Part shown: in pieces, positions 1-64,000 of the stretch
Position numbering within the stretch: the first letter of the stretch is position 1
Layout of the letters: each line of letters opens with the position of its first letter
Assembly: GCA_036489885.1 (NCBI GenBank)
Contig: DASXEW010000003.1
Span: 1,240,001 to 1,304,000 of the forward strand
Length of the DNA: 64,000 bases
Origin: Candidatus Baltobacteraceae bacterium
GTDB taxonomy: Bacteria; Vulcanimicrobiota; Vulcanimicrobiia; Vulcanimicrobiales; Vulcanimicrobiaceae
Direction: 5' to 3'
Translations under genes and position numbers: made by a program
The notes under the pieces: model-generated
What the model was told of the DNA's origin: nothing
Databases searched by the model: none
Seen by the model: the letters and a program-made list of their open reading frames with translations, nothing else

Positions 1-56
1 ACGGAAGCTGCGCCGAGCGCGCCGAGCATGCTTGTCGCGAACGAGGTTCGGTTCAT
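1..56 (-). CDS. N-terminus of a secreted substrate-binding-type protein (cut by window edge)
   Basis: The minus strand has an ATG at 54-56 preceded by a GAGG ribosome-binding site four bases away. The 18 visible residues (MNRTSFATSMLGALG...) look like the beginning of a signal peptide and resemble the leaders of the two DctP-type binding proteins elsewhere in this window. The gene runs off the left edge, so the mature protein is not seen. It lies on the same strand as the selenoprotein operon, 181 bases downstream of its last stop, and could belong to the same uptake and catabolic locus. The call rests only on the start region. Confidence 0.45.
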   Translation of the reverse strand, partial: MNRTSFATSMLGALGAAS

Positions 57-237
57 AGGTCCTCGCAGTTCTGCCGGTAGGGCAGCATTTGTCAAGTTCC
101 ATGACGAATCTTTCTTCCGTGGTACCACGACGAGCACTTGCCGAAGAACGCAAGCGCTCGCGCTCGACGCCGTGGTTCCAGCGCTTATCTCAAAACGCGT
201 GGTTCGATAAGGGATTCGCGCGGGCGCTATACGCGCG
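57..237. other. Intergenic gap between selenoprotein stop and next gene
   Basis: No convincing gene lies here. On the minus strand a TTGACA hexamer (90-95) precedes the downstream start, but the matching -10 is poor, so a promoter is only possible. No clear hairpin-plus-T terminator follows the selenoprotein stop. Confidence 0.3.
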
Positions 238-1389
238 TTACTCTTGACCTCGCGGCACGATCGTATCTAAGTAATCCGTCCGGCCGGCTGCAATCAATTG
301 TTGCTGTGCAGATCGCAAGAGCTTTCCGGCCTCCGTCTGCTGGAAAAACCACGATTCCGTCGCGCGCGCTTCCGGCACATGATCGGCGAGCGCGAGCGCG
401 GCCTCTTCGTAATACGCGCGGACGTCGAGCGCGGCGCGATGCGGCTCGCTCGGCAGCCCCGCATCGTCAGGTGACGTGCCGGCCGCGATCTTTAAGAAGG
501 CTTCGAGCAGCGCCGGGATCGTTTCGACGCCGCCGGTTATCCCAACCGACGTGCGTCCGCTGCGCTTGAGCTGACGTTCGTATGCGGAGCGCAGCGCGCG
601 CGCTTCGTCGATTACCGAAGACGTCGCTCCATTGAATGACGGCGGCAGCGTGCACGTCATCGGCGTGTCGGTGGCGTCTGCGATGCGCTCGGGAAAATCT
701 TCGAGGATCGGACCCTCTGTGCTCGCGAGCAATCCGAAGGCTGCCATGATAACGCTGCGCTGAAACGCTGCATCGTTTGGTTTTCCGAGCGGACGCCCGA
801 ACGGAAATTCGCAGTACAATGCGCGCGGCGGTTTGATGCGCTCCGTGTGACCGCGCACGGACGAAAGCTGAACGGTCGCGAGCCCTTGTTGTTCGAGCAC
901 GTGTGCGAGCGCACCACCTGTGCGCGTGCACATCGGTCAAGCTCCGGTCAGTAGCACCACGCTTACGCCGTCGTCGCGCAGCAGCTTGGCGGCTGCGGGT
1001 CCGGTGTCCAGACGAATCGTCGAGAGCGTATCGTGCAGAGCGCCCATGAATGAAAGATGCCGTGGCGCGACGCCGCCGATGATGCCTTCGGCCGCAAGCT
1101 CTTCGAGGCGGTCGATCGGATAGAGCACGTTGATGTCGCTCGTAAAGCCGGTGCGATCGAAGTTGAGACTCCAATGCGCCATGCGGAAGGCGCGCTGGGC
1201 GCGCGGGAGTACGCGAAATGTTTCCTCGCCTTGATTCCAATCCGCGTGACCGTCGCCGACGAGCGCGCCGGTCGTCACGATCGCTACCGTCGCTTGCGAT
1301 AGCCGCGGCGGTACGGTGAACGCGGTCGTCGCAAATTCGAGGACGGGCATCTGTGCGGCGTTTGCGCGCGTTTGCGCGTCAGAGTTCAT
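238..1389 (-). CDS. Selenoprotein of the GrdB-like glycine/betaine/sarcosine/D-proline reductase family, in-frame UGA
   Basis: Two same-frame ORFs are separated by a single TGA at 937-939. Read as selenocysteine they give 383 residues with the redox motif U151-P-M-C154, just after a hydrophobic strand ending LLTGA and just before TRTGGALA. Members of the GrdB/PrdB-related family carry Sec or Cys exactly there. Sequence similarity continues on both sides of the TGA, which argues against a nonsense mutation. The start is ATG 1389, two bases after the permease stop; a longer ORF upstream is only a shadow of the permease. A SECIS-like hairpin follows the UGA. The family is known for reductive chemistry with a selenol; the substrate here is unknown. 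It is the last gene of an ABC-transporter operon, so the transported compound may be its substrate (inference). Some annotations will split it into two genes. Confidence 0.85.
902..932 (-). promoter_or_regulatory. Candidate bacterial SECIS hairpin of the GrdB-like selenoprotein
   Basis: Read on the minus strand, four bases after the UGA comes TGTGC, then AC, then a perfect six-pair stem GCGCAC/GTGCGC with loop AGGTG, then TC and GCACA closing the outer stem against TGTGC. The loop begins 17 bases after the UGA. As I recall, the E. coli fdhF SECIS has the same spacing and a loop beginning AGGU. Bacterial SECIS elements bind SelB inside the coding sequence. The call is from base pairing by eye, not a scored fold. 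Confidence 0.7.
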
Positions 1390-1391
1390 GT

Positions 1392-2174
1392 TCAGCGAGC
1401 TTCCCGCCACCACGGCAGCGCCCAACGCATGAGGAGCAGCAAGACCTGATCGAACGCTAGGCCGAGAAAGCCGATCGTGACCATGCACGTAATAATGATG
1501 TCGGTGCGCAGAAAGTTGCGCGAGTCCCACATCAGAAATCCGAGGCCGGTTCGTGCCCCGGTGATCTCGGCGGCGACCAGCGCCATCCACCCGATGCCGA
1601 AGCCGACGCGCAGGCCGGTGAAAATCTGCGGCAGTGCGGCATTCCACGCGACGCGAAACAGAATTGCGCTTTCGTTGGCGCCGAGGCTGCGCGCCGCGCG
1701 AATCATCTGAAGATCGACGGAACGAATTCCCGCGATCGTGTTGATCAGGACCGGAAAGAACACCGCGAGAAAGATAATGAACTCATTTTCCGTATTGCCG
1801 ACGCCGAACCATAAGATGCCGAGCGGAATCCATGCCAGCGGCGGCATCGGCCGCAGCATCTCGGTCAAAGGAATCATCTGATTGTAGAAGCTGCGCCACC
1901 AACCCATCGCCATGCCAAGCGGAATCGCGGTTAGCGCTGCGGCTATGAATGCGACCATCTCGCGCTCGAAGCTCGCCCACGCCTGAATTCCGAGCTCGCC
2001 GGTGACGACAAGCTGGTAGGCCGCGACGGCAACCGCCGACGGTGGCGGCATCAGCGTCACGAACGACGGATGCGTCTTCGGAAATACGTAGCCGCTGAAG
2101 AATTGCCACACGATCACGACAATCGCAACGAAACCGAAATTGCGCACCCAGGCAATGCGCCGAAGAAGCTCCAT
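1392..2174 (-). CDS. ABC transporter permease, SsuC/TauC type
   Basis: The 260-residue inner-membrane protein has about six hydrophobic segments and the permease loop with EITGARTGLG and an upstream RAARSLGA segment, which matches the EAA coupling region of nitrate/sulfonate/taurine importers. It would form the channel for the compound captured by the binding protein at 2964-4220, powered by the ATPase just upstream (3-base gap). The selenoprotein start follows its stop after two bases, so the genes are one transcript. The substrate is not determinable from sequence. Confidence 0.88.
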   Translation of the reverse strand: MELLRRIAWVRNFGFVAIVVIVWQFFSGYVFPKTHPSFVTLMPPPSAVAVAAYQLVVTGELGIQAWASFEREMVAFIAAALTAIPLGMAMGWWRSFYNQMIPLTEMLRPMPPLAWIPLGILWFGVGNTENEFIIFLAVFFPVLINTIAGIRSVDLQMIRAARSLGANESAILFRVAWNAALPQIFTGLRVGFGIGWMALVAAEITGARTGLGFLMWDSRNFLRTDIIITCMVTIGFLGLAFDQVLLLLMRWALPWWREAR

Positions 2175-2177
2175 AAC

Positions 2178-2948
2178 CTACAAAGCGCTTTCGACGAAGT
2201 CCTGAAAGATCAGGTCGCGGATCTGCTCCTTGATCTCAAGGAAGCGCGGGTCGGTCTCTTTACGCGGCCGCGGCAAGTCGATCGCAAACACCGAACGGAC
2301 GCGGCCCGGGCGCGGCGAGAGAACCAGGATGACGTCCGAGAGTTTAACCGCCTCCTCGATGCTGTGTGTCACCATCACGACGGTCTTGCGGTCGCGTTGC
2401 CAGATGCGCTCGAGCTCGTCTTGCATGAACATTCGCGTTTGTGCGTCGAGCGCGGCGAGCGGCTCGTCCATCAGCAGGATCAACGGCTGCACGGCGAGCG
2501 AACGCGCCAGCGAGACGCGTTGCCGCATGCCGCCCGACAGTTCGCCCGGATAGCGATCTTCAAAGCCGCGCAGTCCAACGAGATCGATGTAGCGCGCCGC
2601 GATCTCTTTGATCTCAGACCGCGGCAAACGTTTCATCTCGAGGCCGAACGTGATGTTCCGGTATACCGAGTACCACGGGAAAAGCGCGTGCTCTTGAAAC
2701 ACGATCGTCTTCGTCCAATCGGGCGAGACGATCGGCTTTCCATCGATCGTCAAAGTTCCGCTGGTCGGCTTCTCGTGCGCCGCGATCATGTTCAAGAGCG
2801 TGGTCTTCCCGCAGCCGCTATGGCCGAGCACGCTATAGAACTGGCCGTCCTCGACCGTAAACGAAATGTCTTTGAGGGCGACCAGTTCCGTGCGCTCGCG
2901 CGCGAGGCGAAAGACTTTATTGACGTGATCGACGACGAGCTTGGCCAA
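2178..2948 (-). CDS. ABC transporter ATP-binding protein, SsuB/TauB type
   Basis: The 256-residue cytoplasmic ATPase has Walker A GHSGCGKT (residues 42-49), signature LSGGMRQR, Walker B LILLMDEP followed by the D-loop LAALDAQ, and the switch histidine in VMVTHS. This is the standard layout of the nitrate/sulfonate/taurine importer ATPase. It sits between the binding protein and the permease in one minus-strand operon. All catalytic motifs are intact. Confidence 0.92.
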   Translation of the reverse strand: MAKLVVDHVNKVFRLARERTELVALKDISFTVEDGQFYSVLGHSGCGKTTLLNMIAAHEKPTSGTLTIDGKPIVSPDWTKTIVFQEHALFPWYSVYRNITFGLEMKRLPRSEIKEIAARYIDLVGLRGFEDRYPGELSGGMRQRVSLARSLAVQPLILLMDEPLAALDAQTRMFMQDELERIWQRDRKTVVMVTHSIEEAVKLSDVILVLSPRPGRVRSVFAIDLPRPRKETDPRFLEIKEQIRDLIFQDFVESAL

Positions 2949-2963
2949 GCGTGTCCCTATAGA

Positions 2964-4220
2964 TTACGGTTGATACGTCTTACCTTCAAATTGCCAAGCC
3001 GCGGTTAGATCACCCTTTTCGGGCCACGGCTGCGGCTTTTTCAATGTTGAAGTGTTGTAATAGGTCGGATACGGTGGGTGGCCGATTCTCCCGGGCCAGT
3101 TTTTCGGAATCCAAGGCGGCGTGCTCGGTACTTTCCAGCCGAGCTTCTTGAACGTCGCGTCCATGTAGTGGGGATCCCACGCCACGAAGTAATCTTGAGC
3201 GGTCAACAAGCGCGTGACGGTCTTATTCTTGTAGAGAAATTCTGCGATGCGTGCATTCTCCGTCGCCCAATACCGGGGGAACGGATATGCGGCGGTCGGC
3301 TTATACAGGTTGTTGTAATCGAGTTGCTGCTGCGCGAGCATCGCTTTCGGAAAGTGCTTGAGCATCGGGTCGACGCTCAGCCAGTCAACGACCTCGTCGG
3401 GATGATAGCGAATGTAGAGTGTCGCTTCCATGAACGCGTCGGTCAACGCTTGCGCGACGTCGGGCGCATTTTTTACGACATCCGCGGTGACGTAGTAATT
3501 GCCCTCATACATGCTGTAGGCGTAGCTTTCATCCATGATCCTGCCCGTCTTCAGATAGTCGGCCATGAACGAGCACGTCGGCTCCCAAGGAACGACGCCG
3601 GCGATACCGCGCGGCATTGTGATCTCGTCCGCGACCGGCATGTTCACAAGCGTAACGTCCTTGCCGATCACGACGCCGTTGACGCGCGCTGCGTCTTGGA
3701 AATAGAACTCAGGCGACGAGCCGATCAGCACTCCGACGCTGAGCGGCGTCTTTTGATTGGCCCAATCTTTGAGGGACTTGTACGGCGAGTCATTCGGCAC
3801 GACGACGCAATGCAACAGATTCGGGCTAAGCACCGCAAGATCGACGACGGGGAATTGCTTGACGAGCAGCGTCGTGAACGGGAAGTTGCCTTCGAAACCG
3901 ACTTGCGAGCGGCCGGCGAGCATCGACTCGTTGATCGGTGGGCCGCCGATGTATTCGGTGTATTTGGCCTCGACGCCGCGCTTTTGAAGCAGCTGCAGAT
4001 GCTCCATCGCCGTTGCGATGCTGTCCTCACCCGACCACGGCCCCGTCCACGCGATTGAAAGCGGCCAATACCCCTTCGATTTGAGCCAGTCGATCGACTT
4101 CTGTGAAACCTGGTCGTACGGCTGCGGCCAGCCCCACGGTGTAAACGTTCGCGAAGGCGCCGCGTAGCTTGCGCTGCCGGCGAGCGACATCAAAATCAGG
4201 AAGCAAATGAATTTCTTCAC
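2964..4220 (-). CDS. Periplasmic substrate-binding protein of the ABC transporter (NMT1/SsuA-like)
   Basis: A GTG at 4220 begins a clear signal peptide (KKFICFLILMSL, cleavage near ASYA) and is preceded by a strong GGAGGGG site. The ATG further upstream would overlap the SDR gene by 60 bases and bury the leader, so it is rejected. The mature protein (about 400 residues) has the type II periplasmic-binding fold pattern of the nitrate/sulfonate/bicarbonate family, with VGVLIGSSPEF and an FPRYW-rich C-terminal half. It is longer than TauA or SsuA. It feeds the permease and ATPase encoded next. Confidence 0.82.
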   Translation of the reverse strand: MKKFICFLILMSLAGSASYAAPSRTFTPWGWPQPYDQVSQKSIDWLKSKGYWPLSIAWTGPWSGEDSIATAMEHLQLLQKRGVEAKYTEYIGGPPINESMLAGRSQVGFEGNFPFTTLLVKQFPVVDLAVLSPNLLHCVVVPNDSPYKSLKDWANQKTPLSVGVLIGSSPEFYFQDAARVNGVVIGKDVTLVNMPVADEITMPRGIAGVVPWEPTCSFMADYLKTGRIMDESYAYSMYEGNYYVTADVVKNAPDVAQALTDAFMEATLYIRYHPDEVVDWLSVDPMLKHFPKAMLAQQQLDYNNLYKPTAAYPFPRYWATENARIAEFLYKNKTVTRLLTAQDYFVAWDPHYMDATFKKLGWKVPSTPPWIPKNWPGRIGHPPYPTYYNTSTLKKPQPWPEKGDLTAAWQFEGKTYQP

Positions 4221-4239
4221 GCGGGGTCCCCTCCGGCGT

Positions 4240-5031
4240 TCAGTGTGCCGACCATCCACCATCGATGGGGATGATCGAGCCTGTGATCGAGCGTGCGGCA
4301 TCCGAACAAAGATAGGTACAGAGCTGACCGATCTCGCTTGGATCGATGAAGCGGCGAGTCGGCATCGTTTCGAGAAACGCGCGGCTGAGCGCTTCCTCCT
4401 CGGAGATGCCGCCGCCGAAACGTTTGACGTATTCCGGTCCTTGGCGGGTCACCATTTCCGTAAGAACGGCACCCGGGCAGATTGCGTTCGCCGTAATTCC
4501 GGCGGATGCGCCTTCGACGGCGGCCGCGCGGGTCAAGCCGACGACCCCGTGCTTTGAAGCAATATAGGCAGACTTGAGCGGCGACGCCACGATACCGTGA
4601 ACGCTCGCCAAGTTGACGATTCTGCCCCGGCCGGCTTTTGCCATATACGGCCACGCCGACTTCACCGTGAGGAAAGTTCCGAAAAGATTAACATCGTTGA
4701 TGAACTTCCACTTGTCTTCCGAGAACGAGGCCAGGTCGGAGAGATATTGCACGCCGTGAGCATTGACGAGATGGTCGACCGAACCGAAATCCCCAGCGGT
4801 TTCCTCGATGGTGTCGGCAAGGGAGCCGGCCTCGCGAATGTCCAGACAATAAGCACGCGCTTGAACGCCGTGCGTCAGTGCGATCGAACGCGCGATGTCA
4901 CCGGCGTCCGCCAGATCGAAGAGCGCGACGTTTGATCCGGCTTTGGCGAGCTCCGCGGCTGTGGCTCGACCGATACCGCCCGCCGCGCCCGTAATGATCG
5001 TCGTGCGGCCTTTGAGGTCAATAAATGACAC
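4240..5031 (-). CDS. Short-chain dehydrogenase/reductase (3-hydroxybutyrate-dehydrogenase-like)
   Basis: The 263-residue classical SDR has the cofactor motif TGAAGGIG near residue 15, NAHG in place of NNAG, and the catalytic YxxxK in SAYIASKHG, with the usual C-terminal PIDGGWS. Length and the GIVASPLKSAY segment resemble D-3-hydroxybutyrate dehydrogenases, but the substrate cannot be fixed. It is the first gene of the minus-strand operon with the ABC transporter and the selenoprotein, and is divergent from the carboxylase operon at 5113. Confidence 0.85.
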   Translation of the reverse strand: MSFIDLKGRTTIITGAAGGIGRATAAELAKAGSNVALFDLADAGDIARSIALTHGVQARAYCLDIREAGSLADTIEETAGDFGSVDHLVNAHGVQYLSDLASFSEDKWKFINDVNLFGTFLTVKSAWPYMAKAGRGRIVNLASVHGIVASPLKSAYIASKHGVVGLTRAAAVEGASAGITANAICPGAVLTEMVTRQGPEYVKRFGGGISEEEALSRAFLETMPTRRFIDPSEIGQLCTYLCSDAARSITGSIIPIDGGWSAH

Positions 5032-5070
5032 GGATCATGCCAGGTTAGAGCCTCCCTTAAAGGGTCTAGC

Positions 5071-5100
5071 TTGCCCAAATTAAAACTGATTTGCTAAAAT
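5071..5100 (+). promoter_or_regulatory. Candidate sigma70-like promoter of the carboxylase operon
   Basis: TTGCCC at 5071-5076 and TAAAAT at 5095-5100 are separated by 18 bases in an AT-rich patch that contrasts with the surroundings. The ATG at 5113 is only 12 bases beyond the -10 and has no visible Shine-Dalgarno sequence, so the mRNA could be nearly leaderless. This is a pattern match only. Confidence 0.4.
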
Positions 5101-5112
5101 TCGTCAAGCTAA

Positions 5113-6396
5113 ATGACAAATATTTCATCCGTAGAAATTGTGGATTCCACGCTGACGGCCGGGCAAGCTTCGCTATGGGCCGGAATGATGACGAACGAGA
5201 TGCTTCTGCCTATCGTTCCGAGGCTGGACAAGGCTGGATACAAAGCGGTCGAGTTGCTCGACCCGTTTGTTTTCATCGCGTGCGCGGATCGGCTCGGTGA
5301 GGATCCTTGGGAGCGTCTGCGCTTGGCAGCGAAGCGACTCTCGCATACGCCTGCCAGCGTCTCGCTGGCCGGCAAGTATCTCTTCGGCACCCGACCCGTC
5401 GGCAGGAAGACGCTGCGCAAAACGCTGCGACTGCTGGCGAAGAACGGCGTCTCGCGCGTCGATTGCTACGATCCGTTCAACGACGTCGATTCGCTCGAGC
5501 CGATCGTTGACGAGTGCAAGAAGCTAGGCCTGACCGTTTGCGGCGGCATCGTGTACGTGCTTGGCGAGGCGTACGATGCAAACTATTTCGCCGCGAAGGC
5601 GCAGAGGCTCGTGAAGTTCGGGTGCAACGCGATCGCGCTGCTGGATTTCAGCGGCATCTTACATCCCGAGTGCGTGCAAGTAATCATCGGAGCGCTAGCG
5701 CGGCAAATTCGTGCGATCCCGCTCGAACTTCGGACGCATTGCCGATCGAGCCGTGCTGAAATCTCATGTTTGTCGTCACTCGATTACGGTGTCTCGGCGG
5801 TCCATGCGGCGACGGAACCGCTTTCCGGCGGCGTCTCGTTGCCGTCTGCCGACTTCTTTGCCGAGCATCTTGAGCGTGAGGGCTATCATTCGGAGGTCGA
5901 CGGCGCTACGGTCGCGGCGATTTCAGATTATTTTCTCGGCGTTGCAGACTACTACGGTCTGCCGAAAGGCGCTCCGGTCTTGTACGACGTTGAAACGGAC
6001 CGGCATCAATTGCCGGCCGTCTTGCGCGAACGTGATACGGGCCGGCTCTTCGAGGCTGAGGTCGCGCGGATCCGCGCCGGCCTTGGCGATTCGCCCATGG
6101 CTCTTCCGGTTGCGACGTGGATCTGCGAGCAAGCCGCTTGGAACCTCGAGAACGGCGCCAGCGGGCTTTCGCATCTTCGTACGAAGCTGCGCGGAGAGAA
6201 GGCAAATGACGTCGCGAGCGAAGACGACGTTACGGCGTTGCACCTCAGCCAGGGAGCGATGCGAACGTTCACCGGGGCGCGCTCACAAATCGATCGCACC
6301 GCTTGGGACGTTTATGCCGATACCCCCGCCGCACAGTTGTTAGCCGAGCTTGCACGCCGCCCGTGGGTGCGCGAGATTGTCGTGGAACACGCATGA
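5113..6396 (+). CDS. Carboxyltransferase-like protein (pyruvate carboxylase subunit B / 5S family), active site degenerate
   Basis: The 427 residues align along their length with the bona fide carboxyltransferase at 10125-11585 (TNEMLLPIVPRLD matches TNEMVLPYLPRMD; both have EDPWERLR/M). The metal site is damaged: the carbamylated lysine position (IKDPGG in the paralogue) is L177 in ALLDFSG, the first histidine of HxH is R207 in RTHC, and RDGQQS has become TAGQAS. The protein may be structural, allosteric, or catalyse something else; carboxyl transfer by the usual mechanism seems unlikely. It is the first gene of an operon and overlaps accC by ATGA. Confidence 0.8.
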   Translation: MTNISSVEIVDSTLTAGQASLWAGMMTNEMLLPIVPRLDKAGYKAVELLDPFVFIACADRLGEDPWERLRLAAKRLSHTPASVSLAGKYLFGTRPVGRKTLRKTLRLLAKNGVSRVDCYDPFNDVDSLEPIVDECKKLGLTVCGGIVYVLGEAYDANYFAAKAQRLVKFGCNAIALLDFSGILHPECVQVIIGALARQIRAIPLELRTHCRSSRAEISCLSSLDYGVSAVHAATEPLSGGVSLPSADFFAEHLEREGYHSEVDGATVAAISDYFLGVADYYGLPKGAPVLYDVETDRHQLPAVLRERDTGRLFEAEVARIRAGLGDSPMALPVATWICEQAAWNLENGASGLSHLRTKLRGEKANDVASEDDVTALHLSQGAMRTFTGARSQIDRTAWDVYADTPAAQLLAELARRPWVREIVVEHA

Positions 6397-7736
6397 TTCG
6401 ACGCGTGTTGATTGCAAATCGCGGTGAAATTGCGGTGCGCGTCATTCGAGCATGCCGCGCCGCCGGAATCGAAACGGTCGCCGTCTATTCTGAAGCCGAC
6501 ACGGAATCGATGCACGTCGAGCAAGCGGATACCGCAGTTTGCATCGGGCCGCCGCCCGGCCGCCGCAGCTATCTCGACATGTCGTCCGTCGTCGCCGCCG
6601 CGCTCGGCACCGGCGCAGATGCGATTCATCCCGGCTACGGCTTTCTTGCCGAGAACGCCGAGTTTGCGGCGCTCTGTGCGTCGCAAGGCGTGATATTCAT
6701 CGGACCGTCGCCGCAAGCCATCCGCGCGGTCGGCGACAAGATTATTGCGCGCGAGACCGTCGCGAAGGCCGGCGTTCCCGTCGTCGGCGGAACGAAGGAC
6801 GCGATCTCCGATCCCTCCGAAGCTGCTGAAATGGCGCGCTCGATCGGCATGCCCGTTCTCTTGAAGGCGCGCGGCGGAGGCGGAGGGCGCGGCATGCGCG
6901 TGGTCGATGATGCTTCCGGGGTCGCCGCTGCATTTCTCGATGCGTCGCGTGAAGCCGAAGCTGCCTTTGGCGACGGCGGAATGTACATGGAACGCTATCT
7001 TGATGCAGTCAAGCATATTGAGATTCAAATCCTCGCCGATCAGCACGGCACAGTCGTCGCGCTCGGCGAGCGCGATTGTTCGACGCAGCGCCGGCATCAA
7101 AAGCTGATCGAAGAGGCGCCCTCGCCCGGATTGGATCAGACGATTCGCGAGCGGCTGTGCACGGCAGCCGTCAACGCCGCACGTTCCGTCGGCTACTTCG
7201 GAGCGGGAACAGTCGAGTTTCTTTACAATCCGAAGACGCGCGAGTTCTTTTTCATCGAGATGAACGCGCGAATTCAAGTCGAGCACCCCGTAACGGAAAT
7301 GGTCACCGGAGTTGACATCGTGAAGGAGCAGCTGACCGTAGCTTCAGGCGGCAAGCTTTCGATCGGGAGCGACGTTCCACTCGCCGGACACGCGATCGAG
7401 TGCCGTATCAACGCAGAGGATCCGTCGCAAAATTTCATGCCGTGCCCCGGCGTCCTCACGCGATACCTACCGCCGGCCGGTCCCGGCGTGCGCGTCGACA
7501 GCCACGCTTACGAGGGTTATTGCTTTCCGCCGAACTATGATTCGCTGCTCGCGAAGCTTATCGTCCACGGCAAAGATCGCGAAGAATCGCGCACGCGAAT
7601 GCAACGCGCGTTGAACGACTACGTCATCGAAGGGATCAAGACGACGATTCCATTTCACATCGCAATGTTGGATCATCCGGAGTTCCGCGCCGGCAATATC
7701 ACGACGCAATTCGTCGGGAAAGGGATGATGACGTGA
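6393..7736 (+). CDS. accC: Biotin carboxylase
   Basis: The 447-residue ATP-grasp enzyme carboxylates the biotin of a carrier protein using ATP and bicarbonate. It begins IANRGEIAVR and has the glycine-rich ATP loop RGGGGGRGMR, the MNARIQVEHPVTE active-site stretch and a normal C-terminal domain. The ATG at 6393 overlaps the previous stop; 30 residues of open frame upstream are shadow. It would charge the carrier encoded next (GTGA overlap). The carboxyl group would then go to the substrate bound by the carboxyltransferase at 10125. The acceptor is unknown. Confidence 0.93.
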   Translation: MIRRVLIANRGEIAVRVIRACRAAGIETVAVYSEADTESMHVEQADTAVCIGPPPGRRSYLDMSSVVAAALGTGADAIHPGYGFLAENAEFAALCASQGVIFIGPSPQAIRAVGDKIIARETVAKAGVPVVGGTKDAISDPSEAAEMARSIGMPVLLKARGGGGGRGMRVVDDASGVAAAFLDASREAEAAFGDGGMYMERYLDAVKHIEIQILADQHGTVVALGERDCSTQRRHQKLIEEAPSPGLDQTIRERLCTAAVNAARSVGYFGAGTVEFLYNPKTREFFFIEMNARIQVEHPVTEMVTGVDIVKEQLTVASGGKLSIGSDVPLAGHAIECRINAEDPSQNFMPCPGVLTRYLPPAGPGVRVDSHAYEGYCFPPNYDSLLAKLIVHGKDREESRTRMQRALNDYVIEGIKTTIPFHIAMLDHPEFRAGNITTQFVGKGMMT

Positions 7737-8188
7737 ACGCGGGTGAGATCCTCGCGCTCTTGCAGCGGATTCGCGAGCTCGGCTACAAACATTTCCACTT
7801 CGCGCAGGGCGACGTCGTGCTCGAAGTCGACGTCGAGAGCACCGGGCGCATTCCGCAAGGCCGCGGCCGCGCTGCGCAGGCCGCAGGAGCCAGAGAGCAG
7901 CCTGTTCCAGCCGCTGCCTCGACGCAATCGCGCGCCGATTCGGATCTCATTGCGATCCGCGCGCCGATGAGCGGGACCTTTTTCCGTGCGCCGGCGCCGA
8001 ATGAGCCGCCATTCGTCGAAGTGGGTAGCCGCGTGAGTGCTTCCGATACGGTCTGCATCGTCGAGGTGATGAAGCTGTTTAATACGATCTCGGCCGGCGT
8101 CGCGGGCACCGTCGTCGAGATCGCCGCCGAAAACGAGCAAGCGGTCACAACCGGGTTGCCGCTCATATGGATCAGGCCGGGCGCATGA
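7733..8188 (+). CDS. accB: Biotin carboxyl carrier protein
   Basis: The 151-residue carrier has the AccB-type N-terminal domain (residues 1-35), an Ala/Pro/Gln-rich linker, and a C-terminal biotinyl domain with the modification site EVMKLFN, lysine K114 (the common form is EAMKLMN). The GTG start at 7733 overlaps the accC stop. It shuttles carboxybiotin between AccC and a carboxyltransferase. Directly downstream is a second, degenerate carrier-like protein. Confidence 0.92.
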   Translation: MNAGEILALLQRIRELGYKHFHFAQGDVVLEVDVESTGRIPQGRGRAAQAAGAREQPVPAAASTQSRADSDLIAIRAPMSGTFFRAPAPNEPPFVEVGSRVSASDTVCIVEVMKLFNTISAGVAGTVVEIAAENEQAVTTGLPLIWIRPGA

Positions 8189-8541
8189 ACGTCGAATTGG
8201 CGTACGGCAAATTGACCTATCGCGACGTGCGCAAGATTCTTGCGCTTCTCGAGGCATGGCCGAGCGGTGCGCTGCACTTCGAAGAAAATGGACTCGTCGT
8301 CGACGCGATTACCGCGCGCGGCGACGCGCCAATTGCTACGGAGGTCGCATCGCCGGCGGTTGGGATTTTCCGCGCTGTCCCGGGCGACGGCATTCCGTCC
8401 GACGGCTGCATCGGACGCATCGAGGCGCCGCAAAAATCGACTCCCGTGCTTGCGCCAAGCGGCGCGCGGATCGCGGCGCATCTGGTGGAAGACGGCGCAT
8501 TTGTCGAATATGGTCAGCCACTCGTCTTGGTGATGCGGTGA
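8185..8541 (+). CDS. Biotinyl/lipoyl-domain-like protein lacking the modified lysine
   Basis: The 118 residues mirror AccB: an N-terminal RKILALLEAWPSGALHF region like AccB's ILALLQRIRELGYKHFHF, and a C-terminal hammerhead ending YGQPLVLVMR like TGLPLIWIRPG. The biotinylation turn reads EAPQKSTP; when aligned from the conserved end, the modified lysine position is Q and the only K is one place later. It is probably not biotinylated and may act as a scaffold or inhibitor. ATG 8185 overlaps the accB stop by four bases; an ATG at 8167 lies inside accB and is less likely. Confidence 0.75.
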   Translation: MNVELAYGKLTYRDVRKILALLEAWPSGALHFEENGLVVDAITARGDAPIATEVASPAVGIFRAVPGDGIPSDGCIGRIEAPQKSTPVLAPSGARIAAHLVEDGAFVEYGQPLVLVMR

Positions 8542-9674
8542 GCTCAGATACCATCTGCATTGTCGGCGTTGCCGAGTCCGATGAGATCGGCGATCTCCCG
8601 AACTGCTCCGGCCTCGAGCTACAGACGCAAGCCGCGCGCAACGCGCTCACCGACGCCGGTCTGACCAAAGGCGATATCGACGGTGTCGTTGCGCACACGG
8701 GCGGGCGAATGGCGGCCCTCAATTTTTCCGAGTACATGGGGCTTACACCGAAGTGGTTGGAGGAGACATTCGTCGGCGGCGCTTCCAACGTGTCGCACAT
8801 GGACACGGCCGCAGCCGCAATCCGCTCCGGCATCTGTTCGACCGTTCTTGTCGCGTACGGAACGACGCCGCGGCAAGGCGAGTACGTCACCCTGACGCCG
8901 GAGTACGCCGATGATTTCGAGCGTCCGTTCGGCATGTGTTTCCCGGTCGGCGCGTATGCGCTTGTCGCGCAGCGCCACATGTATCAATACGGGACGACGC
9001 GCGCGCAGTTTGCAAAGCTCGTCGTTGAGAGTCGCCGCTGGGCGGCGCTCAATCCAAAGGCGATCCGCCGTAAGCCGATTACTATCGAAGAAGTCCTTGC
9101 CGCACCGGCCGTCGTCGATCCAATTCACCGGCTTGATTCGTGCCTTGTGACGGACGCGGGTGGAGCGTACGTGTTGACGACGCTCGAGCGGGCGGGCAAG
9201 CTAAAGAAGAAGCCGGTCGCGTTTCTTGGTGCCGGCCATTCATATACTCACCGCTCGATCGCGCAGAAGGAAGATATCACGACGAGCGGCGCCGCGATCT
9301 CTGCGCCACGCGCCCTCGAACGCGCCGGACTGACGCTCGATGATATCGACGTCTACGAAATTTACGATGCGTTTACGAGCCAGCTGCTGATCATGCTGGA
9401 AGACATCGGTCTCTGCAAAAAGGGCGAGGGCGGGACGTTCGTCGAGCGTACCGATTTTGGTCCGGGTGGCGATATTCCGCTCAATACCTCGGGCGGCGGT
9501 CTTTCATACTTGCATCCGGGTGCATTCGGGATGTTTCTCGTGATCGAAGCCGTGCGTCAGTTGCGCGGTGAGTGCGGAGAACGCCAAGTGCGTGGCGCTC
9601 GTCACGCGCTCGTGCACGGCAACGGCGGTGTCTATTTCAGCGAGGTCACTGCGATCCTCGGAGCGGTCGCATGA
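8538..9674 (+). CDS. Thiolase-like protein (SCP-x/Ltp2 type) without the thiolase cysteine
   Basis: The 378-residue thiolase-superfamily protein starts at GTG 8538, overlapping the previous stop. The nucleophile segment where true thiolases have a cysteine reads GGASNVSHMDTAAAAI, with no Cys. The distal EIYDAFTSQLL and GGGLSYLHPG motifs remain, with Y replacing the usual G before H. This pattern is typical of the Ltp2 group, which are aldolases working with a DUF35 partner in steroid side-chain breakdown; the next gene encodes such a partner. A retro-aldol or similar C-C cleavage on an acyl-CoA is therefore likelier than thiolysis (inference). Confidence 0.82.
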   Translation: MSSDTICIVGVAESDEIGDLPNCSGLELQTQAARNALTDAGLTKGDIDGVVAHTGGRMAALNFSEYMGLTPKWLEETFVGGASNVSHMDTAAAAIRSGICSTVLVAYGTTPRQGEYVTLTPEYADDFERPFGMCFPVGAYALVAQRHMYQYGTTRAQFAKLVVESRRWAALNPKAIRRKPITIEEVLAAPAVVDPIHRLDSCLVTDAGGAYVLTTLERAGKLKKKPVAFLGAGHSYTHRSIAQKEDITTSGAAISAPRALERAGLTLDDIDVYEIYDAFTSQLLIMLEDIGLCKKGEGGTFVERTDFGPGGDIPLNTSGGGLSYLHPGAFGMFLVIEAVRQLRGECGERQVRGARHALVHGNGGVYFSEVTAILGAVA

Positions 9675-10132
9675 GCGAGTCACCCAAAGAGCTGCGCACG
9701 CTCTATAAATCGGAGCTCGCGGGAAGCGCCTATCAACCAACGCGCTCGCCCGAGGCGAAGCCGTTTTGGGACGGCTGCCGCGAGCATCGCTTGATGCTGC
9801 CGCAGTGCACGGCGTGCAAGCGTTTTCATTTCTATCCCCGCAAATTCTGTCCGTATTGCGATTCGCGCACGATCTCGTGGGTGCAATCGTCAGGGACCGG
9901 AACGATTTATTCTTTTGCTGTCGTGCGCCAGAAGATCGAACCGGCCTTCGCGCATCTCATTCCCTATGCGATTGCGATCATCGACGTGAGCGAAGGCATT
10001 CGCATGCTCAGCCGCATCCACGGCCGGATCGACGACGTTGCCTGCGGCAGACCGGTGCACGTGACGTTCGAAGAGCTCTCACCGGCAGTGACGGTTCCCC
10101 TGTTTTCGATGTCCCGAGGTGAACATGCGTAA
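9671..10132 (+). CDS. DUF35 Zn-ribbon/OB-fold protein, partner of the thiolase-like protein
   Basis: The 153-residue protein has an N-terminal rubredoxin-like zinc knuckle (CTAC and CPYC pairs, about residues 40-60) and a C-terminal OB fold (GTGTIYSFAVV). Such proteins sit beside thiolases or Ltp2-like aldolases and form part of their CoA-substrate channel. ATG 9671 overlaps the upstream stop (ATGA); the longer ORF is shadow. Its 3' end overlaps the start of the carboxyltransferase gene. Confidence 0.88.
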   Translation: MSESPKELRTLYKSELAGSAYQPTRSPEAKPFWDGCREHRLMLPQCTACKRFHFYPRKFCPYCDSRTISWVQSSGTGTIYSFAVVRQKIEPAFAHLIPYAIAIIDVSEGIRMLSRIHGRIDDVACGRPVHVTFEELSPAVTVPLFSMSRGEHA

Positions 10133-11585
10133 AATCAAGCTCATCGACACCACGATCCGCGACGGCCAGCAGTCGCTTTGGGCGACGCGCATGACGAACG
10201 AGATGGTCCTTCCGTATTTGCCGCGCATGGACGAGATGGGTTTCGACTATATCGATCTGCTGGGCGGCGCGGTGTTCGACGTCTGCGTCCGGTTCTTGCG
10301 CGAGGATCCGTGGGAGCGCATGCGCCAGGCTGCGCGTCTTGTGAAGAAGACGCCGCTCAACGTGTGGACGCGCGGACAAAGCTTGTTTACCTTCGAGATG
10401 TTCCCGGACGACGTCGTCGAGTTAGCCGTGCGTCGCGTTGCCGCTACGGGAGCGAAGCGCTTTACGTGTTTTGACCCGATTCATGACATTCGCAATATCG
10501 AGCTTTCCATGCGCGTTGCAAAAGAATGCGGAATGGAAACCGTCGGCCACGTCGTGTACACGATTAGTCCGATTCATACCGACGAATACTACGTCGCAAA
10601 GGCCAAAGAGATTCTCGCCTTGGGTGTCGACGTGCTCGGCATCAAAGACCCCGGCGGTTTGCTTTCGGTCGAGCGCGCGCGGACACTCGTTCCGGCGATT
10701 CGCGCGATCGATGCGAATATTCCGCTCGAGCTGCATTCGCATTGCCGCGGCAGCGTCGGGGAGCTCGTACTACTCGAAAGCGTCCCGCTGGGTGCCGACA
10801 TCGTGTACACCGCCGTTCGTCCGCTTGCGTCGTCCGACGCGTTGCCGGATGCACTCTACTGCACTCGCAACTTGCGCCGCATGGGCTATGAGGTCGGTGT
10901 TTCTGAAGACGGTCTCCTCGAGATGCAAGATCACTTCACGGAAGTTGCGATCAAGTACGGCAAACCAATCGTGCCACCCAACCGGTACGATCCGTTCCTT
11001 TACAAGCACCAAGTCCCGGGCGGCATGATCTCGAATCTGCACTCGCAGCTGCGCGAGCTCGGCATGGAAGATCGTATCGGCGAGGTGATGGATGAAGCGC
11101 CGCAAGTGCGCGAAGACCTCGGATACCCCGTGCTCGTGAGCCCCTTCGCGCAATTCGCGATCACGCAAGCGACGATCAATGTCGTCAGCGGCAAACGTTA
11201 CGGCACGATCCCGGACGAAGTCGCACGCTACGTCCTCGGATACTACGGTAAGCCGGCCGGACCGATCGCGCCGATCGTCCAAGAGCGCGTCGCGGAAACG
11301 ACAAAGGGAAGGGCGGCGATCACGCGGCGGCCAGGCGAAGTCATCGAGCCGCGACTGGAAGCGACGCGCAAAGCGCGCGGACCGTTCCTCTCGGACGACG
11401 ATTTGCTCTTGGCCGTGTTCTATGCGCCGGCGCAGCTCGATCCGCTCTTCGCAGCGCGCGGCGCGGCGAGTACGTCCGTGTTACAACCGTCGCTAAAAGC
11501 GTTGCTCGCGAATCTCGAGGCGCTGCCGCGCAAACGCACGTTCCGTCTGGACGTTCCGGAATTCGTCGCGGAGGGCGCCCGATAA
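10125..11585 (+). CDS. Carboxyltransferase subunit (pyruvate carboxylase subunit B / transcarboxylase 5S family)
   Basis: The 486-residue TIM-barrel protein has an intact metal centre: DTTIRDGQQS at the N-terminus, the carbamylated lysine K174 in LGIKDPGG, and H204/H206 in LELHSHCRG. The family moves a carboxyl group between carboxybiotin and pyruvate or another 2-oxoacid. The C-terminal 180 residues are the usual post-barrel domain, with no fused biotinyl domain; the separate AccB would serve. I chose ATG 10125, four bases after GAGGTG; a GTG at 10119 would add two residues. Confidence 0.88.
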   Translation: MRKIKLIDTTIRDGQQSLWATRMTNEMVLPYLPRMDEMGFDYIDLLGGAVFDVCVRFLREDPWERMRQAARLVKKTPLNVWTRGQSLFTFEMFPDDVVELAVRRVAATGAKRFTCFDPIHDIRNIELSMRVAKECGMETVGHVVYTISPIHTDEYYVAKAKEILALGVDVLGIKDPGGLLSVERARTLVPAIRAIDANIPLELHSHCRGSVGELVLLESVPLGADIVYTAVRPLASSDALPDALYCTRNLRRMGYEVGVSEDGLLEMQDHFTEVAIKYGKPIVPPNRYDPFLYKHQVPGGMISNLHSQLRELGMEDRIGEVMDEAPQVREDLGYPVLVSPFAQFAITQATINVVSGKRYGTIPDEVARYVLGYYGKPAGPIAPIVQERVAETTKGRAAITRRPGEVIEPRLEATRKARGPFLSDDDLLLAVFYAPAQLDPLFAARGAASTSVLQPSLKALLANLEALPRKRTFRLDVPEFVAEGAR

Positions 11586-13663
11586 AAGCCCTCGACCTGA
11601 GTGCGATACTGGAGCCGCGCAGCGTCGCAATCGTCGGCGCGAATCCCGATGGCACGCGTATGGGCGGCGGCTTCGTCTTGCAGGCGATGCGCCGCCACCA
11701 ATACAGCGGGAAAATTCTCCCGGTCAATCCGCGCTATTCCGATATCGACGGTTTAGCGTGCGTCGCCGATCTGGCGAGCGTCGACGGTACGGTCGACCTT
11801 GCGGTGTTCGCAGTCCCCGCCGCAACGATCCGCGCCAGCATCGAGGCCGTACCGAACGGAAAAATCACGTCAGCGCTCGTGCTGTCCTCCGGCTTCTCCG
11901 AAGTCGGAGAAGAAGGCGCGAAGCTGGAGCGCGAGCTGGTCCAAGCGTTTCGCGCAAAAAATATTCGGATGGTCGGTCCGAACTCGGTCGGCGTCGTCAA
12001 TTTGGGAAACGGTCTCGTCGCCACGATCAGCCAGGCCTTCGATCGCACCGATTTTCCTAAAGGCGACGTCGCGCTCGTTTCGCAAAGCGGCGCGTTCGGT
12101 ACGGCAGTCGTCGCGCGTGGGCTGCAAGAAGGCCTGGGGTTCCGCTTTTTCATCAGCACCGGAAACGAAGCCGATCTTCAGTTCACGGATCTGGCGCGCT
12201 CCCTCATCGTGCGCGATGACGTTAGCGTCCTGTGCGGCTACTTGGAAAACGTTCGCGATGGGAGCGGCTTTGTCGAGCTTGCCAAGCTAGCGGCCTCGAT
12301 CGGCAAACCGATCGTGGTCCTGAAAGCCGGTACGACGCAAGCAGGTTCGGTCGCCGCCAAATCGCACACCGGCGCGCTCGTCGGATCCGACGAAGTCGCG
12401 CAAGCAATCTTCGATGCTTACGGCGTCGTCCGCGCGACCGACGGCGAGCATCTTCTCGAGCTGCTCAAGATGTTCGAACGAACGCCGCGTGCCAAAGGCA
12501 AACGGCTCGCGATCGTTTCGCATTCGGGCGGAGCCGGCGTCTTGGCCGCAGATGCCGCAGAGACCGCGGGTGCTGCCCTGCCGTTGCCGCCTGCCGAAGT
12601 GAAGGAGAAATTGTCCGAAAAGCTTGCCGCTTTTGCAACGATTTCGAATCCGCTCGACATGACGGGAGCTGCGTCGTTGCAAGCCGGCCTAATGGTGAAC
12701 TGTCTGCGTACGATGCTCGAGAGCGACGCCTACGACGCAGGCGTTTTGTGTGTCGCATTGATTTGGCGCGAAGGCGAGATCTTGCTCGCCGAGCTGAACG
12801 CGCTTGCGGAAGAGTGCGCTAAACCGTTCGCCGTCTCGTGGTCGGCGCCGAGCGAAGCGCTGGCTCCAAAATTGCGCGCTGCACGCTTTCCGGTTGTGGC
12901 CGATCCCGCCCGCGCCGCAGGAGCGCTGGCGCGAAAGCTCGTTCACGACGCGACCGCGCATTCGAACCTGACGCATTCCCGCGAAGCGCGTGGCCGCGTC
13001 CGCGGCGACGATCTCGCGACGACGGCCGGACAAATTGCAGTCCTCGTACGTTACGGCATTGCGCTTCCGCGCCAGCTGCTCGCGGCGTCGCTCGAAGAGG
13101 CGGAGCACTTTCGCGCGTCGGTGAACGGTCCGGTTGTCGTCAAGATTGCGGCACCGGAATTGTTGCACCGTACCGAGGCCGGCGGCGTCGCAATCAATAT
13201 CCGTTCGGCGGACGAGCTGGCGCAAGCGTACGAGCGCGTTCTCGCGAGCATTCGCGCAAATCATCCGGACGCGCGCATCGACGGCATGTTGATCCAAGAG
13301 ATGGTCGGTGAGGGGACGCATGCATTCGTCGGCGTCAAACGCGATCCGACGTTCGGGCCCATCGTCGCGATCGGACCAGGCGGAACGTTCGTCGAGCTTT
13401 TCGGAAAGCTCGCGATGCGGCCGGCGCCGCTCGACCCGGATCAGGCGCTTTCGATGTTGCACGGCACCGTGCTCGACCGGCTGCTCGCGGGATTTCGCGG
13501 CGCTGCGGGATTCGATCGCAACTCGTTCGCGCAGCTGATCGCAAATGTGTCGAAGCTGGCACTCGAGGCTCCTGACGTGCAGGAGATGGAGTTCAATCCG
13601 GTCATCGTGCGACCCGACGGCAGCGGCTGCGTCGCGGTCGACTACAAGTTCGCGCTTACGTAG
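11582..13663 (+). CDS. Acyl-CoA synthetase (NDP-forming), acetyl-CoA-synthetase ADP-forming type
   Basis: The roughly 690-residue protein fuses the alpha (CoA-binding, phosphohistidine) and beta (ATP-grasp) parts. Conserved N-terminal residues ILEPRSVAIVGAN lie upstream of the first ATG (11660), so translation must begin earlier. The only candidate after the upstream stop is AUA at 11582, six bases after GGAGGG and overlapping the stop as ATAA. The phosphohistidine is H262 in KSHTGALVGS; the ATP-grasp part has LLHRTEAGGV and the C-terminal EFNPVIV. It interconverts an acyl-CoA plus ADP and phosphate with acid, CoA and ATP, as the last gene of the carboxylase operon. Confidence 0.9.
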   Translation: MKALDLSAILEPRSVAIVGANPDGTRMGGGFVLQAMRRHQYSGKILPVNPRYSDIDGLACVADLASVDGTVDLAVFAVPAATIRASIEAVPNGKITSALVLSSGFSEVGEEGAKLERELVQAFRAKNIRMVGPNSVGVVNLGNGLVATISQAFDRTDFPKGDVALVSQSGAFGTAVVARGLQEGLGFRFFISTGNEADLQFTDLARSLIVRDDVSVLCGYLENVRDGSGFVELAKLAASIGKPIVVLKAGTTQAGSVAAKSHTGALVGSDEVAQAIFDAYGVVRATDGEHLLELLKMFERTPRAKGKRLAIVSHSGGAGVLAADAAETAGAALPLPPAEVKEKLSEKLAAFATISNPLDMTGAASLQAGLMVNCLRTMLESDAYDAGVLCVALIWREGEILLAELNALAEECAKPFAVSWSAPSEALAPKLRAARFPVVADPARAAGALARKLVHDATAHSNLTHSREARGRVRGDDLATTAGQIAVLVRYGIALPRQLLAASLEEAEHFRASVNGPVVVKIAAPELLHRTEAGGVAINIRSADELAQAYERVLASIRANHPDARIDGMLIQEMVGEGTHAFVGVKRDPTFGPIVAIGPGGTFVELFGKLAMRPAPLDPDQALSMLHGTVLDRLLAGFRGAAGFDRNSFAQLIANVSKLALEAPDVQEMEFNPVIVRPDGSGCVAVDYKFALT

Positions 13664-14147
13664 CGCGTTTACGCGTCGTGCGTTTCGCGCGCAGGTGTGC
13701 GAGCGAATGCAGCGTTTTGCGCATGCTCGTGTACGTCGAAGCGCCGACGACTTGCCGGAGCTCTGCTTCGATTTCCGAGAGCGCGTCCATGCATTCGAGC
13801 ATCAAGTGGTTGCCGGCCTCCGTTAACGCGATGATCCGGTTACGGCGGTCGCTCGCGTCGATCTTGCGCCGGACGTAGCCGAGGAGTTGGAGCTCGTTGG
13901 CGAGCTGCCACATCGCCTGCTTTGTCATACTCGCACGGGTCGCGAGCACGTTGAGCCGTGTTCCCTCGAAGTCGATGTGCGAGTAGAGGTTCAAATGCGT
14001 CGGCTTGAATTTCTTGTGCCCGCGCTGCAAGAGCAGCGCCGTCATGTGCGCGTTCACCATGCGCGACGTCGCCAGCAGGAGCTGCCGCAGGTTCATAGCT
14101 CTCTGAGCCGAGAGCACCTTGAGCGTTGACGCTTTTGGTTTCGCCAC
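13656..14147 (-). CDS. MarR-family transcriptional regulator
   Basis: The 163-residue winged-helix protein has the recognition segment TRASMTKQAMWQLANEL (near residues 70-85) and the wing RRKIDASDRRNRIIALTEAG, flanked by the dimerisation helices of MarR proteins. It lies downstream of enoyl-CoA hydratase in a minus-strand unit and its tail overlaps the end of the acyl-CoA synthetase by eight bases. MarR proteins commonly sense aromatic or CoA-ester ligands. No operator could be assigned. Confidence 0.88.
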   Translation of the reverse strand: MAKPKASTLKVLSAQRAMNLRQLLLATSRMVNAHMTALLLQRGHKKFKPTHLNLYSHIDFEGTRLNVLATRASMTKQAMWQLANELQLLGYVRRKIDASDRRNRIIALTEAGNHLMLECMDALSEIEAELRQVVGASTYTSMRKTLHSLAHLRAKRTTRKRAT

Positions 14148-14909
14148 CTAACGCTTCCGCCAGGCTTCGATCATCGCACGCATCTCCGCGGAGGCAAAAC
14201 CACTCGCCTGCGCCATCGCTTCGTAATCCAGCGCGGCTTCGAGGCCTTCGAGCTTGCGCCGCGTGAGCGCGCGTTTTGCCAGACGCATCGCTTGCCCGGG
14301 TTTGGCCGCGATCTCGCGCGCCATCGTCATCGCGGTCTCGCGCACGGTCTTGGCTGCAAGTGCCTGATTCACAAGACCGATTGAGGCAGCGTCGCTCCCG
14401 GAGATCAGCTTGCCTGTGAAGACCAGCTCGGCTGCGCGCGCATCACCGACGAGCAGCGGAAGAAGATGCGTCGTTCCCATACCCGGATGTAGGCCGAGGT
14501 TCAGAAACGTGAAGCCGAGACGCGCCGATTCGGACGCGATCCGAATATCATACGAAAGCGTAAGCGTCAGGCCGGCGCCGATTGCGTCGCCTTCGATGGC
14601 TGCGATCGCCGGCACGTCGAGTGTAAGCCCGGTGAGATACGCGCGATAGAAGCGGCCCATTTGGCGGCGATTTTTCTCGGGCTCCCACGTCAGCTGCTCC
14701 TCGAGCATTCCCATGTCGCCGCCCGCGCTGAATGCGGGTCCGTTCGAGGCGAGCACGACTGCGCGCACGCGAGCGTCGCGCCGGATCTCTTCGATCGCAG
14801 CCGCATAGGCGTGCATCAGCGCTTCGGTGAGCGGATTGCGTTTCTCGGGCGCGTCGAGGACGAGCAGCGTCACGCCGTCTTCGTGCGTGACGCGCAGGGC
14901 GCTAGACAA
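14148..14909 (-). CDS. Enoyl-CoA hydratase/isomerase family protein
   Basis: The 253-residue crotonase-fold protein has the oxyanion-hole segment NGPAFSAGGDMGML and the LGLHPGMGTTHLLP turn. The first catalytic glutamate of hydratases (in PEINLG) is L in FLNLG, while the second is kept in ARAAELVFTG, so it may be an isomerase or other crotonase reaction rather than a classical hydratase. It overlaps the CoA transferase start by eight bases and abuts MarR, forming one operon. Confidence 0.85.
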   Translation of the reverse strand: MSSALRVTHEDGVTLLVLDAPEKRNPLTEALMHAYAAAIEEIRRDARVRAVVLASNGPAFSAGGDMGMLEEQLTWEPEKNRRQMGRFYRAYLTGLTLDVPAIAAIEGDAIGAGLTLTLSYDIRIASESARLGFTFLNLGLHPGMGTTHLLPLLVGDARAAELVFTGKLISGSDAASIGLVNQALAAKTVRETAMTMAREIAAKPGQAMRLAKRALTRRKLEGLEAALDYEAMAQASGFASAEMRAMIEAWRKR

Positions 14910-16083
14910 TCTTTTGCTCTTGCAGTTTCGCGATCTCGGCTTCGCTGTATCCCGATTCGCGCAGCACTTCGCCGGTGTGCGCGCCGCGCTCCGGCGCCGC
15001 CGTCACGAGCTTGCCGGGCGTACGCATCAAGGTCGCAAACTGGCTGAGAATCTTCAGCCTTCCGAGGCGCGGATGCTCGACCTCGCTCGTCACGCGCAGA
15101 TGCTGCATCTGCTCGTCGGCGAAGACTTGATCCATCTTGTAGATCGGTCCGCACGGAATCTCGGCCGCACCCAGGATCGCAACCCACTCGGCGGTCGTTT
15201 TCGTTTTCATCGCGGCATCGATCGTGTCGTTGAGCGCCTTGCGGTTTTTGATCCGGTTCGGATTGTCCGCGTAATCCGGGTCCGCAAATAAATCGGGACG
15301 CCCGATGACGTCGCACAGGCGCTTCCAAAAGGCGCTGCCGGTTGCGGCGATGCTGACGTAACCGTCGGCCGTCGTATACGCCGACGACGGAACGTTGGTA
15401 GGATGATCGTTGCCGACTTGAGCCGGAACTTCACCCAGCATCGTGTAGCGTGCAGCTTGAAAATCGAGCACTTGCAAGCCGGCTTGCAAGAGCGTCGATT
15501 GCACCCACTGGCCTTCGCCCGAATGTTCGCGCTCGAGCAGCGCTGTCATGATGCCGAGCGCCGCCAGCAAACCCGCGGTCACGTCGCAGACCGCGGCCCC
15601 CGCGCGCATCGGACCCTCGCCCGGCGCCCCCGTTACCGACATGATCCCGCTCATGCCTTGCGCGATTTGATCCAGGCCCGGACGCTCGCGGTACGGTCCG
15701 TCTTGTCCGAAGCCCGAAATGCTCGCGAGAATGATGCGTTTGTTGACCGCGCGCAGCGATTCGTAATCGATCCCCAAACGTGCCTTGACGTCGGGCCGGA
15801 AATTTTCGACGACGACGTCGGCCGTCTTGACCAGCCGCATGAAGACCTCGCGGCCTTCGGGCTTCTTCAGATCGAGCGTCAGCGAACGTTTGTTGCGATG
15901 GAGGTTCTGGAAATCGGGGCTCTCACGCGGCGCGCCGAAATCTTCCGCGACCGTCGCCTCGATCTTAATGACGTCGGCGCCGAAATCCGCGAATTGCTTG
16001 ACGCAGGTCGGCCCGGAACGGACGCGCGTGAGGTCGAGAATCCGGAGATGCGAGAGAGCAGGACTTGCAGTTATTGCAGGCAT
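14902..16083 (-). CDS. CaiB/BaiF family III CoA transferase
   Basis: The 393-residue protein transfers CoA between carboxylic acids through an aspartyl-CoA intermediate. It begins ILDLTRVRSGPTC, has FADFGADVIKIE and NLHRNKRSLTLDL, and keeps the catalytic aspartate region AVCDVTAGLLAALG. It is the first gene of the minus unit with crotonase and MarR. Its 5' end faces the thioredoxin reductase 31 bases away. Confidence 0.9.
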   Translation of the reverse strand: MPAITASPALSHLRILDLTRVRSGPTCVKQFADFGADVIKIEATVAEDFGAPRESPDFQNLHRNKRSLTLDLKKPEGREVFMRLVKTADVVVENFRPDVKARLGIDYESLRAVNKRIILASISGFGQDGPYRERPGLDQIAQGMSGIMSVTGAPGEGPMRAGAAVCDVTAGLLAALGIMTALLEREHSGEGQWVQSTLLQAGLQVLDFQAARYTMLGEVPAQVGNDHPTNVPSSAYTTADGYVSIAATGSAFWKRLCDVIGRPDLFADPDYADNPNRIKNRKALNDTIDAAMKTKTTAEWVAILGAAEIPCGPIYKMDQVFADEQMQHLRVTSEVEHPRLGRLKILSQFATLMRTPGKLVTAAPERGAHTGEVLRESGYSEAEIAKLQEQKIV

Positions 16084-16114
16084 TATTACCTATAGTACGC
16101 GAGAAGGAAGTGAA

Positions 16115-17032
16115 ATGGAACGCGCCTGGGACGTCATCGTTATCGGAGCCGGCGCTGCTGGATTGACCTCGGCAAAAGAAACGGCCTCCGCTGGTTTACG
16201 GACGGCTTGTATCGAGTCGTTGATGTTCGGCGGCTTGATCGTGAACGTCAACGAGCTGAACCCCAGCCTCGACGGCGCGAGCGGTTCAGGTGTCGACTTC
16301 GCGACCGAGCTGATGACGGCGGCAACGGATGCCGGCGTCGAGTCGCTGAACGGAATCGTCGAGCTGGTCGAAAACAACGGCGACGGATTCGCGGTGCGCG
16401 TCGACGGCGAGGTGCACACTGCACGCACGGTCATTCTCGCCTCAGGCGCGCGTCTGAAGCGTCTGGGCATTCCCGGTGAAGAAGAGTACGAAGGGCGCGG
16501 CGTTTCGCAGTGCGCGGATTGCGATGGGCCGATGTTTTCCGGCAAAGACGTCATCGTCGTCGGCGGCGGGGATTCGGCGATACAGGAAGCGCTGACGCTC
16601 GCCGGCTTGTGCAGTACCGTGTACGTTGCGCATCGCGATGAGGCGTTCACCGCGACGCCGGAATTCGTCGAAGAGCTGGAACGCTGCAGCAACGTTCGGA
16701 TTCTCTGGAACACGATCGTCGAGCGGCTCGAAGGCGAAGAGCACGTCGAGAAAGCCGTCGTCTGGGATACGAAAGCCGATGCAAGCCGCGAGCTGCCGTG
16801 CAGCGCGATGTTCGCATATATCGGTCTCGAACCCAATTCTGAATATCTCGACGAGGACGTTCCGCGTGACGAGCACGGCCGCGTCATAACCGACGGCTCA
16901 CTGCAAACGAAGATCCCCGGTCTCTTTGCTGCGGGCGCCGTTCGCGTGGGCTGCGGTGGTTTGCTGTCGGACGCAATCGGCGAAGGCCGCGCCGCGGCGT
17001 CAGCGGCCATTCGTTTCGTGGAACTAAGCTAA
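16115..17032 (+). CDS. Thioredoxin-disulfide reductase-like flavoprotein
   Basis: The 305-residue FAD/NADPH enzyme has the N-terminal IGAGAAGL FAD motif, redox pair C133-A-D-C136 in SQCADCDG, NADPH motif GGGDSAIQEA, and a C-terminal GLFAAGAV FAD signature. The start is ATG 16115 with GAAGGAAG just upstream. The closest known function is reduction of thioredoxin, but no thioredoxin gene is in the window. Glycine-reductase operons carry trxB to recycle their selenoprotein, so this enzyme might serve the two selenoproteins here (inference). Confidence 0.87.
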   Translation: MERAWDVIVIGAGAAGLTSAKETASAGLRTACIESLMFGGLIVNVNELNPSLDGASGSGVDFATELMTAATDAGVESLNGIVELVENNGDGFAVRVDGEVHTARTVILASGARLKRLGIPGEEEYEGRGVSQCADCDGPMFSGKDVIVVGGGDSAIQEALTLAGLCSTVYVAHRDEAFTATPEFVEELERCSNVRILWNTIVERLEGEEHVEKAVVWDTKADASRELPCSAMFAYIGLEPNSEYLDEDVPRDEHGRVITDGSLQTKIPGLFAAGAVRVGCGGLLSDAIGEGRAAASAAIRFVELS

Positions 17033-18039
17033 GCGAGTTTCCCAACCGCTTTCTGAAGCAGATCGAAGGCGGCCGGATCGTATTGCTGACGCCACTGCGC
17101 GTAAAGTCCGGCGCTGCGAATGACTTGCCGGAACGGTTCGAGTGCCGGTGCATTGAACATCATGCCTTGTCCGCGCAGCGTCGTTTCGAGATTCTGCTCT
17201 TGATCGGCCATGCTGAGCGTCGCTTCGTTTGAAGCTAGGGCGAACTCACGATCGACGATCTCTTGCAGTTTCTTCGGGAGGCGCTGCCACGCAGCCAGAT
17301 TTCCGAGCAGCAGATAGTTGACGTAGCTATGTGAGGTCAGCGAACAGTACTTCACTTGTTCGTAGAACTTGAATTTTTCGAACACCGGCAGCGGCACGGT
17401 CAACGCGTCGACGAGATGCGTTTGCAGCGAGGTGTAGACTTCAGCCAGCGAGACCGGGGTCGGCGATGCATCGAATGCTTTGAACATTGCAATCGCAAGC
17501 GGGCCGGGTGGGACGCGGATCTTGAGGCCTTTCAGATCGCCGGGAGCGTTGATCGGTCCGAGGCGGCTTTGCGTTTGAAACAGCCCCGCGTAAAACGCAT
17601 TCGGAAACTTTCGAATGCCGGCTTTCTCCGCGAGTCCGGCAACGTAGGCGCCGTACGCGCCGCCGGTCGCGCTCTCCATTTGCTGGTATGAGTTGAATGC
17701 GAACGGCATCGTACCGAGTGCCGCAGCCGGGACGATCGCGCCGAGAATGTCGTTGCCGACCTCGATGAATTCGACGGCTCCGCTGCGCACTTGCGAAAGC
17801 AGCTGCGGATCGCTGCCCAGCGACGCGTTTTGGAAGACGCGAATCTCGAGCTGGCCGCCGGAGGCATCTTGAATGCGCTTGACGGCCGTTGCCGTGGAGA
17901 CATTGAGCGGATGCGTCGGAACGGTGTCGTTGGCGAGCTTGTACGAAAACTCGGCTGCATCACCGCGAAAGCGCAGAATGCCGACGGAGGCAAACGCACC
18001 TGCCGCAGCTCCGAGAACCTGTTTGCGTGAGACCTTCAT
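17029..18039 (-). CDS. TRAP-type C4-dicarboxylate-family substrate-binding protein (DctP-like)
   Basis: The 336-residue secreted protein has a leader beginning MKVSRKQVLGAAAGAF and the DctP fold pattern, with GLKIRVPPGPLAIAMFKAFDASPTPVS and EVYTSLQTHLVDALTVP. No DctQ or DctM membrane subunit is beside it, so the transporter partner must be elsewhere or it works as a solute sensor. It overlaps the stop of the acyl-CoA dehydrogenase upstream (ATGA) and ends against the thioredoxin reductase tail. A paralogue lies at 31206-32213. Confidence 0.87.
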   Translation of the reverse strand: MKVSRKQVLGAAAGAFASVGILRFRGDAAEFSYKLANDTVPTHPLNVSTATAVKRIQDASGGQLEIRVFQNASLGSDPQLLSQVRSGAVEFIEVGNDILGAIVPAAALGTMPFAFNSYQQMESATGGAYGAYVAGLAEKAGIRKFPNAFYAGLFQTQSRLGPINAPGDLKGLKIRVPPGPLAIAMFKAFDASPTPVSLAEVYTSLQTHLVDALTVPLPVFEKFKFYEQVKYCSLTSHSYVNYLLLGNLAAWQRLPKKLQEIVDREFALASNEATLSMADQEQNLETTLRGQGMMFNAPALEPFRQVIRSAGLYAQWRQQYDPAAFDLLQKAVGKLA

Positions 18040-19040
18040 GTAATATCACTCCAAAAGTTTGCGCCACCGCGGGCGACGACGTCTTCTCCAAGTTTTCGCG
18101 CCCAGTGCGATTCCGAACCGAACTCGGCGCGCCACGACCATAACCTGCGCGTGGCAAAATGCAGCGTGTGTTCGCGCGTCATCCCGATCGCGGCGTGAAC
18201 CGCGTGCCCGATCGTCGTCGCGATCCCGGCCGCTCGTCCGGCGCGAATTTTTGCGACGCCGGCTGCATTGCTCTTCGCATCGCTCGCCAGCTCGCGCCAC
18301 GCATACGCCGACGCCACCTCTGCTGCGATTTTCTCTTCCGTGAGAATCGCAAGCTGATGCGAGATCGCCTGATAGCTGCCGATCTGCTTTCCGAACTGTT
18401 CGCGTTCTTTTGCGAAGCGCACCGACTGCTCGAGGATACGATTGACGGCACCCGCCATTTGCACCGCGCGCACGAGCGCACCGAAGCGTTGCACAACGTC
18501 AGCCGGCAGATTGCCGGGCAGCGCGGCCGACTTAACCGGACCCGCGGCCGCGGCGTCAAGCGTATCGCGGGGCTCATCGGCGGCGTTTTTCCCCGGCGTC
18601 ACGCGCAGATGCGCGATCCGGTACAGCACGACCGAGCTTTCAAGCGCACCGGGAATGACCGCGACGGCGTGTTCGGCCGCGCGGCCCCACGGAACACCTT
18701 GCATGTGTGCCACGTCGCTCGCGTCCGGAACGATCGTGAGCGGGCCCGGCGGTTGTTCGATGCCGGCCTGCCGCAAGAGCCATCCCGCAATCAACGTTTC
18801 AGCGAGCGGAATCGGTGCGAGCGCTTCGCTTGCTGCTGCGATAATCGGATACGCTTCGTTCCAGGTTGCGCCGAGCTCGTCGTCGTCGAACAGCGTCGTG
18901 TAACCGCTCTCTTCGACGTGCTTCCACAGCGCGCGCGGCCACGTTCCGCCCTCGGCGGCACGCAGCGTGTTCTCGTCGACTTCGCTTGAGAACAATTCGT
19001 GCGCGCTCTCTGCGAAGAGCGCTTGCAGCTCGGCCGTCAT
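18036..19040 (-). CDS. Acyl-CoA dehydrogenase-like subunit (short)
   Basis: The 334 residues show the C-terminal acyl-CoA dehydrogenase fold, with the REQFGKQIGSYQAISHQ signature near residue 215 and REHTLHFATRRLW near the end. It is shorter and more divergent than the adjacent dehydrogenase. Actinobacterial steroid catabolism uses heterotetramers built from two such unlike subunits (the ChsE or FadE28/29 type); the four-base overlap with its neighbour suggests the same arrangement here. The substrate is unknown. Confidence 0.84.
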   Translation of the reverse strand: MTAELQALFAESAHELFSSEVDENTLRAAEGGTWPRALWKHVEESGYTTLFDDDELGATWNEAYPIIAAASEALAPIPLAETLIAGWLLRQAGIEQPPGPLTIVPDASDVAHMQGVPWGRAAEHAVAVIPGALESSVVLYRIAHLRVTPGKNAADEPRDTLDAAAAGPVKSAALPGNLPADVVQRFGALVRAVQMAGAVNRILEQSVRFAKEREQFGKQIGSYQAISHQLAILTEEKIAAEVASAYAWRELASDAKSNAAGVAKIRAGRAAGIATTIGHAVHAAIGMTREHTLHFATRRLWSWRAEFGSESHWARKLGEDVVARGGANFWSDIT

Positions 19041-20170
19041 CGCAAGAGCTCCCGGCCGATGAGCGAGCGCAAAATTTCGCGCGTTCCACCACGCAACGAA
19101 AATCCCGGCGCCATCTCGGTCGTGACGGCTTGCACGCGCGTGAGATCGTCGGTTCCGAGCAGTTCGCGTCCGAACATGTCGTGAATCGCGTGCGGAATGC
19201 GCTGCTCGAACGTGACGCCGAGGTCTTTCACCACGGCGGCAGCGATGCCGGTGTCTTTGCCTTCGCCGAGCATGGCGGCGACGCCGAGCGACATCTGCCG
19301 CAGCGTCACGAGCTCGGCATACATGATTCCAAGCTCCGTCGTCACGCGCGAGTCGCCACGATCTGCCGCCCCGATCGCTTCGACGAGTAACCGGAAGCTG
19401 CTGAGATAACGCTCCGGTCCGCTGCGCTCGAGCGCAAGCTCGGAGACGACTTGCGACCAGCCACCGCCCTCGTCACCGAGCAATGAGTCTTCGCGAATGA
19501 CGGCGTCGCGAAAAACGACCTCGTTGAAATTGTCGTGGCCGCCAAGCTCGCGAATCGTGCGAATCTCGATGCCTGGCGTGTGCAGATCGATGACGAACTG
19601 CGAGAGCCCTTTGTGTTTGTCGGTTGACGTGCCGCTCGTTCGGAAGAGTCCGATCATGTAATCGGCCTGGTGCGCGAACGTCGTCCAGAGCTTGGTTCCG
19701 CTCAGCTTCCAACCACCGGCGACGCGCTCGGCACGCGCTTGCACGCTCGCCAGATCGGAGCCGACTTCGGGCTCGCTCATCCCGATACAAAACGTCAGCT
19801 CGCCGCACGCGATCCGAGGCAAGATCGACTGCTTCATTTCCTCGGTGCCGCAACGCAAGATGAGCGGACCGCTTTGCCGGTCGGCGACCCAATGCGCGCC
19901 CGACGGTGCACCCGCCGCGAGCAGCTCTTCGAGCACGACGTAGCGCTCGAGCGAGGAACGCTCGTGACCGCCGTACTGCTTGGGCCAGGTCATGCCGATC
20001 CAGCCGCGCGCCCCCATGCTCCGGCTGAACGCACGATCGTAGCTCATCCAGCTAGCCGCGCGAATCTCGGCCGAGTACTGCGGAACGTGCTCTGCAAGAA
20101 ACGTGCGAACGTCTTTGCGAAGCTGTTCTATATCTTCCCCGAGTGGTGGCGCGAGTGCAATCACCTTCAC
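19037..20170 (-). CDS. Acyl-CoA dehydrogenase
   Basis: The full-length flavoprotein contains CIGMSEPEVGSDLASV, the loop WKLSGTKLWTTFAHQADYMIG and the C-terminal GGTREILRSLIGRELL. It introduces a double bond into an acyl-CoA and passes electrons to ETF. I chose GTG 20170 because an ATG at 20200 would leave only three bases to the divergent UGSC gene and hence no room for either promoter; the ATG remains possible. It leads the operon with the second dehydrogenase and DctP. Confidence 0.88.
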   Translation of the reverse strand: MKVIALAPPLGEDIEQLRKDVRTFLAEHVPQYSAEIRAASWMSYDRAFSRSMGARGWIGMTWPKQYGGHERSSLERYVVLEELLAAGAPSGAHWVADRQSGPLILRCGTEEMKQSILPRIACGELTFCIGMSEPEVGSDLASVQARAERVAGGWKLSGTKLWTTFAHQADYMIGLFRTSGTSTDKHKGLSQFVIDLHTPGIEIRTIRELGGHDNFNEVVFRDAVIREDSLLGDEGGGWSQVVSELALERSGPERYLSSFRLLVEAIGAADRGDSRVTTELGIMYAELVTLRQMSLGVAAMLGEGKDTGIAAAVVKDLGVTFEQRIPHAIHDMFGRELLGTDDLTRVQAVTTEMAPGFSLRGGTREILRSLIGRELLR

Positions 20171-20203
20171 GGGAAAGTTTTTGGCGCAATAGAAGCGCAT
20201 ATC

Positions 20204-20731
20204 ATGCCTTCCATACTCGTTTACGATCCCACGGCCGAAGAAGACAAAAGCCAGTCGAAGCTCGCGGCACGCTTGCCGTCGCTCAACGGCAAAGTCATCG
20301 GCCTGCTCGACAACACCAAAGATTTGGTCGGTGTGTTGCTCGACGAGGTCAGGCAGCAGCTGCAGAAAGACTATCCGCAGGCGCGCTTTCGCAACTTCCG
20401 CAAGGAATCGGTCTCCGGCATCAAGCCCGACCTCTTGGAACAGGCGCTGACCTGCGACGCAATCGTCGGCGCGGTCGGTGATTGAGGCTCTTGCGCGTCG
20501 TGGAGTTGCCGCGACTCAATGATCTTCGAAGAACGCGGGATACCGACCGCGACGTTCATCACGCACTCGTTCGAAACGTACGCGCGTGGTTTGTGCCGCA
20601 TGCAAGGTTGGGAAGCGCTTCCGCTCATTGTCATTCCGCATCCGATCGCGGCGCGGCCGCAAGACGAGCTGCGCGAAAAAGTGCGTAAAGTATCCGAAGG
20701 GATTGTTTCGGCGTTGACCGTTCGCGCATGA
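20204..20731 (+). CDS. UGSC-family selenoprotein, in-frame UGA
   Basis: Two ORFs in one frame are separated by TGA at 20483-20485. Read through as selenocysteine the product is 175 residues with U94-G-S-C97, preceded by IVGAVGD and followed by ASWSCRDS. This is the motif after which the UGSC family is named; family members have U or C at that place. The N-terminal half begins MPSILVYDPTAEE. The function is unknown; a selenol paired with a cysteine suggests a redox or thiol-transfer role. A hairpin follows the UGA. The stop overlaps the next gene's ATG (ATGA), indicating an operon. Without recoding it would be wrongly split or called a pseudogene. Confidence 0.9.
20497..20515 (+). promoter_or_regulatory. 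Candidate SECIS hairpin of the UGSC selenoprotein
   Basis: GTCGTGG (20497-20503) pairs with CCGCGAC (20509-20515) over seven base pairs including one T-G wobble, leaving loop AGTTG. The loop starts 18 bases after the UGA, within one base of the spacing in the other selenoprotein gene. The loop sequence is less typical than AGGU, so this one is less certain. Confidence 0.55.
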
Positions 20732-21822
20732 ACCCCGACGTCGAAGTCGTCGATTCCGTCGAAGGCGCGATCGCCTACTTCGAACGTGCGTACGAAAATG
20801 GTTGGACCGACGGCTTACCCGTCTTCCCGCCGACGAAAGAACGCGTCGACGCGATGCTCCAGCATACGGACCGCGATCCGGAGGACGTCGTCGGCAAGAT
20901 TCCGCCTCGCAATGGTGTGGCGACCGTTCGCAAGATCGCGATCAACGCGGTGATGACCGGCTGCCGGCCCGAGTATATGCCGGTGCTGATCACCGCGATC
21001 GAGTGCATGCTCGATCCGAAATACAATCTCTACGGCCGTCAGACGACGACGCATCCCGGCGCGCATCTGTTGATCGTGCACGGCCCGGCGCGGGCGGAGC
21101 TCGACGTGAACTGCAAGTTCAACGTGCTCGGTCACGGCTGGCGCGCAAACGCGACGATGGGGCGCGCACTGCGTTTGATGATGATCAACATCGGCGGCAA
21201 CAAGCCGGGCGTCACCGACATGGCGACGCACGGACATCCCGGCCGCTATTCGTATTGCATCGGCGAAGACGAAGAAGGCAGTCCGTGGACACCGTTCCAC
21301 GTCGACCGCGGTATCGAAAAGGACGTGTGTGCCGTGACCGTCGTTTGTGCGGAAGCGCCGCACAACGTCAACGATCAGGTCAGCAAGACGCCCGAGCGGT
21401 ATCTGGGCTCCGCAGCATCCGCGATGGCGCACCTCGGTGCCAACGGCATCTATCGCGGCGGCCTGCAGAGCGAGCAAATTCTCGTGGTCACGTCGGAGAG
21501 CGCTAACTGGTTTCAGGGCTTCGGCTGGGGCAAAGCCGACGTGCAAAAGTACATCTTCGAGCACGCGCGGCAGCCGGTTCGCGAGCTGCGCGATCGCGGC
21601 GGCTGGAACACGGCGCCACTTCCGTCCTACGTTAATAAGGATGACGACGACGCTATGGTCGGCATCGTCGAGCGTCCGGAAGATATTCTGGTGCTCGTTG
21701 CAGGCGGTCATCTGCGCCACATGAACGCGATCTTGACCTCGGCGTACAACCTCAGCGTTACGCGGCCCGTCACGCGCAAAGACGGAACTCCCGTCCATTC
21801 CGTGAAAGAGCTTTTCCGCTAA
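20728..21822 (+). CDS. Conserved protein of unknown function, operon partner of UGSC protein
   Basis: The 364-residue soluble protein has no signal peptide or membrane segment. It opens with WTDGLPVFPPT, followed by GVATVRKIAINAVMTGCRPEY, TTTHPGAHLLIVHGP, GWRANATMGRALRLMMINIGG and a late LVAGGHLRHMNAI. I recognise this arrangement as a widespread uncharacterised family found next to UGSC genes, but I know of no assigned reaction. It contains few cysteines, one in MTGCRPEY. It overlaps the selenoprotein stop by four bases and is followed after four bases by the AhpD-like gene, so the three likely act together. Confidence 0.8.
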   Translation: MNPDVEVVDSVEGAIAYFERAYENGWTDGLPVFPPTKERVDAMLQHTDRDPEDVVGKIPPRNGVATVRKIAINAVMTGCRPEYMPVLITAIECMLDPKYNLYGRQTTTHPGAHLLIVHGPARAELDVNCKFNVLGHGWRANATMGRALRLMMINIGGNKPGVTDMATHGHPGRYSYCIGEDEEGSPWTPFHVDRGIEKDVCAVTVVCAEAPHNVNDQVSKTPERYLGSAASAMAHLGANGIYRGGLQSEQILVVTSESANWFQGFGWGKADVQKYIFEHARQPVRELRDRGGWNTAPLPSYVNKDDDDAMVGIVERPEDILVLVAGGHLRHMNAILTSAYNLSVTRPVTRKDGTPVHSVKELFR

Positions 21823-21826
21823 ATCG

Positions 21827-22219
21827 ATGGACGAGAACGAGCTCAAGAAGCTGACGCAGGAAACTGCGAAGCGGCTCTTTGGAACGCCGAAAGACGGCGA
21901 AGGCGTCTACGCGCTGTGGAAAGAGTTCGATCCCGAGCTGGCGCGGCAGTTCTCGATGTTCGTCACTGGCCGCTTGTACGCGCGCGAGATCCTCACGCAG
22001 AAAGAGCGCGAGCTATGCGCGGTTGCGGCGCTCGCTGTGCTGAATTTCTGGGACGAATTGCGCATTCACTGCGGCGCGGCGCTCAACGCCGGTGCGAACG
22101 CAAAAGAAGTTGCCGAAGTGATCTTTCAAATGTCGACGTACGGCGGCGTGCCGTGCATGGTCGAGGGCCTGCGCACGCTCAAAAGCGTTCTGCAAGAACG
22201 CGGCGAGTGGCCTAGCTAA
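21827..22219 (+). CDS. Carboxymuconolactone decarboxylase / AhpD-like protein
   Basis: The 130-residue all-helical protein resembles the carboxymuconolactone-decarboxylase family (REILTQKERELCAVAALAVLNFWDELRIHCGAALNAGA). AhpD members use a CxxC-H relay to reduce peroxiredoxins; here only one cysteine precedes the AALNAGA turn (RIHCG) and a second lies at GGVPC, so the AhpD redox pair is not obvious. It is the last gene of the UGSC operon. Either decarboxylase-like or redox roles are possible. Confidence 0.82.
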   Translation: MDENELKKLTQETAKRLFGTPKDGEGVYALWKEFDPELARQFSMFVTGRLYAREILTQKERELCAVAALAVLNFWDELRIHCGAALNAGANAKEVAEVIFQMSTYGGVPCMVEGLRTLKSVLQERGEWPS

Positions 22220-22333
22220 CCGGCGCACGACGCGAGGATTACCGGGCGCGCGACGCGAGGATTACCGGGCGCGCGACGCGAGGATTACCGGGCGCACGAC
22301 GCGAGGATTACCGGGCGCGCGACGCGAGGATTA
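22220..22333. repeat. Five tandem copies of a 23-base repeat
   Basis: The unit CCGGGCGCGCGACGCGAGG followed by ATTA repeats five times (first copy one base short), with alternating GCGCGC/GCGCAC variants, then decays into CCGGGCGCACGTACGATG. No spacers of unique sequence separate the copies, so it is not CRISPR. It begins directly after the AhpD-like gene stop. Part of the unit recurs at 44281-44324. Confidence 0.9.
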
Positions 22334-22625
22334 CCGGGCGCACGTACGATGACCGCAGTTAAGCGATTTGCGCGCAAAGGGCCGCCTCAATACCTGTCAT
22401 CCCGAGCGTAGCGCTCCGCAGGGGCGCGTAGTCGAGGGACCGCGACAACCTGTGCCCTCGACCTTTTCACATCGTTTCGCCGCCTGCATCATCGGAACGG
22501 TCCTTCGACTTCGCGACGCTGCGCGTCGCTACGCTCAGGATGACAAGGGTGGCTGCGAGCGCTACGCTCAGGATGACAAGGGTGGCTGCGAGCGCTACGC
22601 TCGGGATGACAAGAAGGGCGGCGTG
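22334..22625. repeat. Composite dispersed and palindromic repeat region
   Basis: This gene-free stretch between convergent genes holds three things. First, a CCGGGCGCACGTACGAT ... GCGCAAAGGGCCGCCTCA module (22334-22389) that recurs at 44308-44362. Second, TGTCATCCCGAGCGTAG ... GTAGTCGAGGGACCGCG (22395-22444), whose inverted copy lies at 22498-22545. Third, two further 33-base tandem copies of the inverted arm's tail ending in AGGATGACAA or GGGATGACAA (22546-22611). Such elements read as CHPERS... peptides in many bacterial genomes and are not genes. Folding could terminate transcription from both sides. Confidence 0.85.
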
Positions 22626-23339
22626 CTACAGGAGGCTGAGCGCGGCTTCGGGGTCGTGACCGGTGAAAAGTGTCGCTGGTCGAATCATGTCGATGCGCTC
22701 GAGCGCGCCGATCGCTTGCAGTAGATTGATGTGGATGCCGGTGGGAATGCGCTCGACGTAGCTGCGGTTCATCGGAATCGCATCGCCCGCGATGACCGAT
22801 TGGCCGTTGTGTCCGTCGACGACGACCATCTGCGAACCCGGCGTGTGGCCGCCGACTTTGAGCGCTTCGATCCCGGGCACGATCGTCTCGTCGCCGTCGA
22901 GCAAACGAAAGCGTCCGGCATCGGCCATCTTCGTAAACGTGTTGATGTCGCTGTAAAAACGGCCGATCGTTTTCTCGCCGAGCAGCGGGCTCGTGAGCCA
23001 TTCGAGCTCGGCGCGTTGCGCTACGAACGTCGCTTTCGGAAAGCGCACGGCGTTTGAAGCGTGATCCCAGTGCAGATGCGTGAGCACGACCATGCGAACC
23101 GCATCCGCGTCGACGCCGATTTCGCTCAGCGCTGCGGCGACGTCTTTCGCATCGGTGATCCCGCGCCGCAAAGCTTCGTCGGGCGGGAGCCCGCTATCGA
23201 CGACGATCGTCGAATCCCGGCCTCTCACGACCCACAAACGATAGTGGATCGTGAGCTGCTGATGGGGTTCGGTGAGATAGTAGAAGAGCGAGCTGTCCGC
23301 GCGACGTGAGCCAACGTGGACGGGAATGACCTCAAACGT
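22626..23339 (-). CDS. Metallo-beta-lactamase-fold hydrolase (N-acyl homoserine lactonase-like)
   Basis: The protein has the zinc motif THLHWDHAS, an upstream TIVVDSGLP and a downstream VGGHTPGSQ and FTGHDPEA, typical of lactonase-type MBL hydrolases. The start is unclear: the only ATG in frame is at 23486, deep inside the MFS gene, and the residues from it to about 23340 look like shadow. Family members begin close to FEVIPVHVG. Near-cognate ACG (23339) or ATT (23327) codons are the likely starts, coupled to the end of the MFS gene; I give ACG as a provisional start. Confidence 0.8.
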   Translation of the reverse strand, partial: TFEVIPVHVGSRRADSSLFYYLTEPHQQLTIHYRLWVVRGRDSTIVVDSGLPPDEALRRGITDAKDVAAALSEIGVDADAVRMVVLTHLHWDHASNAVRFPKATFVAQRAELEWLTSPLLGEKTIGRFYSDINTFTKMADAGRFRLLDGDETIVPGIEALKVGGHTPGSQMVVVDGHNGQSVIAGDAIPMNRSYVERIPTGIHINLLQAIGALERIDMIRPATLFTGHDPEAALSLL

Positions 23340-24708
23340 AGGCTGCCTGCTCGATCGGAGCGATTTCCGTGAAGCCTTCGAGCGACGTGTCCTTCGATTC
23401 GGTTCCGAGGAGCAGCATGAGGATGAACGCGACCGTCGATACCGCCGCGAACACGTACACCGTGATCGAAAGCCCGAATGATGCAAGCAGCGTCGGCAGC
23501 ATCAGAATGCCCGCGATTGCACCAACCCGTCCCGCAGCCGACCCGAGACCGACGCCGAGCGAACGCAGTCGCGTCGGGAACATCTCGGGCGCAGTGACGA
23601 CGACGACCGCGCCCGGTCCCCAGAACGCCGCAAACTGGAAGAGACAGAAGAGCGTGAGCAAGAGCGGGAACGCGATCTCTTTTCCGATCGTACCGACGGT
23701 CGCGATGATGGCAGCCATGACGAGGAATCCGCCGGCCGCGAGCGTCTTTCGACCCCACTTGTCGACCGTGACCGTCATCAAGAACGCACCGACCGTTGCG
23801 CACAATCCGACGAACACGCCGCCCAGAAGTGCGCGTTGATCCGTGTAGCCGAGATGTTTGAACACGATCGGTGTGAAGAAACTTATTCCATATGTTGAAA
23901 CGGTGACAAGCCCCCACATCGCGACGATATAGAGCGTGCGTTTGGCTTGCACCGGATTGCTGAAGAGATCTTTGAACGCCGGAAGCTGCACTTTCGGCGT
24001 GGGTCCGATGACGCGCGTATCGAGCGGTGCTTCGTTCGTCGCGCCGGATAGCGTGTGATCCATCGCCTCTTTCGCTTGCGAGGTGAGTCCGTGCTGGAGC
24101 AGCCAGCGTGGCGTCTCCGGAAGTGCCCGCCGTCCGATCAAAACGAGCAGTGCGGGAATCGCAGAGAACGCGAACACGATGCGCCAGGTATTCGGTCCGG
24201 CGATCGGCAGCAAGAGATAGCTGATCAGGAACGACGCGAATGCGCCGACGCCCCACAGAATCATCGTCGAGCCGTTCAGCTTGCCGCGTGACTTGCGCGG
24301 TGCAAATTCGCCGATGATCGTGAAGCTCAGCGCTTGGTCGGCGCCGATGCCCGCGCCCAGTCCGACGCGCGCAAGAAAGAGCATCGGATAGCTGAACGAA
24401 ACCGCACTAAGCAATCCGAAGAATGCGTACGCGACCACGTCCCACATATAAAGATGACGGCGGCCGAAGCGATCGGCGAGATATCCCGCGCCAAGCGCCC
24501 CGACGACCGTACCGAGGTACGTCGAGATTGCAAGCCACGACGTCGTGAGCGGCGTCAAGTGGTAGTAGGGAATCAGGAAGACGAGCGCTGCACCGATGTT
24601 GGTGAAGTCGTAGCCTTCCAAAAAGACGCCCATACCCGAAAGAAACGTCACCAGGACGTGAAAGCGATTGACCTTCGCTTGATCGAGTTCGGCAAAACTT
24701 GCAACCAC
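23332..24708 (-). CDS. MFS transporter (metabolite:H+ symporter type)
   Basis: The 458-residue inner-membrane protein has about 12 hydrophobic segments and the MFS loop motif GYLADRFGRRHLYMWD, with a second-half counterpart TVDKWGRKTLA. The sequence resembles sugar/aromatic-acid symporters (GYDFTNIGAALVFLIP). The GTG at 24708 overlaps the amidohydrolase stop by one base (TAGTG); the longer ORF upstream is shadow. It probably imports the substrate of the amidohydrolase and MBL hydrolase encoded beside it. Confidence 0.88.
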   Translation of the reverse strand: MVASFAELDQAKVNRFHVLVTFLSGMGVFLEGYDFTNIGAALVFLIPYYHLTPLTTSWLAISTYLGTVVGALGAGYLADRFGRRHLYMWDVVAYAFFGLLSAVSFSYPMLFLARVGLGAGIGADQALSFTIIGEFAPRKSRGKLNGSTMILWGVGAFASFLISYLLLPIAGPNTWRIVFAFSAIPALLVLIGRRALPETPRWLLQHGLTSQAKEAMDHTLSGATNEAPLDTRVIGPTPKVQLPAFKDLFSNPVQAKRTLYIVAMWGLVTVSTYGISFFTPIVFKHLGYTDQRALLGGVFVGLCATVGAFLMTVTVDKWGRKTLAAGGFLVMAAIIATVGTIGKEIAFPLLLTLFCLFQFAAFWGPGAVVVVTAPEMFPTRLRSLGVGLGSAAGRVGAIAGILMLPTLLASFGLSITVYVFAAVSTVAFILMLLLGTESKDTSLEGFTEIAPIEQAAYV

Positions 24709-25595
24709 TATTTGCTCCGATCGTCGAGTGTGAGGTTCAAGAGCCTCGCAGGATTGTGCCAATAGGCTTTGTCGAGAACGCCGGGAGCCCAATTGAATGT
24801 GGTCGTATCGCGCACGGCTTCAGCGTGTCCGCGACTCGGATACGCCGTCCCCCAAAGCGTGCGCTCGGATAGAAAACAGTTTGCAGCGTCGATGTACGTT
24901 TGCGCGCACGGCATGTATGCCGTCGAAATATAGACGTCCGGTGAGACGTAAATGTTCGGGCACGTCAGCGCGATCGAAACCATCTCGGCGGCGAACGGCC
25001 ACGACGCGTGCGAACAGATGATCGGCAGCTGCGGATATTTGAACGCGACGCGCTGCACCGGAATCGGGCTGCACCAGGTCATGTCGTGGCCCGCTAGCGC
25101 GCTGAGCAAGCCGCTCAGCGATATCGAAATCGGAAGCTTCAGCTCGGATGCGAGATCGTAGATCGGCATGAGGGCTTTGTCGTCGGCAAGGCGCGGCGTC
25201 TTCGAGGAGCCCGGCTCGATCGAGATGCCTTTGACGCCTTTGTGCCCGGCCAGCTCGCGCACGTGCTTGATCGACTGCGGAATGTTCTCGAGATCCATTC
25301 CAAGGAAGCCGAGAAAACGATTCGGCCACTTCTCGAGCGCGTCGATCATCGACGCGTTGTCGAAGCTGCCGAGCGCGCCGGCGCCAAACGAAGCGCGGCC
25401 GATGATGACGCCGTAGCGGATGTTGCTTGCATCCATCTCGGCGAGCAGATCGTCCATCGATTCGTTCCAGGCAGAACGCGCGCCCAGAAATCCCGGACCT
25501 TTACGCGCGTACCACATCGCACTCTTGAATGCGTCGCTTCCTGCCCACTGCGGCAGCGGCGGACGCAACCGCATGTCGACGATCGGTACACTCAT
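24708..25595 (-). CDS. Amidohydrolase family protein (PF04909-like)
   Basis: The 295-residue TIM-barrel protein starts VPIVDMRLRPP, has FLGFLGMDLENIP, GVKGISIEP and PIICSHASWPF (barrel histidine) and ends LWGTAYPSRGHA. This is the 2-pyrone-4,6-dicarboxylate-hydrolase or decarboxylase-like branch. The N-terminal HxH metal motif is replaced by MRLRP, so metal binding may differ. ATG 25595 overlaps the GntR stop (ATGA) and has GGAGGGG upstream. Confidence 0.82.
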   Translation of the reverse strand: MSVPIVDMRLRPPLPQWAGSDAFKSAMWYARKGPGFLGARSAWNESMDDLLAEMDASNIRYGVIIGRASFGAGALGSFDNASMIDALEKWPNRFLGFLGMDLENIPQSIKHVRELAGHKGVKGISIEPGSSKTPRLADDKALMPIYDLASELKLPISISLSGLLSALAGHDMTWCSPIPVQRVAFKYPQLPIICSHASWPFAAEMVSIALTCPNIYVSPDVYISTAYMPCAQTYIDAANCFLSERTLWGTAYPSRGHAEAVRDTTTFNWAPGVLDKAYWHNPARLLNLTLDDRSK

Positions 25596-26257
25596 TCCAT
25601 TCCCCTCCAACCTGAGTGCTCGATGCGCGCTAGTGCGCGCAAAACGGTCGAGCGGCTAAGCGCAGCCGCAAGCTGCGCGTCACGTTCGTAATAGGCGCGA
25701 ATCAAACGCTTGCGATCGGAGCGCGATTCGTTCATTCCGCCGGGAAGCGAGATGCTGTAGTGGCGCAGCTGCTGCACGCGCAAGCCCAGCGAGTCGAGAA
25801 TCTGCCGCAGCTGCGAGTTATGGCAGATCCGCGCTTCAATCTCGCGGAACGCGACGTTGGCCGCGAAGAAGCGCTCGAGATCGTGCGCCTCGGCGGCAGT
25901 CGCCAGCTCTTCGTAGCAAGCGCTCAGGAGCTTCAGCTCGTCGTCGCTCGAGTTTGCGACGATCTGCTCGGCGACCAGCGCGTACAGCGCAGCGCGGACC
26001 AGGTACAGCTCGCGGACCTCGGCCCGGCTCCAGCGCCGCACGCGCGGGCGCCGGCGGGACTCGATTTCGACCAGGCCGGCTTTCTCGAGCATGAGGAGCG
26101 CCTCGCGGACCGGCGTGCGGCTCGTATCGAATCGGCGGGCCAGCTCGACGGAGTTCAGGTCGGCCCCGGCACGCAGCCGTCCCGCGACGATCTCTTCGGC
26201 GAGCGCTGATGCAATCGAGGCTCTTATGTCGACATTTAGGGAATTTGAGCTAGACAA
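25592..26257 (-). CDS. GntR-family regulator (FadR/FCD subfamily), twin 1
   Basis: The 221-residue regulator has a winged helix (ELARRFDTSRTPVREALLMLEKAGLVEI, about residues 38-65) and an all-helical FCD ligand domain. It starts at TTG 26257. It leads the minus operon with amidohydrolase and MFS, and divergently faces the 3-hydroxyisobutyrate-dehydrogenase-like operon. A close paralogue at 32868-33590 shares the ending GW(R/K)GME. Palindromic TGTCGACA sites lie on both sides of its start and are likely operators for one or both twins. Confidence 0.9.
   Translation of the reverse strand: MSSSNSLNVDIRASIASALAEEIVAGRLRAGADLNSVELARRFDTSRTPVREALLMLEKAGLVEIESRRRPRVRRWSRAEVRELYLVRAALYALVAEQIVANSSDDELKLLSACYEELATAAEAHDLERFFAANVAFREIEARICHNSQLRQILDSLGLRVQQLRHYSISLPGGMNESRSDRKRLIRAYYERDAQLAAALSRSTVLRALARIEHSGWRGME
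26226..26235. promoter_or_regulatory. Candidate GntR operator (ATGTCGACAT)
   Basis: A perfect 10-base palindrome with core TGTCGACA lies just inside the 5' end of GntR twin 1. The same core occurs 76 bases away and twice near twin 2. Confidence 0.45.
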
Positions 26258-26300
26258 TATTCGCTAAACCCCGTATATTTTGGTTCGGCAGTTCCGACGA

Positions 26301-26312
26301 AGTGTCGACACT
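26301..26312. promoter_or_regulatory. Candidate GntR operator (AGTGTCGACACT)
   Basis: A perfect 12-base palindrome lies in the divergent intergenic region, 43 bases before the GTG of the downstream operon. It is placed where binding could control both directions. Confidence 0.55.
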
Positions 26313-26354
26313 CCTGCTCGGGGCGGTAAGAATTTCGACGAGGAGGCGCTAGGC

Positions 26355-27236
26355 GTGGAGATTGGGTTCATTGGCCTCGGGGCGATGGGGATGCCGATGG
26401 CGCGCAACATCGCGGAGCGCCTGAAGCTTCGGCCCCGCGTCTACGACGCGAACCCGAAAGCGCTGGAAGCTGCGAAGGCCTGGGCCGAGGTCTGCGCCTC
26501 ACCGCGCGACGTCGCGCGCGAGGGAGGCATCGTGCTTTCGATGCTTCCGGCCGATGCGCACGTCAACGCGGTCGCGCTCGGCGAGAACGGCATCGCCACG
26601 TTGACCGGCAACTTCACGTACGCCGATTTCAGCACGATCAGCCCCGACACAATCAAGCTCGTCGGCAAAAAGCTTGCGCAGCGCGGCGTCGCGACGATCG
26701 GCGGCGCGTGCACGCTCGGCGTCGCCGCGGCCGAAAAGGGCACGCTGACGATTTACGTCGACGGCGACGAGAAGCTCGTCGACAAATGGCGTCCCGTGTT
26801 CTCGGCATTCGCCGAAACGATCGCGTACATCGGCGAGCTCGGTCACGCGAAGCTGATCAAGCTGATGAACAACTATTTTGCAGCCGTCAATGTGGCGCTA
26901 ACCGCAGAAGCGTTGCAAATCGGGATGAAAGCCGGCATCGATGCCGAGACGCTCGTCATGTCGCTGGAAAAAGGTTCTGCCGACAGCTTCGTGCTGCGCA
27001 ATCATTTCGAAAAATTCTATTTGAAAGACGACGTCGGGCCGGGACGATTCGGCATCGACTACATGATCAAGGACATCAACATCCTGATCGAATATTGCCG
27101 CGCGAATCACGCGCCGCTGATGGTCGGCGCCACGGCCAATGCGCTGTATCGCGGAGCCTCGGCCGCCGGCTACGGCAAGCACTATTATCCGGTCATCTTG
27201 CGCTGGCTGCAAGAGACGACGGGAGCCAAAGGATGA
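26355..27236 (+). CDS. 3-hydroxyisobutyrate-dehydrogenase-family oxidoreductase, first of a pair
   Basis: The 293-residue beta-hydroxyacid dehydrogenase has the NAD(P) motif GFIGLGAMGMPMA at its start, catalytic-site lysine in GHAKLIKLMNNY and an all-helical C-terminal domain. The GTG at 26355 has GAGGAGG upstream; the longer ORF extends through the operator region and is not used. It overlaps the paralogue downstream by ATGA. The pair could form a heteromer or act on successive hydroxyacids. Confidence 0.87.
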   Translation: MEIGFIGLGAMGMPMARNIAERLKLRPRVYDANPKALEAAKAWAEVCASPRDVAREGGIVLSMLPADAHVNAVALGENGIATLTGNFTYADFSTISPDTIKLVGKKLAQRGVATIGGACTLGVAAAEKGTLTIYVDGDEKLVDKWRPVFSAFAETIAYIGELGHAKLIKLMNNYFAAVNVALTAEALQIGMKAGIDAETLVMSLEKGSADSFVLRNHFEKFYLKDDVGPGRFGIDYMIKDINILIEYCRANHAPLMVGATANALYRGASAAGYGKHYYPVILRWLQETTGAKG

Positions 27237-28126
27237 AGGTTGGAGTTATCGGCGTCGGCGCGATGGGCACGCCGATCGCGCTCAATCTTGCTCGCAACGG
27301 CAACACCGTCTTCACGTACGATCGCAATCATGCGCGCGGCGCCGATCCCGATCTCAAAGCCCACACCACGTTTTGTCCGGACGTTGCGTCCGTCGTTCGC
27401 GCCTCCGAGCTGACGATCACGATGACGACCAACGACGACGCCGTATTCGACGTTGCGCAGCAAATCGTCGCCGAACCGAAACGCACCACCTCGATCTACG
27501 TCGATTTGAGCAGCACCTCGCTGGATGCGACGCGCAAGCTCGACGCGATGATGCAAAAAGCCGGCATTGCGTTTCTCGATGCTGCAGTCTACGGTCTCGG
27601 CGTGCAGGGCGCTAAAGACGGCAAGTCGCCGATCGTGATCAGCGGTCCGCGCGCAACCTACGATAAAATCGCAAGCGTCATCGCGCCGCTCGGGGACGTT
27701 GACTACGTCGGCGAGCTCGGACGCGCGAAGATCATCAAGATCCTGAACAACCAGCTGGTCGGCGCATTTTGCGTCGCGGCCGCGGAAATCGTGACGATCG
27801 GGCTCGCGGCCGGGATTCCGATGGAGAAGATCATCGAGAGTCTGACCGCAGGCTCGGGGACAAGCTACATTCTCGAACGCTACTATCCCTCATACATTCG
27901 CAGCGGATCGTTCGGACTCGGATTGATTCCGATCACCTACATGATCAAGGACATTGCGCTTGCCTGCAGCTTGGCACAAGAAGTCGGCGCGGAGGCGACG
28001 GTGACGGAGCTGTGCCGCCAAATCTATCAGGCAGCCGAAAACACGGTCGGCGATTTGCCGTTCCCCGAAGTCTTTTCATTTTACAAGCAGCTTAATAGCA
28101 AGAAGCGCGAAGAGGTCCCGGCATGA
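27233..28126 (+). CDS. 3-hydroxyisobutyrate-dehydrogenase-family oxidoreductase, second of a pair
   Basis: The 297-residue protein has GVIGVGAMGTPIA for the dinucleotide and GRAKIIKILNNQ with the catalytic lysine. It diverges from its upstream neighbour in the middle region (SSTSLDATRK against ADFSTISPDT). ATG 27233 overlaps the preceding stop. It lies in a seven-gene overlapping run leading to CoA transferases and a DctP protein, consistent with oxidation of an imported hydroxyacid. Confidence 0.87.
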   Translation: MKVGVIGVGAMGTPIALNLARNGNTVFTYDRNHARGADPDLKAHTTFCPDVASVVRASELTITMTTNDDAVFDVAQQIVAEPKRTTSIYVDLSSTSLDATRKLDAMMQKAGIAFLDAAVYGLGVQGAKDGKSPIVISGPRATYDKIASVIAPLGDVDYVGELGRAKIIKILNNQLVGAFCVAAAEIVTIGLAAGIPMEKIIESLTAGSGTSYILERYYPSYIRSGSFGLGLIPITYMIKDIALACSLAQEVGAEATVTELCRQIYQAAENTVGDLPFPEVFSFYKQLNSKKREEVPA

Positions 28127-28638
28127 CCGAAGGAGCCAGCAAAACCCGCGTTGAGGCCGACGCTCAGGGAAAACGTGCAACGTACGATGAGATCGTCGTC
28201 GGGACGGTCCTCGGCGAGATGGATTGGGTCGTCACCGAGGACATGGTCGAGCTGCAATGCCGATTGGATCTCGACTACGACGAGTTCTATACGCTCGATT
28301 CGCCGTATGGCGGACGCATCGCACCGCCGCAAATCACCTATCGTCCGCCGCGTTGGCTGCTTTCGCGCACCTACAACGTGCGCGGGCTCTTCTACAAGTG
28401 GCAGATGGAGAACGTCCGCCCGATTCGGATCAACGAGCAGCTGCACGTCATCTGCCGCATTACGGACAAGTACGTGAAGAACGATCGCGAATACATCGTC
28501 TACACCGCCGAGGCAACCGATGTAAAAGGTGACGTCGTCTTTCGCACGGAGCGCGTGCACGTGCTCGACGCGCTCGAGCGCACGGCGCCGCGCGCGGGCG
28601 AAGGGATCGACACCGGCATCAAGGCGGAGCGCATCTAA
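28123..28638 (+). CDS. Hotdog-fold (MaoC-like) protein, first subunit
   Basis: The 171-residue single-hotdog protein includes ITYRPPRWLLSRTYNVRGLFYKWQ and a late YIVYTAEATDVKGDVVFRTER strand. It looks like the N-terminal half of two-part MaoC hydratases, which lacks the catalytic Asp/His helix. The next gene, one base overlapping, supplies a second hotdog. Together they may form a heteromeric enoyl-CoA hydratase, as in the ChsH1-ChsH2 type (inference). Confidence 0.72.
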   Translation: MTEGASKTRVEADAQGKRATYDEIVVGTVLGEMDWVVTEDMVELQCRLDLDYDEFYTLDSPYGGRIAPPQITYRPPRWLLSRTYNVRGLFYKWQMENVRPIRINEQLHVICRITDKYVKNDREYIVYTAEATDVKGDVVFRTERVHVLDALERTAPRAGEGIDTGIKAERI

Positions 28639-29054
28639 TGGCGGTCGCAGTTCTGAAATCGAACGTCGCCGCCGGCGACGTGCTCCCCGAGATCGCGCGG
28701 CAATTCCGCCTCGACGATTTCAAGCGCAAAGACGAGCAGACGATTCACACCGACATGGCTGCCGCCCAGCGCGAAGGTTTGGCCGCGCCCGTTGCGATCG
28801 GTCCGCAAGTTGCATCCCTGATCTTCCGCCAATTGCGCGAAGCCTTCGGACCCGGCTGGCTCGAGGGCGGCACGTGCTCGCTCACGTTTCGGCGTCCCGT
28901 ACTCGTGACCGATTTCTGCGTTGCACGCGGCAAAGTTACGGGGATGTCGAGCGAAGCCAAGGGTGTGCGCGTTGCGTGTGAAGTCTGGATCGAGAATCAA
29001 CGCGGTGAGAAAGTGATCGTCGGCTCGGCCTCAGGGATTCTGCCGAAAACGTGA
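28638..29054 (+). CDS. Hotdog-fold (MaoC-like) protein, second subunit
   Basis: The 138-residue hotdog protein includes EGLAAPVAIGPQVASLIFRQLREAFG and SLTFRRPVLVTD, matching the hydratase-2 helix and strand order, but with HTDMAAAQREG where active MaoC proteins carry the D-x-N-P-x-H motif. Catalysis may therefore depend on the partner upstream. It starts on the last base of that gene and overlaps the CoA transferase start by four bases. Confidence 0.72.
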   Translation: MAVAVLKSNVAAGDVLPEIARQFRLDDFKRKDEQTIHTDMAAAQREGLAAPVAIGPQVASLIFRQLREAFGPGWLEGGTCSLTFRRPVLVTDFCVARGKVTGMSSEAKGVRVACEVWIENQRGEKVIVGSASGILPKT

Positions 29055-30097
29055 AGCTGGTTGACGCCGGTCGGGGTCTGGCTGCAGGGTATGCATCGCG
29101 CATGCTCGCGTCTGCGGGCGCGCGTGTCACACGCGTCATCGACACGAGCACGCCGCCCGATCCCCATCGCGATGCAGATCCCGCCGTGCATGCGTACTTC
29201 GATCGATCGCAAAACCACATCGAAGTCAATTTGACGACGGCCGAAGGCAAGCGCGATCTCAAGACGTTGTGTTTGGACGCCGATGCGCTAATCGACGATC
29301 GCCGCCCCAAGGATAGTGAACCGCGCGGTCTCGATTTCGCAAGTCTCTCGGCCGTGAACGCGCAAATCGTCGTTGCGAACGTCACGCCGTTCGGCACGAC
29401 CGGACCGTATCGCAATTACCGCGGCAGCGACGCCGTCGTCGCGTTCATGTCGGGTCTAGGTTACATGAATCCGCGCGACATGCCCAAAGAGGGCGACGGA
29501 CGCAAGCAGCCGCCGATCAAGCTGCCCGGTTCGCTCGTTTCGATCTACGGCGGCATCAGCACCGCGGGTGCGGTCTTGGCCGGCTTGCGCTTGCGCGAGC
29601 AAACCGGCAAAGGCCATCACGTCGACGTCTCGATGGTCGAGACGCTCATTCCGACCATGCGCCGCGAGCTTTCGAAATATTTCTACGAAGGCATAATCTC
29701 ATCGCGCTTCATGCGCGTCTGGAAGCTGGCGCCGTGGGGAATCAAGAAGTGCCGCGACGGTTACGTCTTCTTGCAAATCGTCGAAGAGCATCATTGGCTT
29801 GGGTTCGTCGACATGATGGGCAACCCGGGATGGGCGCTCGACAAACGCTATCTCGACAACGACTATCGCTACGACAATCGCGTCGACATCGAGAAGCGCA
29901 TTGCGCCGTGGCTCGCCGCGCACCCAAAAGCCGAGATCGCATGGGAAGCTCAAAAGCGATCGGTGCCGTTCGCCGCGGTCAACACGCTGCGGGACCTCGC
30001 GCACATGCCGCAGCTGGCTGCGCGTGAATTTTTCGAACCGTACGCCGACGGCGTGCTGCCGCCGCGCTTGATTCCGGGGGAGCCGTATCCCGCATGA
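29051..30097 (+). CDS. CaiB/BaiF family III CoA transferase, subunit lacking the catalytic aspartate
   Basis: The 348-residue protein starts at GTG 29051. It has the family fold (TPFGTTGPYRNYRGSD, LRLREQTGKGHHVDVSMVE), but the position of the acyl-carrying aspartate reads PGSLVSIYGGIS with no Asp, and the N-terminal Rossmann segment is shortened. The gene after it encodes a complete paralogue. Two-subunit CoA transferases such as BbsEF and SmtAB show this kind of pairing, so this is probably the non-catalytic partner. Confidence 0.82.
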   Translation: MKLVDAGRGLAAGYASRMLASAGARVTRVIDTSTPPDPHRDADPAVHAYFDRSQNHIEVNLTTAEGKRDLKTLCLDADALIDDRRPKDSEPRGLDFASLSAVNAQIVVANVTPFGTTGPYRNYRGSDAVVAFMSGLGYMNPRDMPKEGDGRKQPPIKLPGSLVSIYGGISTAGAVLAGLRLREQTGKGHHVDVSMVETLIPTMRRELSKYFYEGIISSRFMRVWKLAPWGIKKCRDGYVFLQIVEEHHWLGFVDMMGNPGWALDKRYLDNDYRYDNRVDIEKRIAPWLAAHPKAEIAWEAQKRSVPFAAVNTLRDLAHMPQLAAREFFEPYADGVLPPRLIPGEPYPA

Positions 30098-31209
30098 TGC
30101 CGCTCGATGGAATTCGCGTCATCGACTTCGGACACGTGTGGGCGGGACCGTATACCGCTGCGACGCTGGCCGATCTCGGCGCCGACGTCATCAAGATCGA
30201 AAGTCCGAAACGCCTCGACGTCCATCGTCGTCAGGGACCGTATCCGGACAACGAAGCCGGAGTCAATCGCAGCGGCGTTTGGAACGCGCAGAACCGCAAC
30301 AAGAAGAGCGTCGCGCTCAATTTGACCGACGATGCGCAGCGCGAACACGCCAAGGGGCTCGTGCGCCAAGCCGATGTCGTCATCGAAAATTTCTCGCCTG
30401 GTGTGATGAAGAAGCTGGGGCTCGACTACGCGACCTTGCGCGAGATCAAACCGGATCTCATCATGGCCTCCCTCTCGGCGTTCGGACAGCAAGGCCCGCA
30501 AAGCGCTTACGTCGGCTACGGTCCCTCGCTCGATGCGTGGTCGGGCTTGTGCAGTTTGAACGCATATCCGGACGAGCCGCCGCTTGCGGTCGGCGGAATG
30601 TTTCCGGATACGGCATCCGCGCTCTACGCGTCGTTTGCCATCATGTCGGCGCTTCGCCGCCGCGCGCGCACCGGAGAAGGCACGTACATCGATCTCTCCG
30701 AGCTCGAAGTCTCAGCGCTCTTGCTCGCCGATCTACTCGTGCAGTTTCCGGGTGAGGATATTCCGCAAGCGTGGGTCGGCAACGCCGATCCGTACATGCG
30801 CGTGCAAGGCACGTATCCGTGCAAAGGCGATGACGCCTGGATCATCATTTCGATTGATGACAATGCAGCGTGGCAAGGTTTGTGCACGGTGCTCGGTGGC
30901 GAACCGAAGGGCGATGTCGATAACGCGATCCGGAAGTGGACGCGCACGCGCACGGCGGATGAAGCCTTCAAAGAGCTGCAAGCGCACGACGTCCCGGCCG
31001 GCGCCGGGCTCAATATCGCGCAGCTCTTGGAAGACGAGCAGCTGCAGTCGCGCGACTTCTTTCGCGTTGTGCAACATCCCGAAGTCGGGCAGCAGACGAT
31101 CTACGCGCCGATTTGGCGCTTCGACGGCGTTGCGGGCGAAACGCGCGCCGCACCATTACTTGGACAAGACACCGACGCCGTGCTCGCGGCGCTCCACGAG
31201 GTACGATGA
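30094..31209 (+). CDS. CaiB/BaiF family III CoA transferase, catalytic subunit
   Basis: The 371-residue protein has IDFGHVWAGPY, LADLGADVIKIE, NRNKKSVALNLT and the aspartate region MFPDTASALYASFAIMSALRRRARTGEG. It keeps the residues expected for an aspartyl-CoA enzyme. It overlaps the incomplete paralogue upstream by ATGA and the DctP gene downstream by ATGA, so CoA transfer is directly linked with uptake of an organic acid. Confidence 0.88.
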   Translation: MMPLDGIRVIDFGHVWAGPYTAATLADLGADVIKIESPKRLDVHRRQGPYPDNEAGVNRSGVWNAQNRNKKSVALNLTDDAQREHAKGLVRQADVVIENFSPGVMKKLGLDYATLREIKPDLIMASLSAFGQQGPQSAYVGYGPSLDAWSGLCSLNAYPDEPPLAVGGMFPDTASALYASFAIMSALRRRARTGEGTYIDLSELEVSALLLADLLVQFPGEDIPQAWVGNADPYMRVQGTYPCKGDDAWIIISIDDNAAWQGLCTVLGGEPKGDVDNAIRKWTRTRTADEAFKELQAHDVPAGAGLNIAQLLEDEQLQSRDFFRVVQHPEVGQQTIYAPIWRFDGVAGETRAAPLLGQDTDAVLAALHEVR

Positions 31210-32213
31210 CTACTCGAAAACAGTTCCTTGGTTCGACCGCAGCCTTCGCATCGATCGCCTTTGTTCGAAGCCCGGCACTCGCGGCGCAATTCGAATGGAA
31301 GTACGGTAACGATCTGGATGCATCGCATCCGCTCACGGTGCGCGCGGTCGAGGCGTTCCGCAAAGTTTATGCGGAGACGAACGGCGGTCTTTCGATCAAG
31401 CCGTTTGCGAATAGCGCTCTCGGCGGCGATCCCGCGATGATCACGCAGCTGCGAAGCGGCGCGCTCGAGATGGTCGGCATGCCTGGCGCGCTGATGGACA
31501 CGATCGTCCCGGTTGCGGCGATCGAGAGCACGGCGTACGCATTCAAAGATAAGCCGACGGTATTTAAGGCCTTCGACGGCGACCTCGGCACGATCGTGCG
31601 CAACGAGATCGCATCCAAGACGGGGATCGTCGCGCTCGATCGCGTTTGGGACGGCGGCTTTCGCGATTTTACGACGAGCACGAAGCCGATTCGCCGCGCC
31701 GAAGATCTCGCGGGTTTGAAAGTCCGCTCCGCACCCGGCAAGCTGCGTCTCGATTCGCTGCGTTCAATGGGCGCATCGCCGACGGTGCTCGCGACGCCGG
31801 AAGTTTATACTGCGCTGCAGACGCACATCGTCGACGGTCTGGAAGCGCCGCTCGTGACGATCCAGTCGCTGCGCTGGTTCGAGGTTCAAAAATACGCCTC
31901 GCTCACGCATCACATGTGGAACGGCTACTGGATCATGATCGGCGGAGAGAAGTGGAAGTCGCTGCCGCCCGAATATCAAGCGAGTTTGCGCAAAAACCTC
32001 AACGACGCTGCGCTGTTGGAACGCCACGACGTCGACGTGTTGACGCGTTCGGTGCAAGACAAGCTCTCGCGCCAAGGTCTTAAGTTCAACGCGTGCGATC
32101 GCGCCAGCATCAAAGCGACGATCACCGCGAGCGGTTACTATAAACGCTGGCATACGGAATTCGGTGATGCTGCGTGGAGCGCGCTCGAAAAATATGCCGG
32201 TAAGCTCGATTAA
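31206..32213 (+). CDS. TRAP-type substrate-binding protein (DctP-like)
   Basis: The 335-residue secreted protein begins MTTRKQFLGSTAAFAS, a leader of the same style as the DctP at 17029-18039, and carries GLKVRSAPGKLRLDSLRSMGASPTVLATPEVYTALQTHIVDGLEAP. No DctQM subunits are adjacent. As part of the CoA transferase operon it probably captures the acid that the operon degrades. Confidence 0.87.
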   Translation: MTTRKQFLGSTAAFASIAFVRSPALAAQFEWKYGNDLDASHPLTVRAVEAFRKVYAETNGGLSIKPFANSALGGDPAMITQLRSGALEMVGMPGALMDTIVPVAAIESTAYAFKDKPTVFKAFDGDLGTIVRNEIASKTGIVALDRVWDGGFRDFTTSTKPIRRAEDLAGLKVRSAPGKLRLDSLRSMGASPTVLATPEVYTALQTHIVDGLEAPLVTIQSLRWFEVQKYASLTHHMWNGYWIMIGGEKWKSLPPEYQASLRKNLNDAALLERHDVDVLTRSVQDKLSRQGLKFNACDRASIKATITASGYYKRWHTEFGDAAWSALEKYAGKLD

Positions 32214-32224
32214 GCGGAGGATCG

Positions 32225-32803
32225 ATGGATAAGTTCGCGCTCGTATTGATGGATTATCAGAATGCCGTTTGCAAGGGCATGGCGGCAGCCGAAGTCGACA
32301 AGCGCGGCGTGCTTGCGAAGGCCAAAGCCTGCCTTGAAGCCGCGCGCAAGCACAACGTTCCGGTCATCCACGTGCACGTCGGATTCGACCCGAAACACTC
32401 GGTCCGCACCAGCCGGACGAAGCGCTTTGATTCGTTCGAAACGTCAGGAGGCATGCGCCTCGGCAGCCCGGACACGGAGTTCTGCGACGAGGTCAAACCG
32501 ATCGACGGCGAGCCCGTGATCCACAAGGGCTGCGTGAATCCGTTCATCGGAACGGCGCTCATGGAGCTCCTCGTCGGACGACGCACGGGAGAACTGTATT
32601 TAGCAGGCGTGGCAACGAATATGGTGGTCGAGTCGGCGCTGCGGCACGCGGCGGATTCGGGCTTTGCCTGCAACGTGCTCGAGGATTGCTGCGCGAGCTT
32701 CGACGGCTCGATGCACGACTTTGCGATCCAGAAAATCTTCCCGGCTTACGGCGAGATCGTGGCTTCACACGATTTTATCAAAAAGGCCCAGGCGAACTCG
32801 TAA
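32225..32803 (+). CDS. Isochorismatase-fold protein, catalytic cysteine replaced
   Basis: The 192-residue protein has D10 in LVLMDYQN and K101 in VIHKGCVNPF of the cysteine-hydrolase triad, but the nucleophile segment reads GVATNMVVESALRH, with V134 where hydrolases have C. Isochorismatases proper also do without this cysteine, so ether-type hydrolysis or a non-amidase role is possible. A GGAGG site precedes ATG 32225. It lies between DctP and GntR twin 2. Confidence 0.85.
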   Translation: MDKFALVLMDYQNAVCKGMAAAEVDKRGVLAKAKACLEAARKHNVPVIHVHVGFDPKHSVRTSRTKRFDSFETSGGMRLGSPDTEFCDEVKPIDGEPVIHKGCVNPFIGTALMELLVGRRTGELYLAGVATNMVVESALRHAADSGFACNVLEDCCASFDGSMHDFAIQKIFPAYGEIVASHDFIKKAQANS

Positions 32804-32817
32804 AAGTGATGCAGGAC

Positions 32818-32825
32818 TGTCGACA
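32818..32825. promoter_or_regulatory. Candidate GntR operator (TGTCGACA)
   Basis: This eight-base palindrome lies in the 64-base gap upstream of GntR twin 2, 73 bases before a second copy. The core and the spacing match the pair near twin 1. Confidence 0.45.
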
Positions 32826-32826
32826 A

Positions 32827-32844
32827 CCGAAAACAATGTTTCGG
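32827..32844. promoter_or_regulatory. Inverted repeat CCGAAA-N6-TTTCGG
   Basis: Perfect six-base arms flank ACAATG directly beside the TGTCGACA site and before the GntR start. It could be an operator half or a weak terminator for the upstream gene; there is no T-run to favour the latter. Confidence 0.35.
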
Positions 32845-32867
32845 CAACGCCCTGAGGTGGTCGCGCC

Positions 32868-33590
32868 TTGCAAAATCTCTCCCACGCGTCTGTCGACACG
32901 CCGCCGGAGTTTAGTCGCTCCGAGTCTTTGGCTGTCTCGTGCTGGCCCAACTCTTTGGTTGGGAACATCGCAAAGGAACTCGCAGCCGACATCGTTGCCG
33001 GCCGCTTACGCGCCGGTCACGATCTCAATTCCGTTGACCTCGCGCGCCGCTTCGATACGAGCCGCACGCCGGTACGCGAAGCGCTGTTGCTGCTCGAGAA
33101 AGAAGGCCTCGTCGAGATCGAGTCGCACCGCCGTCCGCGCGTCAAACGCTGGACGTGGAACGAAATCTGCGAGCTGTATCAGGTCCGAGCGATGCTCAAT
33201 GCGCTGGCTGCCGAGCTCATCGTCGCAAATGCGACCGACGCACAGCTCGCGATCCTCGATGCGATCTATGCCGATCTTGCGGCCGCAAACGAAAAGTTCG
33301 ACGTCGAAGCCTACTTTCGCGCGAACGTCGCCTTTCGCGATGCTGAGCTCAACATCAGCGGAAATTCGCAGCTGCGGCAAATCATCGAACATCTTGGACT
33401 CCGCGTGCTGCAGCTGAGACACTACAGCGTCTCGCTGCCCGAAGGCATGCTCGAATCGTACACCGATCGCGGCCGCGTGCTGCGCGCCTATCACGAGCGC
33501 GACTCGGCGCTCGCCGTCGCGCTGAGCCGTTCCGCCGTCTTGCGTGGTCTCAACCGGATTCAGCGATTTGGGTGGAAAGGCATGGAGTGA
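32868..33590 (+). CDS. GntR-family regulator (FadR/FCD subfamily), twin 2
   Basis: Up to 240 residues; the winged helix DLARRFDTSRTPVREALLLLEKEGLVEIESHRRPRV is nearly identical to twin 1, followed by an FCD domain. The start is uncertain: TTG at 32868 gives a long tail, while TTG 32928 or 32955 would match twin 1 better and would leave the TGTCGACA site at 32891-32898 in the promoter. Its stop overlaps the next gene as GTGA. It likely controls the same or a paired regulon with twin 1. Confidence 0.88.
   Translation: MQNLSHASVDTPPEFSRSESLAVSCWPNSLVGNIAKELAADIVAGRLRAGHDLNSVDLARRFDTSRTPVREALLLLEKEGLVEIESHRRPRVKRWTWNEICELYQVRAMLNALAAELIVANATDAQLAILDAIYADLAAANEKFDVEAYFRANVAFRDAELNISGNSQLRQIIEHLGLRVLQLRHYSVSLPEGMLESYTDRGRVLRAYHERDSALAVALSRSAVLRGLNRIQRFGWKGME
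32891..32898. promoter_or_regulatory. Candidate GntR operator (TGTCGACA)
   Basis: Fourth copy of the core at a GntR gene. It is promoter-proximal if translation begins at TTG 32928. Confidence 0.45.
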
Positions 33591-34405
33591 CCGGCCAAGA
33601 GCGCCGTACCGATAGACTCGACCACCATCGCATCGCCGACTTAGCGGCAATCCTCGACACCACGCTCGAGACGATCTCGCCGAACAAGACGCTCCCGCCG
33701 CTCGCGCAGTGGTTCTATTTCAATACCTGGGCGCGCGAATCGGAGCTCGGCGAAGACGGACATCCGCGCCGCGGCGGTTTCATGCCGGCGATCGCGTTGC
33801 CGCGCCGCATGTTTGCAGGCGGCCGCATCACGTTTCATCGCGAGCTCGAGCTTGGTGAGACGGTGGAACGCGTCGGCACGATTCTTTCCGTCAAGGAAAA
33901 GACGGGAACCTCGGGTGAGCTGGTGTTCGTGACGGTGCGCTACGAGATTTCCGGACGTGCGGGACTCGCGATCGAAGAAGAACAGGATATCGTCTATCGC
34001 GGTGCTGCGACTCCCGGTGCGAAAGAAGCGCCGAAAGATCCGCCGCTTGCGCTCGAGCCCGGCACCGTTACGCGGCGCGTCAACGTCGATCCGGTGCTGC
34101 TGTTTCGCTTCTCGGCATTGACCTCAAACGGCCACCGCATTCACTACGATCGTCCGTATGCGATGAACGTCGAACACTATGCGGGGCTCGTCGTGCACGG
34201 CCCGCTGCAAGCCGTGATGCTGGTCGATCTCGTGCGCGAGAAGATCGGAAAGCCGATCAAACGCTTCACGTTTGCGGCTCGCCGGCCGCTGTTTGATATG
34301 ACGCCCTTCGATTGCGCCGCGCATGCCAAAGACGGCGGTGCCGATTTGATGACGCTTGACCCGGACGGTCAGGTTTGTATGAGGGCCTCGGTCGAGTTTA
34401 GCTGA
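33587..34405 (+). CDS. MaoC-type dehydratase, double hotdog (mesaconyl-CoA hydratase / FAS1-like)
   Basis: The 272-residue protein has an N-terminal hotdog (PLAQWFYFNTWARESELGEDGHPRRGGFMPAI) and a C-terminal hotdog with LFRFSALTSNGHRIHYDRPYA, the catalytic motif of the mesaconyl-C4-CoA hydratase and Htd2-like group. It adds or removes water on a branched acyl-CoA. The GTG at 33587 overlaps the GntR stop, so regulator and enzyme share a transcript. It is convergent with the Xsc-like gene. Confidence 0.86.
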   Translation: MTGQERRTDRLDHHRIADLAAILDTTLETISPNKTLPPLAQWFYFNTWARESELGEDGHPRRGGFMPAIALPRRMFAGGRITFHRELELGETVERVGTILSVKEKTGTSGELVFVTVRYEISGRAGLAIEEEQDIVYRGAATPGAKEAPKDPPLALEPGTVTRRVNVDPVLLFRFSALTSNGHRIHYDRPYAMNVEHYAGLVVHGPLQAVMLVDLVREKIGKPIKRFTFAARRPLFDMTPFDCAAHAKDGGADLMTLDPDGQVCMRASVEFS

Positions 34406-34417
34406 CGAGCCGATCTC

Positions 34418-36148
34418 CTACGCAGGAGTCATTACGTGTGCCGGCTCGCGGTATCGCTCGAGGAGACGCGTCGGCGTTAAGAGCGCGTCGCGACGGTAGG
34501 GCTCGCACAAGATCTTCGGGTCGACGTGAATGTCGAGAACTGCAGGCCGTCCCAGCGCCATCGCCTCCTTGATCGCCGGTCCAATCGCGCTCGGGTCGTG
34601 GATTGAAACGCCGTGCGCGCCCATTGCACGTGCAATCTCGGCGAAGTCCGGATTTTCCAAATCGGTGAAGAAATAGCGCTCGCCGAAGAAATCGTATTGG
34701 TTTCTTCGTTCTGCTCCCCATACGCCGTTGTTCATCACGAGCGAAACGACAGCAATGTTCTCACGAACCGCGGTCATAATCTCCTGGATCGTCATGCTCC
34801 AGGCGCCGTCGCCGCTGATTGAGAGCACGGGGACGTCGGGCATCGCGCGCTTGGCTCCAAGCGCCGTCGAATAACCGACTCCGATACCGCCGAGGTTTCC
34901 GGGCCCGAGATACTTTCGCGGACTATTGAAGTTGAAATACGAGTTTGCCTGTCCCGTTATGTTGCCGACGTCGAGTGTGACGATCGTATCCGGCGGAATG
35001 GCCTGGGAAATTTCCCAAAGTGCGCGGCGAGGCGTCATTGGCAATGCATCGCTCCTCGAAAGGTCGGCGAGCTCTTTTTCCCATTGCATCTTCTCGAGGG
35101 CTATCTGATCTAGGCGTTGCTGCGATGATTTGCGGGGTGATTTGTCGATCGCCGCGACGAGTTGACGCGTGACCTCACCTGCATCGCCGAGCAAGCCTGC
35201 AGCGAGCGGCCAGTTCATTCCGAGATTCATGGGATTGATCTCGTTTTGGATCAGCGCCGCCGTCTTTGGAAAGTAGTCGAAATCATACTGTGGGATCGTT
35301 CCGAAGGGATTCAGGCGGGTTCCGAGTGCGAGGACGACGTCGGCTTGACTGATGAGTCGCATCGCAGCCTTAGAGCCTTGATAACCGATCGGCCCAACTG
35401 CGAGCGGATGCTTTATTGGAAATGCGTCGTTGTGCAAATACACGGTACCGACCGGTGCGCCGAGCTTCTCAGCCAACATGGCAACGTCGCCCGCGCACTC
35501 CGATTCGATCACACCCCAGCCAACCAAGATAAATGGTGACTTTGCGTTTCTCAGAAGTTCCGCGGCGCGGCCGATTTCCGAATCCGGAGCGCCGCCACGA
35601 CGTGGCAACACGCGATATTGCGTCGGTTCAAGATCCGCGTGTTCGAATTGTCCATACCAGTAGTCGCGCGCGATGTCGACTTGCGCCGGACCTTGCAGCG
35701 CAATTGCAGCTCGAAACGCGTTTCGCATCGCCCATGCAATCTTGTCCGGTCGATTGACTTGCGTTTGATAGACGGTGATCTTCGAGAAGAGCGACATCTG
35801 TTCGACTTCCTGCATCGCCGTTTTACCAAGGCCCGCGCTGGTCACCGAGGGCGTGATCACGATGACCGGAACGTGATTCAAGTATGCGCTCGCGATGCCG
35901 GTCACGAGATTCGTGACGCCCGGGCCATTTTGGCCGATACATACGCCGGGTCTCCCCGATGCGAGACCATAGCCGGCAGCCATCAACGCTGCGTTTTGTT
36001 CGTGTCGTACCGAGACAAAGCGAATTCCGGCTTGTGGAAAGAGATCCAACGGATCCATGAACGCAGATCCCACGATCCCGAAGATGTCGGTGACGCCTTC
36101 TTTTCGCAAGACTTCAACGAAGGCTTCACTACCGGTAACGACGCTCAT
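34418..36148 (-). CDS. ThDP-dependent enzyme resembling sulfoacetaldehyde acetyltransferase (Xsc)
   Basis: The 576-residue acetolactate-synthase-fold protein has the pyrimidine-domain glutamate in RHEQNAALMA and the ThDP motif SGDGAWSM...NNGVWG. Features shared with Xsc include QEVEQMSLFSK, NDAFPIKHPLAVGPIGYQGSK, RKYLGPGNLGGIGVGYS, WGAERRNQ and the tail CEPYRRDAL. Xsc turns sulfoacetaldehyde and phosphate into acetyl phosphate and sulfite. Phosphotransacetylase and sulfite-handling genes are not nearby, so the substrate remains open; oxalyl-CoA or glyoxylate-type lyases are alternatives. It follows the TctABC transporter genes in the same direction. Confidence 0.78.
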   Translation of the reverse strand: MSVVTGSEAFVEVLRKEGVTDIFGIVGSAFMDPLDLFPQAGIRFVSVRHEQNAALMAAGYGLASGRPGVCIGQNGPGVTNLVTGIASAYLNHVPVIVITPSVTSAGLGKTAMQEVEQMSLFSKITVYQTQVNRPDKIAWAMRNAFRAAIALQGPAQVDIARDYWYGQFEHADLEPTQYRVLPRRGGAPDSEIGRAAELLRNAKSPFILVGWGVIESECAGDVAMLAEKLGAPVGTVYLHNDAFPIKHPLAVGPIGYQGSKAAMRLISQADVVLALGTRLNPFGTIPQYDFDYFPKTAALIQNEINPMNLGMNWPLAAGLLGDAGEVTRQLVAAIDKSPRKSSQQRLDQIALEKMQWEKELADLSRSDALPMTPRRALWEISQAIPPDTIVTLDVGNITGQANSYFNFNSPRKYLGPGNLGGIGVGYSTALGAKRAMPDVPVLSISGDGAWSMTIQEIMTAVRENIAVVSLVMNNGVWGAERRNQYDFFGERYFFTDLENPDFAEIARAMGAHGVSIHDPSAIGPAIKEAMALGRPAVLDIHVDPKILCEPYRRDALLTPTRLLERYREPAHVMTPA

Positions 36149-36162
36149 GGAATTCCTCTTTC

Positions 36163-37683
36163 TTACGCGCGATTTAGCAAATTAACGGAGACGAGTTTCT
36201 TGGAGGCTTTTTCTCTGAGCCGCCGCTGTTGCACGATGCCCAATATCACGACGAGTACAGACGCGATGAGAAACACCAACGCAATCGGACTCTGCACGAA
36301 AGGCATGAAGCTCCCGTCGCTCACGTACAGTGCCCGCCGAAGGTTCGACTCGATGATCGGCCCGATGATCAGGCCTAATATCATTGCAGGTACTGAAAAC
36401 CCGAAGCGATCCATGACGTAACCAAGTACGCCGAAGAAGAAGGCCAAGACGATATGGAATGGATTTGATTTTTGGACGAAGCTCCCAAAAATGCAAAGGA
36501 CCAAAATTCCGATGGCCAGCGGACGACGCGGGATGCTTAACGTTCGAACCCATAGACGCGTTGTGGCTAAGCCGAGGATCCACAATGCGGCCGTCGAGAT
36601 GATGAGGCCGAAGAAGAGCTCGTAGACGATGTTCGCGTTGTTGGTCATCAAAAGCGGTCCCGGTGCGAGACCACCGATCATCATCGCGCCCATGATTATC
36701 GCCGACGTCGGTGTCCCAGGTATGCCCAGCGTCAGCATTGGGATCAAGGTCGAGTGCATCACCGCCGCGTTCGTGGCTTCCGGTGCGACGATTCCCTCAG
36801 GGATGCCAGTGCCGAATTCTTCCGGACGCTTTGACGCCGAGCGCGCGATATTGTAGGTGATCCAAGGTGGAACGCTTCCTGATAGACCGGGAAGCAAACC
36901 GAAGAAAAAGCCCACTACGGATCCCATGATAGTGGTGGGCAATACGGCGCGAAACTCTTTCCACGATAACCAGACGCGATAGCGCCCCGGATCTTTCGCA
37001 TCATTTGATACGAGATTCGAACTTTTCGCCGACAGCAAACGCAAAGCTTCAGCGATTGCAAACAGTCCGACGAGCGCCGGCAAGATCGACACTCCGTCGC
37101 TCAACGAGACAGATCCGAACGTGAAGCGAGGCGTATTCGTCACGAGATCGAGACCTACGGTGCTGAACAACAGACCCAAGACGGCAGAAGTCAGACCCTC
37201 GAGCGGTGCTTTTGCCGTGAGGCTCGAGATTGCCGCCAACGCGAAGACGCCGAGTGCTGCGAACTCCGGCGAGCCGAGTGCAAGCGCCACGGCGCTGATC
37301 GGCATTGTTAACGCGAAGAGTCCGGCAATGCCGACATACGAACCGAAGATTGCCGACCAGAGCGAATAGGAAAACGCTTTGCCTGGCTGTCCGCGCTTCG
37401 TCATTCCGTAACCATCGGGAATCGTCGCCGCGGAATTCGGCGAACCCGGCGTTGCGAACGCGATCGCCGTGATCGACCCTCCGTATTCAGCTGCTTGGTA
37501 CAAGCTCACGTAGAACAAGAGCGCGTCGCCAACCGGCAGGTAGAAGCTCAGCGGCAGCAAGAGCGCGATTCCCACTGCGGGGCCGATTCCAGGCAAGGCG
37601 CCTAGGAACAATCCCGCGACCGTTCCGAGCAGCAATGCGAGTATGCCGTGAAGGCTTAAGATTTCGTGGAGAATTTGTCCCAT
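36163..37683 (-). CDS. tctA: Tripartite tricarboxylate transporter, large membrane subunit TctA
   Basis: The 506-residue polytopic protein has the TctA signatures GALPGIGPAVGIALLLPL, YGGSITAIAFATPGSPNSAAT and, in the second repeat, LLPGLSGSVPPWITYNIAR and LGIPGTPTSAIIMGAMM. ATG 37683 follows the TctB stop by one base; 28 residues of open frame upstream are shadow. It works with TctB and TctC. TTT transporters carry citrate, other acids and, in some bacteria, sulfonates, which fits the Xsc-like neighbour. Confidence 0.93.
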   Translation of the reverse strand: MGQILHEILSLHGILALLLGTVAGLFLGALPGIGPAVGIALLLPLSFYLPVGDALLFYVSLYQAAEYGGSITAIAFATPGSPNSAATIPDGYGMTKRGQPGKAFSYSLWSAIFGSYVGIAGLFALTMPISAVALALGSPEFAALGVFALAAISSLTAKAPLEGLTSAVLGLLFSTVGLDLVTNTPRFTFGSVSLSDGVSILPALVGLFAIAEALRLLSAKSSNLVSNDAKDPGRYRVWLSWKEFRAVLPTTIMGSVVGFFFGLLPGLSGSVPPWITYNIARSASKRPEEFGTGIPEGIVAPEATNAAVMHSTLIPMLTLGIPGTPTSAIIMGAMMIGGLAPGPLLMTNNANIVYELFFGLIISTAALWILGLATTRLWVRTLSIPRRPLAIGILVLCIFGSFVQKSNPFHIVLAFFFGVLGYVMDRFGFSVPAMILGLIIGPIIESNLRRALYVSDGSFMPFVQSPIALVFLIASVLVVILGIVQQRRLREKASKKLVSVNLLNRA

Positions 37684-37684
37684 G

Positions 37685-38158
37685 TCATAGGAACCCGAGG
37701 TTGAGCCACGGCGGTGTGGGGAATTGCGTCTGCAATACGTTGTGAAGCAAGAAGTAAACGAGCGCAACGAAGGCGACGAGTCCGACGAGCGCCACCCGCC
37801 GGTGCTCGCGCACCGTGAAGACGACGAGCAAAACGGAAGCGATCATCGTGTCGAGGAGAAATCCAAGAGGTCGGAAGAGCGCGACGTAGACGATCATGAC
37901 CAAAATGGCGCTGGCGAATTGTTTTGGATCGTACTCAGTCTCGCTCTGCGTTACTCGTGCAGGGCGAATGAGTCCGGCAATACCGAGCAAAACGAGACCG
38001 GCTCCAAGGATAGATGGGAGAAGCGCGGGGCCGTAGGTGCCAAATTGACGCGTTGGATCAAAGGTTTGGCTGGCGGCAAGCGCGCCGGCCCCGATCACTG
38101 CAGTGCCGAAATAGCAGGCTCGTTTGAAAACCGAGAGCCTGCGCTCGACGCCCATCAT
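37685..38158 (-). CDS. tctB: Tripartite tricarboxylate transporter, small membrane subunit TctB
   Basis: The 157-residue protein has four hydrophobic segments and the TctB-like region GFLLDTMIASVLLVVFTVREHR. It shares an overlapping junction with tctC (position 38158) and is followed by tctA, the usual gene order C-B-A in transcription. Two consecutive ATG codons make the exact start uncertain by one residue. Confidence 0.87.
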   Translation of the reverse strand: MMGVERRLSVFKRACYFGTAVIGAGALAASQTFDPTRQFGTYGPALLPSILGAGLVLLGIAGLIRPARVTQSETEYDPKQFASAILVMIVYVALFRPLGFLLDTMIASVLLVVFTVREHRRVALVGLVAFVALVYFLLHNVLQTQFPTPPWLNLGFL

Positions 38159-39123
38159 TACTTACCGCAGACGGCGGGATTCGCGCGGCGTGCTTCGTCC
38201 ACGTCGTTCACGAGCGTCTTCCCGAAGTCAACGGGTCCCGCGTAGGTGCCAACCTGGACCTGACGCTGTTCGTAGTCTTTCCATTCTTGCGTCGTCGTAA
38301 CGCTCTTGATCGCTTGTGCCATGCGTTGGACGAAATCGTCGGGAGTGCCGCGACGTGCTACGATACCGCGCCAAAAGAAATCCGTGAAGTCGTAACCGTA
38401 TTGCGAAAGCGTCGGAACGTCGGGAAGAAATGGATAGGGATGGACCGGCGAAGCGACGGCAAGAATGCGAATCTTACCGGCCTTCGTCAAGTTGTAGAAG
38501 TTGCTCGTCGTACCGAGGCCCGCGTCCGCGTGTCCTCCCAAGACGGCGGCGACTTGCGCCGGGCCGCCTCCATAGGGTACGCACTTGAGGTCAATTTTTG
38601 CGGCGGTCTCGAGCTTTGCAACATCCTGCGCGAGCGCGCTCAACGTGCCAAACGTTGATACGGTTAGCCTTCCGGGATTCTTGCGCGCGTAATCGACGAG
38701 GTCGGGAAGCGTCTTGAACGGGCTGTCGCTGCGCACGTAAAACGATGTCGCCTCAGCAGTGAGCTCCGCAATTGCTTGGAAGTCGCTCACGGGATACGAC
38801 GTCTTCGGATTGGCCCACGGATAGGTCGAGTCTTTCGTCACGAAAAGAAACGAGTAACCGTCGGCCGGCAGCTCCAAGATATCCTTGAGCGATATCTCGG
38901 CATTACCACCGGGAACGTCGACGACGACGACAGGCTGTCCTAATATTTTGCGTAGTCCCTGCGCCAACTGTCGCGCTTCAAGGTCTGCCGGCGTGCCTAC
39001 CGGATAGCCGACATAGATGGAAACGGCTTTCGTCGGCCACGCGTCGCTCGAAGAGACAGGCTTCGGCTGCGTGCCGAGTGTGAAAACGATTGCAGCCGTC
39101 AGGAAAACAAGACCAATGCGCAT
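38158..39123 (-). CDS. tctC: Tripartite tricarboxylate transporter binding protein TctC (Bug family)
   Basis: The 321-residue secreted receptor has a hydrophobic leader and then the Bug pattern WPTKAVSIYVGYPVGTPADLEARQLAQGL, VVVDVPGGNAEISLKDI, the ligand-contact loop SVSTFGTLS-like segment and VPTLSQYGYDFT. It delivers the anionic substrate to TctAB. First structural gene after the HutC-type regulator on the minus strand. Confidence 0.9.
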   Translation of the reverse strand: MRIGLVFLTAAIVFTLGTQPKPVSSSDAWPTKAVSIYVGYPVGTPADLEARQLAQGLRKILGQPVVVVDVPGGNAEISLKDILELPADGYSFLFVTKDSTYPWANPKTSYPVSDFQAIAELTAEATSFYVRSDSPFKTLPDLVDYARKNPGRLTVSTFGTLSALAQDVAKLETAAKIDLKCVPYGGGPAQVAAVLGGHADAGLGTTSNFYNLTKAGKIRILAVASPVHPYPFLPDVPTLSQYGYDFTDFFWRGIVARRGTPDDFVQRMAQAIKSVTTTQEWKDYEQRQVQVGTYAGPVDFGKTLVNDVDEARRANPAVCGK

Positions 39124-39150
39124 TGACGTCCCCTCGAAGCGCTGGTAGCG

Positions 39151-39891
39151 CTATGCTCTTGGTGTTTTTGAGTCTATTTCAAATGTTGCGGCGTAAACGA
39201 AGCGATCGGGATGATACAAAGAATTTCCAGTCATCACGATTCGGCCGTCTTCCGTTTCTAAGCGAAGGTCGCGATCGAGTACGGGCGCTCCGATAGCGAG
39301 ACCAAGGAGTTGTGCTTCCTCCTCGGAGACCGTGGAAGCGCGAATCGTAAGCGTAGCCTGACGCAGCCGGCCGGCGAGACGTTGTTGAATCAATCTCATG
39401 ACACCGGTCTCGAGAATTTCTTCATCGCTGAGATCTGCGTTGATATCTGCAGGAAGATAGCGATTGTCGAGCGCGACGGCATACCCATCGACGAATCGTC
39501 GTCTCCGAATATACGCAACGAGCGTTCCGGGTTCGACGCCGAGCTGACTTGCAAGCCACATGTTCGCCGCGACGAGATTCCGCTTCAGGATCTCGACTCT
39601 AAAGTCGCGCCCCGGAAACCGCCAGCGCTCGAGATACCGTTCGAGCGAGTTCAAAGAGCCCTGAACCGGTGTGCGCGCGATGAATGTTCCGCGACCGCGT
39701 TGGCGCACGAGTAGTCCCTCGGCGACGAGATCCTGAACGGCCTGGCGTACCGTCATCGGGCTCACCTTGAACTCCGCGACGAGCGCCGTATCACTGAAGT
39801 CCGTGTCCTGCCCTTGGGCTATGCGTTGCCGAAGGACGCCGGCGATTTGGGCCCAGAGTGGAACTGTTGCGCGCGGCTTCTGTAGCGGCAT
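39151..39891 (-). CDS. GntR-family regulator, HutC subfamily with UTRA domain
   Basis: The 246-residue protein has a winged helix (residues 8-75; VAEFKVSPMTVRQAVQDLVAEGLLVRQRGRGTFIA) and a UTRA ligand domain (YIRRRRFVDGYAVALDNRYLP to the C-terminus). It heads the tctCBA-xsc-like direction and divergently faces the radical SAM operon. Three TCTAGA sites fill the shared intergenic region; related HutC regulators such as DasR bind sites centred on GTCTAGAC. Confidence 0.92.
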   Translation of the reverse strand: MPLQKPRATVPLWAQIAGVLRQRIAQGQDTDFSDTALVAEFKVSPMTVRQAVQDLVAEGLLVRQRGRGTFIARTPVQGSLNSLERYLERWRFPGRDFRVEILKRNLVAANMWLASQLGVEPGTLVAYIRRRRFVDGYAVALDNRYLPADINADLSDEEILETGVMRLIQQRLAGRLRQATLTIRASTVSEEEAQLLGLAIGAPVLDRDLRLETEDGRIVMTGNSLYHPDRFVYAATFEIDSKTPRA

Positions 39892-39901
39892 CTTATCAAA
39901 C

Positions 39902-39971
39902 CTCTAGAGAACTCACAGGTTCTTCAATAACATCTAGAGAAATACCCCTTTAACAAGTCCAATGCTCTAGA
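39902..39971. promoter_or_regulatory. Array of three TCTAGA operator-like sites
   Basis: TCTAGA occurs at 39903-39908 (within CTCTAGAG), 39933-39938 and 39966-39971, spaced 30 and 33 bases (about three helix turns). They fill the 97-base divergent region between the HutC-type regulator and the radical SAM gene. The spacing would place bound dimers on one DNA face, suggesting cooperative repression of both promoters. Confidence 0.65.
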
Positions 39972-39988
39972 AGAACCAGGGGGAAGCG

Positions 39989-41377
39989 ATGGCCGTGGCA
40001 ACGACAACGGAAAGGCCGGCGGAGAAACCAGTTGGGGCCGACGATCCGCGGTTTCAGAAGCGAACGCAGCGCTACCATCCGGTCATCCTCAAGTTCGAGC
40101 TGCTCGCGCAAGGCTTACGCGTGGCGCCGAACGCCGCGGAGCGGATCGGGAAAACGCAAAAGCCGGATCACGCTGTCGGCGCGGTCGGTAAGCATCCGCT
40201 GGACATGATTTTAGAGCCGGGCAAAGTCTACGTCGGCGTGCCGGTCGGCGAAGCAGTGAACGGGCATTTCACCGCAGGCACTCCCTTTACGCTCGAGCTC
40301 GACGGAGATCAATTCTACATCGGCAAGAAGCCGGCGCGTCTCCTCGACGATGGCCGCTGGCAGTGTTTAGACGACAACGCCAAAGCCGAACGCCTCATGA
40401 ACGCGATCTTACCAGCGCGTCCGCACTACTATGAGATGAAGACGTCGCGCGGTCTACCTATGCGGAACATCATGCCGATGACGGGCGATTTCGGCGGTGC
40501 GACAATATTTCCGCATTGCTTGTACTTCGGGCGTTTCCTCGAAGAGTACAAAGGAACGGAATGCCGTTTTTGCGGGATCGATCAGAATCTCGAGTCTGGT
40601 CGGGACGCATTTCCGAAGACGCCGGAAGACTTTCTTGAAACGATTGCCGAGGCGCGTAAGCATCCATTCTTTCGCCATGGCCCGGTGTTCGCGGGCGGCT
40701 CGACGCCGCCACCGGATCGTGGAGCCAAAGTGCATGCAAAATTCCTGAAGCCTATAAAAGAAGCGTTTCCGGACAACTGGCTTCGCCTGACGATTGCGCC
40801 ACCCGACGACGAGCGTTACGTCGATATGCTCTTTGAAGCGGGCGCCGACATGGTTGGTTACAACTACGAGATTTTCGATCCGCAATTGTTCGCGCGTCTC
40901 TGCCCCGGTAAAGTGAAAGACATCGAGAACGGGATTCCCGGTCACGCAAAATATGACAAGATGATCCGGTACATGGTCCGGACGTTCGGAACCGGACATG
41001 CGAATGCGAATCTCTTGGCTGGGCTCGAGCCTGTACAGAGCACGGTGAATGGGATCACGCATCTCGCATCGATGGGCGTCATCCCGACGATCTTCGTCTT
41101 CGTTCCGCTCAAGGGAACGGCGCTCGAAGATCAACGGCCGCCCAGCGTACGCGAGATGATCTACATCTTCATGAGGCTCAAGGAAATTACCGAGCGGTTT
41201 GGTGTTGATACTTATTGCGCGGGATGCAATCGTTTCGTCATCAACACCAAATATTATGACGGCATCCAGCCGACGATGCCTTCGATTAGCGAGGCCGACA
41301 TGCGGTACGCCGGCCTTCCCCCCGAGGACCTGAACGAAGCTCCGCCCATTCCGTTTGTCTTGAACGCCAAGTGGTGA
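39989..41377 (+). CDS. Radical SAM protein with non-standard cysteine spacing
   Basis: The 462-residue protein has a BioB/HmdB-like barrel. The cluster cysteines appear as HC...(14 residues)...ECRFCGID, that is C-x14-C-x2-C rather than C-x3-C-x2-C; the FPHCLYFGRF segment provides the first. Later motifs VFAGGSTPPP, GADMVGYNYEIFDP and CAGCNRFVIN suit a barrel and a C-terminal extra-cluster or substrate site. AGGGGGA precedes ATG 39989. A ferredoxin gene follows after seven bases and probably supplies electrons. The product is unknown. Confidence 0.83.
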   Translation: MAVATTTERPAEKPVGADDPRFQKRTQRYHPVILKFELLAQGLRVAPNAAERIGKTQKPDHAVGAVGKHPLDMILEPGKVYVGVPVGEAVNGHFTAGTPFTLELDGDQFYIGKKPARLLDDGRWQCLDDNAKAERLMNAILPARPHYYEMKTSRGLPMRNIMPMTGDFGGATIFPHCLYFGRFLEEYKGTECRFCGIDQNLESGRDAFPKTPEDFLETIAEARKHPFFRHGPVFAGGSTPPPDRGAKVHAKFLKPIKEAFPDNWLRLTIAPPDDERYVDMLFEAGADMVGYNYEIFDPQLFARLCPGKVKDIENGIPGHAKYDKMIRYMVRTFGTGHANANLLAGLEPVQSTVNGITHLASMGVIPTIFVFVPLKGTALEDQRPPSVREMIYIFMRLKEITERFGVDTYCAGCNRFVINTKYYDGIQPTMPSISEADMRYAGLPPEDLNEAPPIPFVLNAKW

Positions 41378-41384
41378 GGTAGGC

Positions 41385-41720
41385 ATGTCTTACGTCGTAA
41401 CGGAGAGCTGCATTCGATGCAAGTACATGGACTGCGTCTCCACCTGCCCGGTGAATTGCTTTCGCGAAGGCGAAAATATGCTCGTCATCGATCAACTGAC
41501 GTGTATCGATTGCGCGGCATGTGAGACGGCGTGCCCGGTCGATGCAATCGTTTCGGACGCCGTAGCTGGAACCGCTACATGGGTTGAGCTTAACCGTAAG
41601 TACGCAGCGGTCTGGCCCGTCATTCTGGAGAGAGGCGAAGCTCCTCATGACGCGGACGCGTACCGTGAGGTGGCGGATAAACTCGCTTTGTTAAATCAGG
41701 CGCCCGCGGCTAGGGCGTAA
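41385..41720 (+). CDS. fdxA: Seven-iron ferredoxin
   Basis: The 111-residue protein begins SYVVTESCIRCKYMDCVSTCPVNCF and has a second cluster site CIDCAACETACPVDA, the [3Fe-4S][4Fe-4S] pattern of Azotobacter-type FdxA including the long C-terminal tail (NRKYAAVWPVI). It likely reduces the radical SAM enzyme encoded directly upstream. GAGGTAGG precedes ATG 41385. Its end overlaps the convergent gene by 11 bases. Confidence 0.92.
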   Translation: MSYVVTESCIRCKYMDCVSTCPVNCFREGENMLVIDQLTCIDCAACETACPVDAIVSDAVAGTATWVELNRKYAAVWPVILERGEAPHDADAYREVADKLALLNQAPAARA

Positions 41721-42213
41721 TCCGACGATAAATCGACCGAACGAAGCCTGAATCAAACCAAGCATTCTTCGCAAGACGCCCAAACCACGGCGTCGCCCGC
41801 GAGCGCTTCCGCTCCGCCGATTCAAGGGCGCTCAAGTCTCGCAGTTGATGTAAGGCGTGGAAAAGCAAGCCGTCATTGACTGGCTCTTCCACGAATCGGC
41901 AGCCGTCCCAACCCTTTGCCTCGAGCAGCATCGGCAAGTGTTCGGATTCATACCACGCCAGAAACTCGTTACGATAATCTTCGGGGACGCGCAGCGCGAG
42001 ATAGAATAGATGGGGCCCTGCTGCCGCGCCATATTCGCCGCGGGTGAATAACGGCGTAACTGCATGCGTCTTGCCGGAGGGCGCGTCGATTGTACGTTCG
42101 TTCGTCACGGCGAGAAGCCCATCGCCATCTTCGCGGCTATACCATTCGATCGATCCATTTTTCGCCTCGACGCGGGGCGGTGGGTTTGCTTTTTCGAATT
42201 CAACGATCAGCAT
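41710..42213 (-). CDS. Dimeric alpha/beta-barrel (Dabb/EthD-like) protein
   Basis: The 167-residue protein carries the ferredoxin-like segment LFYLALRVPEDYRNEFLAWYESEHLPMLLEAKGWDGCRFVE, in which ESEHLPMLL is characteristic of small Dabb-fold proteins. No catalytic residues are known that would define a reaction. It is downstream of a CoA transferase on the minus strand (six-base gap) and convergent with fdxA. Confidence 0.7.
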   Translation of the reverse strand: MLIVEFEKANPPPRVEAKNGSIEWYSREDGDGLLAVTNERTIDAPSGKTHAVTPLFTRGEYGAAAGPHLFYLALRVPEDYRNEFLAWYESEHLPMLLEAKGWDGCRFVEEPVNDGLLFHALHQLRDLSALESAERKRSRATPWFGRLAKNAWFDSGFVRSIYRRITP

Positions 42214-42219
42214 TCTATC

Positions 42220-43431
42220 TCAAATCTTGGCGTACACCTGACCGAAAGCACCTTCGCCGCCAAGCTTCGCGATCTTCGTATCGTCGTAATCTAAGAGATC
42301 GCGCAAGATCGTCGCAGCGTGCTCGTTGCGCAGCGGCGCGCGATGCGCTTCGGGGACTTCCGCGCCGACTTTGACGGGTGTTCCGACCGAACGCACGCGC
42401 CCGAGCGTCGGGTGATCGTATTCGACGATCATGTCGCGCGCGGTCGTGTGCGGCTCGGCCAGCGCTTCGGGGATCGTGTTGACGGGACCGCACGGCACGC
42501 CGGCTCCACTCAGGATTGCGAGCCAGTCGGCTGACTTCTTCGCAAGCATAACCGGTGCGATGATCGCTTGTAGCTCGGCGCGGTGCTCGCGGCGTGCGGT
42601 GAAATCCGCGTAGCGCGCATTCTGCGCCAGATCGCCGCGTCCGATCGTCTCGGCAAATCGCTCCCAAAACTTTTGCTTGGCGCATGCGATCACGATCCAA
42701 CCGTCGGCAGTCTGAAAATTCTGGAACGGAAAGATCGAGGGATGCGCCGAGTGTCCGATGCGCTCGGGAACGTCGCCGGCAGAGAGATTCCAGGTTGCGA
42801 GATAATTCGTCATCCCGATTGCAACGTCGAACAGACTCGTGTCGCAATCCACGCCTTTGCCGTCGCGTCGCGCGGCGTGAATGCCGATCATCAGCGCGAG
42901 CGCGGCGACGTAGCCGCCCGCAAAGTCGACGACGGAGAGTCCGGATTTTGTCGGCGGCCCATCGGGCTCGCCCGTGACGCTCATCCAACCCGCGATGCCT
43001 TGCAGAATGTAGTCGTAGGCGGGATCTTTACTGCGCGGTCCGGTCATACCGAAGCCGGAGAGCGAGCAGCACACGATGCGCGGATTCGCGTCTTTGAGAT
43101 CGTCATACGTGATGCGTAGCTTTTTCGGAATGTCGCCGCGCAAATTCGAGAAGACCGCATCGCTCTTGCGCACAAGATCGAGAAACACGGCGCGTCCGGC
43201 GTCGGAGAGTAAATCGAGATCGAGGGTGCGCTTGTTGCGATTGAATGCTTCGAAGAATAGGCTGTCCGAGCCGGTCTGATGCGGCGGGACGTAGCGCGAG
43301 ACGTCGCCGTTCGTGCGCGGGTCTTCGATCTTGATCACGTCCGCGCCGAGGTCGGCGAGATGGATCGTGCCCCACGGTCCGGCGCCGTACTGCTCGACCG
43401 CGAGGATGCGGACGTCTGCAAGCGGTTTCAT
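42220..43431 (-). CDS. CaiB/BaiF family III CoA transferase
   Basis: The 403-residue protein begins ILAVEQYGAGPWGTIHLADLGADVIKIEDP, with NRNKRTLDLDL and the aspartate site VVDFAGGYVAALALM. ATG 43431 matches the family N-terminus; about 74 codons of open frame upstream are shadow of the divergent SDR. It is transcribed away from the SDR with 43 bases between starts, so the two may share regulation. Confidence 0.9.
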   Translation of the reverse strand: MKPLADVRILAVEQYGAGPWGTIHLADLGADVIKIEDPRTNGDVSRYVPPHQTGSDSLFFEAFNRNKRTLDLDLLSDAGRAVFLDLVRKSDAVFSNLRGDIPKKLRITYDDLKDANPRIVCCSLSGFGMTGPRSKDPAYDYILQGIAGWMSVTGEPDGPPTKSGLSVVDFAGGYVAALALMIGIHAARRDGKGVDCDTSLFDVAIGMTNYLATWNLSAGDVPERIGHSAHPSIFPFQNFQTADGWIVIACAKQKFWERFAETIGRGDLAQNARYADFTARREHRAELQAIIAPVMLAKKSADWLAILSGAGVPCGPVNTIPEALAEPHTTARDMIVEYDHPTLGRVRSVGTPVKVGAEVPEAHRAPLRNEHAATILRDLLDYDDTKIAKLGGEGAFGQVYAKI

Positions 43432-43474
43432 GCTGCAAGACGTTCGACGTTCGAGCGTCGAAAGACCCCGGTCC

Positions 43475-44215
43475 ATGCGTCTCTCAGGCAAAGTTGCGAT
43501 CGTGACCGGCGGCGGCTCCGGATTCGGTGCGGAGATCTGCCGGAAATTCAAGGAAGAAGGCGCGCAAGTCGCCGTCCTTGACGTGAATGCGGAGGGCGGC
43601 AAGCGCGTCGCGGATGAGATCGGCGGCAAGTTCTTTCGCTGCGACGTGAGCAAACGCGAAGAGATCGCAGCCGCGGTCTACGGCACGCTGGTTGCGTACG
43701 ATAAGATCGACGTCTACGTGAACAATGCCGGTATCACGCATACCAACAAGCCGGTGCTCGAGATCGAAGAAGAGTGGTTCGACAAGATCTTCGCCGTGAA
43801 CGTCAAGGCGATTTTTCTTTCGGCGCTCGAGATGGTGCCGATCTATCGCAAGCAAGGCGGCGGCGTGATCATCAATATCTGCTCGACCGCGGGCGTGCGC
43901 CCGCGTCCTGGGCTTGTCGTCTACAATTCATCGAAAGGCGCCGCGATTACGATGACGCGCGCGCTTGCGATCGAGCTCGCGCCGGATAACATTCGCGTCA
44001 CCGCGATCAATCCGGTCGCGGGCGAAACGCCGCTGCTCAAAGAATTCATGGGCGGCGACACGCCCGAACTGCGCGAGAAGTTCCGCAGCACCGTCCCGCT
44101 CGGCCGTCTCTCGAAGCCGCGCGATATCGCGAACATGGCAGCGTTTCTCGCATCCGATGAAGCCGAGCTGCTTACCGGCGTCGCCATCGAAGTCGACGGC
44201 GGAAGATGTATATGA
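43475..44215 (+). CDS. Short-chain dehydrogenase/reductase
   Basis: The 246-residue classical SDR has GGGSGFGAEIC, NNAGIT, catalytic Ser in ICSTAG, Y-N-S-S-K in VVYNSSKGAA and the terminal EVDGGRCI. Length and the D in VAVLDVNAEGG suggest NAD preference and a FabG or 3-hydroxyacyl-type substrate. It is divergent from the CoA transferase at 42220-43431. Confidence 0.9.
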   Translation: MRLSGKVAIVTGGGSGFGAEICRKFKEEGAQVAVLDVNAEGGKRVADEIGGKFFRCDVSKREEIAAAVYGTLVAYDKIDVYVNNAGITHTNKPVLEIEEEWFDKIFAVNVKAIFLSALEMVPIYRKQGGGVIINICSTAGVRPRPGLVVYNSSKGAAITMTRALAIELAPDNIRVTAINPVAGETPLLKEFMGGDTPELREKFRSTVPLGRLSKPRDIANMAAFLASDEAELLTGVAIEVDGGRCI

Positions 44216-44218
44216 TTT

Positions 44219-44480
44219 GTCATCCCGAGCGTAGGGCGCGCAGCGCCCGTAGTCGAGGGAGCGCGGTAATGCACGCATTATCGGGCGCACGTACCACGCG
44301 CGCGTTACCGGGCGCACGTACGATTGCCGCCAGAGTCCTATTACGCGCAAAGGGCCGCCTCACGCGACGATCGCGAGCAGCGGCGCGATGTGGCATGGCA
44401 CGGTGTGGAGAGGCACGATAGTGTTGCTTTGTCATTCCGAGCGTAGGGCGCGCAGCGCCCGTAGTCGAGGGACCGCGATA
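44219..44480. repeat. Two direct copies of the CATCCCGAGCGTAG dispersed repeat plus shared module
   Basis: Copies of TGTCATYCCGAGCGTAGGG ... GCGCCCGTAGTCGAGGGA span 44219-44267 and 44431-44479. Between them, CCGGGCGCACGTACGAT (44308-44324) and GCGCAAAGGGCCGCCTCA (44345-44362) repeat the module seen at 22334-22389. The second copy ends one base before the ATG of the next gene. This is the same family as at 22395-22545 and holds no gene. Confidence 0.88.
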
Positions 44481-45296
44481 ATGTTCGCTCTCTTCCTTAT
44501 ATGCACGTCATACGCGCGCGCCAATAGTCAAGAGATCGTCCACTTCCCGACGATCCCCGCGAGCACGGTAGAACTCGACGGCTACCTGTATCTGCCCTCA
44601 ACACCGGGACAACACGCCGCCGTTGTTTTCTTGCACGGATGCGGCGGGTTGATGTCGCGCTCCACACACAAACCCGAATCGCGCCAAACTGCGTGGGCGA
44701 AAGTCCTGAACAACCTTGGCTACACCGTGCTGATGGTCGACAGCTTCACTCCGCGTGGCGTCAAGAGTGTTTGCTCGCCGAAGACCTGGAGCGACACCGT
44801 CTATGCAGCGCGACCGTACGATGCATATGCCGGCCTCGCATATCTCCAGTCGCGTCCCGACATCGCCTCCAAACACATCGGCGTAATGGGTTGGTCGAAC
44901 GGCGGCGGCGTGACATTGCTGTCGGTCGGCACGCGCGCTCCGCACAATCCCTCGGGTTTTGCGGCCGCAGTAGCATTCTATCCCGGTTCGTGCTCGACTC
45001 TGCGTCTCGGTGAGGGTTGGTCGAGTACGATCCCGCTGCTCGTACTCGTTGGCGGAAGCGATGTCTGGACGCCGGCCGGCCCATGTGCAATCGCGCTAAA
45101 AGACAGCCCGAACACGCGACTTAAAATTTATCCCGGCGCGTATCACGATTTCGATTGGCCAGGCATGGCCGTCCATTCGTCGCCGGGTTTCACGACGAGC
45201 GCGGGCGTTGTACCAATCGAAGGCGAGAACCCCGAGGCCCACGCGGACGCGCTCAAGATCGTCGCCGAGTTCTTCGCGCGCTATCTCCGTAGCTGA
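44481..45296 (+). CDS. Secreted dienelactone-hydrolase-family alpha/beta hydrolase
   Basis: The 271-residue protein starts with a short leader (MFALFLICTSYARA). It has VVFLHGCGGL (oxyanion loop), the nucleophile elbow MGWSNGGG where serine replaces the dienelactone-hydrolase cysteine, VGGSDVWTPAGPC with the acid, and AYHDFDW with the histidine. The ATG directly abuts the dispersed repeat and has no ribosome-binding site, so a start in the upstream frame or a repeat-driven promoter is possible. Confidence 0.83.
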   Translation: MFALFLICTSYARANSQEIVHFPTIPASTVELDGYLYLPSTPGQHAAVVFLHGCGGLMSRSTHKPESRQTAWAKVLNNLGYTVLMVDSFTPRGVKSVCSPKTWSDTVYAARPYDAYAGLAYLQSRPDIASKHIGVMGWSNGGGVTLLSVGTRAPHNPSGFAAAVAFYPGSCSTLRLGEGWSSTIPLLVLVGGSDVWTPAGPCAIALKDSPNTRLKIYPGAYHDFDWPGMAVHSSPGFTTSAGVVPIEGENPEAHADALKIVAEFFARYLRS

Positions 45297-45303
45297 AATA
45301 ATC

Positions 45304-46350
45304 TTACAGCGACGGTTGATAGCCGTCGGGCACTCCAAAAATGGCATCGTCGACCGGGACAAGGCCCTTGTACGACTCGAGCGCCCCAAGACTTCGAATA
45401 GTCATTGTTGTCGACTGAGTAGGATGCGCCGTCGTGAGTCGTAGGACGCTCAAGTTGCCAACTGCAACAGGTAGCCCGCGGAAGGGTTCTTGTTGCTCTC
45501 CCATATCTGATCCGGTTATAGGATCGATATACGCAGTCCAGCCGTCTCCCGCCGACGATGCATGCCCCTCCGTAAGGCAGCCTGCTACTCCGGGAAGAAA
45601 TTCAGACGACGAGATGCCGTGGTGAGCGAGCAGCCCGCCTACGATCTTTGTCCTTCCGTCTGAAAATCGAGCGACTTTTACGCACGGAGGTGATTGATAG
45701 GCGGCGTGGCCACTGAACGATGGCTCCCCCACTCGCAACTGCCGTAGCTTGTAGGTTCTTTTGAGGTTGTCGAGTTCGAGAACGACGTTCTTTGCAGGCA
45801 AATAGATAATCGAAGTGTTTGCGACGACCTTGCCGTCTCTTTCGGTGATCGTATCTTGACGAGATGCGGCCGCCGAGACAGTGAACGTCTGCGTGCGAAG
45901 AAACTCAAGTTTCGGCAAGGTTGTGGTCACTTGCTCCACGTGAGAGCTCGGGGTCGCGCTCGCGCCCGTGCTCGTAGCGTTGGACGGCATCAGCATTCCG
46001 GCGTACAGCTCGCCTAACTTTGGCGCAAGAGGAGCAACGGCAGGCCCCATGCTCGCGACCGTAGTGCTGAACTGGTTACCGAGAAACGAGCTTATCAATC
46101 CCGATAGTATTCCTCCGATCGCCGGTTGCGCCGATTGCGCCGGTTGATCGTTGATAACTGTTGATGAAACGCTGTTGAATTCGTCAGCTGACGAAGATTG
46201 CGTGATGTAGACAATTGCATTGTGCGCGGGCACGGGGGGTGCAATGCCTTGGGCGGGATCGAAGCCACTCGGCGTTGCCGGGCTCACCTCAAGGGGCGCG
46301 CACGAAAAAATAAGAGATAGGCATAAGGCGATCCGAACGAGCAGCGCCAT
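45304..46350 (-). CDS. Secreted protein of unknown function
   Basis: The 348-residue protein has a lipoprotein-like or Sec leader (LLVRIALCLSLIFSCAPLE, with cysteine at the possible lipobox) and a Ser/Thr/Ala-rich region to about residue 140. A beta-rich C-terminal part follows (TVSAAASRQDTITERDGKVVANTSIIYLP, LELDNLKRTYKLRQL), resembling DUF4412-type proteins that report on a bound lipid or metal, but I cannot place it in a family. It is convergent with the hydrolase, seven bases apart. Confidence 0.7.
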   Translation of the reverse strand: MALLVRIALCLSLIFSCAPLEVSPATPSGFDPAQGIAPPVPAHNAIVYITQSSSADEFNSVSSTVINDQPAQSAQPAIGGILSGLISSFLGNQFSTTVASMGPAVAPLAPKLGELYAGMLMPSNATSTGASATPSSHVEQVTTTLPKLEFLRTQTFTVSAAASRQDTITERDGKVVANTSIIYLPAKNVVLELDNLKRTYKLRQLRVGEPSFSGHAAYQSPPCVKVARFSDGRTKIVGGLLAHHGISSSEFLPGVAGCLTEGHASSAGDGWTAYIDPITGSDMGEQQEPFRGLPVAVGNLSVLRLTTAHPTQSTTMTIRSLGALESYKGLVPVDDAIFGVPDGYQPSL

Positions 46351-46424
46351 CCGGTCCTCCGATCTACGCCGCGCGAATTCGACGCCGGTTCATCCTTTCC
46401 CGGATGTCCGTTGCTTCCAAGTAA

Positions 46425-46823
46425 TCAATTCAGAATTTGAAGTTCCGAAAAATAGCGCCGAAAGAATCCACGATCGCGCGTAAGGAGCCGGCCGCCGCGA
46501 ACGTACGCATGCGCGCCGATCAGGAAGTCCGCAATCAAACGCGTGCGCGCCCCGCCGCTGCGACGATACTCAGACCAATGCTGTCCCGCCACATCAGCAC
46601 ATTGCTGATCGAAAGAGTCGAATTGGATCTGAGCGTCTATGAACGAGCGCTGCATGCGCTCCGCGTCTTCGAAGAAGCCGCGCATCTCTGCCCAAACAAC
46701 GGGACACACGATCAGGCGACCCGCCTCGAACGCGGAACGCAACGCGGATAGCGAGGAAGCTCGGTGTTTCGGGTCGTCCGTGAGGACGTCCAAGAGCACC
46801 GAGCTATCGACCGCGGTTACCAC
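46425..46823 (-). CDS. PIN-domain toxin (VapC-like ribonuclease)
   Basis: The 132-residue PIN-fold protein has the four acidic positions expected: D in TAVDSSVLLD, E in VVWAEMR, D in LIADFLIGAHA and D in LLTRDRGFFRRYF. VapC toxins cut tRNA or rRNA. The GTG at 46823 overlaps the antitoxin gene end by 20 bases, the usual translational coupling. Confidence 0.87.
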   Translation of the reverse strand: MVTAVDSSVLLDVLTDDPKHRASSLSALRSAFEAGRLIVCPVVWAEMRGFFEDAERMQRSFIDAQIQFDSFDQQCADVAGQHWSEYRRSGGARTRLIADFLIGAHAYVRGGRLLTRDRGFFRRYFSELQILN

Positions 46824-47064
46824 GAGTATCGTCCAGCTCACGGCTCCAGGCCGGGCCTCGCAGCTCCTCGAGTGCGGCGTCGACGTCCATGCGAGGCAAC
46901 ACTCCGACTAGGGCGCTCAGCGGATCGCGCTTAGACACGCGCCGTGCGACAAGCTTGCCGTGCTCTTCCTCGAATTCAAGCTCTGTGCCCGGACCTATGG
47001 CCAAGCTGTCCCGAAGGGGCTTGGGAATCGTCACCTGCCCCTTCTCGCTGACGATGCTCTTCAT
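46804..47064 (-). CDS. AbrB/MazE-type antitoxin
   Basis: The 86-residue protein has an N-terminal swapped-hairpin DNA-binding domain (MKSIVSEKGQVTIPKPLRDSL, split at residues 1-21 of the ORF) and a C-terminal helix that would wrap the toxin. The start is ATG 47064; the longer ORF covers the divergent dinB region and is shadow. It is placed ahead of the PIN toxin, with a palindrome just upstream. Confidence 0.87.
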   Translation of the reverse strand: MKSIVSEKGQVTIPKPLRDSLAIGPGTELEFEEEHGKLVARRVSKRDPLSALVGVLPRMDVDAALEELRGPAWSRELDDTRGNRGR

Positions 47065-47072
47065 ACTTGTAT

Positions 47073-47088
47073 GGTAAGAATTCCTACC
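47073..47088. promoter_or_regulatory. Candidate toxin-antitoxin operator palindrome
   Basis: GGTAAGAATTCCTACC is a 16-base palindrome with one mismatched pair, eight bases before the antitoxin ATG in the gap to dinB. AbrB-type antitoxins repress their own promoter by binding such sites. Confidence 0.5.
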
Positions 47089-47120
47089 TCGAAAGTCAAG
47101 CAGCGAACGTTGGCGGTTAA

Positions 47121-48161
47121 GTGATCGCGCATTTCGACATCGACGCGTTCTACGCGAGCGTCGCGCAGCGCGACGATCCGTCGCTGCGCGGCAAACCGCT
47201 CGCGATTGCGTGGAATTCGCGCCGCTCCGTGTGTCTGACGGCATCGTACGAAGCGCGCCCGTTCGGTGTGCGCTCCGCAATGCCGCTGCATCGCGCGCTG
47301 CAGCTATGTCCGCAGCTTCTCGTCGTGCCGCCGGATTTCACGAAGTACCGCGCCGCGTCCGACGCAGTCTTCGGCATCTTCGGCGAAGGCGGACGCGCTG
47401 TCGAAGGACTGTCGCTCGACGAAGCCTTCGTCGATCCGAAGACCACGGTCGCAGAAGAAGCCGTCGAGTTCGCCAAGCAGATTCGCGCGCGCGTGAAAGC
47501 CGAAGTCGGCTTGACGGTGAGCGCCGGCGTTGCCACCGGCAAGATGGTCGCGAAGATCGCGTCCGATTCGTGCAAGCCCGATGGCCTCGCGCTCGTCGAG
47601 CCGGGAACCGAAGCATTCTATCTCTCGCAAATGGACGTCGGCCGGCTCTGGGGCGTCGGCCCCAAGACGCGTGCACATTTAAATGAAGCCGGCATCACGA
47701 CGATCGGTCAGATCGCGGTGCTCGATGATCAGAGCTTGTACGAGCTCTTCGGTCGCGGCGGCAAATCGATGCGCGAGCTGGCGCAAGGCATCGACACGCG
47801 CACGGTCGAGAGCGATCGCGAGACGCGCTCGGTCTCAAGCGAAACGACCTTCGAACATGATGTCAGCGAGGAGGCGAAGATGGCCGAAGTGATTCGCGAG
47901 CTTGCAACCGACGTCGCCCAGCGCTTGCAAAAGCACGGACTTTCCGGAACGACGATCGGCGTCAAGATCAAGCGTGCGGACTTTTCGATCACCGGTCGCC
48001 AAACGAGCCGTGCCGAACCGACCGACGATGCCGGCGTTATCGGTGACACGGCATTGCTGTGTCTGCGGCGCGTCGAGCTTGCCGGCGATCGCGTGCGCTT
48101 ACTCGGCGTGCGTGTCGCTGGTCTGACGATGGAACCGCAGCGACAGATGCGCTTGGTCTAG
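47121..48161 (+). CDS. dinB: DNA polymerase IV (Y-family translesion polymerase)
   Basis: The 346-residue enzyme begins IAHFDIDAFYASV with the first metal aspartate and steric Phe-Tyr, has GLSLDEAFVD with the second acidic pair, the helix-hairpin-helix region GVGPKTRAHLNEAGI and a little-finger domain ending KIKRADFSITGRQTS. It starts at GTG 47121. No C-terminal beta-clamp peptide is obvious. No LexA-type site was recognised upstream. It is convergent with the coiled-coil gene, overlapping by four bases. Confidence 0.93.
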   Translation: MIAHFDIDAFYASVAQRDDPSLRGKPLAIAWNSRRSVCLTASYEARPFGVRSAMPLHRALQLCPQLLVVPPDFTKYRAASDAVFGIFGEGGRAVEGLSLDEAFVDPKTTVAEEAVEFAKQIRARVKAEVGLTVSAGVATGKMVAKIASDSCKPDGLALVEPGTEAFYLSQMDVGRLWGVGPKTRAHLNEAGITTIGQIAVLDDQSLYELFGRGGKSMRELAQGIDTRTVESDRETRSVSSETTFEHDVSEEAKMAEVIRELATDVAQRLQKHGLSGTTIGVKIKRADFSITGRQTSRAEPTDDAGVIGDTALLCLRRVELAGDRVRLLGVRVAGLTMEPQRQMRLV

Positions 48162-48445
48162 CGCTTGACGTTCGTCACGATCAAGTCTTTGAGCTCGCGG
48201 ATCTCGCCCGTAATGTCGCCGATCTCGGTCCTGAGACCGCCGATCTCGCTCGTAAGTTCAGTCCGCAGCTCGCCGATCTCGCCCTTGAGTTCGCTGCGGA
48301 GGTCATCGAAACGGACGTCGACACGATCGAAGCGCCGCGTCATCTCGGTGCGCAGGCGTGACTCGCTGTCCAGGATTCGCCCGGTCACGGCTTCGAATTC
48401 TGGGCCAAGCATGTCGCGTAGGCCTTCAGGCGTCAATTCCGGCAT
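48158..48445 (-). CDS. Small coiled-coil protein
   Basis: The 95 residues have a helix-rich N-terminus (LTPEGLRDMLGPEFEAVTGRI) and heptad repeats after residue 30 (LRSELKGEIGELRTELTSEI, continuing as GGLRTEIGDITGEI). Hydrophobic residues fall at a/d positions, so it is likely an oligomeric coiled coil. ATG 48445 is chosen; upstream codons overlap the divergent TPR gene. It resembles the short coiled-coil proteins of phage or DUF1640 type, with no firm assignment. Confidence 0.65.
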   Translation of the reverse strand: MPELTPEGLRDMLGPEFEAVTGRILDSESRLRTEMTRRFDRVDVRFDDLRSELKGEIGELRTELTSEIGGLRTEIGDITGEIRELKDLIVTNVKR

Positions 48446-48487
48446 ATGTGGACGATGCGGCTTCGATATGAATGTGGTGTTTCTTTC

Positions 48488-50020
48488 ATGTGGATAACTC
48501 TTGTCGCGCGGACGCTCGTGTGCGCGATGCTCGCGCTCGCGCCTGTTGCGGCTGGTGCGGAGACCGTGCAAAAAGCGCTCGTGCACCATCAAGTGTCGAC
48601 GGCGAATCCCGCCGCGCAAGAACTGTTCGATGAAGGCCTCACGCTCGTCTACGCCTTCAGTCGCGGCGAAGCGCAGAAACGCTTCCGCGAAGCAGCCGCG
48701 GCAGATCCGAAGCTCGCGATCGCCTGGTGGGGCGTAGCGCTTGCAGCCGGACCGAATCTCAATTACGGCATGACTGCGGAAAATTGGAAGACGGTCGCGG
48801 AAGCACTCAAGAATGCGAATGCGCTTTCGGCAAACGCGATGCCAGAAGAACAGCGCCTGATTGCGGCTGTTGCCACGCGTTATCCCGCTGGGGCGAAAGA
48901 ACCAGATGGCAAGAAGTATCGCGACGCGATGGCCGCCGTCTATAAGGATTATCCGAGCGACGACGACGTCGCGACGCTGTACGTCGAGAGTTGCATGGAC
49001 GTCGACGACTGGGGCTACGACAGTAAAGGCAAGCCGATCGGCAAGACGGCGGAGCTGTCAGATATTCTTAAGACGGTAATTACGCACAACTATCTGCACC
49101 CAGGCGCCAATCACTACTTCGTGCACTTGCACGACTACACGAGTGTCGCGAAGGACGCGATCCTAGAGGCCGATCGCCTCGCAAATTTCCCGGCAGAGCC
49201 TGCTGCGTCGCATCTCAACCACATGGCCGGTCATACGTATCTCGACGTCGGAGACTATGCGGGAATAGTGGAGACGGGTCGAACCGCCGTTGGAGAAGAC
49301 CTCGAATACGCGAAGTCAATCGGCGTCACTCCCGGCAAGCTCGACTATTTCTATCACAATCTGGACTTCTATTCGGGTGGCGCGCTCATGATCGGCGATG
49401 TCGCCGACGCCGAACGCGGTGCCGATCTCGAATGGGAGAACAATAGCGACGTCGCGCTGCTCATCTACGCCCGGCTCGGCGAATGGTCGAAGGTGCTCTC
49501 CATGGGCGCTCCCGATCCGAAGATGCCGCTCTGGCGATCGGCGTGGCCGTACCACTATGCGCGCGGTATCGCGTTTGCATCCGAGCACAATCTCCCCGGA
49601 GCCGAAGGCGAGCTCGCCGCACTTCGTGAGAGTGTCGGCAAGGGCGGAAAATGGCCGAACTTGTTGGTGGAGATGCTTTCCGCCCGCGTCGACTATCTAC
49701 AAGGCAATGTGTCGACAGCGAGTCACGAGCTGCGCGACGTGATCGCGGGTTCGGCGCAATGGCCACCAGAAGTTTTCCCCGCGTGGTACTTCCCAGCCGG
49801 CGAATGGCTTGGGTGGATATTGCTGCGAAGCCGTAACACAACCGACGCCGAGGCTGCGTTCCGCGCCGAGCTAGTTCGCACACCGCGTGACGCGCGTGCG
49901 CTTTTCGGCCTTGAGCGCACGCTCGGAGCCGAGGGGAAGGCCGCCGATGCCACTGGAGTTGGCGAGCAAATGACCGCAGCCTGGCAAGGCCCCGCGGCGG
50001 GGCTGCAGTCGACGTTTTAA
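48488..50020 (+). CDS. Secreted TPR-repeat protein
   Basis: The 510-residue protein has a Sec leader (ITLVARTLVCAMLALAPVAAGA) and tetratricopeptide-like repeats: LFDEGLTLVYAFSRGEAQKRFREAAAADP near the N-terminus and several helical pairs to the end (DAEAAFRAELVRTPRDARALFGLERTL). A central ANHYFVHLHDYT...HLNHMAGHTYLDVGDY segment is typical of a family of periplasmic TPR proteins of unknown role. ATG 48488 is the leader start. Confidence 0.82.
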   Translation: MWITLVARTLVCAMLALAPVAAGAETVQKALVHHQVSTANPAAQELFDEGLTLVYAFSRGEAQKRFREAAAADPKLAIAWWGVALAAGPNLNYGMTAENWKTVAEALKNANALSANAMPEEQRLIAAVATRYPAGAKEPDGKKYRDAMAAVYKDYPSDDDVATLYVESCMDVDDWGYDSKGKPIGKTAELSDILKTVITHNYLHPGANHYFVHLHDYTSVAKDAILEADRLANFPAEPAASHLNHMAGHTYLDVGDYAGIVETGRTAVGEDLEYAKSIGVTPGKLDYFYHNLDFYSGGALMIGDVADAERGADLEWENNSDVALLIYARLGEWSKVLSMGAPDPKMPLWRSAWPYHYARGIAFASEHNLPGAEGELAALRESVGKGGKWPNLLVEMLSARVDYLQGNVSTASHELRDVIAGSAQWPPEVFPAWYFPAGEWLGWILLRSRNTTDAEAAFRAELVRTPRDARALFGLERTLGAEGKAADATGVGEQMTAAWQGPAAGLQSTF

Positions 50021-50081
50021 TTTTCTTAGGGAAACCACTTAGGATTATTGCGTCGCACCGTAATGAAAAAAGGTTCGATCG

Positions 50082-51581
50082 TCATTTCCCCGGGCTGTCT
50101 TCCTCAGACCGTTTCCCTATAGCCACCAGCGAAGCGGCAACTTCCGCAAACTCGGCAACGGCGGCTTGGAGGTCTTCGACGATCTCAGCGGCGAGAACGC
50201 GTGGTTCGGGAAGGTTCGCGGCATCTCCGATCGAGTCGTCGCGCAACCAGAAAAGGTCCAGACTCACCTTGTCGCGCGCGATCAGTTCGTCGTAGCTGAA
50301 GCAGCGGAAGTGCTCGGATTCCTCGCGCGCAGCGCGGTCATCCGCGCGGTAGTGGCTCACAAAGTCGTCGAGATGCTCACGGCGCAGCGGGTTCTCTTTG
50401 AGCGTAACGTGTACGTTCGTACGCAGGTCGTAAACCCAGAGAGCACGTGTCGAGGCTGCTTCCGATGCGGCTTTACGATCGAAAAACAGGACGTTTGCCT
50501 TCACGCCTTGCGCATAGAAAATGCCGGTCGGCAAGCGCAGCAAGGTGTGAACGTCGCAGTCGTGTAGAAGGCGGCGGCGGATCGTTTCGCCAGCGCCGCC
50601 TTCGAAGAGGACATTATCCGGCACGACAACTGACGCGCGGGCGCCTATCTTTAACAGGGTCTTGACGTGCTGGACGAAGTTAAGCTGCTTGTTTGAGGTC
50701 GTCGCCCAGAAATCGTCGCGCACGACAGTTAGGTCGTCTCGGCGCGACTCGCCGTTCTCTCCGACAATCGTCACCGACGATTTGCGTCCGAAAGGGGGGT
50801 TGGTCAATACCATATCGAAGCGCAGGCCGGGGTCCGCTTTCAGCGCGTCGTCGACGCGTATCGGACTGTCGGCGTCGGCCGCGGAAATTCCGTGAAGCAA
50901 CATGTTCATCGCGCACAGGCGCGCGGTGTTGTCGACAATCTCCCAGCCGGAAAACGCTTCGTCGCGGAGTGCCCGCTTCTGATCGGGATCGAGGACACCG
51001 CTGCTCGCGATGTATTCGTATGCTGCGAGGAAGAAGCCGCCCGTCCCGCAGGCGGGGTCGCAGATCGTCATTTTTGCCTGCGGCCGCATCACGTCGACGA
51101 TCGCACGAATAAGCGGACGCGGCGTAAAGTACTGTCCCGCACCCGACTTCGTATCCTCGGCGTTTTTCTGAAGCAGTCCTTCGTAAGCGTCGCCCTTTAC
51201 GTCCGCGTCAAGCATCATCCATTGCTCGCGATTGATGAGGTCGACAATCAGACGCTTAAGCTTTGCCGGATCCTGGATGCGGTTCTGTGCCTTGCGAAAC
51301 ACGATCCCAAGCATTCCGGGATGGCGGCCGAGTTCAGTAAGAACATGACGATAATGGACTTCAAGTTCGTCGCCATCGAGCCTGAGAAGCGAAGCCCAAT
51401 CAAGGCCTGCAGGCGTGAACGACTTACGCTGGAACGGCGGCCGCGTTAGCTCGTCGGCCATCTTGAGGAAAAGCAGATACGTGAGCTGCTCGACGTAGTC
51501 TCCGTAGGATAGCCCGTCGTCTCGCAGCGTGTGGCAATATGCCCATAACCTACCAACGAGGCCCGTCGATTCAGAGCTCAA
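50082..51581 (-). CDS. hsdM: Type I restriction-modification methyltransferase subunit HsdM
   Basis: The 499-residue N6-adenine methyltransferase has an N-terminal helical domain (SYGDYVEQLTYLLFLKMADEL), SAM motif DPACGTGGFF (175-182) and catalytic NPPFG (261-265). TTG 51581 overlaps the hsdS end by 11 bases, with AGGGGA upstream; ORF further 5' is hsdS shadow. It forms the M2S methylase with HsdS and the R2M2S nuclease with HsdR. It is last in the order R-S-M, which differs from the common R-M-S order. Confidence 0.93.
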   Translation of the reverse strand: MSSESTGLVGRLWAYCHTLRDDGLSYGDYVEQLTYLLFLKMADELTRPPFQRKSFTPAGLDWASLLRLDGDELEVHYRHVLTELGRHPGMLGIVFRKAQNRIQDPAKLKRLIVDLINREQWMMLDADVKGDAYEGLLQKNAEDTKSGAGQYFTPRPLIRAIVDVMRPQAKMTICDPACGTGGFFLAAYEYIASSGVLDPDQKRALRDEAFSGWEIVDNTARLCAMNMLLHGISAADADSPIRVDDALKADPGLRFDMVLTNPPFGRKSSVTIVGENGESRRDDLTVVRDDFWATTSNKQLNFVQHVKTLLKIGARASVVVPDNVLFEGGAGETIRRRLLHDCDVHTLLRLPTGIFYAQGVKANVLFFDRKAASEAASTRALWVYDLRTNVHVTLKENPLRREHLDDFVSHYRADDRAAREESEHFRCFSYDELIARDKVSLDLFWLRDDSIGDAANLPEPRVLAAEIVEDLQAAVAEFAEVAASLVAIGKRSEEDSPGK

Positions 51582-52887
51582 TCGCTGCGGTCCCCTGAGG
51601 CACTGCGATCCAACGGGCGTCGCCTGGGACCGAGGGTTGCTGGAAACGGCGCATGAGCCGACCGGAGAGTGCTGAGCTAAGAATTGCTTTCCGCAACTGT
51701 TTTTGCTTCGCTTCACAAATTTTCAGAGCGCTAGAGAGCCGCTCGTAGATGAAGAGTGTATCTTCCACCACGGTTACTATGCGCCGCTGCTCTTCGATGT
51801 CGAGAACAGGAAGGTCGAAAGATTTCAGCGTTGTGAGGTTCAGTGACGCAAGGTTTGTCGTTTGCTTGCCTCTGGCCTCAAACCATTTCCGGCCGACCGT
51901 GTTCGCGTAGTGGGAAACGAATCGAGGCAGATATCTCTCGGTATCCAGGCGAGCGCGGAACACATGATTTTGATGAATACAAATTGAGATTTGCCCGTCC
52001 CATACCCAGCCACGACCAAGCTTGTCTCGATCGCCGCCCTCGTTAAACAGGACGTCACCGGGGAGTAGCTTGAGGTTATTGACCTTTGCCTCCGTAGTCC
52101 TGATCGTCGCAATATCGCTCAGATCGAGGTAACCTCGCTGCACATTCGCAACCCGCAGATACGGAACTTCAACGAGACCATCGACAGCCTGCTTTGCGCT
52201 GTCTTTGGCTAGGCCGCCAACCACCTCGGCAACGTGAGCAAGTTGCACAGATTTGGACGGATCTACGAAATGAGCCTGGAAGCAAGAACTGATGCCCGCT
52301 TCAACGCGGCGTCGGGCCGCTTCGAGTGCTGCTACAGCGCCGTCGAGGCGCGAGAATTGCTCCTCGATGATTTCGACGATCCGCTGCTGTTCGGCCATTG
52401 GCGGTAGTGGTAAGGGAATATCTAGGATTGTCTTTGAGGATAAGTGTTTCACCGTAACTGACGACGTGCGCTCGTTGATGGCTGCCAGATAACCCGGAAG
52501 TGCGAGGAACAGAAAGCGCTCGTCCAATATGGCCGACTCTCTGACGCGTATTGTACAGACGCGCTGGTTTAGGAGCGCTTCCTGACCAGCCCAGCGGGCA
52601 ACGCGAAATTCGCCATCCATTCCAACTACGATCTCACCATGACGAACGCGTGGCACTCCGTCGCTTGGCCCGACATACCAAGTCGATGGAGAAGTCTTTC
52701 CGACGTCTCGGATGCGTATAACGGGTTCGCCATTTGCATTTGAATTGAAACCAACGGCAGGGAACGGAAAGCCATTAATTACCTCGGCGATATCGCCGAG
52801 CCGGATTCTGCTCCAGCCACTTGCTATCGCGAGAAGCGGTGAGTTGCTCTCCGCGACGATTTGCTTCGGACTAATGCTGAGGCTCAA
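51571..52887 (-). CDS. hsdS: Type I restriction-modification specificity subunit HsdS
   Basis: The 438-residue subunit has two target-recognition domains each followed by a conserved helix: PLPLPPMAEQQRIVEIIEEQFSRLDGAV (about residue 160) and DLPVLDIEEQRRIVTVVEDTLF (about 365), ending AILSSALSGRL. Each TRD reads half of a bipartite DNA target. The target cannot be read from sequence. ATG 52887 overlaps the hsdR stop by ATGA. Confidence 0.93.
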   Translation of the reverse strand: MSLSISPKQIVAESNSPLLAIASGWSRIRLGDIAEVINGFPFPAVGFNSNANGEPVIRIRDVGKTSPSTWYVGPSDGVPRVRHGEIVVGMDGEFRVARWAGQEALLNQRVCTIRVRESAILDERFLFLALPGYLAAINERTSSVTVKHLSSKTILDIPLPLPPMAEQQRIVEIIEEQFSRLDGAVAALEAARRRVEAGISSCFQAHFVDPSKSVQLAHVAEVVGGLAKDSAKQAVDGLVEVPYLRVANVQRGYLDLSDIATIRTTEAKVNNLKLLPGDVLFNEGGDRDKLGRGWVWDGQISICIHQNHVFRARLDTERYLPRFVSHYANTVGRKWFEARGKQTTNLASLNLTTLKSFDLPVLDIEEQRRIVTVVEDTLFIYERLSSALKICEAKQKQLRKAILSSALSGRLMRRFQQPSVPGDARWIAVPQGTAAIEL

Positions 52888-55661
52888 GCCGCCAGCGCTT
52901 CATTTAGTTCCGCCATAATTGCACTAAAATTCTCGCCGAACACCTCATTGGCCCTACCAAGTCCGCCGTGCTCGATGAATGGCGTATACTCGAAGTCGTC
53001 CTTCGAGACACCGAGGCTACCAGCAATGTGATCGCGGATTCGTTCGAGCCACTGCATCTGATCGGGAGTGAAGGTTCGTCCTGCTTGACGCTGTTGGTCG
53101 AGCCAATTCGCGAAGTTTCCCTTCACTCGCTCCGGGTACGCAACGAGTTGCGAGTCGTCACCGATCGCGTATCGCACAATCTGCACGATGTCGGCAAGCA
53201 CCCGCGGACCGGAGCCACGCACTTTTGATTTGTCGAGGATCTCGTAGGCGTTCCAAAGGATCTCGGGCGTCCAACGTTGCGGAGAACGGCCGATGGTGAT
53301 CGCGAGTTCCTTCACGTCCTTCCACGTCAGACGCTGCTTATAAGGGCGACTGTAGAGAATCTGCAGGGCAGTAATCTCGTCTTTGTGCTCATCCAGGTAG
53401 GCGCTGAATGACGCGACCGTTGCGCGGGCGCGGTCGGCAGCGTCCTTCGAATAGCTGGCGCGCGTCACCTCATCGACCGAAGTCGCGTCGATCACCTGAT
53501 CGTAGCTTCGTCGCATTTCCACGAGCTTTTCGCGGAACGTCGGATTGTCGGCCAGCGGGATCACCGCCGCTGCAATCATTCGGTCGGCGGCCGCATGGAT
53601 CTCCGCGTCTCCCGGTTCGAATGCACCCGTCGCGAGTTTCGCCGCTTCGATATGCCGGTCGGAGTCAATTGCATCCACGAGTGACTCTGCAAGCGTGGTG
53701 ATCGGAATGTTCGCAACCGCTTCGAGTTCTTCGCGGTCTGGCTTCGAAAGTCGAACGTTGAGTCGTGCGAGACGCGAGGCTATTGATGACAACAGATCGG
53801 GATCACGCGACCCGAGGGCCAAATTGTGCAGCAGTTTCTCGAAGGCGACATTTGGCTTGCGGTCCATAGGTGCCGTGTCCTGAAGGTCGTGCTCAGTATC
53901 CGTGACGCCGACGGTATCCACAAGAACGAAATGATCTTTTACCTTTGCATCCGGTGTGACGGCTTGCAGGTCGGTCGGATCAATTACGCGCACTCCGCGG
54001 CCTTTCATCTGCTCGAAGAACTGCCTTGAGCGAACCATCCGCATGAATACGACGCACTCGATTGGCTTGACGTCTGTCCCCGTCGCGATCATATCGACAG
54101 TCACTGCGATTCGTGGGTTATAACTGTTGCGAAAGGCCTGAAGGAGGTCTTCTGGCTTCTGTCCTTGCGAACCGGACTTGTAAGTGATCTTCGCGGCGAA
54201 TTCGTTACCCTTGCCGAACTCCTCACGCACGATTTGCACGATGTCGTCGGCGTGGCTGTCGTCTTTCGCGAAGATTAATGTCTTCGGTACTTCAGTACGA
54301 TCGGGAAAGAGATCGACCTTAAGCGCGTCGTGGAAACTTCTAACAATCGTGCGAATCTGATCCTTTGCAACGACCTTGCGGTCGAGCGCCCTCGCATCGT
54401 AGGCAATGTCATCGTCAAGATGTTCAAGGCGTCTTGCGCGTGTCTGACGATCACGAAACTCGGTCACAATGCCAGCTTCGACTGTCGAACCTTGCTCGGT
54501 GATGCGTGTCGAGATGCGGTACACATCGAAATCGACGTTGACCCGGTCGGTCACAGCGCGCTCATGGCTGTACTCCATCACGAGATTCTGATTGAAAAAT
54601 CCAAGCGTCTGCTTGCCAGGCGTCGCGGTTAGACCGATGACGAATGCATCGAAGTATTCAAGGACTTGACGCCAGAGGCCGTAGATCGAGCGGTGCGCCT
54701 CGTCGACGATGATGACGTCAAAAGTTTCAATCGGCACCGCCGGATTGTATACGACCTCTACCGGTTTCGCCGGCTCCAGATCATAGAGCGACTCCTCATC
54801 GAGGTCTTCTGCGAATTCGGACTCGCCTTTGAGGATGGAGTAGAGTCGCTGAATCGTAGAGATAACGACTTTCGAAACTCCATCGATGTGGTTACTCGAA
54901 AGGGATTGGACGTTATAGAGTTCGGTAACCTTGCGTCCATCGCCAGGCGTCGAAAATCCCTGAAACTCTTTAACTGTCTGACGCCCGAGGTTCGCGCGAT
55001 CAACAAGAAAGAGGATACGCCGTGCGCCTCCATGTTTGATCAGGCGGTAGGCGATGTTCGCGGCCGTGAATGTCTTGCCCGAACCGGTCGCCATCTGAAT
55101 GAGCGCCCGCGGACGGCCATGCGCGAGTGACTCCTCCAGATTGCGAATAGCCTCGAATTGTGCGGGCCACAAACCTTCATTAGTCAGAGGTGGAAGCTCT
55201 CGGAGACGTCCTCTCAATGTCGTTCGTTGACCAAGGATCTCCACTAGCGTCTCGGGACGGTAGAACGTAAATACACCGCGGCTCGAAGGATCCGGGTCGA
55301 ATCCATTCGTGAAACGTGTCTCGACGCCAGTAGACTCGAACGCGAATGGAGGTGGCTTCACGAAAGCCGAAACTGTGGGCGGCAATCCGTCGATGTATTT
55401 TCTCGACTGGGCCTCGACACCGGTTAAAGTAGAACCCGCTTTCTTCGCTTCGATCACTCCGACGGCGTTCCGGTCAACGAATAGGAGGTAGTCAGCAGTG
55501 TCATATCCGCTGCCCATTACAAACTCGCGAACAGCAATTCCACGCGCTGCGCCCAGGTTAATGCGCTTGTAGTCCTGCACGGTCCAGCCGCACGCGACTA
55601 GCTGCCGGTCGATCTCCATCCGCGCTTTGGCTTCGGGGCCTAAGTAGTCCTCAGCGCTCAA
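52884..55661 (-). CDS. hsdR: Type I restriction endonuclease/translocase subunit HsdR
   Basis: The 925-residue subunit has an N-terminal PD-(D/E)xK nuclease (D57...E71-A-K73 in GVIEAKK), a SF2 motor with Walker A MATGSGKT (190-197), IIVDEAHRS and LTATP, and an EcoEI-type C-terminal domain. All expected motifs are intact, so restriction activity is likely. It starts at TTG 55661. It is the first gene of hsdR-hsdS-hsdM. GC content and codon choice here are visibly less extreme than in the catabolic regions, suggesting an acquired island. Confidence 0.93.
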   Translation of the reverse strand: MSAEDYLGPEAKARMEIDRQLVACGWTVQDYKRINLGAARGIAVREFVMGSGYDTADYLLFVDRNAVGVIEAKKAGSTLTGVEAQSRKYIDGLPPTVSAFVKPPPFAFESTGVETRFTNGFDPDPSSRGVFTFYRPETLVEILGQRTTLRGRLRELPPLTNEGLWPAQFEAIRNLEESLAHGRPRALIQMATGSGKTFTAANIAYRLIKHGGARRILFLVDRANLGRQTVKEFQGFSTPGDGRKVTELYNVQSLSSNHIDGVSKVVISTIQRLYSILKGESEFAEDLDEESLYDLEPAKPVEVVYNPAVPIETFDVIIVDEAHRSIYGLWRQVLEYFDAFVIGLTATPGKQTLGFFNQNLVMEYSHERAVTDRVNVDFDVYRISTRITEQGSTVEAGIVTEFRDRQTRARRLEHLDDDIAYDARALDRKVVAKDQIRTIVRSFHDALKVDLFPDRTEVPKTLIFAKDDSHADDIVQIVREEFGKGNEFAAKITYKSGSQGQKPEDLLQAFRNSYNPRIAVTVDMIATGTDVKPIECVVFMRMVRSRQFFEQMKGRGVRVIDPTDLQAVTPDAKVKDHFVLVDTVGVTDTEHDLQDTAPMDRKPNVAFEKLLHNLALGSRDPDLLSSIASRLARLNVRLSKPDREELEAVANIPITTLAESLVDAIDSDRHIEAAKLATGAFEPGDAEIHAAADRMIAAAVIPLADNPTFREKLVEMRRSYDQVIDATSVDEVTRASYSKDAADRARATVASFSAYLDEHKDEITALQILYSRPYKQRLTWKDVKELAITIGRSPQRWTPEILWNAYEILDKSKVRGSGPRVLADIVQIVRYAIGDDSQLVAYPERVKGNFANWLDQQRQAGRTFTPDQMQWLERIRDHIAGSLGVSKDDFEYTPFIEHGGLGRANEVFGENFSAIMAELNEALAA

Positions 55662-56205
55662 AAAGCGGGTATCTCTCGGTAGAGCTTATCACGCGAATGT
55701 TCTTCGACGCGTGGGAGTCGTCGCCTTATGTTTCGGTGGCGGTTCTGGGTCGAGCGTCGATATGAAGCCCTCGTTTCACATTGCGGCTTGCAATCCGATT
55801 CTACGATTACCGATTCCGCGTCGACCATAATTAGGCAAGTCGTTGCCGGTGACCATCAAGTGTCGACAGTTAGATACCGCTTCTCGGCGCGACAAGGGAA
55901 GCGTTGCATCGAGCGTCGAGAGCAATAGGCTTGTCAACGCATTGGGCTCGTTACCTGCCGCATGTTGGGGACGTGCCTCACCTAAGACTCAGACGGATGC
56001 AAAATAACTGAGATAGCTGCAACATAGAAGATGGGGCGACATGGAAGCCGTTGAGCTGCTACATAAAGTTCGTCGGTTCGTGTGCGCGCCGTTTTCGGAA
56101 GCGATTCACCCGGTGTCGCATACACCTGAAACCAATGCGGGGCATCTTTGTGGAGTGTTGGAACGGTCGGACGCGGCGTGCAGCTGAGATCCTGGCTACG
56201 CGAGG
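55662..56205. other. Gene-free stretch upstream of hsdR
   Basis: This 544-base divergent region between hsdR and the HNH gene has lower GC and no ORF with recognisable protein features; the longest (55728-55928) has no start signal or family resemblance. It must contain the hsdR promoter on the minus strand, but I could not choose hexamers with confidence. A single TGTCGACA at 55857-55864 is probably chance. Confidence 0.4.
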
Positions 56206-56865
56206 ATGATCGAAGATTTGATTCTCGGGATAGGACTTCGCGCGTTCGGTTGCGATACGTTCAGCAAACCTCCGCAAGTGTGTGCTTCCTGCTCTCGGCC
56301 TTGTGAGCCAAAGAGGTATTTATGGGGGAATCGGCGCTCCTCGGCAACTCAGCGTTCGTCGCGCAAGCGCCAAGGAAGGACAGCGAAGACGATCCTCGAT
56401 TCCGGCGATGTGAGCGTCGCGCGTTCCGAGGTCCTTTTGGATGCGATAGCGCGCGCCTCGATCGCGGCAAGCAACGACATGGAAGATCCTCGCGTTCGGG
56501 CCGGTCTGATTCTTCTGACTACGATTCTTGAACCTATCGTCGTTGTCGAGCTCCCCGCCGCTTCTGGCCCATCGCGCTGTCCGAATTGCGATGTCCACAC
56601 GGGGCCGAAGAGGTTGTTTTGCAACGAACTCTGCACCCAAGAGGCTGCCTTGGTGCGGTACGTTCGACGTGCGATCGGAGATGGGCGAATCGCCGATCTC
56701 GCCGTCCTCCGTGACGTATCGGAACGAATGTGCTCATGGTGCGCGCGGGCGGGTATCCCACGAGAAAAAGGACGGTACCGTACGATGTCCGAGCTTTTGT
56801 TTTCAAGCGCGACGGAGGTAAATGCCGCGTGTGTGGAGCTCCTGGAAGCGAGATCGATCACCTGA
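56206..56865 (+). pseudogene. HNH-endonuclease-family gene, 5' part before a frameshift
   Basis: This frame encodes zinc-knuckle residues CASCSRPC near the start and CPNCDVHTGPKRLFCNELCTQEAALVRYVRRAIGDGRIADL, which in a known HNH family directly precedes the nuclease core. The core itself is in another frame from 56730 onward. Around 56728-56732 (ATGTGCTC) a -1 shift would join VSERM to LMVRAGGYP smoothly; beyond that point this frame (SWCARAGIPREKG) is unrelated. The locus is thus a broken gene, a sequencing error or, less likely, programmed frameshifting. Confidence 0.6.
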
Positions 56866-57197
56866 GAGATTCCAACGATCCGAAAGACCTGCGGCCCAAC
56901 TGTAAGACATGTAACGGCGAAGCCATGGCGGCACGCGTCGTTCGCATCGACGATCCGACGATAATCGAAAAGATTATTGCTCAGAACTCTCGGCTGGCAC
57001 AACGCATCGCGGCGGATCAACCTCTCCGCGTCTGTGACAACGAAGTTGAGTGCAAAACGCATGGCGACGCTTCAAGAGAACAGCGCAAACGGCGAATATC
57101 GATTCGAGAATTGGTTGATTGGTTTCTACACGGGATTCGGAGGAGTGATCTACGCCCCAGGGATGGAAAGGCGCTCTCACATATTCCGGTCGAATAA
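56730..57197 (+). CDS. HNH endonuclease domain (3' part of split gene)
   Basis: From GTG 56730 the frame reads GGYPTRKRTVPYDVRAFVFKRDGGKCRVCG, then SEIDHLRDS and DLRPNCKTCN. These are the cysteine pairs (CRVC, CKTC) and the DH of an HNH nuclease, with the GGY...DGG lead-in of a recognised family. No good ribosome-binding site precedes the GTG, and matching sequence continues upstream in the other frame, so it is likely the C-terminal part of a frameshifted gene. It overlaps the 5' part by 136 bases. It lies 46 bases before the GHKL gene. Confidence 0.72.
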   Translation: MLMVRAGGYPTRKRTVPYDVRAFVFKRDGGKCRVCGAPGSEIDHLRDSNDPKDLRPNCKTCNGEAMAARVVRIDDPTIIEKIIAQNSRLAQRIAADQPLRVCDNEVECKTHGDASREQRKRRISIRELVDWFLHGIRRSDLRPRDGKALSHIPVE

Positions 57198-57243
57198 TGT
57201 ATGAGATGATGGGAGCGTTGGCCCGTATCGCCGAGGCGCCGTT

Positions 57244-60225
57244 CTGATCGACGCCGATCGCGTCGCACGGTTCCGGACGCGGGCGCGTGCGATCGAGATG
57301 TTGGGTCGCCAGCAGATTGCCGGTATTCCCACCGCGATCAGCGAGTTGTTCAAGAATTCGTATGATGCCTACGCCCACAACGCGGTTGTCGATTTCTATC
57401 GCGGGGACAACCTCTTCGTCTTGCGCGACGACGGCATCGGGATGAGCAGGACGGACTTCGAGCAGCGATGGCTCACGATCGGCACGGAGAGCAAGTTGGA
57501 CATTTCGGGAGGCCTCACGCCGCCGAAAATTCCAAAGGGTGAACCCATCCGTCCGGTTCTTGGCGAGAAGGGCATCGGCCGTTTGGCCATAGCGACAATC
57601 GGTGAGATGCTGTTGATTCTCACCAGAAGCCGTTTCCCCGAATCGAAGGACCGGATTGTGACGGCATTTCTTCATTGGGGAGTCTTCGCGCTGCCCGGAA
57701 TCGATCTGGACGAGCTGTCCATCCCACTACGCGAATTCGATCCCGACAGCTTGCCGGATGGAGTAGCAGTATCCGAGATGACGTCCTTCCTCGCGTCAAG
57801 CATCGAACCGCTTTCGAAACGAACCGACAAGGACGCCGTGGCCCGCATCGTGTCCTCGGCGCTTGCGTTCAATGTGGATCCGGCGGCGTTGGATCGAATC
57901 CTGGACGGACCACGTCTTCGTGGTCATGGTGGTTTCGGCACGCATTTCTTCGTTGCTCCCACCGACGAGATGTTCATCGCCGCTCTCGACACGAGTACCG
58001 ACAGCGACCGCGCATCAAACCTTCAGCGCGCTCTGTTGGGCTTCACGAACACGATGACGCCCGAACACGAGCAGCCGCCGATCGTTACAGCCTTCCGTGA
58101 CCACTTCACCGCCTCCGACGTGGAAGACCTAATCGCCGAAAGTGCGTTTTTCACGCCTGAGGAATTCCTCAACGCCGACCATCGCATCAAGGGTCGTTTC
58201 GACGAATTCGGCCAGTTCAACGGGACGATCTGGATCTACGGCGAGGCTGTCGAGAACCACGTCATACCGTACAGCGCGCGCGGAGAAGCCTCGAAGTGCG
58301 GACCGTTTACGATCGACGTCGCCATCGTGCAGGGCCGCGAGATGGATTCGACGCTTCCACCCACGGATTGGGTGGCACTCACGAAGAAGATGGACAGGCT
58401 CGGCGGCCTGTACGTCTACAAGGACGACATTCGTGTACTGCCATACGGCAACAACGACTACGACTTTCTCGAAATCGAGAAACGCCGTACCCTGAGCGCA
58501 ATGTACTACTATTTCTCGTTCCGTCGGATGTTCGGAGCGATTCAGCTCACGCGAGAACAGAATTCCGCTCTGCAAGAGAAGGCGGGTCGCGAAGGATTCC
58601 GCGAGAATCGCGCCTATCAGGATTTTCGGGCTGTTCTCATAAATTTTTTTATACAACTCGCTGTGGATTTCTTCCGCGAAGGTGCCCGTTCGAGCAAGTT
58701 TCACGAACGACGTACCGACATCAATCGTCGCAACAAAGCCGCTCAGCTCAGAGAGAAGCGCGTCCGAGTCCGGAGATCGCGTTTCGAGGAGCAGCTGCAA
58801 AACGCGGTCAGAGCTATCGAGGACGGAACGGCCAGCCTGGCGGTCGAGGAGACAGCGCGGTCTCTGCGTGACCGACTGAACGCGGCGATACTGCTCGGCG
58901 ACAGCGCGGACGCCGAGCGTGCTCTGATCGCAGCGGAACGAGACGCACGCGAGCAACTACGCGACATCCGCACGCGGTATCGCGTTGTTCCACCTCGCGG
59001 AATCGGTTTGCCGAGAGCTCTGCGACGCGATCTCGAGATACATCGTTCCGCGTACGAACGCTTCATCGCCGAGATCGTCGTCAATGCCGAGTACGATGTG
59101 GAACTCGCGCTCGCCGAAGCCACAAGCAGAGCGGATGTCCGCCTGGATCGTCGCTTGGTCTTCTACAACTCGATCGAACAACTCAGCACCGATTCGAGGT
59201 CAGCTACGACGCGCGAAGTAAAGGCTGCGATAGAGGCCAGCAACGATGTCGAAGAGCGCGTGGCGGCTCTCACGAAGTCGACGACCGAGGCGGTCGAACG
59301 TACCATCCGTGAAGTGCTCAGCCTCGCACAGAGCGTCGATGTTGCTTCTCTGAAGGACGCCGATTTCGTCGAGCAACGTTCGAACCTCGAGCGACAATTG
59401 GAAGACGTCGTGGAGCAGCAACAAGAAACGCTCAAGGGTGTGATGGAACAGATCCGATCGATCCGGTGGGTGGCGGACGAGAGCGGTGACGTGATCACAG
59501 AATCGGACGAGACCGAGGCTCTCGAAGAGGAGGTTTTCGCGCTACGCGACCGGGCAGAGGTCGATCTCGAGCTCGCGCAACTGGGTATGTCCGTCCAGAT
59601 CATCAACCACGAGTTCGAGGCGAGCATCAGGTCCGTACGCAGGCGCATTCGCGATCTTAAGGCCTGGGCCGACATCAACAAGTCGCTGGTTCCGGTCTAT
59701 GACGGAATCCGCGCGAGCTTCGATCATCTCGACGGATATCTCACTTTGTTCGCACCGTTGCAGCGCCGCCTCTACCGGAAACCCGTTTCCCTACGCGGTA
59801 CGGAGATCGCCAAGTATGTCTCCGACCTCTTCACCGAACGCCTACGCCGACATGAGATCTCACTGGAAACCAGCGCGCAGTTCAGAACACACGTTCTGAA
59901 GGGGTATCCGTCCACACTGTTTCCCGTTGCAGTCAATCTCGTCGACAACGCCTTGTTTTGGCTGGACGAGAGACGCGAGGGAAGGCGAATCCTCTTTTCA
60001 TCCGACGACAATGCAATACTGGTCTCGAACAACGGTCCGGCGATCAACCCTGCCGACTACGAAAGCATCTTCGAGCTCGGATTTACTCGAAGGCCCGGCG
60101 GTCGTGGACTCGGATTGGCGATAGCCCGCGAAGCACTGCGACGCGACGGCTTCGACATAGCTCTGCGAGAGCCGCCCGAAGGAATGAACGTCTGTTTTGC
60201 GATCGTCGAGCGAGCGACCACATGA
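57244..60225 (+). CDS. Large ATPase with two GHKL domains (MutL/Hsp90-like and histidine-kinase-like)
   Basis: Numbering from ATG 57298 (975 residues): an N-terminal GHKL ATPase with E16...N20/D23 in ELFKNSYDA, DDGIGM (44-49) and GEKGIGR (89-95). A long charged coiled coil spans about 470-770. Then a kinase-like dimerisation helix with H771 in NHEFEASI, and a second HATPase with N880...N884 (NLVDNALFW), VSNNGP and GRGLGLA (936-940). Conserved RTRARAIE lies before the ATG, and the open frame upstream has only CTG 57244 as a near-cognate start, seven bases after GAGG, so I place the start there. It overlaps the receiver gene by ATGA. MutL-like ATPases are known beside C5 methylases and Vsr nucleases in defence loci; the second GHKL domain is unusual. 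Confidence 0.82.
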   Translation: MIDADRVARFRTRARAIEMLGRQQIAGIPTAISELFKNSYDAYAHNAVVDFYRGDNLFVLRDDGIGMSRTDFEQRWLTIGTESKLDISGGLTPPKIPKGEPIRPVLGEKGIGRLAIATIGEMLLILTRSRFPESKDRIVTAFLHWGVFALPGIDLDELSIPLREFDPDSLPDGVAVSEMTSFLASSIEPLSKRTDKDAVARIVSSALAFNVDPAALDRILDGPRLRGHGGFGTHFFVAPTDEMFIAALDTSTDSDRASNLQRALLGFTNTMTPEHEQPPIVTAFRDHFTASDVEDLIAESAFFTPEEFLNADHRIKGRFDEFGQFNGTIWIYGEAVENHVIPYSARGEASKCGPFTIDVAIVQGREMDSTLPPTDWVALTKKMDRLGGLYVYKDDIRVLPYGNNDYDFLEIEKRRTLSAMYYYFSFRRMFGAIQLTREQNSALQEKAGREGFRENRAYQDFRAVLINFFIQLAVDFFREGARSSKFHERRTDINRRNKAAQLREKRVRVRRSRFEEQLQNAVRAIEDGTASLAVEETARSLRDRLNAAILLGDSADAERALIAAERDAREQLRDIRTRYRVVPPRGIGLPRALRRDLEIHRSAYERFIAEIVVNAEYDVELALAEATSRADVRLDRRLVFYNSIEQLSTDSRSATTREVKAAIEASNDVEERVAALTKSTTEAVERTIREVLSLAQSVDVASLKDADFVEQRSNLERQLEDVVEQQQETLKGVMEQIRSIRWVADESGDVITESDETEALEEEVFALRDRAEVDLELAQLGMSVQIINHEFEASIRSVRRRIRDLKAWADINKSLVPVYDGIRASFDHLDGYLTLFAPLQRRLYRKPVSLRGTEIAKYVSDLFTERLRRHEISLETSAQFRTHVLKGYPSTLFPVAVNLVDNALFWLDERREGRRILFSSDDNAILVSNNGPAINPADYESIFELGFTRRPGGRGLGLAIAREALRRDGFDIALREPPEGMNVCFAIVERATT

Positions 60226-61982
60226 ACAACATCGACCCCGTCGCCGTCGAATTTCCACCTTTGCCGACGGCTGCCGAGAAGACCGTTCAGGTTGTCCGCG
60301 ATTTCTTGCAGTCCGTGCTGGTCGTTGACGACCGCGCAGCGTTTCCTCCAGCGGAGCAACCGTCGGCCGCGCCCCCGGGGCAACTCCCCCACGATGCACT
60401 GCCAGATCGAGCAGAACGGCACGAGTCATCCGAACACGCCGAAGCAGCGAATGGCGTCGGAATCCTGAAGACGCCGCAGGTTCCGCAGGAAGTGTCCGAC
60501 CCTGATCGTGCGCTCGTCGCGCCTGAATTGGTCGAGGCGTTCGCTCGCCAGGGACTGGTGTGCGGAGTCCTCACGCCTCGGACTGCGGCCGAGACCGTAG
60601 ATCAGGCTCCGCCTGCCGCGCGACGTGCCGATATCCTCGTGCTCGACTGGAGCATCGACACGGACAACGGTGAAGCTGCGCTGGAGCTCATTGGCAGATT
60701 GGCTACCGACGAGGACAGGCATCGGCTGCGATACATCGCCATCTACACGAGAGAGCCGGTGCTGCACGAATTGACCGACAGGATCCTCGAGCGTTTGAAA
60801 GCGATCCCTGGCCCGGAGGCGAGGAAGCGCACGGCTTACATCGTCGAGAAAGGCTCGATGAAGATTTCCGTGTTCGGGAAACTTCGGACCGCGCGCATTC
60901 CTGACGAAGAACACGAAGATCGACGAGTAGCCGAGAAAGATCTTCCCGGAAAGCTGATCACGGAATTCAGCCAGCTTCAACCGGGAATTGTCTCAACCGC
61001 AGCTCTTGCAGCAGTGAGCGCGTTGCGAAGAAAGACCAACCAGCTCCTCGGGCGCTTCGAGGCAGATCTCGATCCTGCTTTCCTCTGGCATCGTGCCGTA
61101 CTCAGATTTCCCGAGGATGCGGAACAGCACATCGTCGATATTCTGACGGCCGAGATCGGTGCCGTCGTCGAGGATTCCGATGTACGGGACTTCGTGGATC
61201 TCGAGTCGTGCACGACGTGGATCGCACAATATGGTATCGAGAAGTTCAACGGGCATTTCGGCGATCGGAATCCCACGCTGGACGACATGAAACTGCTTCT
61301 CGGAAAAGGGATCAACGACGAAACGAACAAGTCGCGTTTTCAGAAACTCAGCGCGACACAGAGAATGAAAGGCGACGCTGCACTTTTCGCCGCGTCTGCC
61401 GAAGCAATGAGACGTTCGAACGAAACGTTCGCCGAACTTATGCTGCTGCGGACGCGGTACGACGATCACGAACCGGTGCTGAGCAGCGGAACCATCGTCC
61501 GGTCAGAAGACGGGAAATACTGGTTGTGCATTTTACCGGCCTGTGACGCGGTGCGTCTCAAGGGCGTCCGGAACTTCGCATTCATACCACTCGTGGAAGT
61601 GCCGGACGAAGCCGAACATTTCGACTTGCTTGTCTCGACACAACCGGGAGGTGTGCGATTGAGGACGTCGGACAAAGTATACGATCTTCGGATGATCAAC
61701 TTCGAACCGAACGAGGCCGAACGGGTGAAGGCTGAGCGGAGCGATGAAAGCCTGATCTTCACCTCGGCATCGGATGGTCCGTTTTCGTGGATCGGCGAGT
61801 TGAAGGCGCTGAAGGCACAAAGCCTCACGCAGGCGGTTGCCGAGAACCTCGCACGCCCGGGGCTCGACGACCCCGAATGGTTGCGCTCGATGTCAGGCCG
61901 GCAAAAACCGCGGCCTGCGCAGTCGGCCGTTCTGCATCCGCAGCCGGAAGCAGCGCAACCCCTCGGCGCTGAGCCTGGGTAG
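60222..61982 (+). CDS. Receiver-domain protein with unknown C-terminal effector
   Basis: The 586-residue protein has a response-regulator receiver with all key residues: D36/D37 in VLVVDD, phosphoacceptor D142 in ILVLDWS, T176 in IAIYTRE and K210 in VEKGS. An insertion of about 70 residues lies between the first and third strands. The C-terminal 370 residues (MKGDAALFAASAEAM, WLCILPACDAVRLKG) match no domain I recognise. It is coupled by ATGA to the GHKL gene, so the pair looks like a two-component system whose output is not a DNA-binding domain. Its 3' end overlaps vsr on the other strand by 158 bases. Confidence 0.8.
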   Translation: MNNIDPVAVEFPPLPTAAEKTVQVVRDFLQSVLVVDDRAAFPPAEQPSAAPPGQLPHDALPDRAERHESSEHAEAANGVGILKTPQVPQEVSDPDRALVAPELVEAFARQGLVCGVLTPRTAAETVDQAPPAARRADILVLDWSIDTDNGEAALELIGRLATDEDRHRLRYIAIYTREPVLHELTDRILERLKAIPGPEARKRTAYIVEKGSMKISVFGKLRTARIPDEEHEDRRVAEKDLPGKLITEFSQLQPGIVSTAALAAVSALRRKTNQLLGRFEADLDPAFLWHRAVLRFPEDAEQHIVDILTAEIGAVVEDSDVRDFVDLESCTTWIAQYGIEKFNGHFGDRNPTLDDMKLLLGKGINDETNKSRFQKLSATQRMKGDAALFAASAEAMRRSNETFAELMLLRTRYDDHEPVLSSGTIVRSEDGKYWLCILPACDAVRLKGVRNFAFIPLVEVPDEAEHFDLLVSTQPGGVRLRTSDKVYDLRMINFEPNEAERVKAERSDESLIFTSASDGPFSWIGELKALKAQSLTQAVAENLARPGLDDPEWLRSMSGRQKPRPAQSAVLHPQPEAAQPLGAEPG

Positions 61983-62397
61983 TCGAAGATCGAGAAGACT
62001 TCAATACTCTACTGATTTCAGCACAGATACGAGCCGTCTCGACGTGCTCCCAGAACCTGAGAACAGTCCAACCACATGCTTCATAACGGCTGTTCGTGTC
62101 TCGATCGCGGTCGACATTGGTGGAAAGCTTCGCGTCCCACCATTCCCGATTATGTTTGGGTTTCGAGCCGTGTTCGGGGCAGACGTGCCAGAAACAGCCG
62201 TCGATGAATATTGCCAATCGCGCTCGCGGAAACGCAATGTCAGCATAACGGCAGTCCACCCCAGGAAAATGGATACGGAACCGAAGCCCCATGGCGTGGA
62301 GCCCTTTGCGAACGTCCAGTTCGAGCTTCGTGTCCTTCGCCCGCTGACGCGACATTCTTTCGGCGAGGGCACGATCGCGTGGTCGCGGTGTTTTCAT
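61825..62397 (-). CDS. vsr: Very-short-patch-repair (Vsr-like) endonuclease
   Basis: The 190-residue protein has the Vsr core: RAKDTKLELDVRKGL, D53 in YADIAF, H71 in DGCFWH, N-x-x-x-W-W in HNREWWDAKL and GWTVLRFWEH. Vsr nicks beside T:G mismatches formed when 5-methylcytosine deaminates. ATG 62397 overlaps the dcm stop (ATGA), the normal dcm-vsr order. The last 50 residues (RRAPGVRGSRQPPA) are low-complexity and lie antisense to the receiver gene, beyond the usual Vsr end. Confidence 0.9.
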   Translation of the reverse strand: MKTPRPRDRALAERMSRQRAKDTKLELDVRKGLHAMGLRFRIHFPGVDCRYADIAFPRARLAIFIDGCFWHVCPEHGSKPKHNREWWDAKLSTNVDRDRDTNSRYEACGWTVLRFWEHVETARICAEISRVLKSSRSSTTQAQRRGVALLPAADAERPTAQAAVFAGLTSSATIRGRRAPGVRGSRQPPA

Positions 62398-63515
62398 CGC
62401 GACTTGGCGTGCCGCACGATCTGTCGGGCAAATCGTTCTGCAAGCAGAACGGGAACGGCGTTGCCGACTTGGCGGGCCGTTTGAATAAGTGTCCCGTCGA
62501 AAACGAAACTATCGTCGAACGTCTGCAGCCGCGCTGCCTCTCGGACGCTTATAGCGCGGTCCTGCGTAGGGTGGCCAAACCTCCCGTTCGAGAGACTGAT
62601 GCAGCGGGTCGTGAGGCCGGGCGCTGGAGCGTGTTTTCTCATGCGTCCGTAGACATCGGTGTGTCCCCCGTAGTCGCGGTGGCACCTCAGTCTGAGTCTC
62701 CCTGGCCAATCGCGTCGACCGCCCCCTTCAGGGGTCGCCCTTATTCTTTTCTGGTTGAGCGTCGATAGATTGGCGGCCCAATGATTCGGGACGGACCGGT
62801 GATGCTCTCCGGCGTGGATCTTCGGTAGACCCCGAATCCATGTCCACACGGTACTGTACGCTCGTGCGCGATCGGGACCATGGGTTTTCCGCGGAAAAGC
62901 GATCCGGCCGACGCGGCTTGCCATCACGACGAGGCGGTCCCTCTTCTGTGGCACGCCGTAATGTCGCGCTTGAACCGTTTGCATCTCGACCTCGTAGCCC
63001 AATCTCTCCAAGACTCCCACGAATTTTTCGAAGTCGTTTTTCTGACGAGCCATCTTCTGTATTCCTGGTACGTTCTCGACGAAGATGTAGTGCGGTTTCC
63101 AGAATCTTACAAACCGCACGAACGAGAATAGAAGCGTAGCGCGGTCATCGAGCCTTCGCTTAACGCGTCGCTGCTTGGAAAATGGTTGACACGGCGCGCA
63201 CGCGCTGAAAATCAATCGATCTCCCGATTTAGGTCGAATCGCATCGGCGATAGCACTGGGCCGAAGGCGCCGTATATCCGCGCACATCACCGACGCTCGC
63301 GGAAAATTTCGCTCAAATGTCTTACACGCTACTTTGTCGTTGTCGATGCCAAGAACAACGTCGATTCCCGCGCGCTCGAAACCTGCGCTGGTGCCACCGC
63401 AGCCCGAAAAGAAATCCACCATCTTCAGGCGCTGGCGACGCCTCGCTGATCTCAGACGAATATCCTCCCCGAAGCTCAAGTGCTCCAGTCGGTACCGTCC
63501 GGAAGATGCGCGCAA
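62394..63515 (-). CDS. dcm: DNA (cytosine-5-)-methyltransferase
   Basis: The 373-residue C5 methylase has motif I DFFSGCGG (34-41), motif IV APCQPFS with nucleophile C109, ENVPG (147-151), QKRDR (190-194) and the final GNAVP. The target-recognition region (about 225-310) is Arg/His-rich. ATG 63515 has AGGAAG seven bases upstream. It pairs with vsr and is convergent with the GHKL/receiver operon. No dedicated restriction enzyme for it is visible other than the broken HNH gene. Confidence 0.93.
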   Translation of the reverse strand: MRASSGRYRLEHLSFGEDIRLRSARRRQRLKMVDFFSGCGGTSAGFERAGIDVVLGIDNDKVACKTFERNFPRASVMCADIRRLRPSAIADAIRPKSGDRLIFSACAPCQPFSKQRRVKRRLDDRATLLFSFVRFVRFWKPHYIFVENVPGIQKMARQKNDFEKFVGVLERLGYEVEMQTVQARHYGVPQKRDRLVVMASRVGRIAFPRKTHGPDRARAYSTVWTWIRGLPKIHAGEHHRSVPNHWAANLSTLNQKRIRATPEGGGRRDWPGRLRLRCHRDYGGHTDVYGRMRKHAPAPGLTTRCISLSNGRFGHPTQDRAISVREAARLQTFDDSFVFDGTLIQTARQVGNAVPVLLAERFARQIVRHAKSR

Positions 63516-63618
63516 TCTTCCTGCCTCTCAGAGAAGAATTTTGCATGCGTGGCGCGGAGTGGTCCACCGAAGAATCGATCTCCGCTGGTCGTAGTGACCA
63601 GGCACTTTCCCCAGTGAT

Positions 63619-64000
63619 TTACTGCACGATTACAATCGCGCCATCGACTCCGTCCAACCGTCGCGCCACATTCACGAGCGGATCGCAAAGATGCGCGAAT
63701 GCCGCCTCGACCTCAGCTCGCGTGGCAGCTGTTGCCGATCCGGCGACCTGAAGGCGCGCGTCCGCCAAGAACATCGCCGCTTCGACGGTCAGCCGCGGCG
63801 CATCACCGACAGCGCTTGCGGAAGCGTATTGCGCGTGCCATCCTTCGCTCGCGATGATGTCGGCAAGTGTGCGGATGCGGCGTGTCGCGCCATGTTCGAG
63901 CTCCCACGTCAGCTCCTCGAGATGATCGTCGACGATCCCCGGCTCGAATAGCGCGCGCATCGTCCACAAATCGAGAGCACGTTTGGCGGCGGTTTCGAGA
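63619..64000 (-). CDS. Protein of unknown function, 5' end beyond window
   Basis: The frame stays open from the right edge (ETAAKRALDLWTMRALFEPG...) through ELTWELEHGATRRIRTLADIIASEGWHAQYASA to IVIVQ, so the ATG at 63969 is probably internal. The content is alanine-rich and helical, with no family I can name. GC-rich codon use is like the catabolic regions, not the defence island, so the island probably ends between this gene and dcm. Confidence 0.6.
   Translation of the reverse strand, partial: LETAAKRALDLWTMRALFEPGIVDDHLEELTWELEHGATRRIRTLADIIASEGWHAQYASASAVGDAPRLTVEAAMFLADARLQVAGSATAATRAEVEAAFAHLCDPLVNVARRLDGVDGAIVIVQ

Follow-up and report, generated by a model that had tools for sequence, protein, structure and literature searches.

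The UGSC locus

We analysed a window of 64,000 nucleotides from a Candidatus Baltobacteraceae genome. Two overlapping genes on the plus strand form the core of the locus, the first of which is interrupted by an in-frame UGA. The features of the window considered here are the following.

20204..20731, plus strand: UGSC-family selenoprotein gene, 175 aa through one UGA, with matches to PF24696 and NF041046
20483..20485, plus strand: UGA codon for selenocysteine 94; the homologous codon is TGA in 97 relatives and TGC or TGT in 6
20492..20494, plus strand: codon for Cys97, the second redox residue of the UxxC motif; the Cys column is invariant (alignments A1 and A4)
20497..20515, plus strand: bSECIS-type hairpin with a 7-bp stem (20497-20503/20509-20515) and the loop AGTTG (20504-20508), which contains GU; the stem covaries in relatives
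20728..21822, plus strand: partner gene, 364 aa, with an ATGA overlap with the UGSC stop; next to UGSC in almost every genome
21827..22219, plus strand: carboxymuconolactone-decarboxylase/AhpD-like gene (PF02627, 54.7 bits)
About 735-1350 (extent of the match), minus strand: GrdB/PrdB-like selenoprotein with the motif U-P-M-C (PF07355, TIGR04483); UGA at 937-939; open frame between about 1647 and 238

The UGSC frame starts with ATG at 20204, contains TGA at 20483-20485 and terminates with TGA at 20729-20731. Around the UGA, the read-through peptide is AVGD-U-GSC-ASWSC, with selenocysteine (Sec) at position 94 and cysteine at position 97, so that the U/C-G-S-C motif of the UGSC family is present as U94-G-S-C97. 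The protein matched the Pfam family PF24696 with 155.1 bits (cut-off 25) across residues 6-172, which lie on both sides of the UGA, and the NCBIfam model NF041046 with 133.2 bits (cut-off 125). Chance would not come close to giving such a result. Judged by these profile matches, the gene is a typical representative of the known UGSC family, in agreement with the first-pass annotation of this DNA.

Upstream, a divergent acyl-CoA dehydrogenase frame (19037-20200, minus strand) begins 3 bases away from the called start of UGSC. The two promoters would therefore overlap coding sequence, or else the dehydrogenase starts further in. A blind search for read-through frames by codon statistics was discarded, because its noise was too high and the real UGSC gene itself scored low 3′ of the UGA.

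Recoding of the UGA as selenocysteine

The first-pass annotation had interpreted the split frame as a recoded selenoprotein gene, a reading that a residue other than Sec or Cys in homologues would have called into question. We compared the gene with a set of relatives made up of the UGSC genes of the phylum and those from 80 loci of named organisms; 105 of them were alignable at the Sec column. At this position, 97 genes carry TGA, five TGC and one TGT, and the remaining two are low-scoring outliers. The sequence GSC follows the Sec codon in 79 of the 97 TGA relatives.

The 3.48-Mb assembly that contains the window also encodes the machinery for Sec insertion. The tRNA-Sec, whose presence had been suggested as a check, was found with 74.8 bits (cut-off 47). 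SelA (433 bits), which lies directly before SelB (291.5 bits), and SelD (375 bits) all exceeded their cut-offs, and SelD is itself read through one in-frame TGA. Together, these components support the earlier view that the organism truly uses Sec. Three UGSC genes are present in this genome, each with exactly one TGA. The additional genes are listed below.

G000:C3:303143-304069, plus strand: SelD gene (locus L156), one in-frame TGA
G000:C1:495279-495785, minus strand: UGSC paralogue (locus L009), one TGA, with its own partner gene
G000:C3:833178-833660, minus strand: UGSC paralogue (locus L011), one TGA, with its own partner gene

A reading of the UGSC gene as a pseudogene or a sequencing error, with the UGA as an ordinary stop, has a purely formal basis in that the ORF caller returns two short frames. 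Comparison refutes it, since the TGA is shared by 97 relatives and replaced by a Cys codon in six, and the full Sec machinery is present in the genome. A base error recurring at one codon in 97 genes is implausible, and we give this explanation a negligible probability.

The window had been described as holding two recoded genes, and the second of these is found at its left end. The GrdB/PrdB-like protein encoded there matched PF07355 with 25.5 bits (cut-off 22) and TIGR04483 with 105 bits. When eight relatives from the phylum were aligned, UGA/Sec occupied the same column in all of them, and the gene has a hairpin with the same geometry as that of the UGSC gene. This is probably the gene that the earlier description counted as its first selenoprotein.

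A conserved hairpin downstream of the UGA

The hairpin begins 11 nt 3′ of the UGA and its loop begins 18 nt past it, exactly where the first-pass annotation had placed the loop. The GU of the loop is kept in 94 of the 97 TGA relatives. To describe the conservation of the stem we used 38 sequences chosen for their diversity; related rows inflate counts of this kind. Among these 38, the covariation score of the stem was 0.370, compared with 0.148 ± 0.021 after shuffling, and two-sided changes affected 31 cells, compared with 12.4 ± 2.2 in the shuffles. In the same set, 89% of stem cells were paired, as opposed to at most 51.5% in slid versions of the stem. Measured against synonymous recodings, the SECIS stretch folded better than expected, with a mean z of -1.36, whereas flanking stretches gave -0.18, 0.11 and -0.06.

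Considered by itself, the hairpin of the window did not outperform synonymous recodings of its peptide (z -0.36; 7 pairs, mean of the recodings 5.1, p 0.13), and searches of the region and of the whole window against Rfam yielded no match bearing on it. Cys homologues retain 5.5 of the 7 stem pairs, which indicates that the peptide itself explains some of the pairing. The support for the window hairpin as a putative bSECIS element is thus drawn from the comparison of relatives and not from the single sequence. It is this comparison that reveals the arrangement typical of a bSECIS, namely a hairpin just past the UGA with a G in its apical loop.

Sec and Cys forms of the family

Among 149 genomes from the phylum, UGSC genes occur in 18, with 29 matches in total. 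Twenty-six of these have one in-frame TGA, two encode Cys in a divergent motif (GHCSTC) and the last is a fragment. Outside the phylum, Cys forms that keep the GSC motif were found in Natrialba asiatica, Natronomonas gomsonensis, a Sphingomonas assembly and a Binatia assembly. None of these four genomes has a true SelA (>400 bits), compared with 17 of the 18 Sec-type genomes that we checked. The single Sec-type genome lacking it is a 1.9-Mb SAR202 assembly, which is possibly incomplete. Counting against a neat match between Sec and SelA, the two genomes with the diverged Cys forms of the phylum (G090 and G091) do have SelA.

In a 2008 marine survey (PMC2398784), UGSC is among the commonest selenoprotein families in aquatic metagenomes, and its Sec form is far commoner than its Cys form (255 to 21). 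The gene described here and its relatives share with the family, as presented there, the family match, the U-G-S-C motif, a downstream hairpin and the strong excess of Sec over Cys (here 97 to 6). A 2026 review (PMC13188914) lists UGSC with families of largely uncharacterised function.

UGSC and its partner gene form a two-gene module

The protein encoded by the partner gene had no match in Pfam, NCBIfam or the PDB sequences, and searches of the PDB sequences with the UGSC protein likewise gave nothing usable. A search for the partner, run independently of UGSC, recovered it in 18 of these 149 genomes. Seventeen genomes contain both genes, one contains UGSC only, one the partner only, and the rest contain neither; in both exceptions the gene lies at a contig end. 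For 26 of the 29 UGSC matches in the phylum, the partner is the adjacent gene in the same orientation; for one it is 1.85 kb away, and for two the contig ends.

The 80 loci of named organisms were found with the partner profile, after a contig scan with a single UGSC protein had confirmed nothing. In 67 of these 80 loci, from other bacteria and archaea, a UGSC gene lies within 1 kb on the same strand, placed first in 51 and after the partner in 16. Because these loci were selected for the partner, linkage is counted without bias only in the phylum, where the search started from UGSC. The remaining partner loci without a nearby UGSC include several at contig ends and five from Poribacteria. These Poribacteria (L126, L127, L135, L139 and L141) have a shorter partner-like match with no UGSC nearby.

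In two loci (L044 and L045), UGSC and partner are fused into one protein. Seen through gene order across genomes, UGSC and its partner are a conserved two-gene module, and the near-constant adjacency suggests a two-part enzyme. We consider it highly probable that the window encodes such a module with its UGA recoded as selenocysteine. A fusion of UGSC with a domain named Unknown_1 is reported in the 2008 survey (PMC2398784), where UGSC is joined to an unnamed conserved domain, as in the fusions found here. Unknown_1 may correspond to the partner or to a NifU-like domain described below. Our literature searches returned nothing relevant on the gene neighbourhood of UGSC or on selenocysteine in Eremiobacterota, the phylum presumed for that search.

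Genomic context

The UGSC pair of the window is surrounded by genes for an enoyl-CoA hydratase, class III CoA-transferases and two acyl-CoA dehydrogenase-type proteins, as well as a TRAP-type binding protein, an AhpD/CMD-like protein, a lactonase-like hydrolase, an amidohydrolase and a 3-hydroxyisobutyrate dehydrogenase-like protein. Across 81 loci (the 80 loci and the window), the recurring clusters were a TctC-type binding protein (19 loci), enoyl-CoA hydratase (12) and CoA-transferase (9); genes in these loci were called as simple longest ORFs, and clusters were named from representatives and window homologues. The neighbours suggest a role in uptake and CoA-linked organic-acid catabolism without fixing one substrate, and because the genes near UGSC vary by locus, no single pathway is fixed either. 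The AhpD-like gene at 21827..22219 is possibly on the same transcript as the UGSC pair and is a candidate member of the module; its cluster is found in just two loci among the 80 and the window.

A flavodoxin-like fold is predicted for UGSC

An AlphaFold2 model of the UGSC protein, in which residue 94 was entered as Cys, had a pLDDT of 92.4. Strands alternate with helices in it, and residue 94 falls after strand 86-92 and just before helix 95-110. The top structural matches of the model were flavodoxin-like and receiver-like proteins (8s7v_H: Z 11.3, rmsd 3.2, 132 aligned residues), and no thioredoxin was present among the best 50 structural rows. The predicted fold is flavodoxin-like and not obviously thioredoxin-like.

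A thioredoxin-like fold had been guessed for UGSC in the 2008 survey (PMC2398784). On a rival reading that adopts the assumption of that survey, UGSC would be a stand-alone thioredoxin-like thiol/selenol oxidoreductase in redox homeostasis, and the neighbouring gene would encode a substrate protein or a bystander. The UxxC motif agrees with such a function. The confident flavodoxin-like model and its structural matches speak against it, although the lack of a thioredoxin among the best 50 rows is no proof. The near-obligate partner, the fusions and the catabolic gene context all favour a dedicated enzyme over a stand-alone oxidoreductase, which we regard as quite improbable.

The model of the partner had a pLDDT of 86.1. 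Its best Foldseek rows, class I fumarases, reached an E-value of 1.5e-3 but a TM score of 0.28, and VIA-align gave Z values of at most 6.0. With such values, we do not claim a fold for the partner.

Some UGSC proteins of the phylum carry a NifU-like C-terminal domain, which was detected in L038 (29.7 bits, cut-off 27) and more weakly in L034; the tails of L032 and L039 resemble it by eye. Such fusions, in L038, L034 and by eye in the tail of L039, would fit a role in which Sec94 and Cys97 serve as ligands of a metal or toxic metalloid, or in which the pair transfers sulfur or selenium or assembles a cofactor. However, the NifU fusion is found in a minority of proteins, the window gene has no NifU-like domain, and neither metal-resistance nor Fe-S assembly genes are prominent among the recurring neighbours. 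A metal- or cofactor-related role therefore appears unlikely to us.

Distant relationship to selenoprotein B

Weak matches to selenoprotein B models recurred when UGSC proteins were compared with the NCBIfam library. Among 22 UGSC members, 15 matched the GrdF model, 13 GrdB and 8 PrdB, with a best E-value of about 8e-4. In members scanned singly, these matches scored about 9-15 bits, compared with cut-offs of 65 to 800. UGSC had no match to the Pfam GRDB family (PF07355), which puts any relationship to selenoprotein B below the family level. For matches listed with coordinates, the Sec of UGSC coincided with, or lay at most a few positions from, the point in the model to which the Sec of the window's PrdB-like protein aligned.

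We aligned UGSC profiles with those of the PrdB-like proteins of the phylum using hhalign and obtained E-values of 8e-5 and 2e-4, with Sec placed on Sec, whereas unrelated controls gave 0.47 and 0.32. The probabilities of 61% and 47% indicate a distant relationship and not membership. As in UGSC, the UxxC motif of GrdB, GrdF, GrdH and PrdB (PF07355, TIGR04483) follows a strand and precedes a helix that ends in E..GIPT, and the Sec columns align. UGSC differs from these proteins in consisting of a single domain and in scoring far under every curated cut-off (PF07355, TIGR01917 and TIGR04483). Its partner, unlike the partners in GrdB/PrdB systems, has no match to the pyruvoyl-subunit family. A search of the genome for the GrdE/PrdA-like family PF09338 found none, although control searches were equally empty. 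At the level of profile comparison, UGSC appears to be a weak but consistent, distant relative of the glycine/D-proline reductase selenoprotein B, with aligned Sec columns.

A proposed two-subunit selenoenzyme

Our working model begins with decoding of the UGA at 20483-20485 by SelB and Sec-tRNA, which would be directed by the hairpin 11 nt downstream. The product is predicted to fold as one flavodoxin-like alpha/beta domain, whose third strand has Sec94 and Cys97 at its carboxyl end. Sec94 would act as the nucleophile and Cys97 as the resolving thiol through a Se-S bond. Adjacency and fusion are observed, and we infer from them that UGSC and the 364-aa protein form a two-subunit enzyme.

The distant kinship to the Sec subunit of the glycine, sarcosine, betaine and D-proline reductases makes a reductive chemistry with Sec as the nucleophile the most likely one. 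We tentatively propose that the enzyme reduces a small organic acid or cleaves it reductively within a CoA-linked catabolic pathway, with the partner contributing the substrate site. More speculatively still, UGSC and its partner might represent a widespread two-subunit selenoenzyme and a new branch of the selenoprotein-B reductases in CoA-linked organic-acid catabolism, with Cys versions in haloarchaea and the Sphingomonas assembly.

The gene itself belongs to a known family; the parts that deserve specialist attention are the two-gene module and the relationship to selenoprotein B. The linkage to the partner and the distant kinship with selenoprotein B are new with respect to both the family description and the first-pass annotation, and the two extra UGSC copies with respect to the latter. 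With a near-obligate partner and a distant link to the proline and glycine reductases, an orphan family becomes a two-subunit enzyme that can be tested, and naturally occurring Cys forms permit expression in hosts without Sec.

The genome described here holds three paralogous modules of UGSC and partner. The partner encoded in the window is 72% identical to a homologue in a Betaproteobacteria assembly (L066, 4718-5794) and 65-66% identical to those of Nitrospinota. Within its own phylum, identity does not exceed 51%, a pattern that suggests horizontal transfer.
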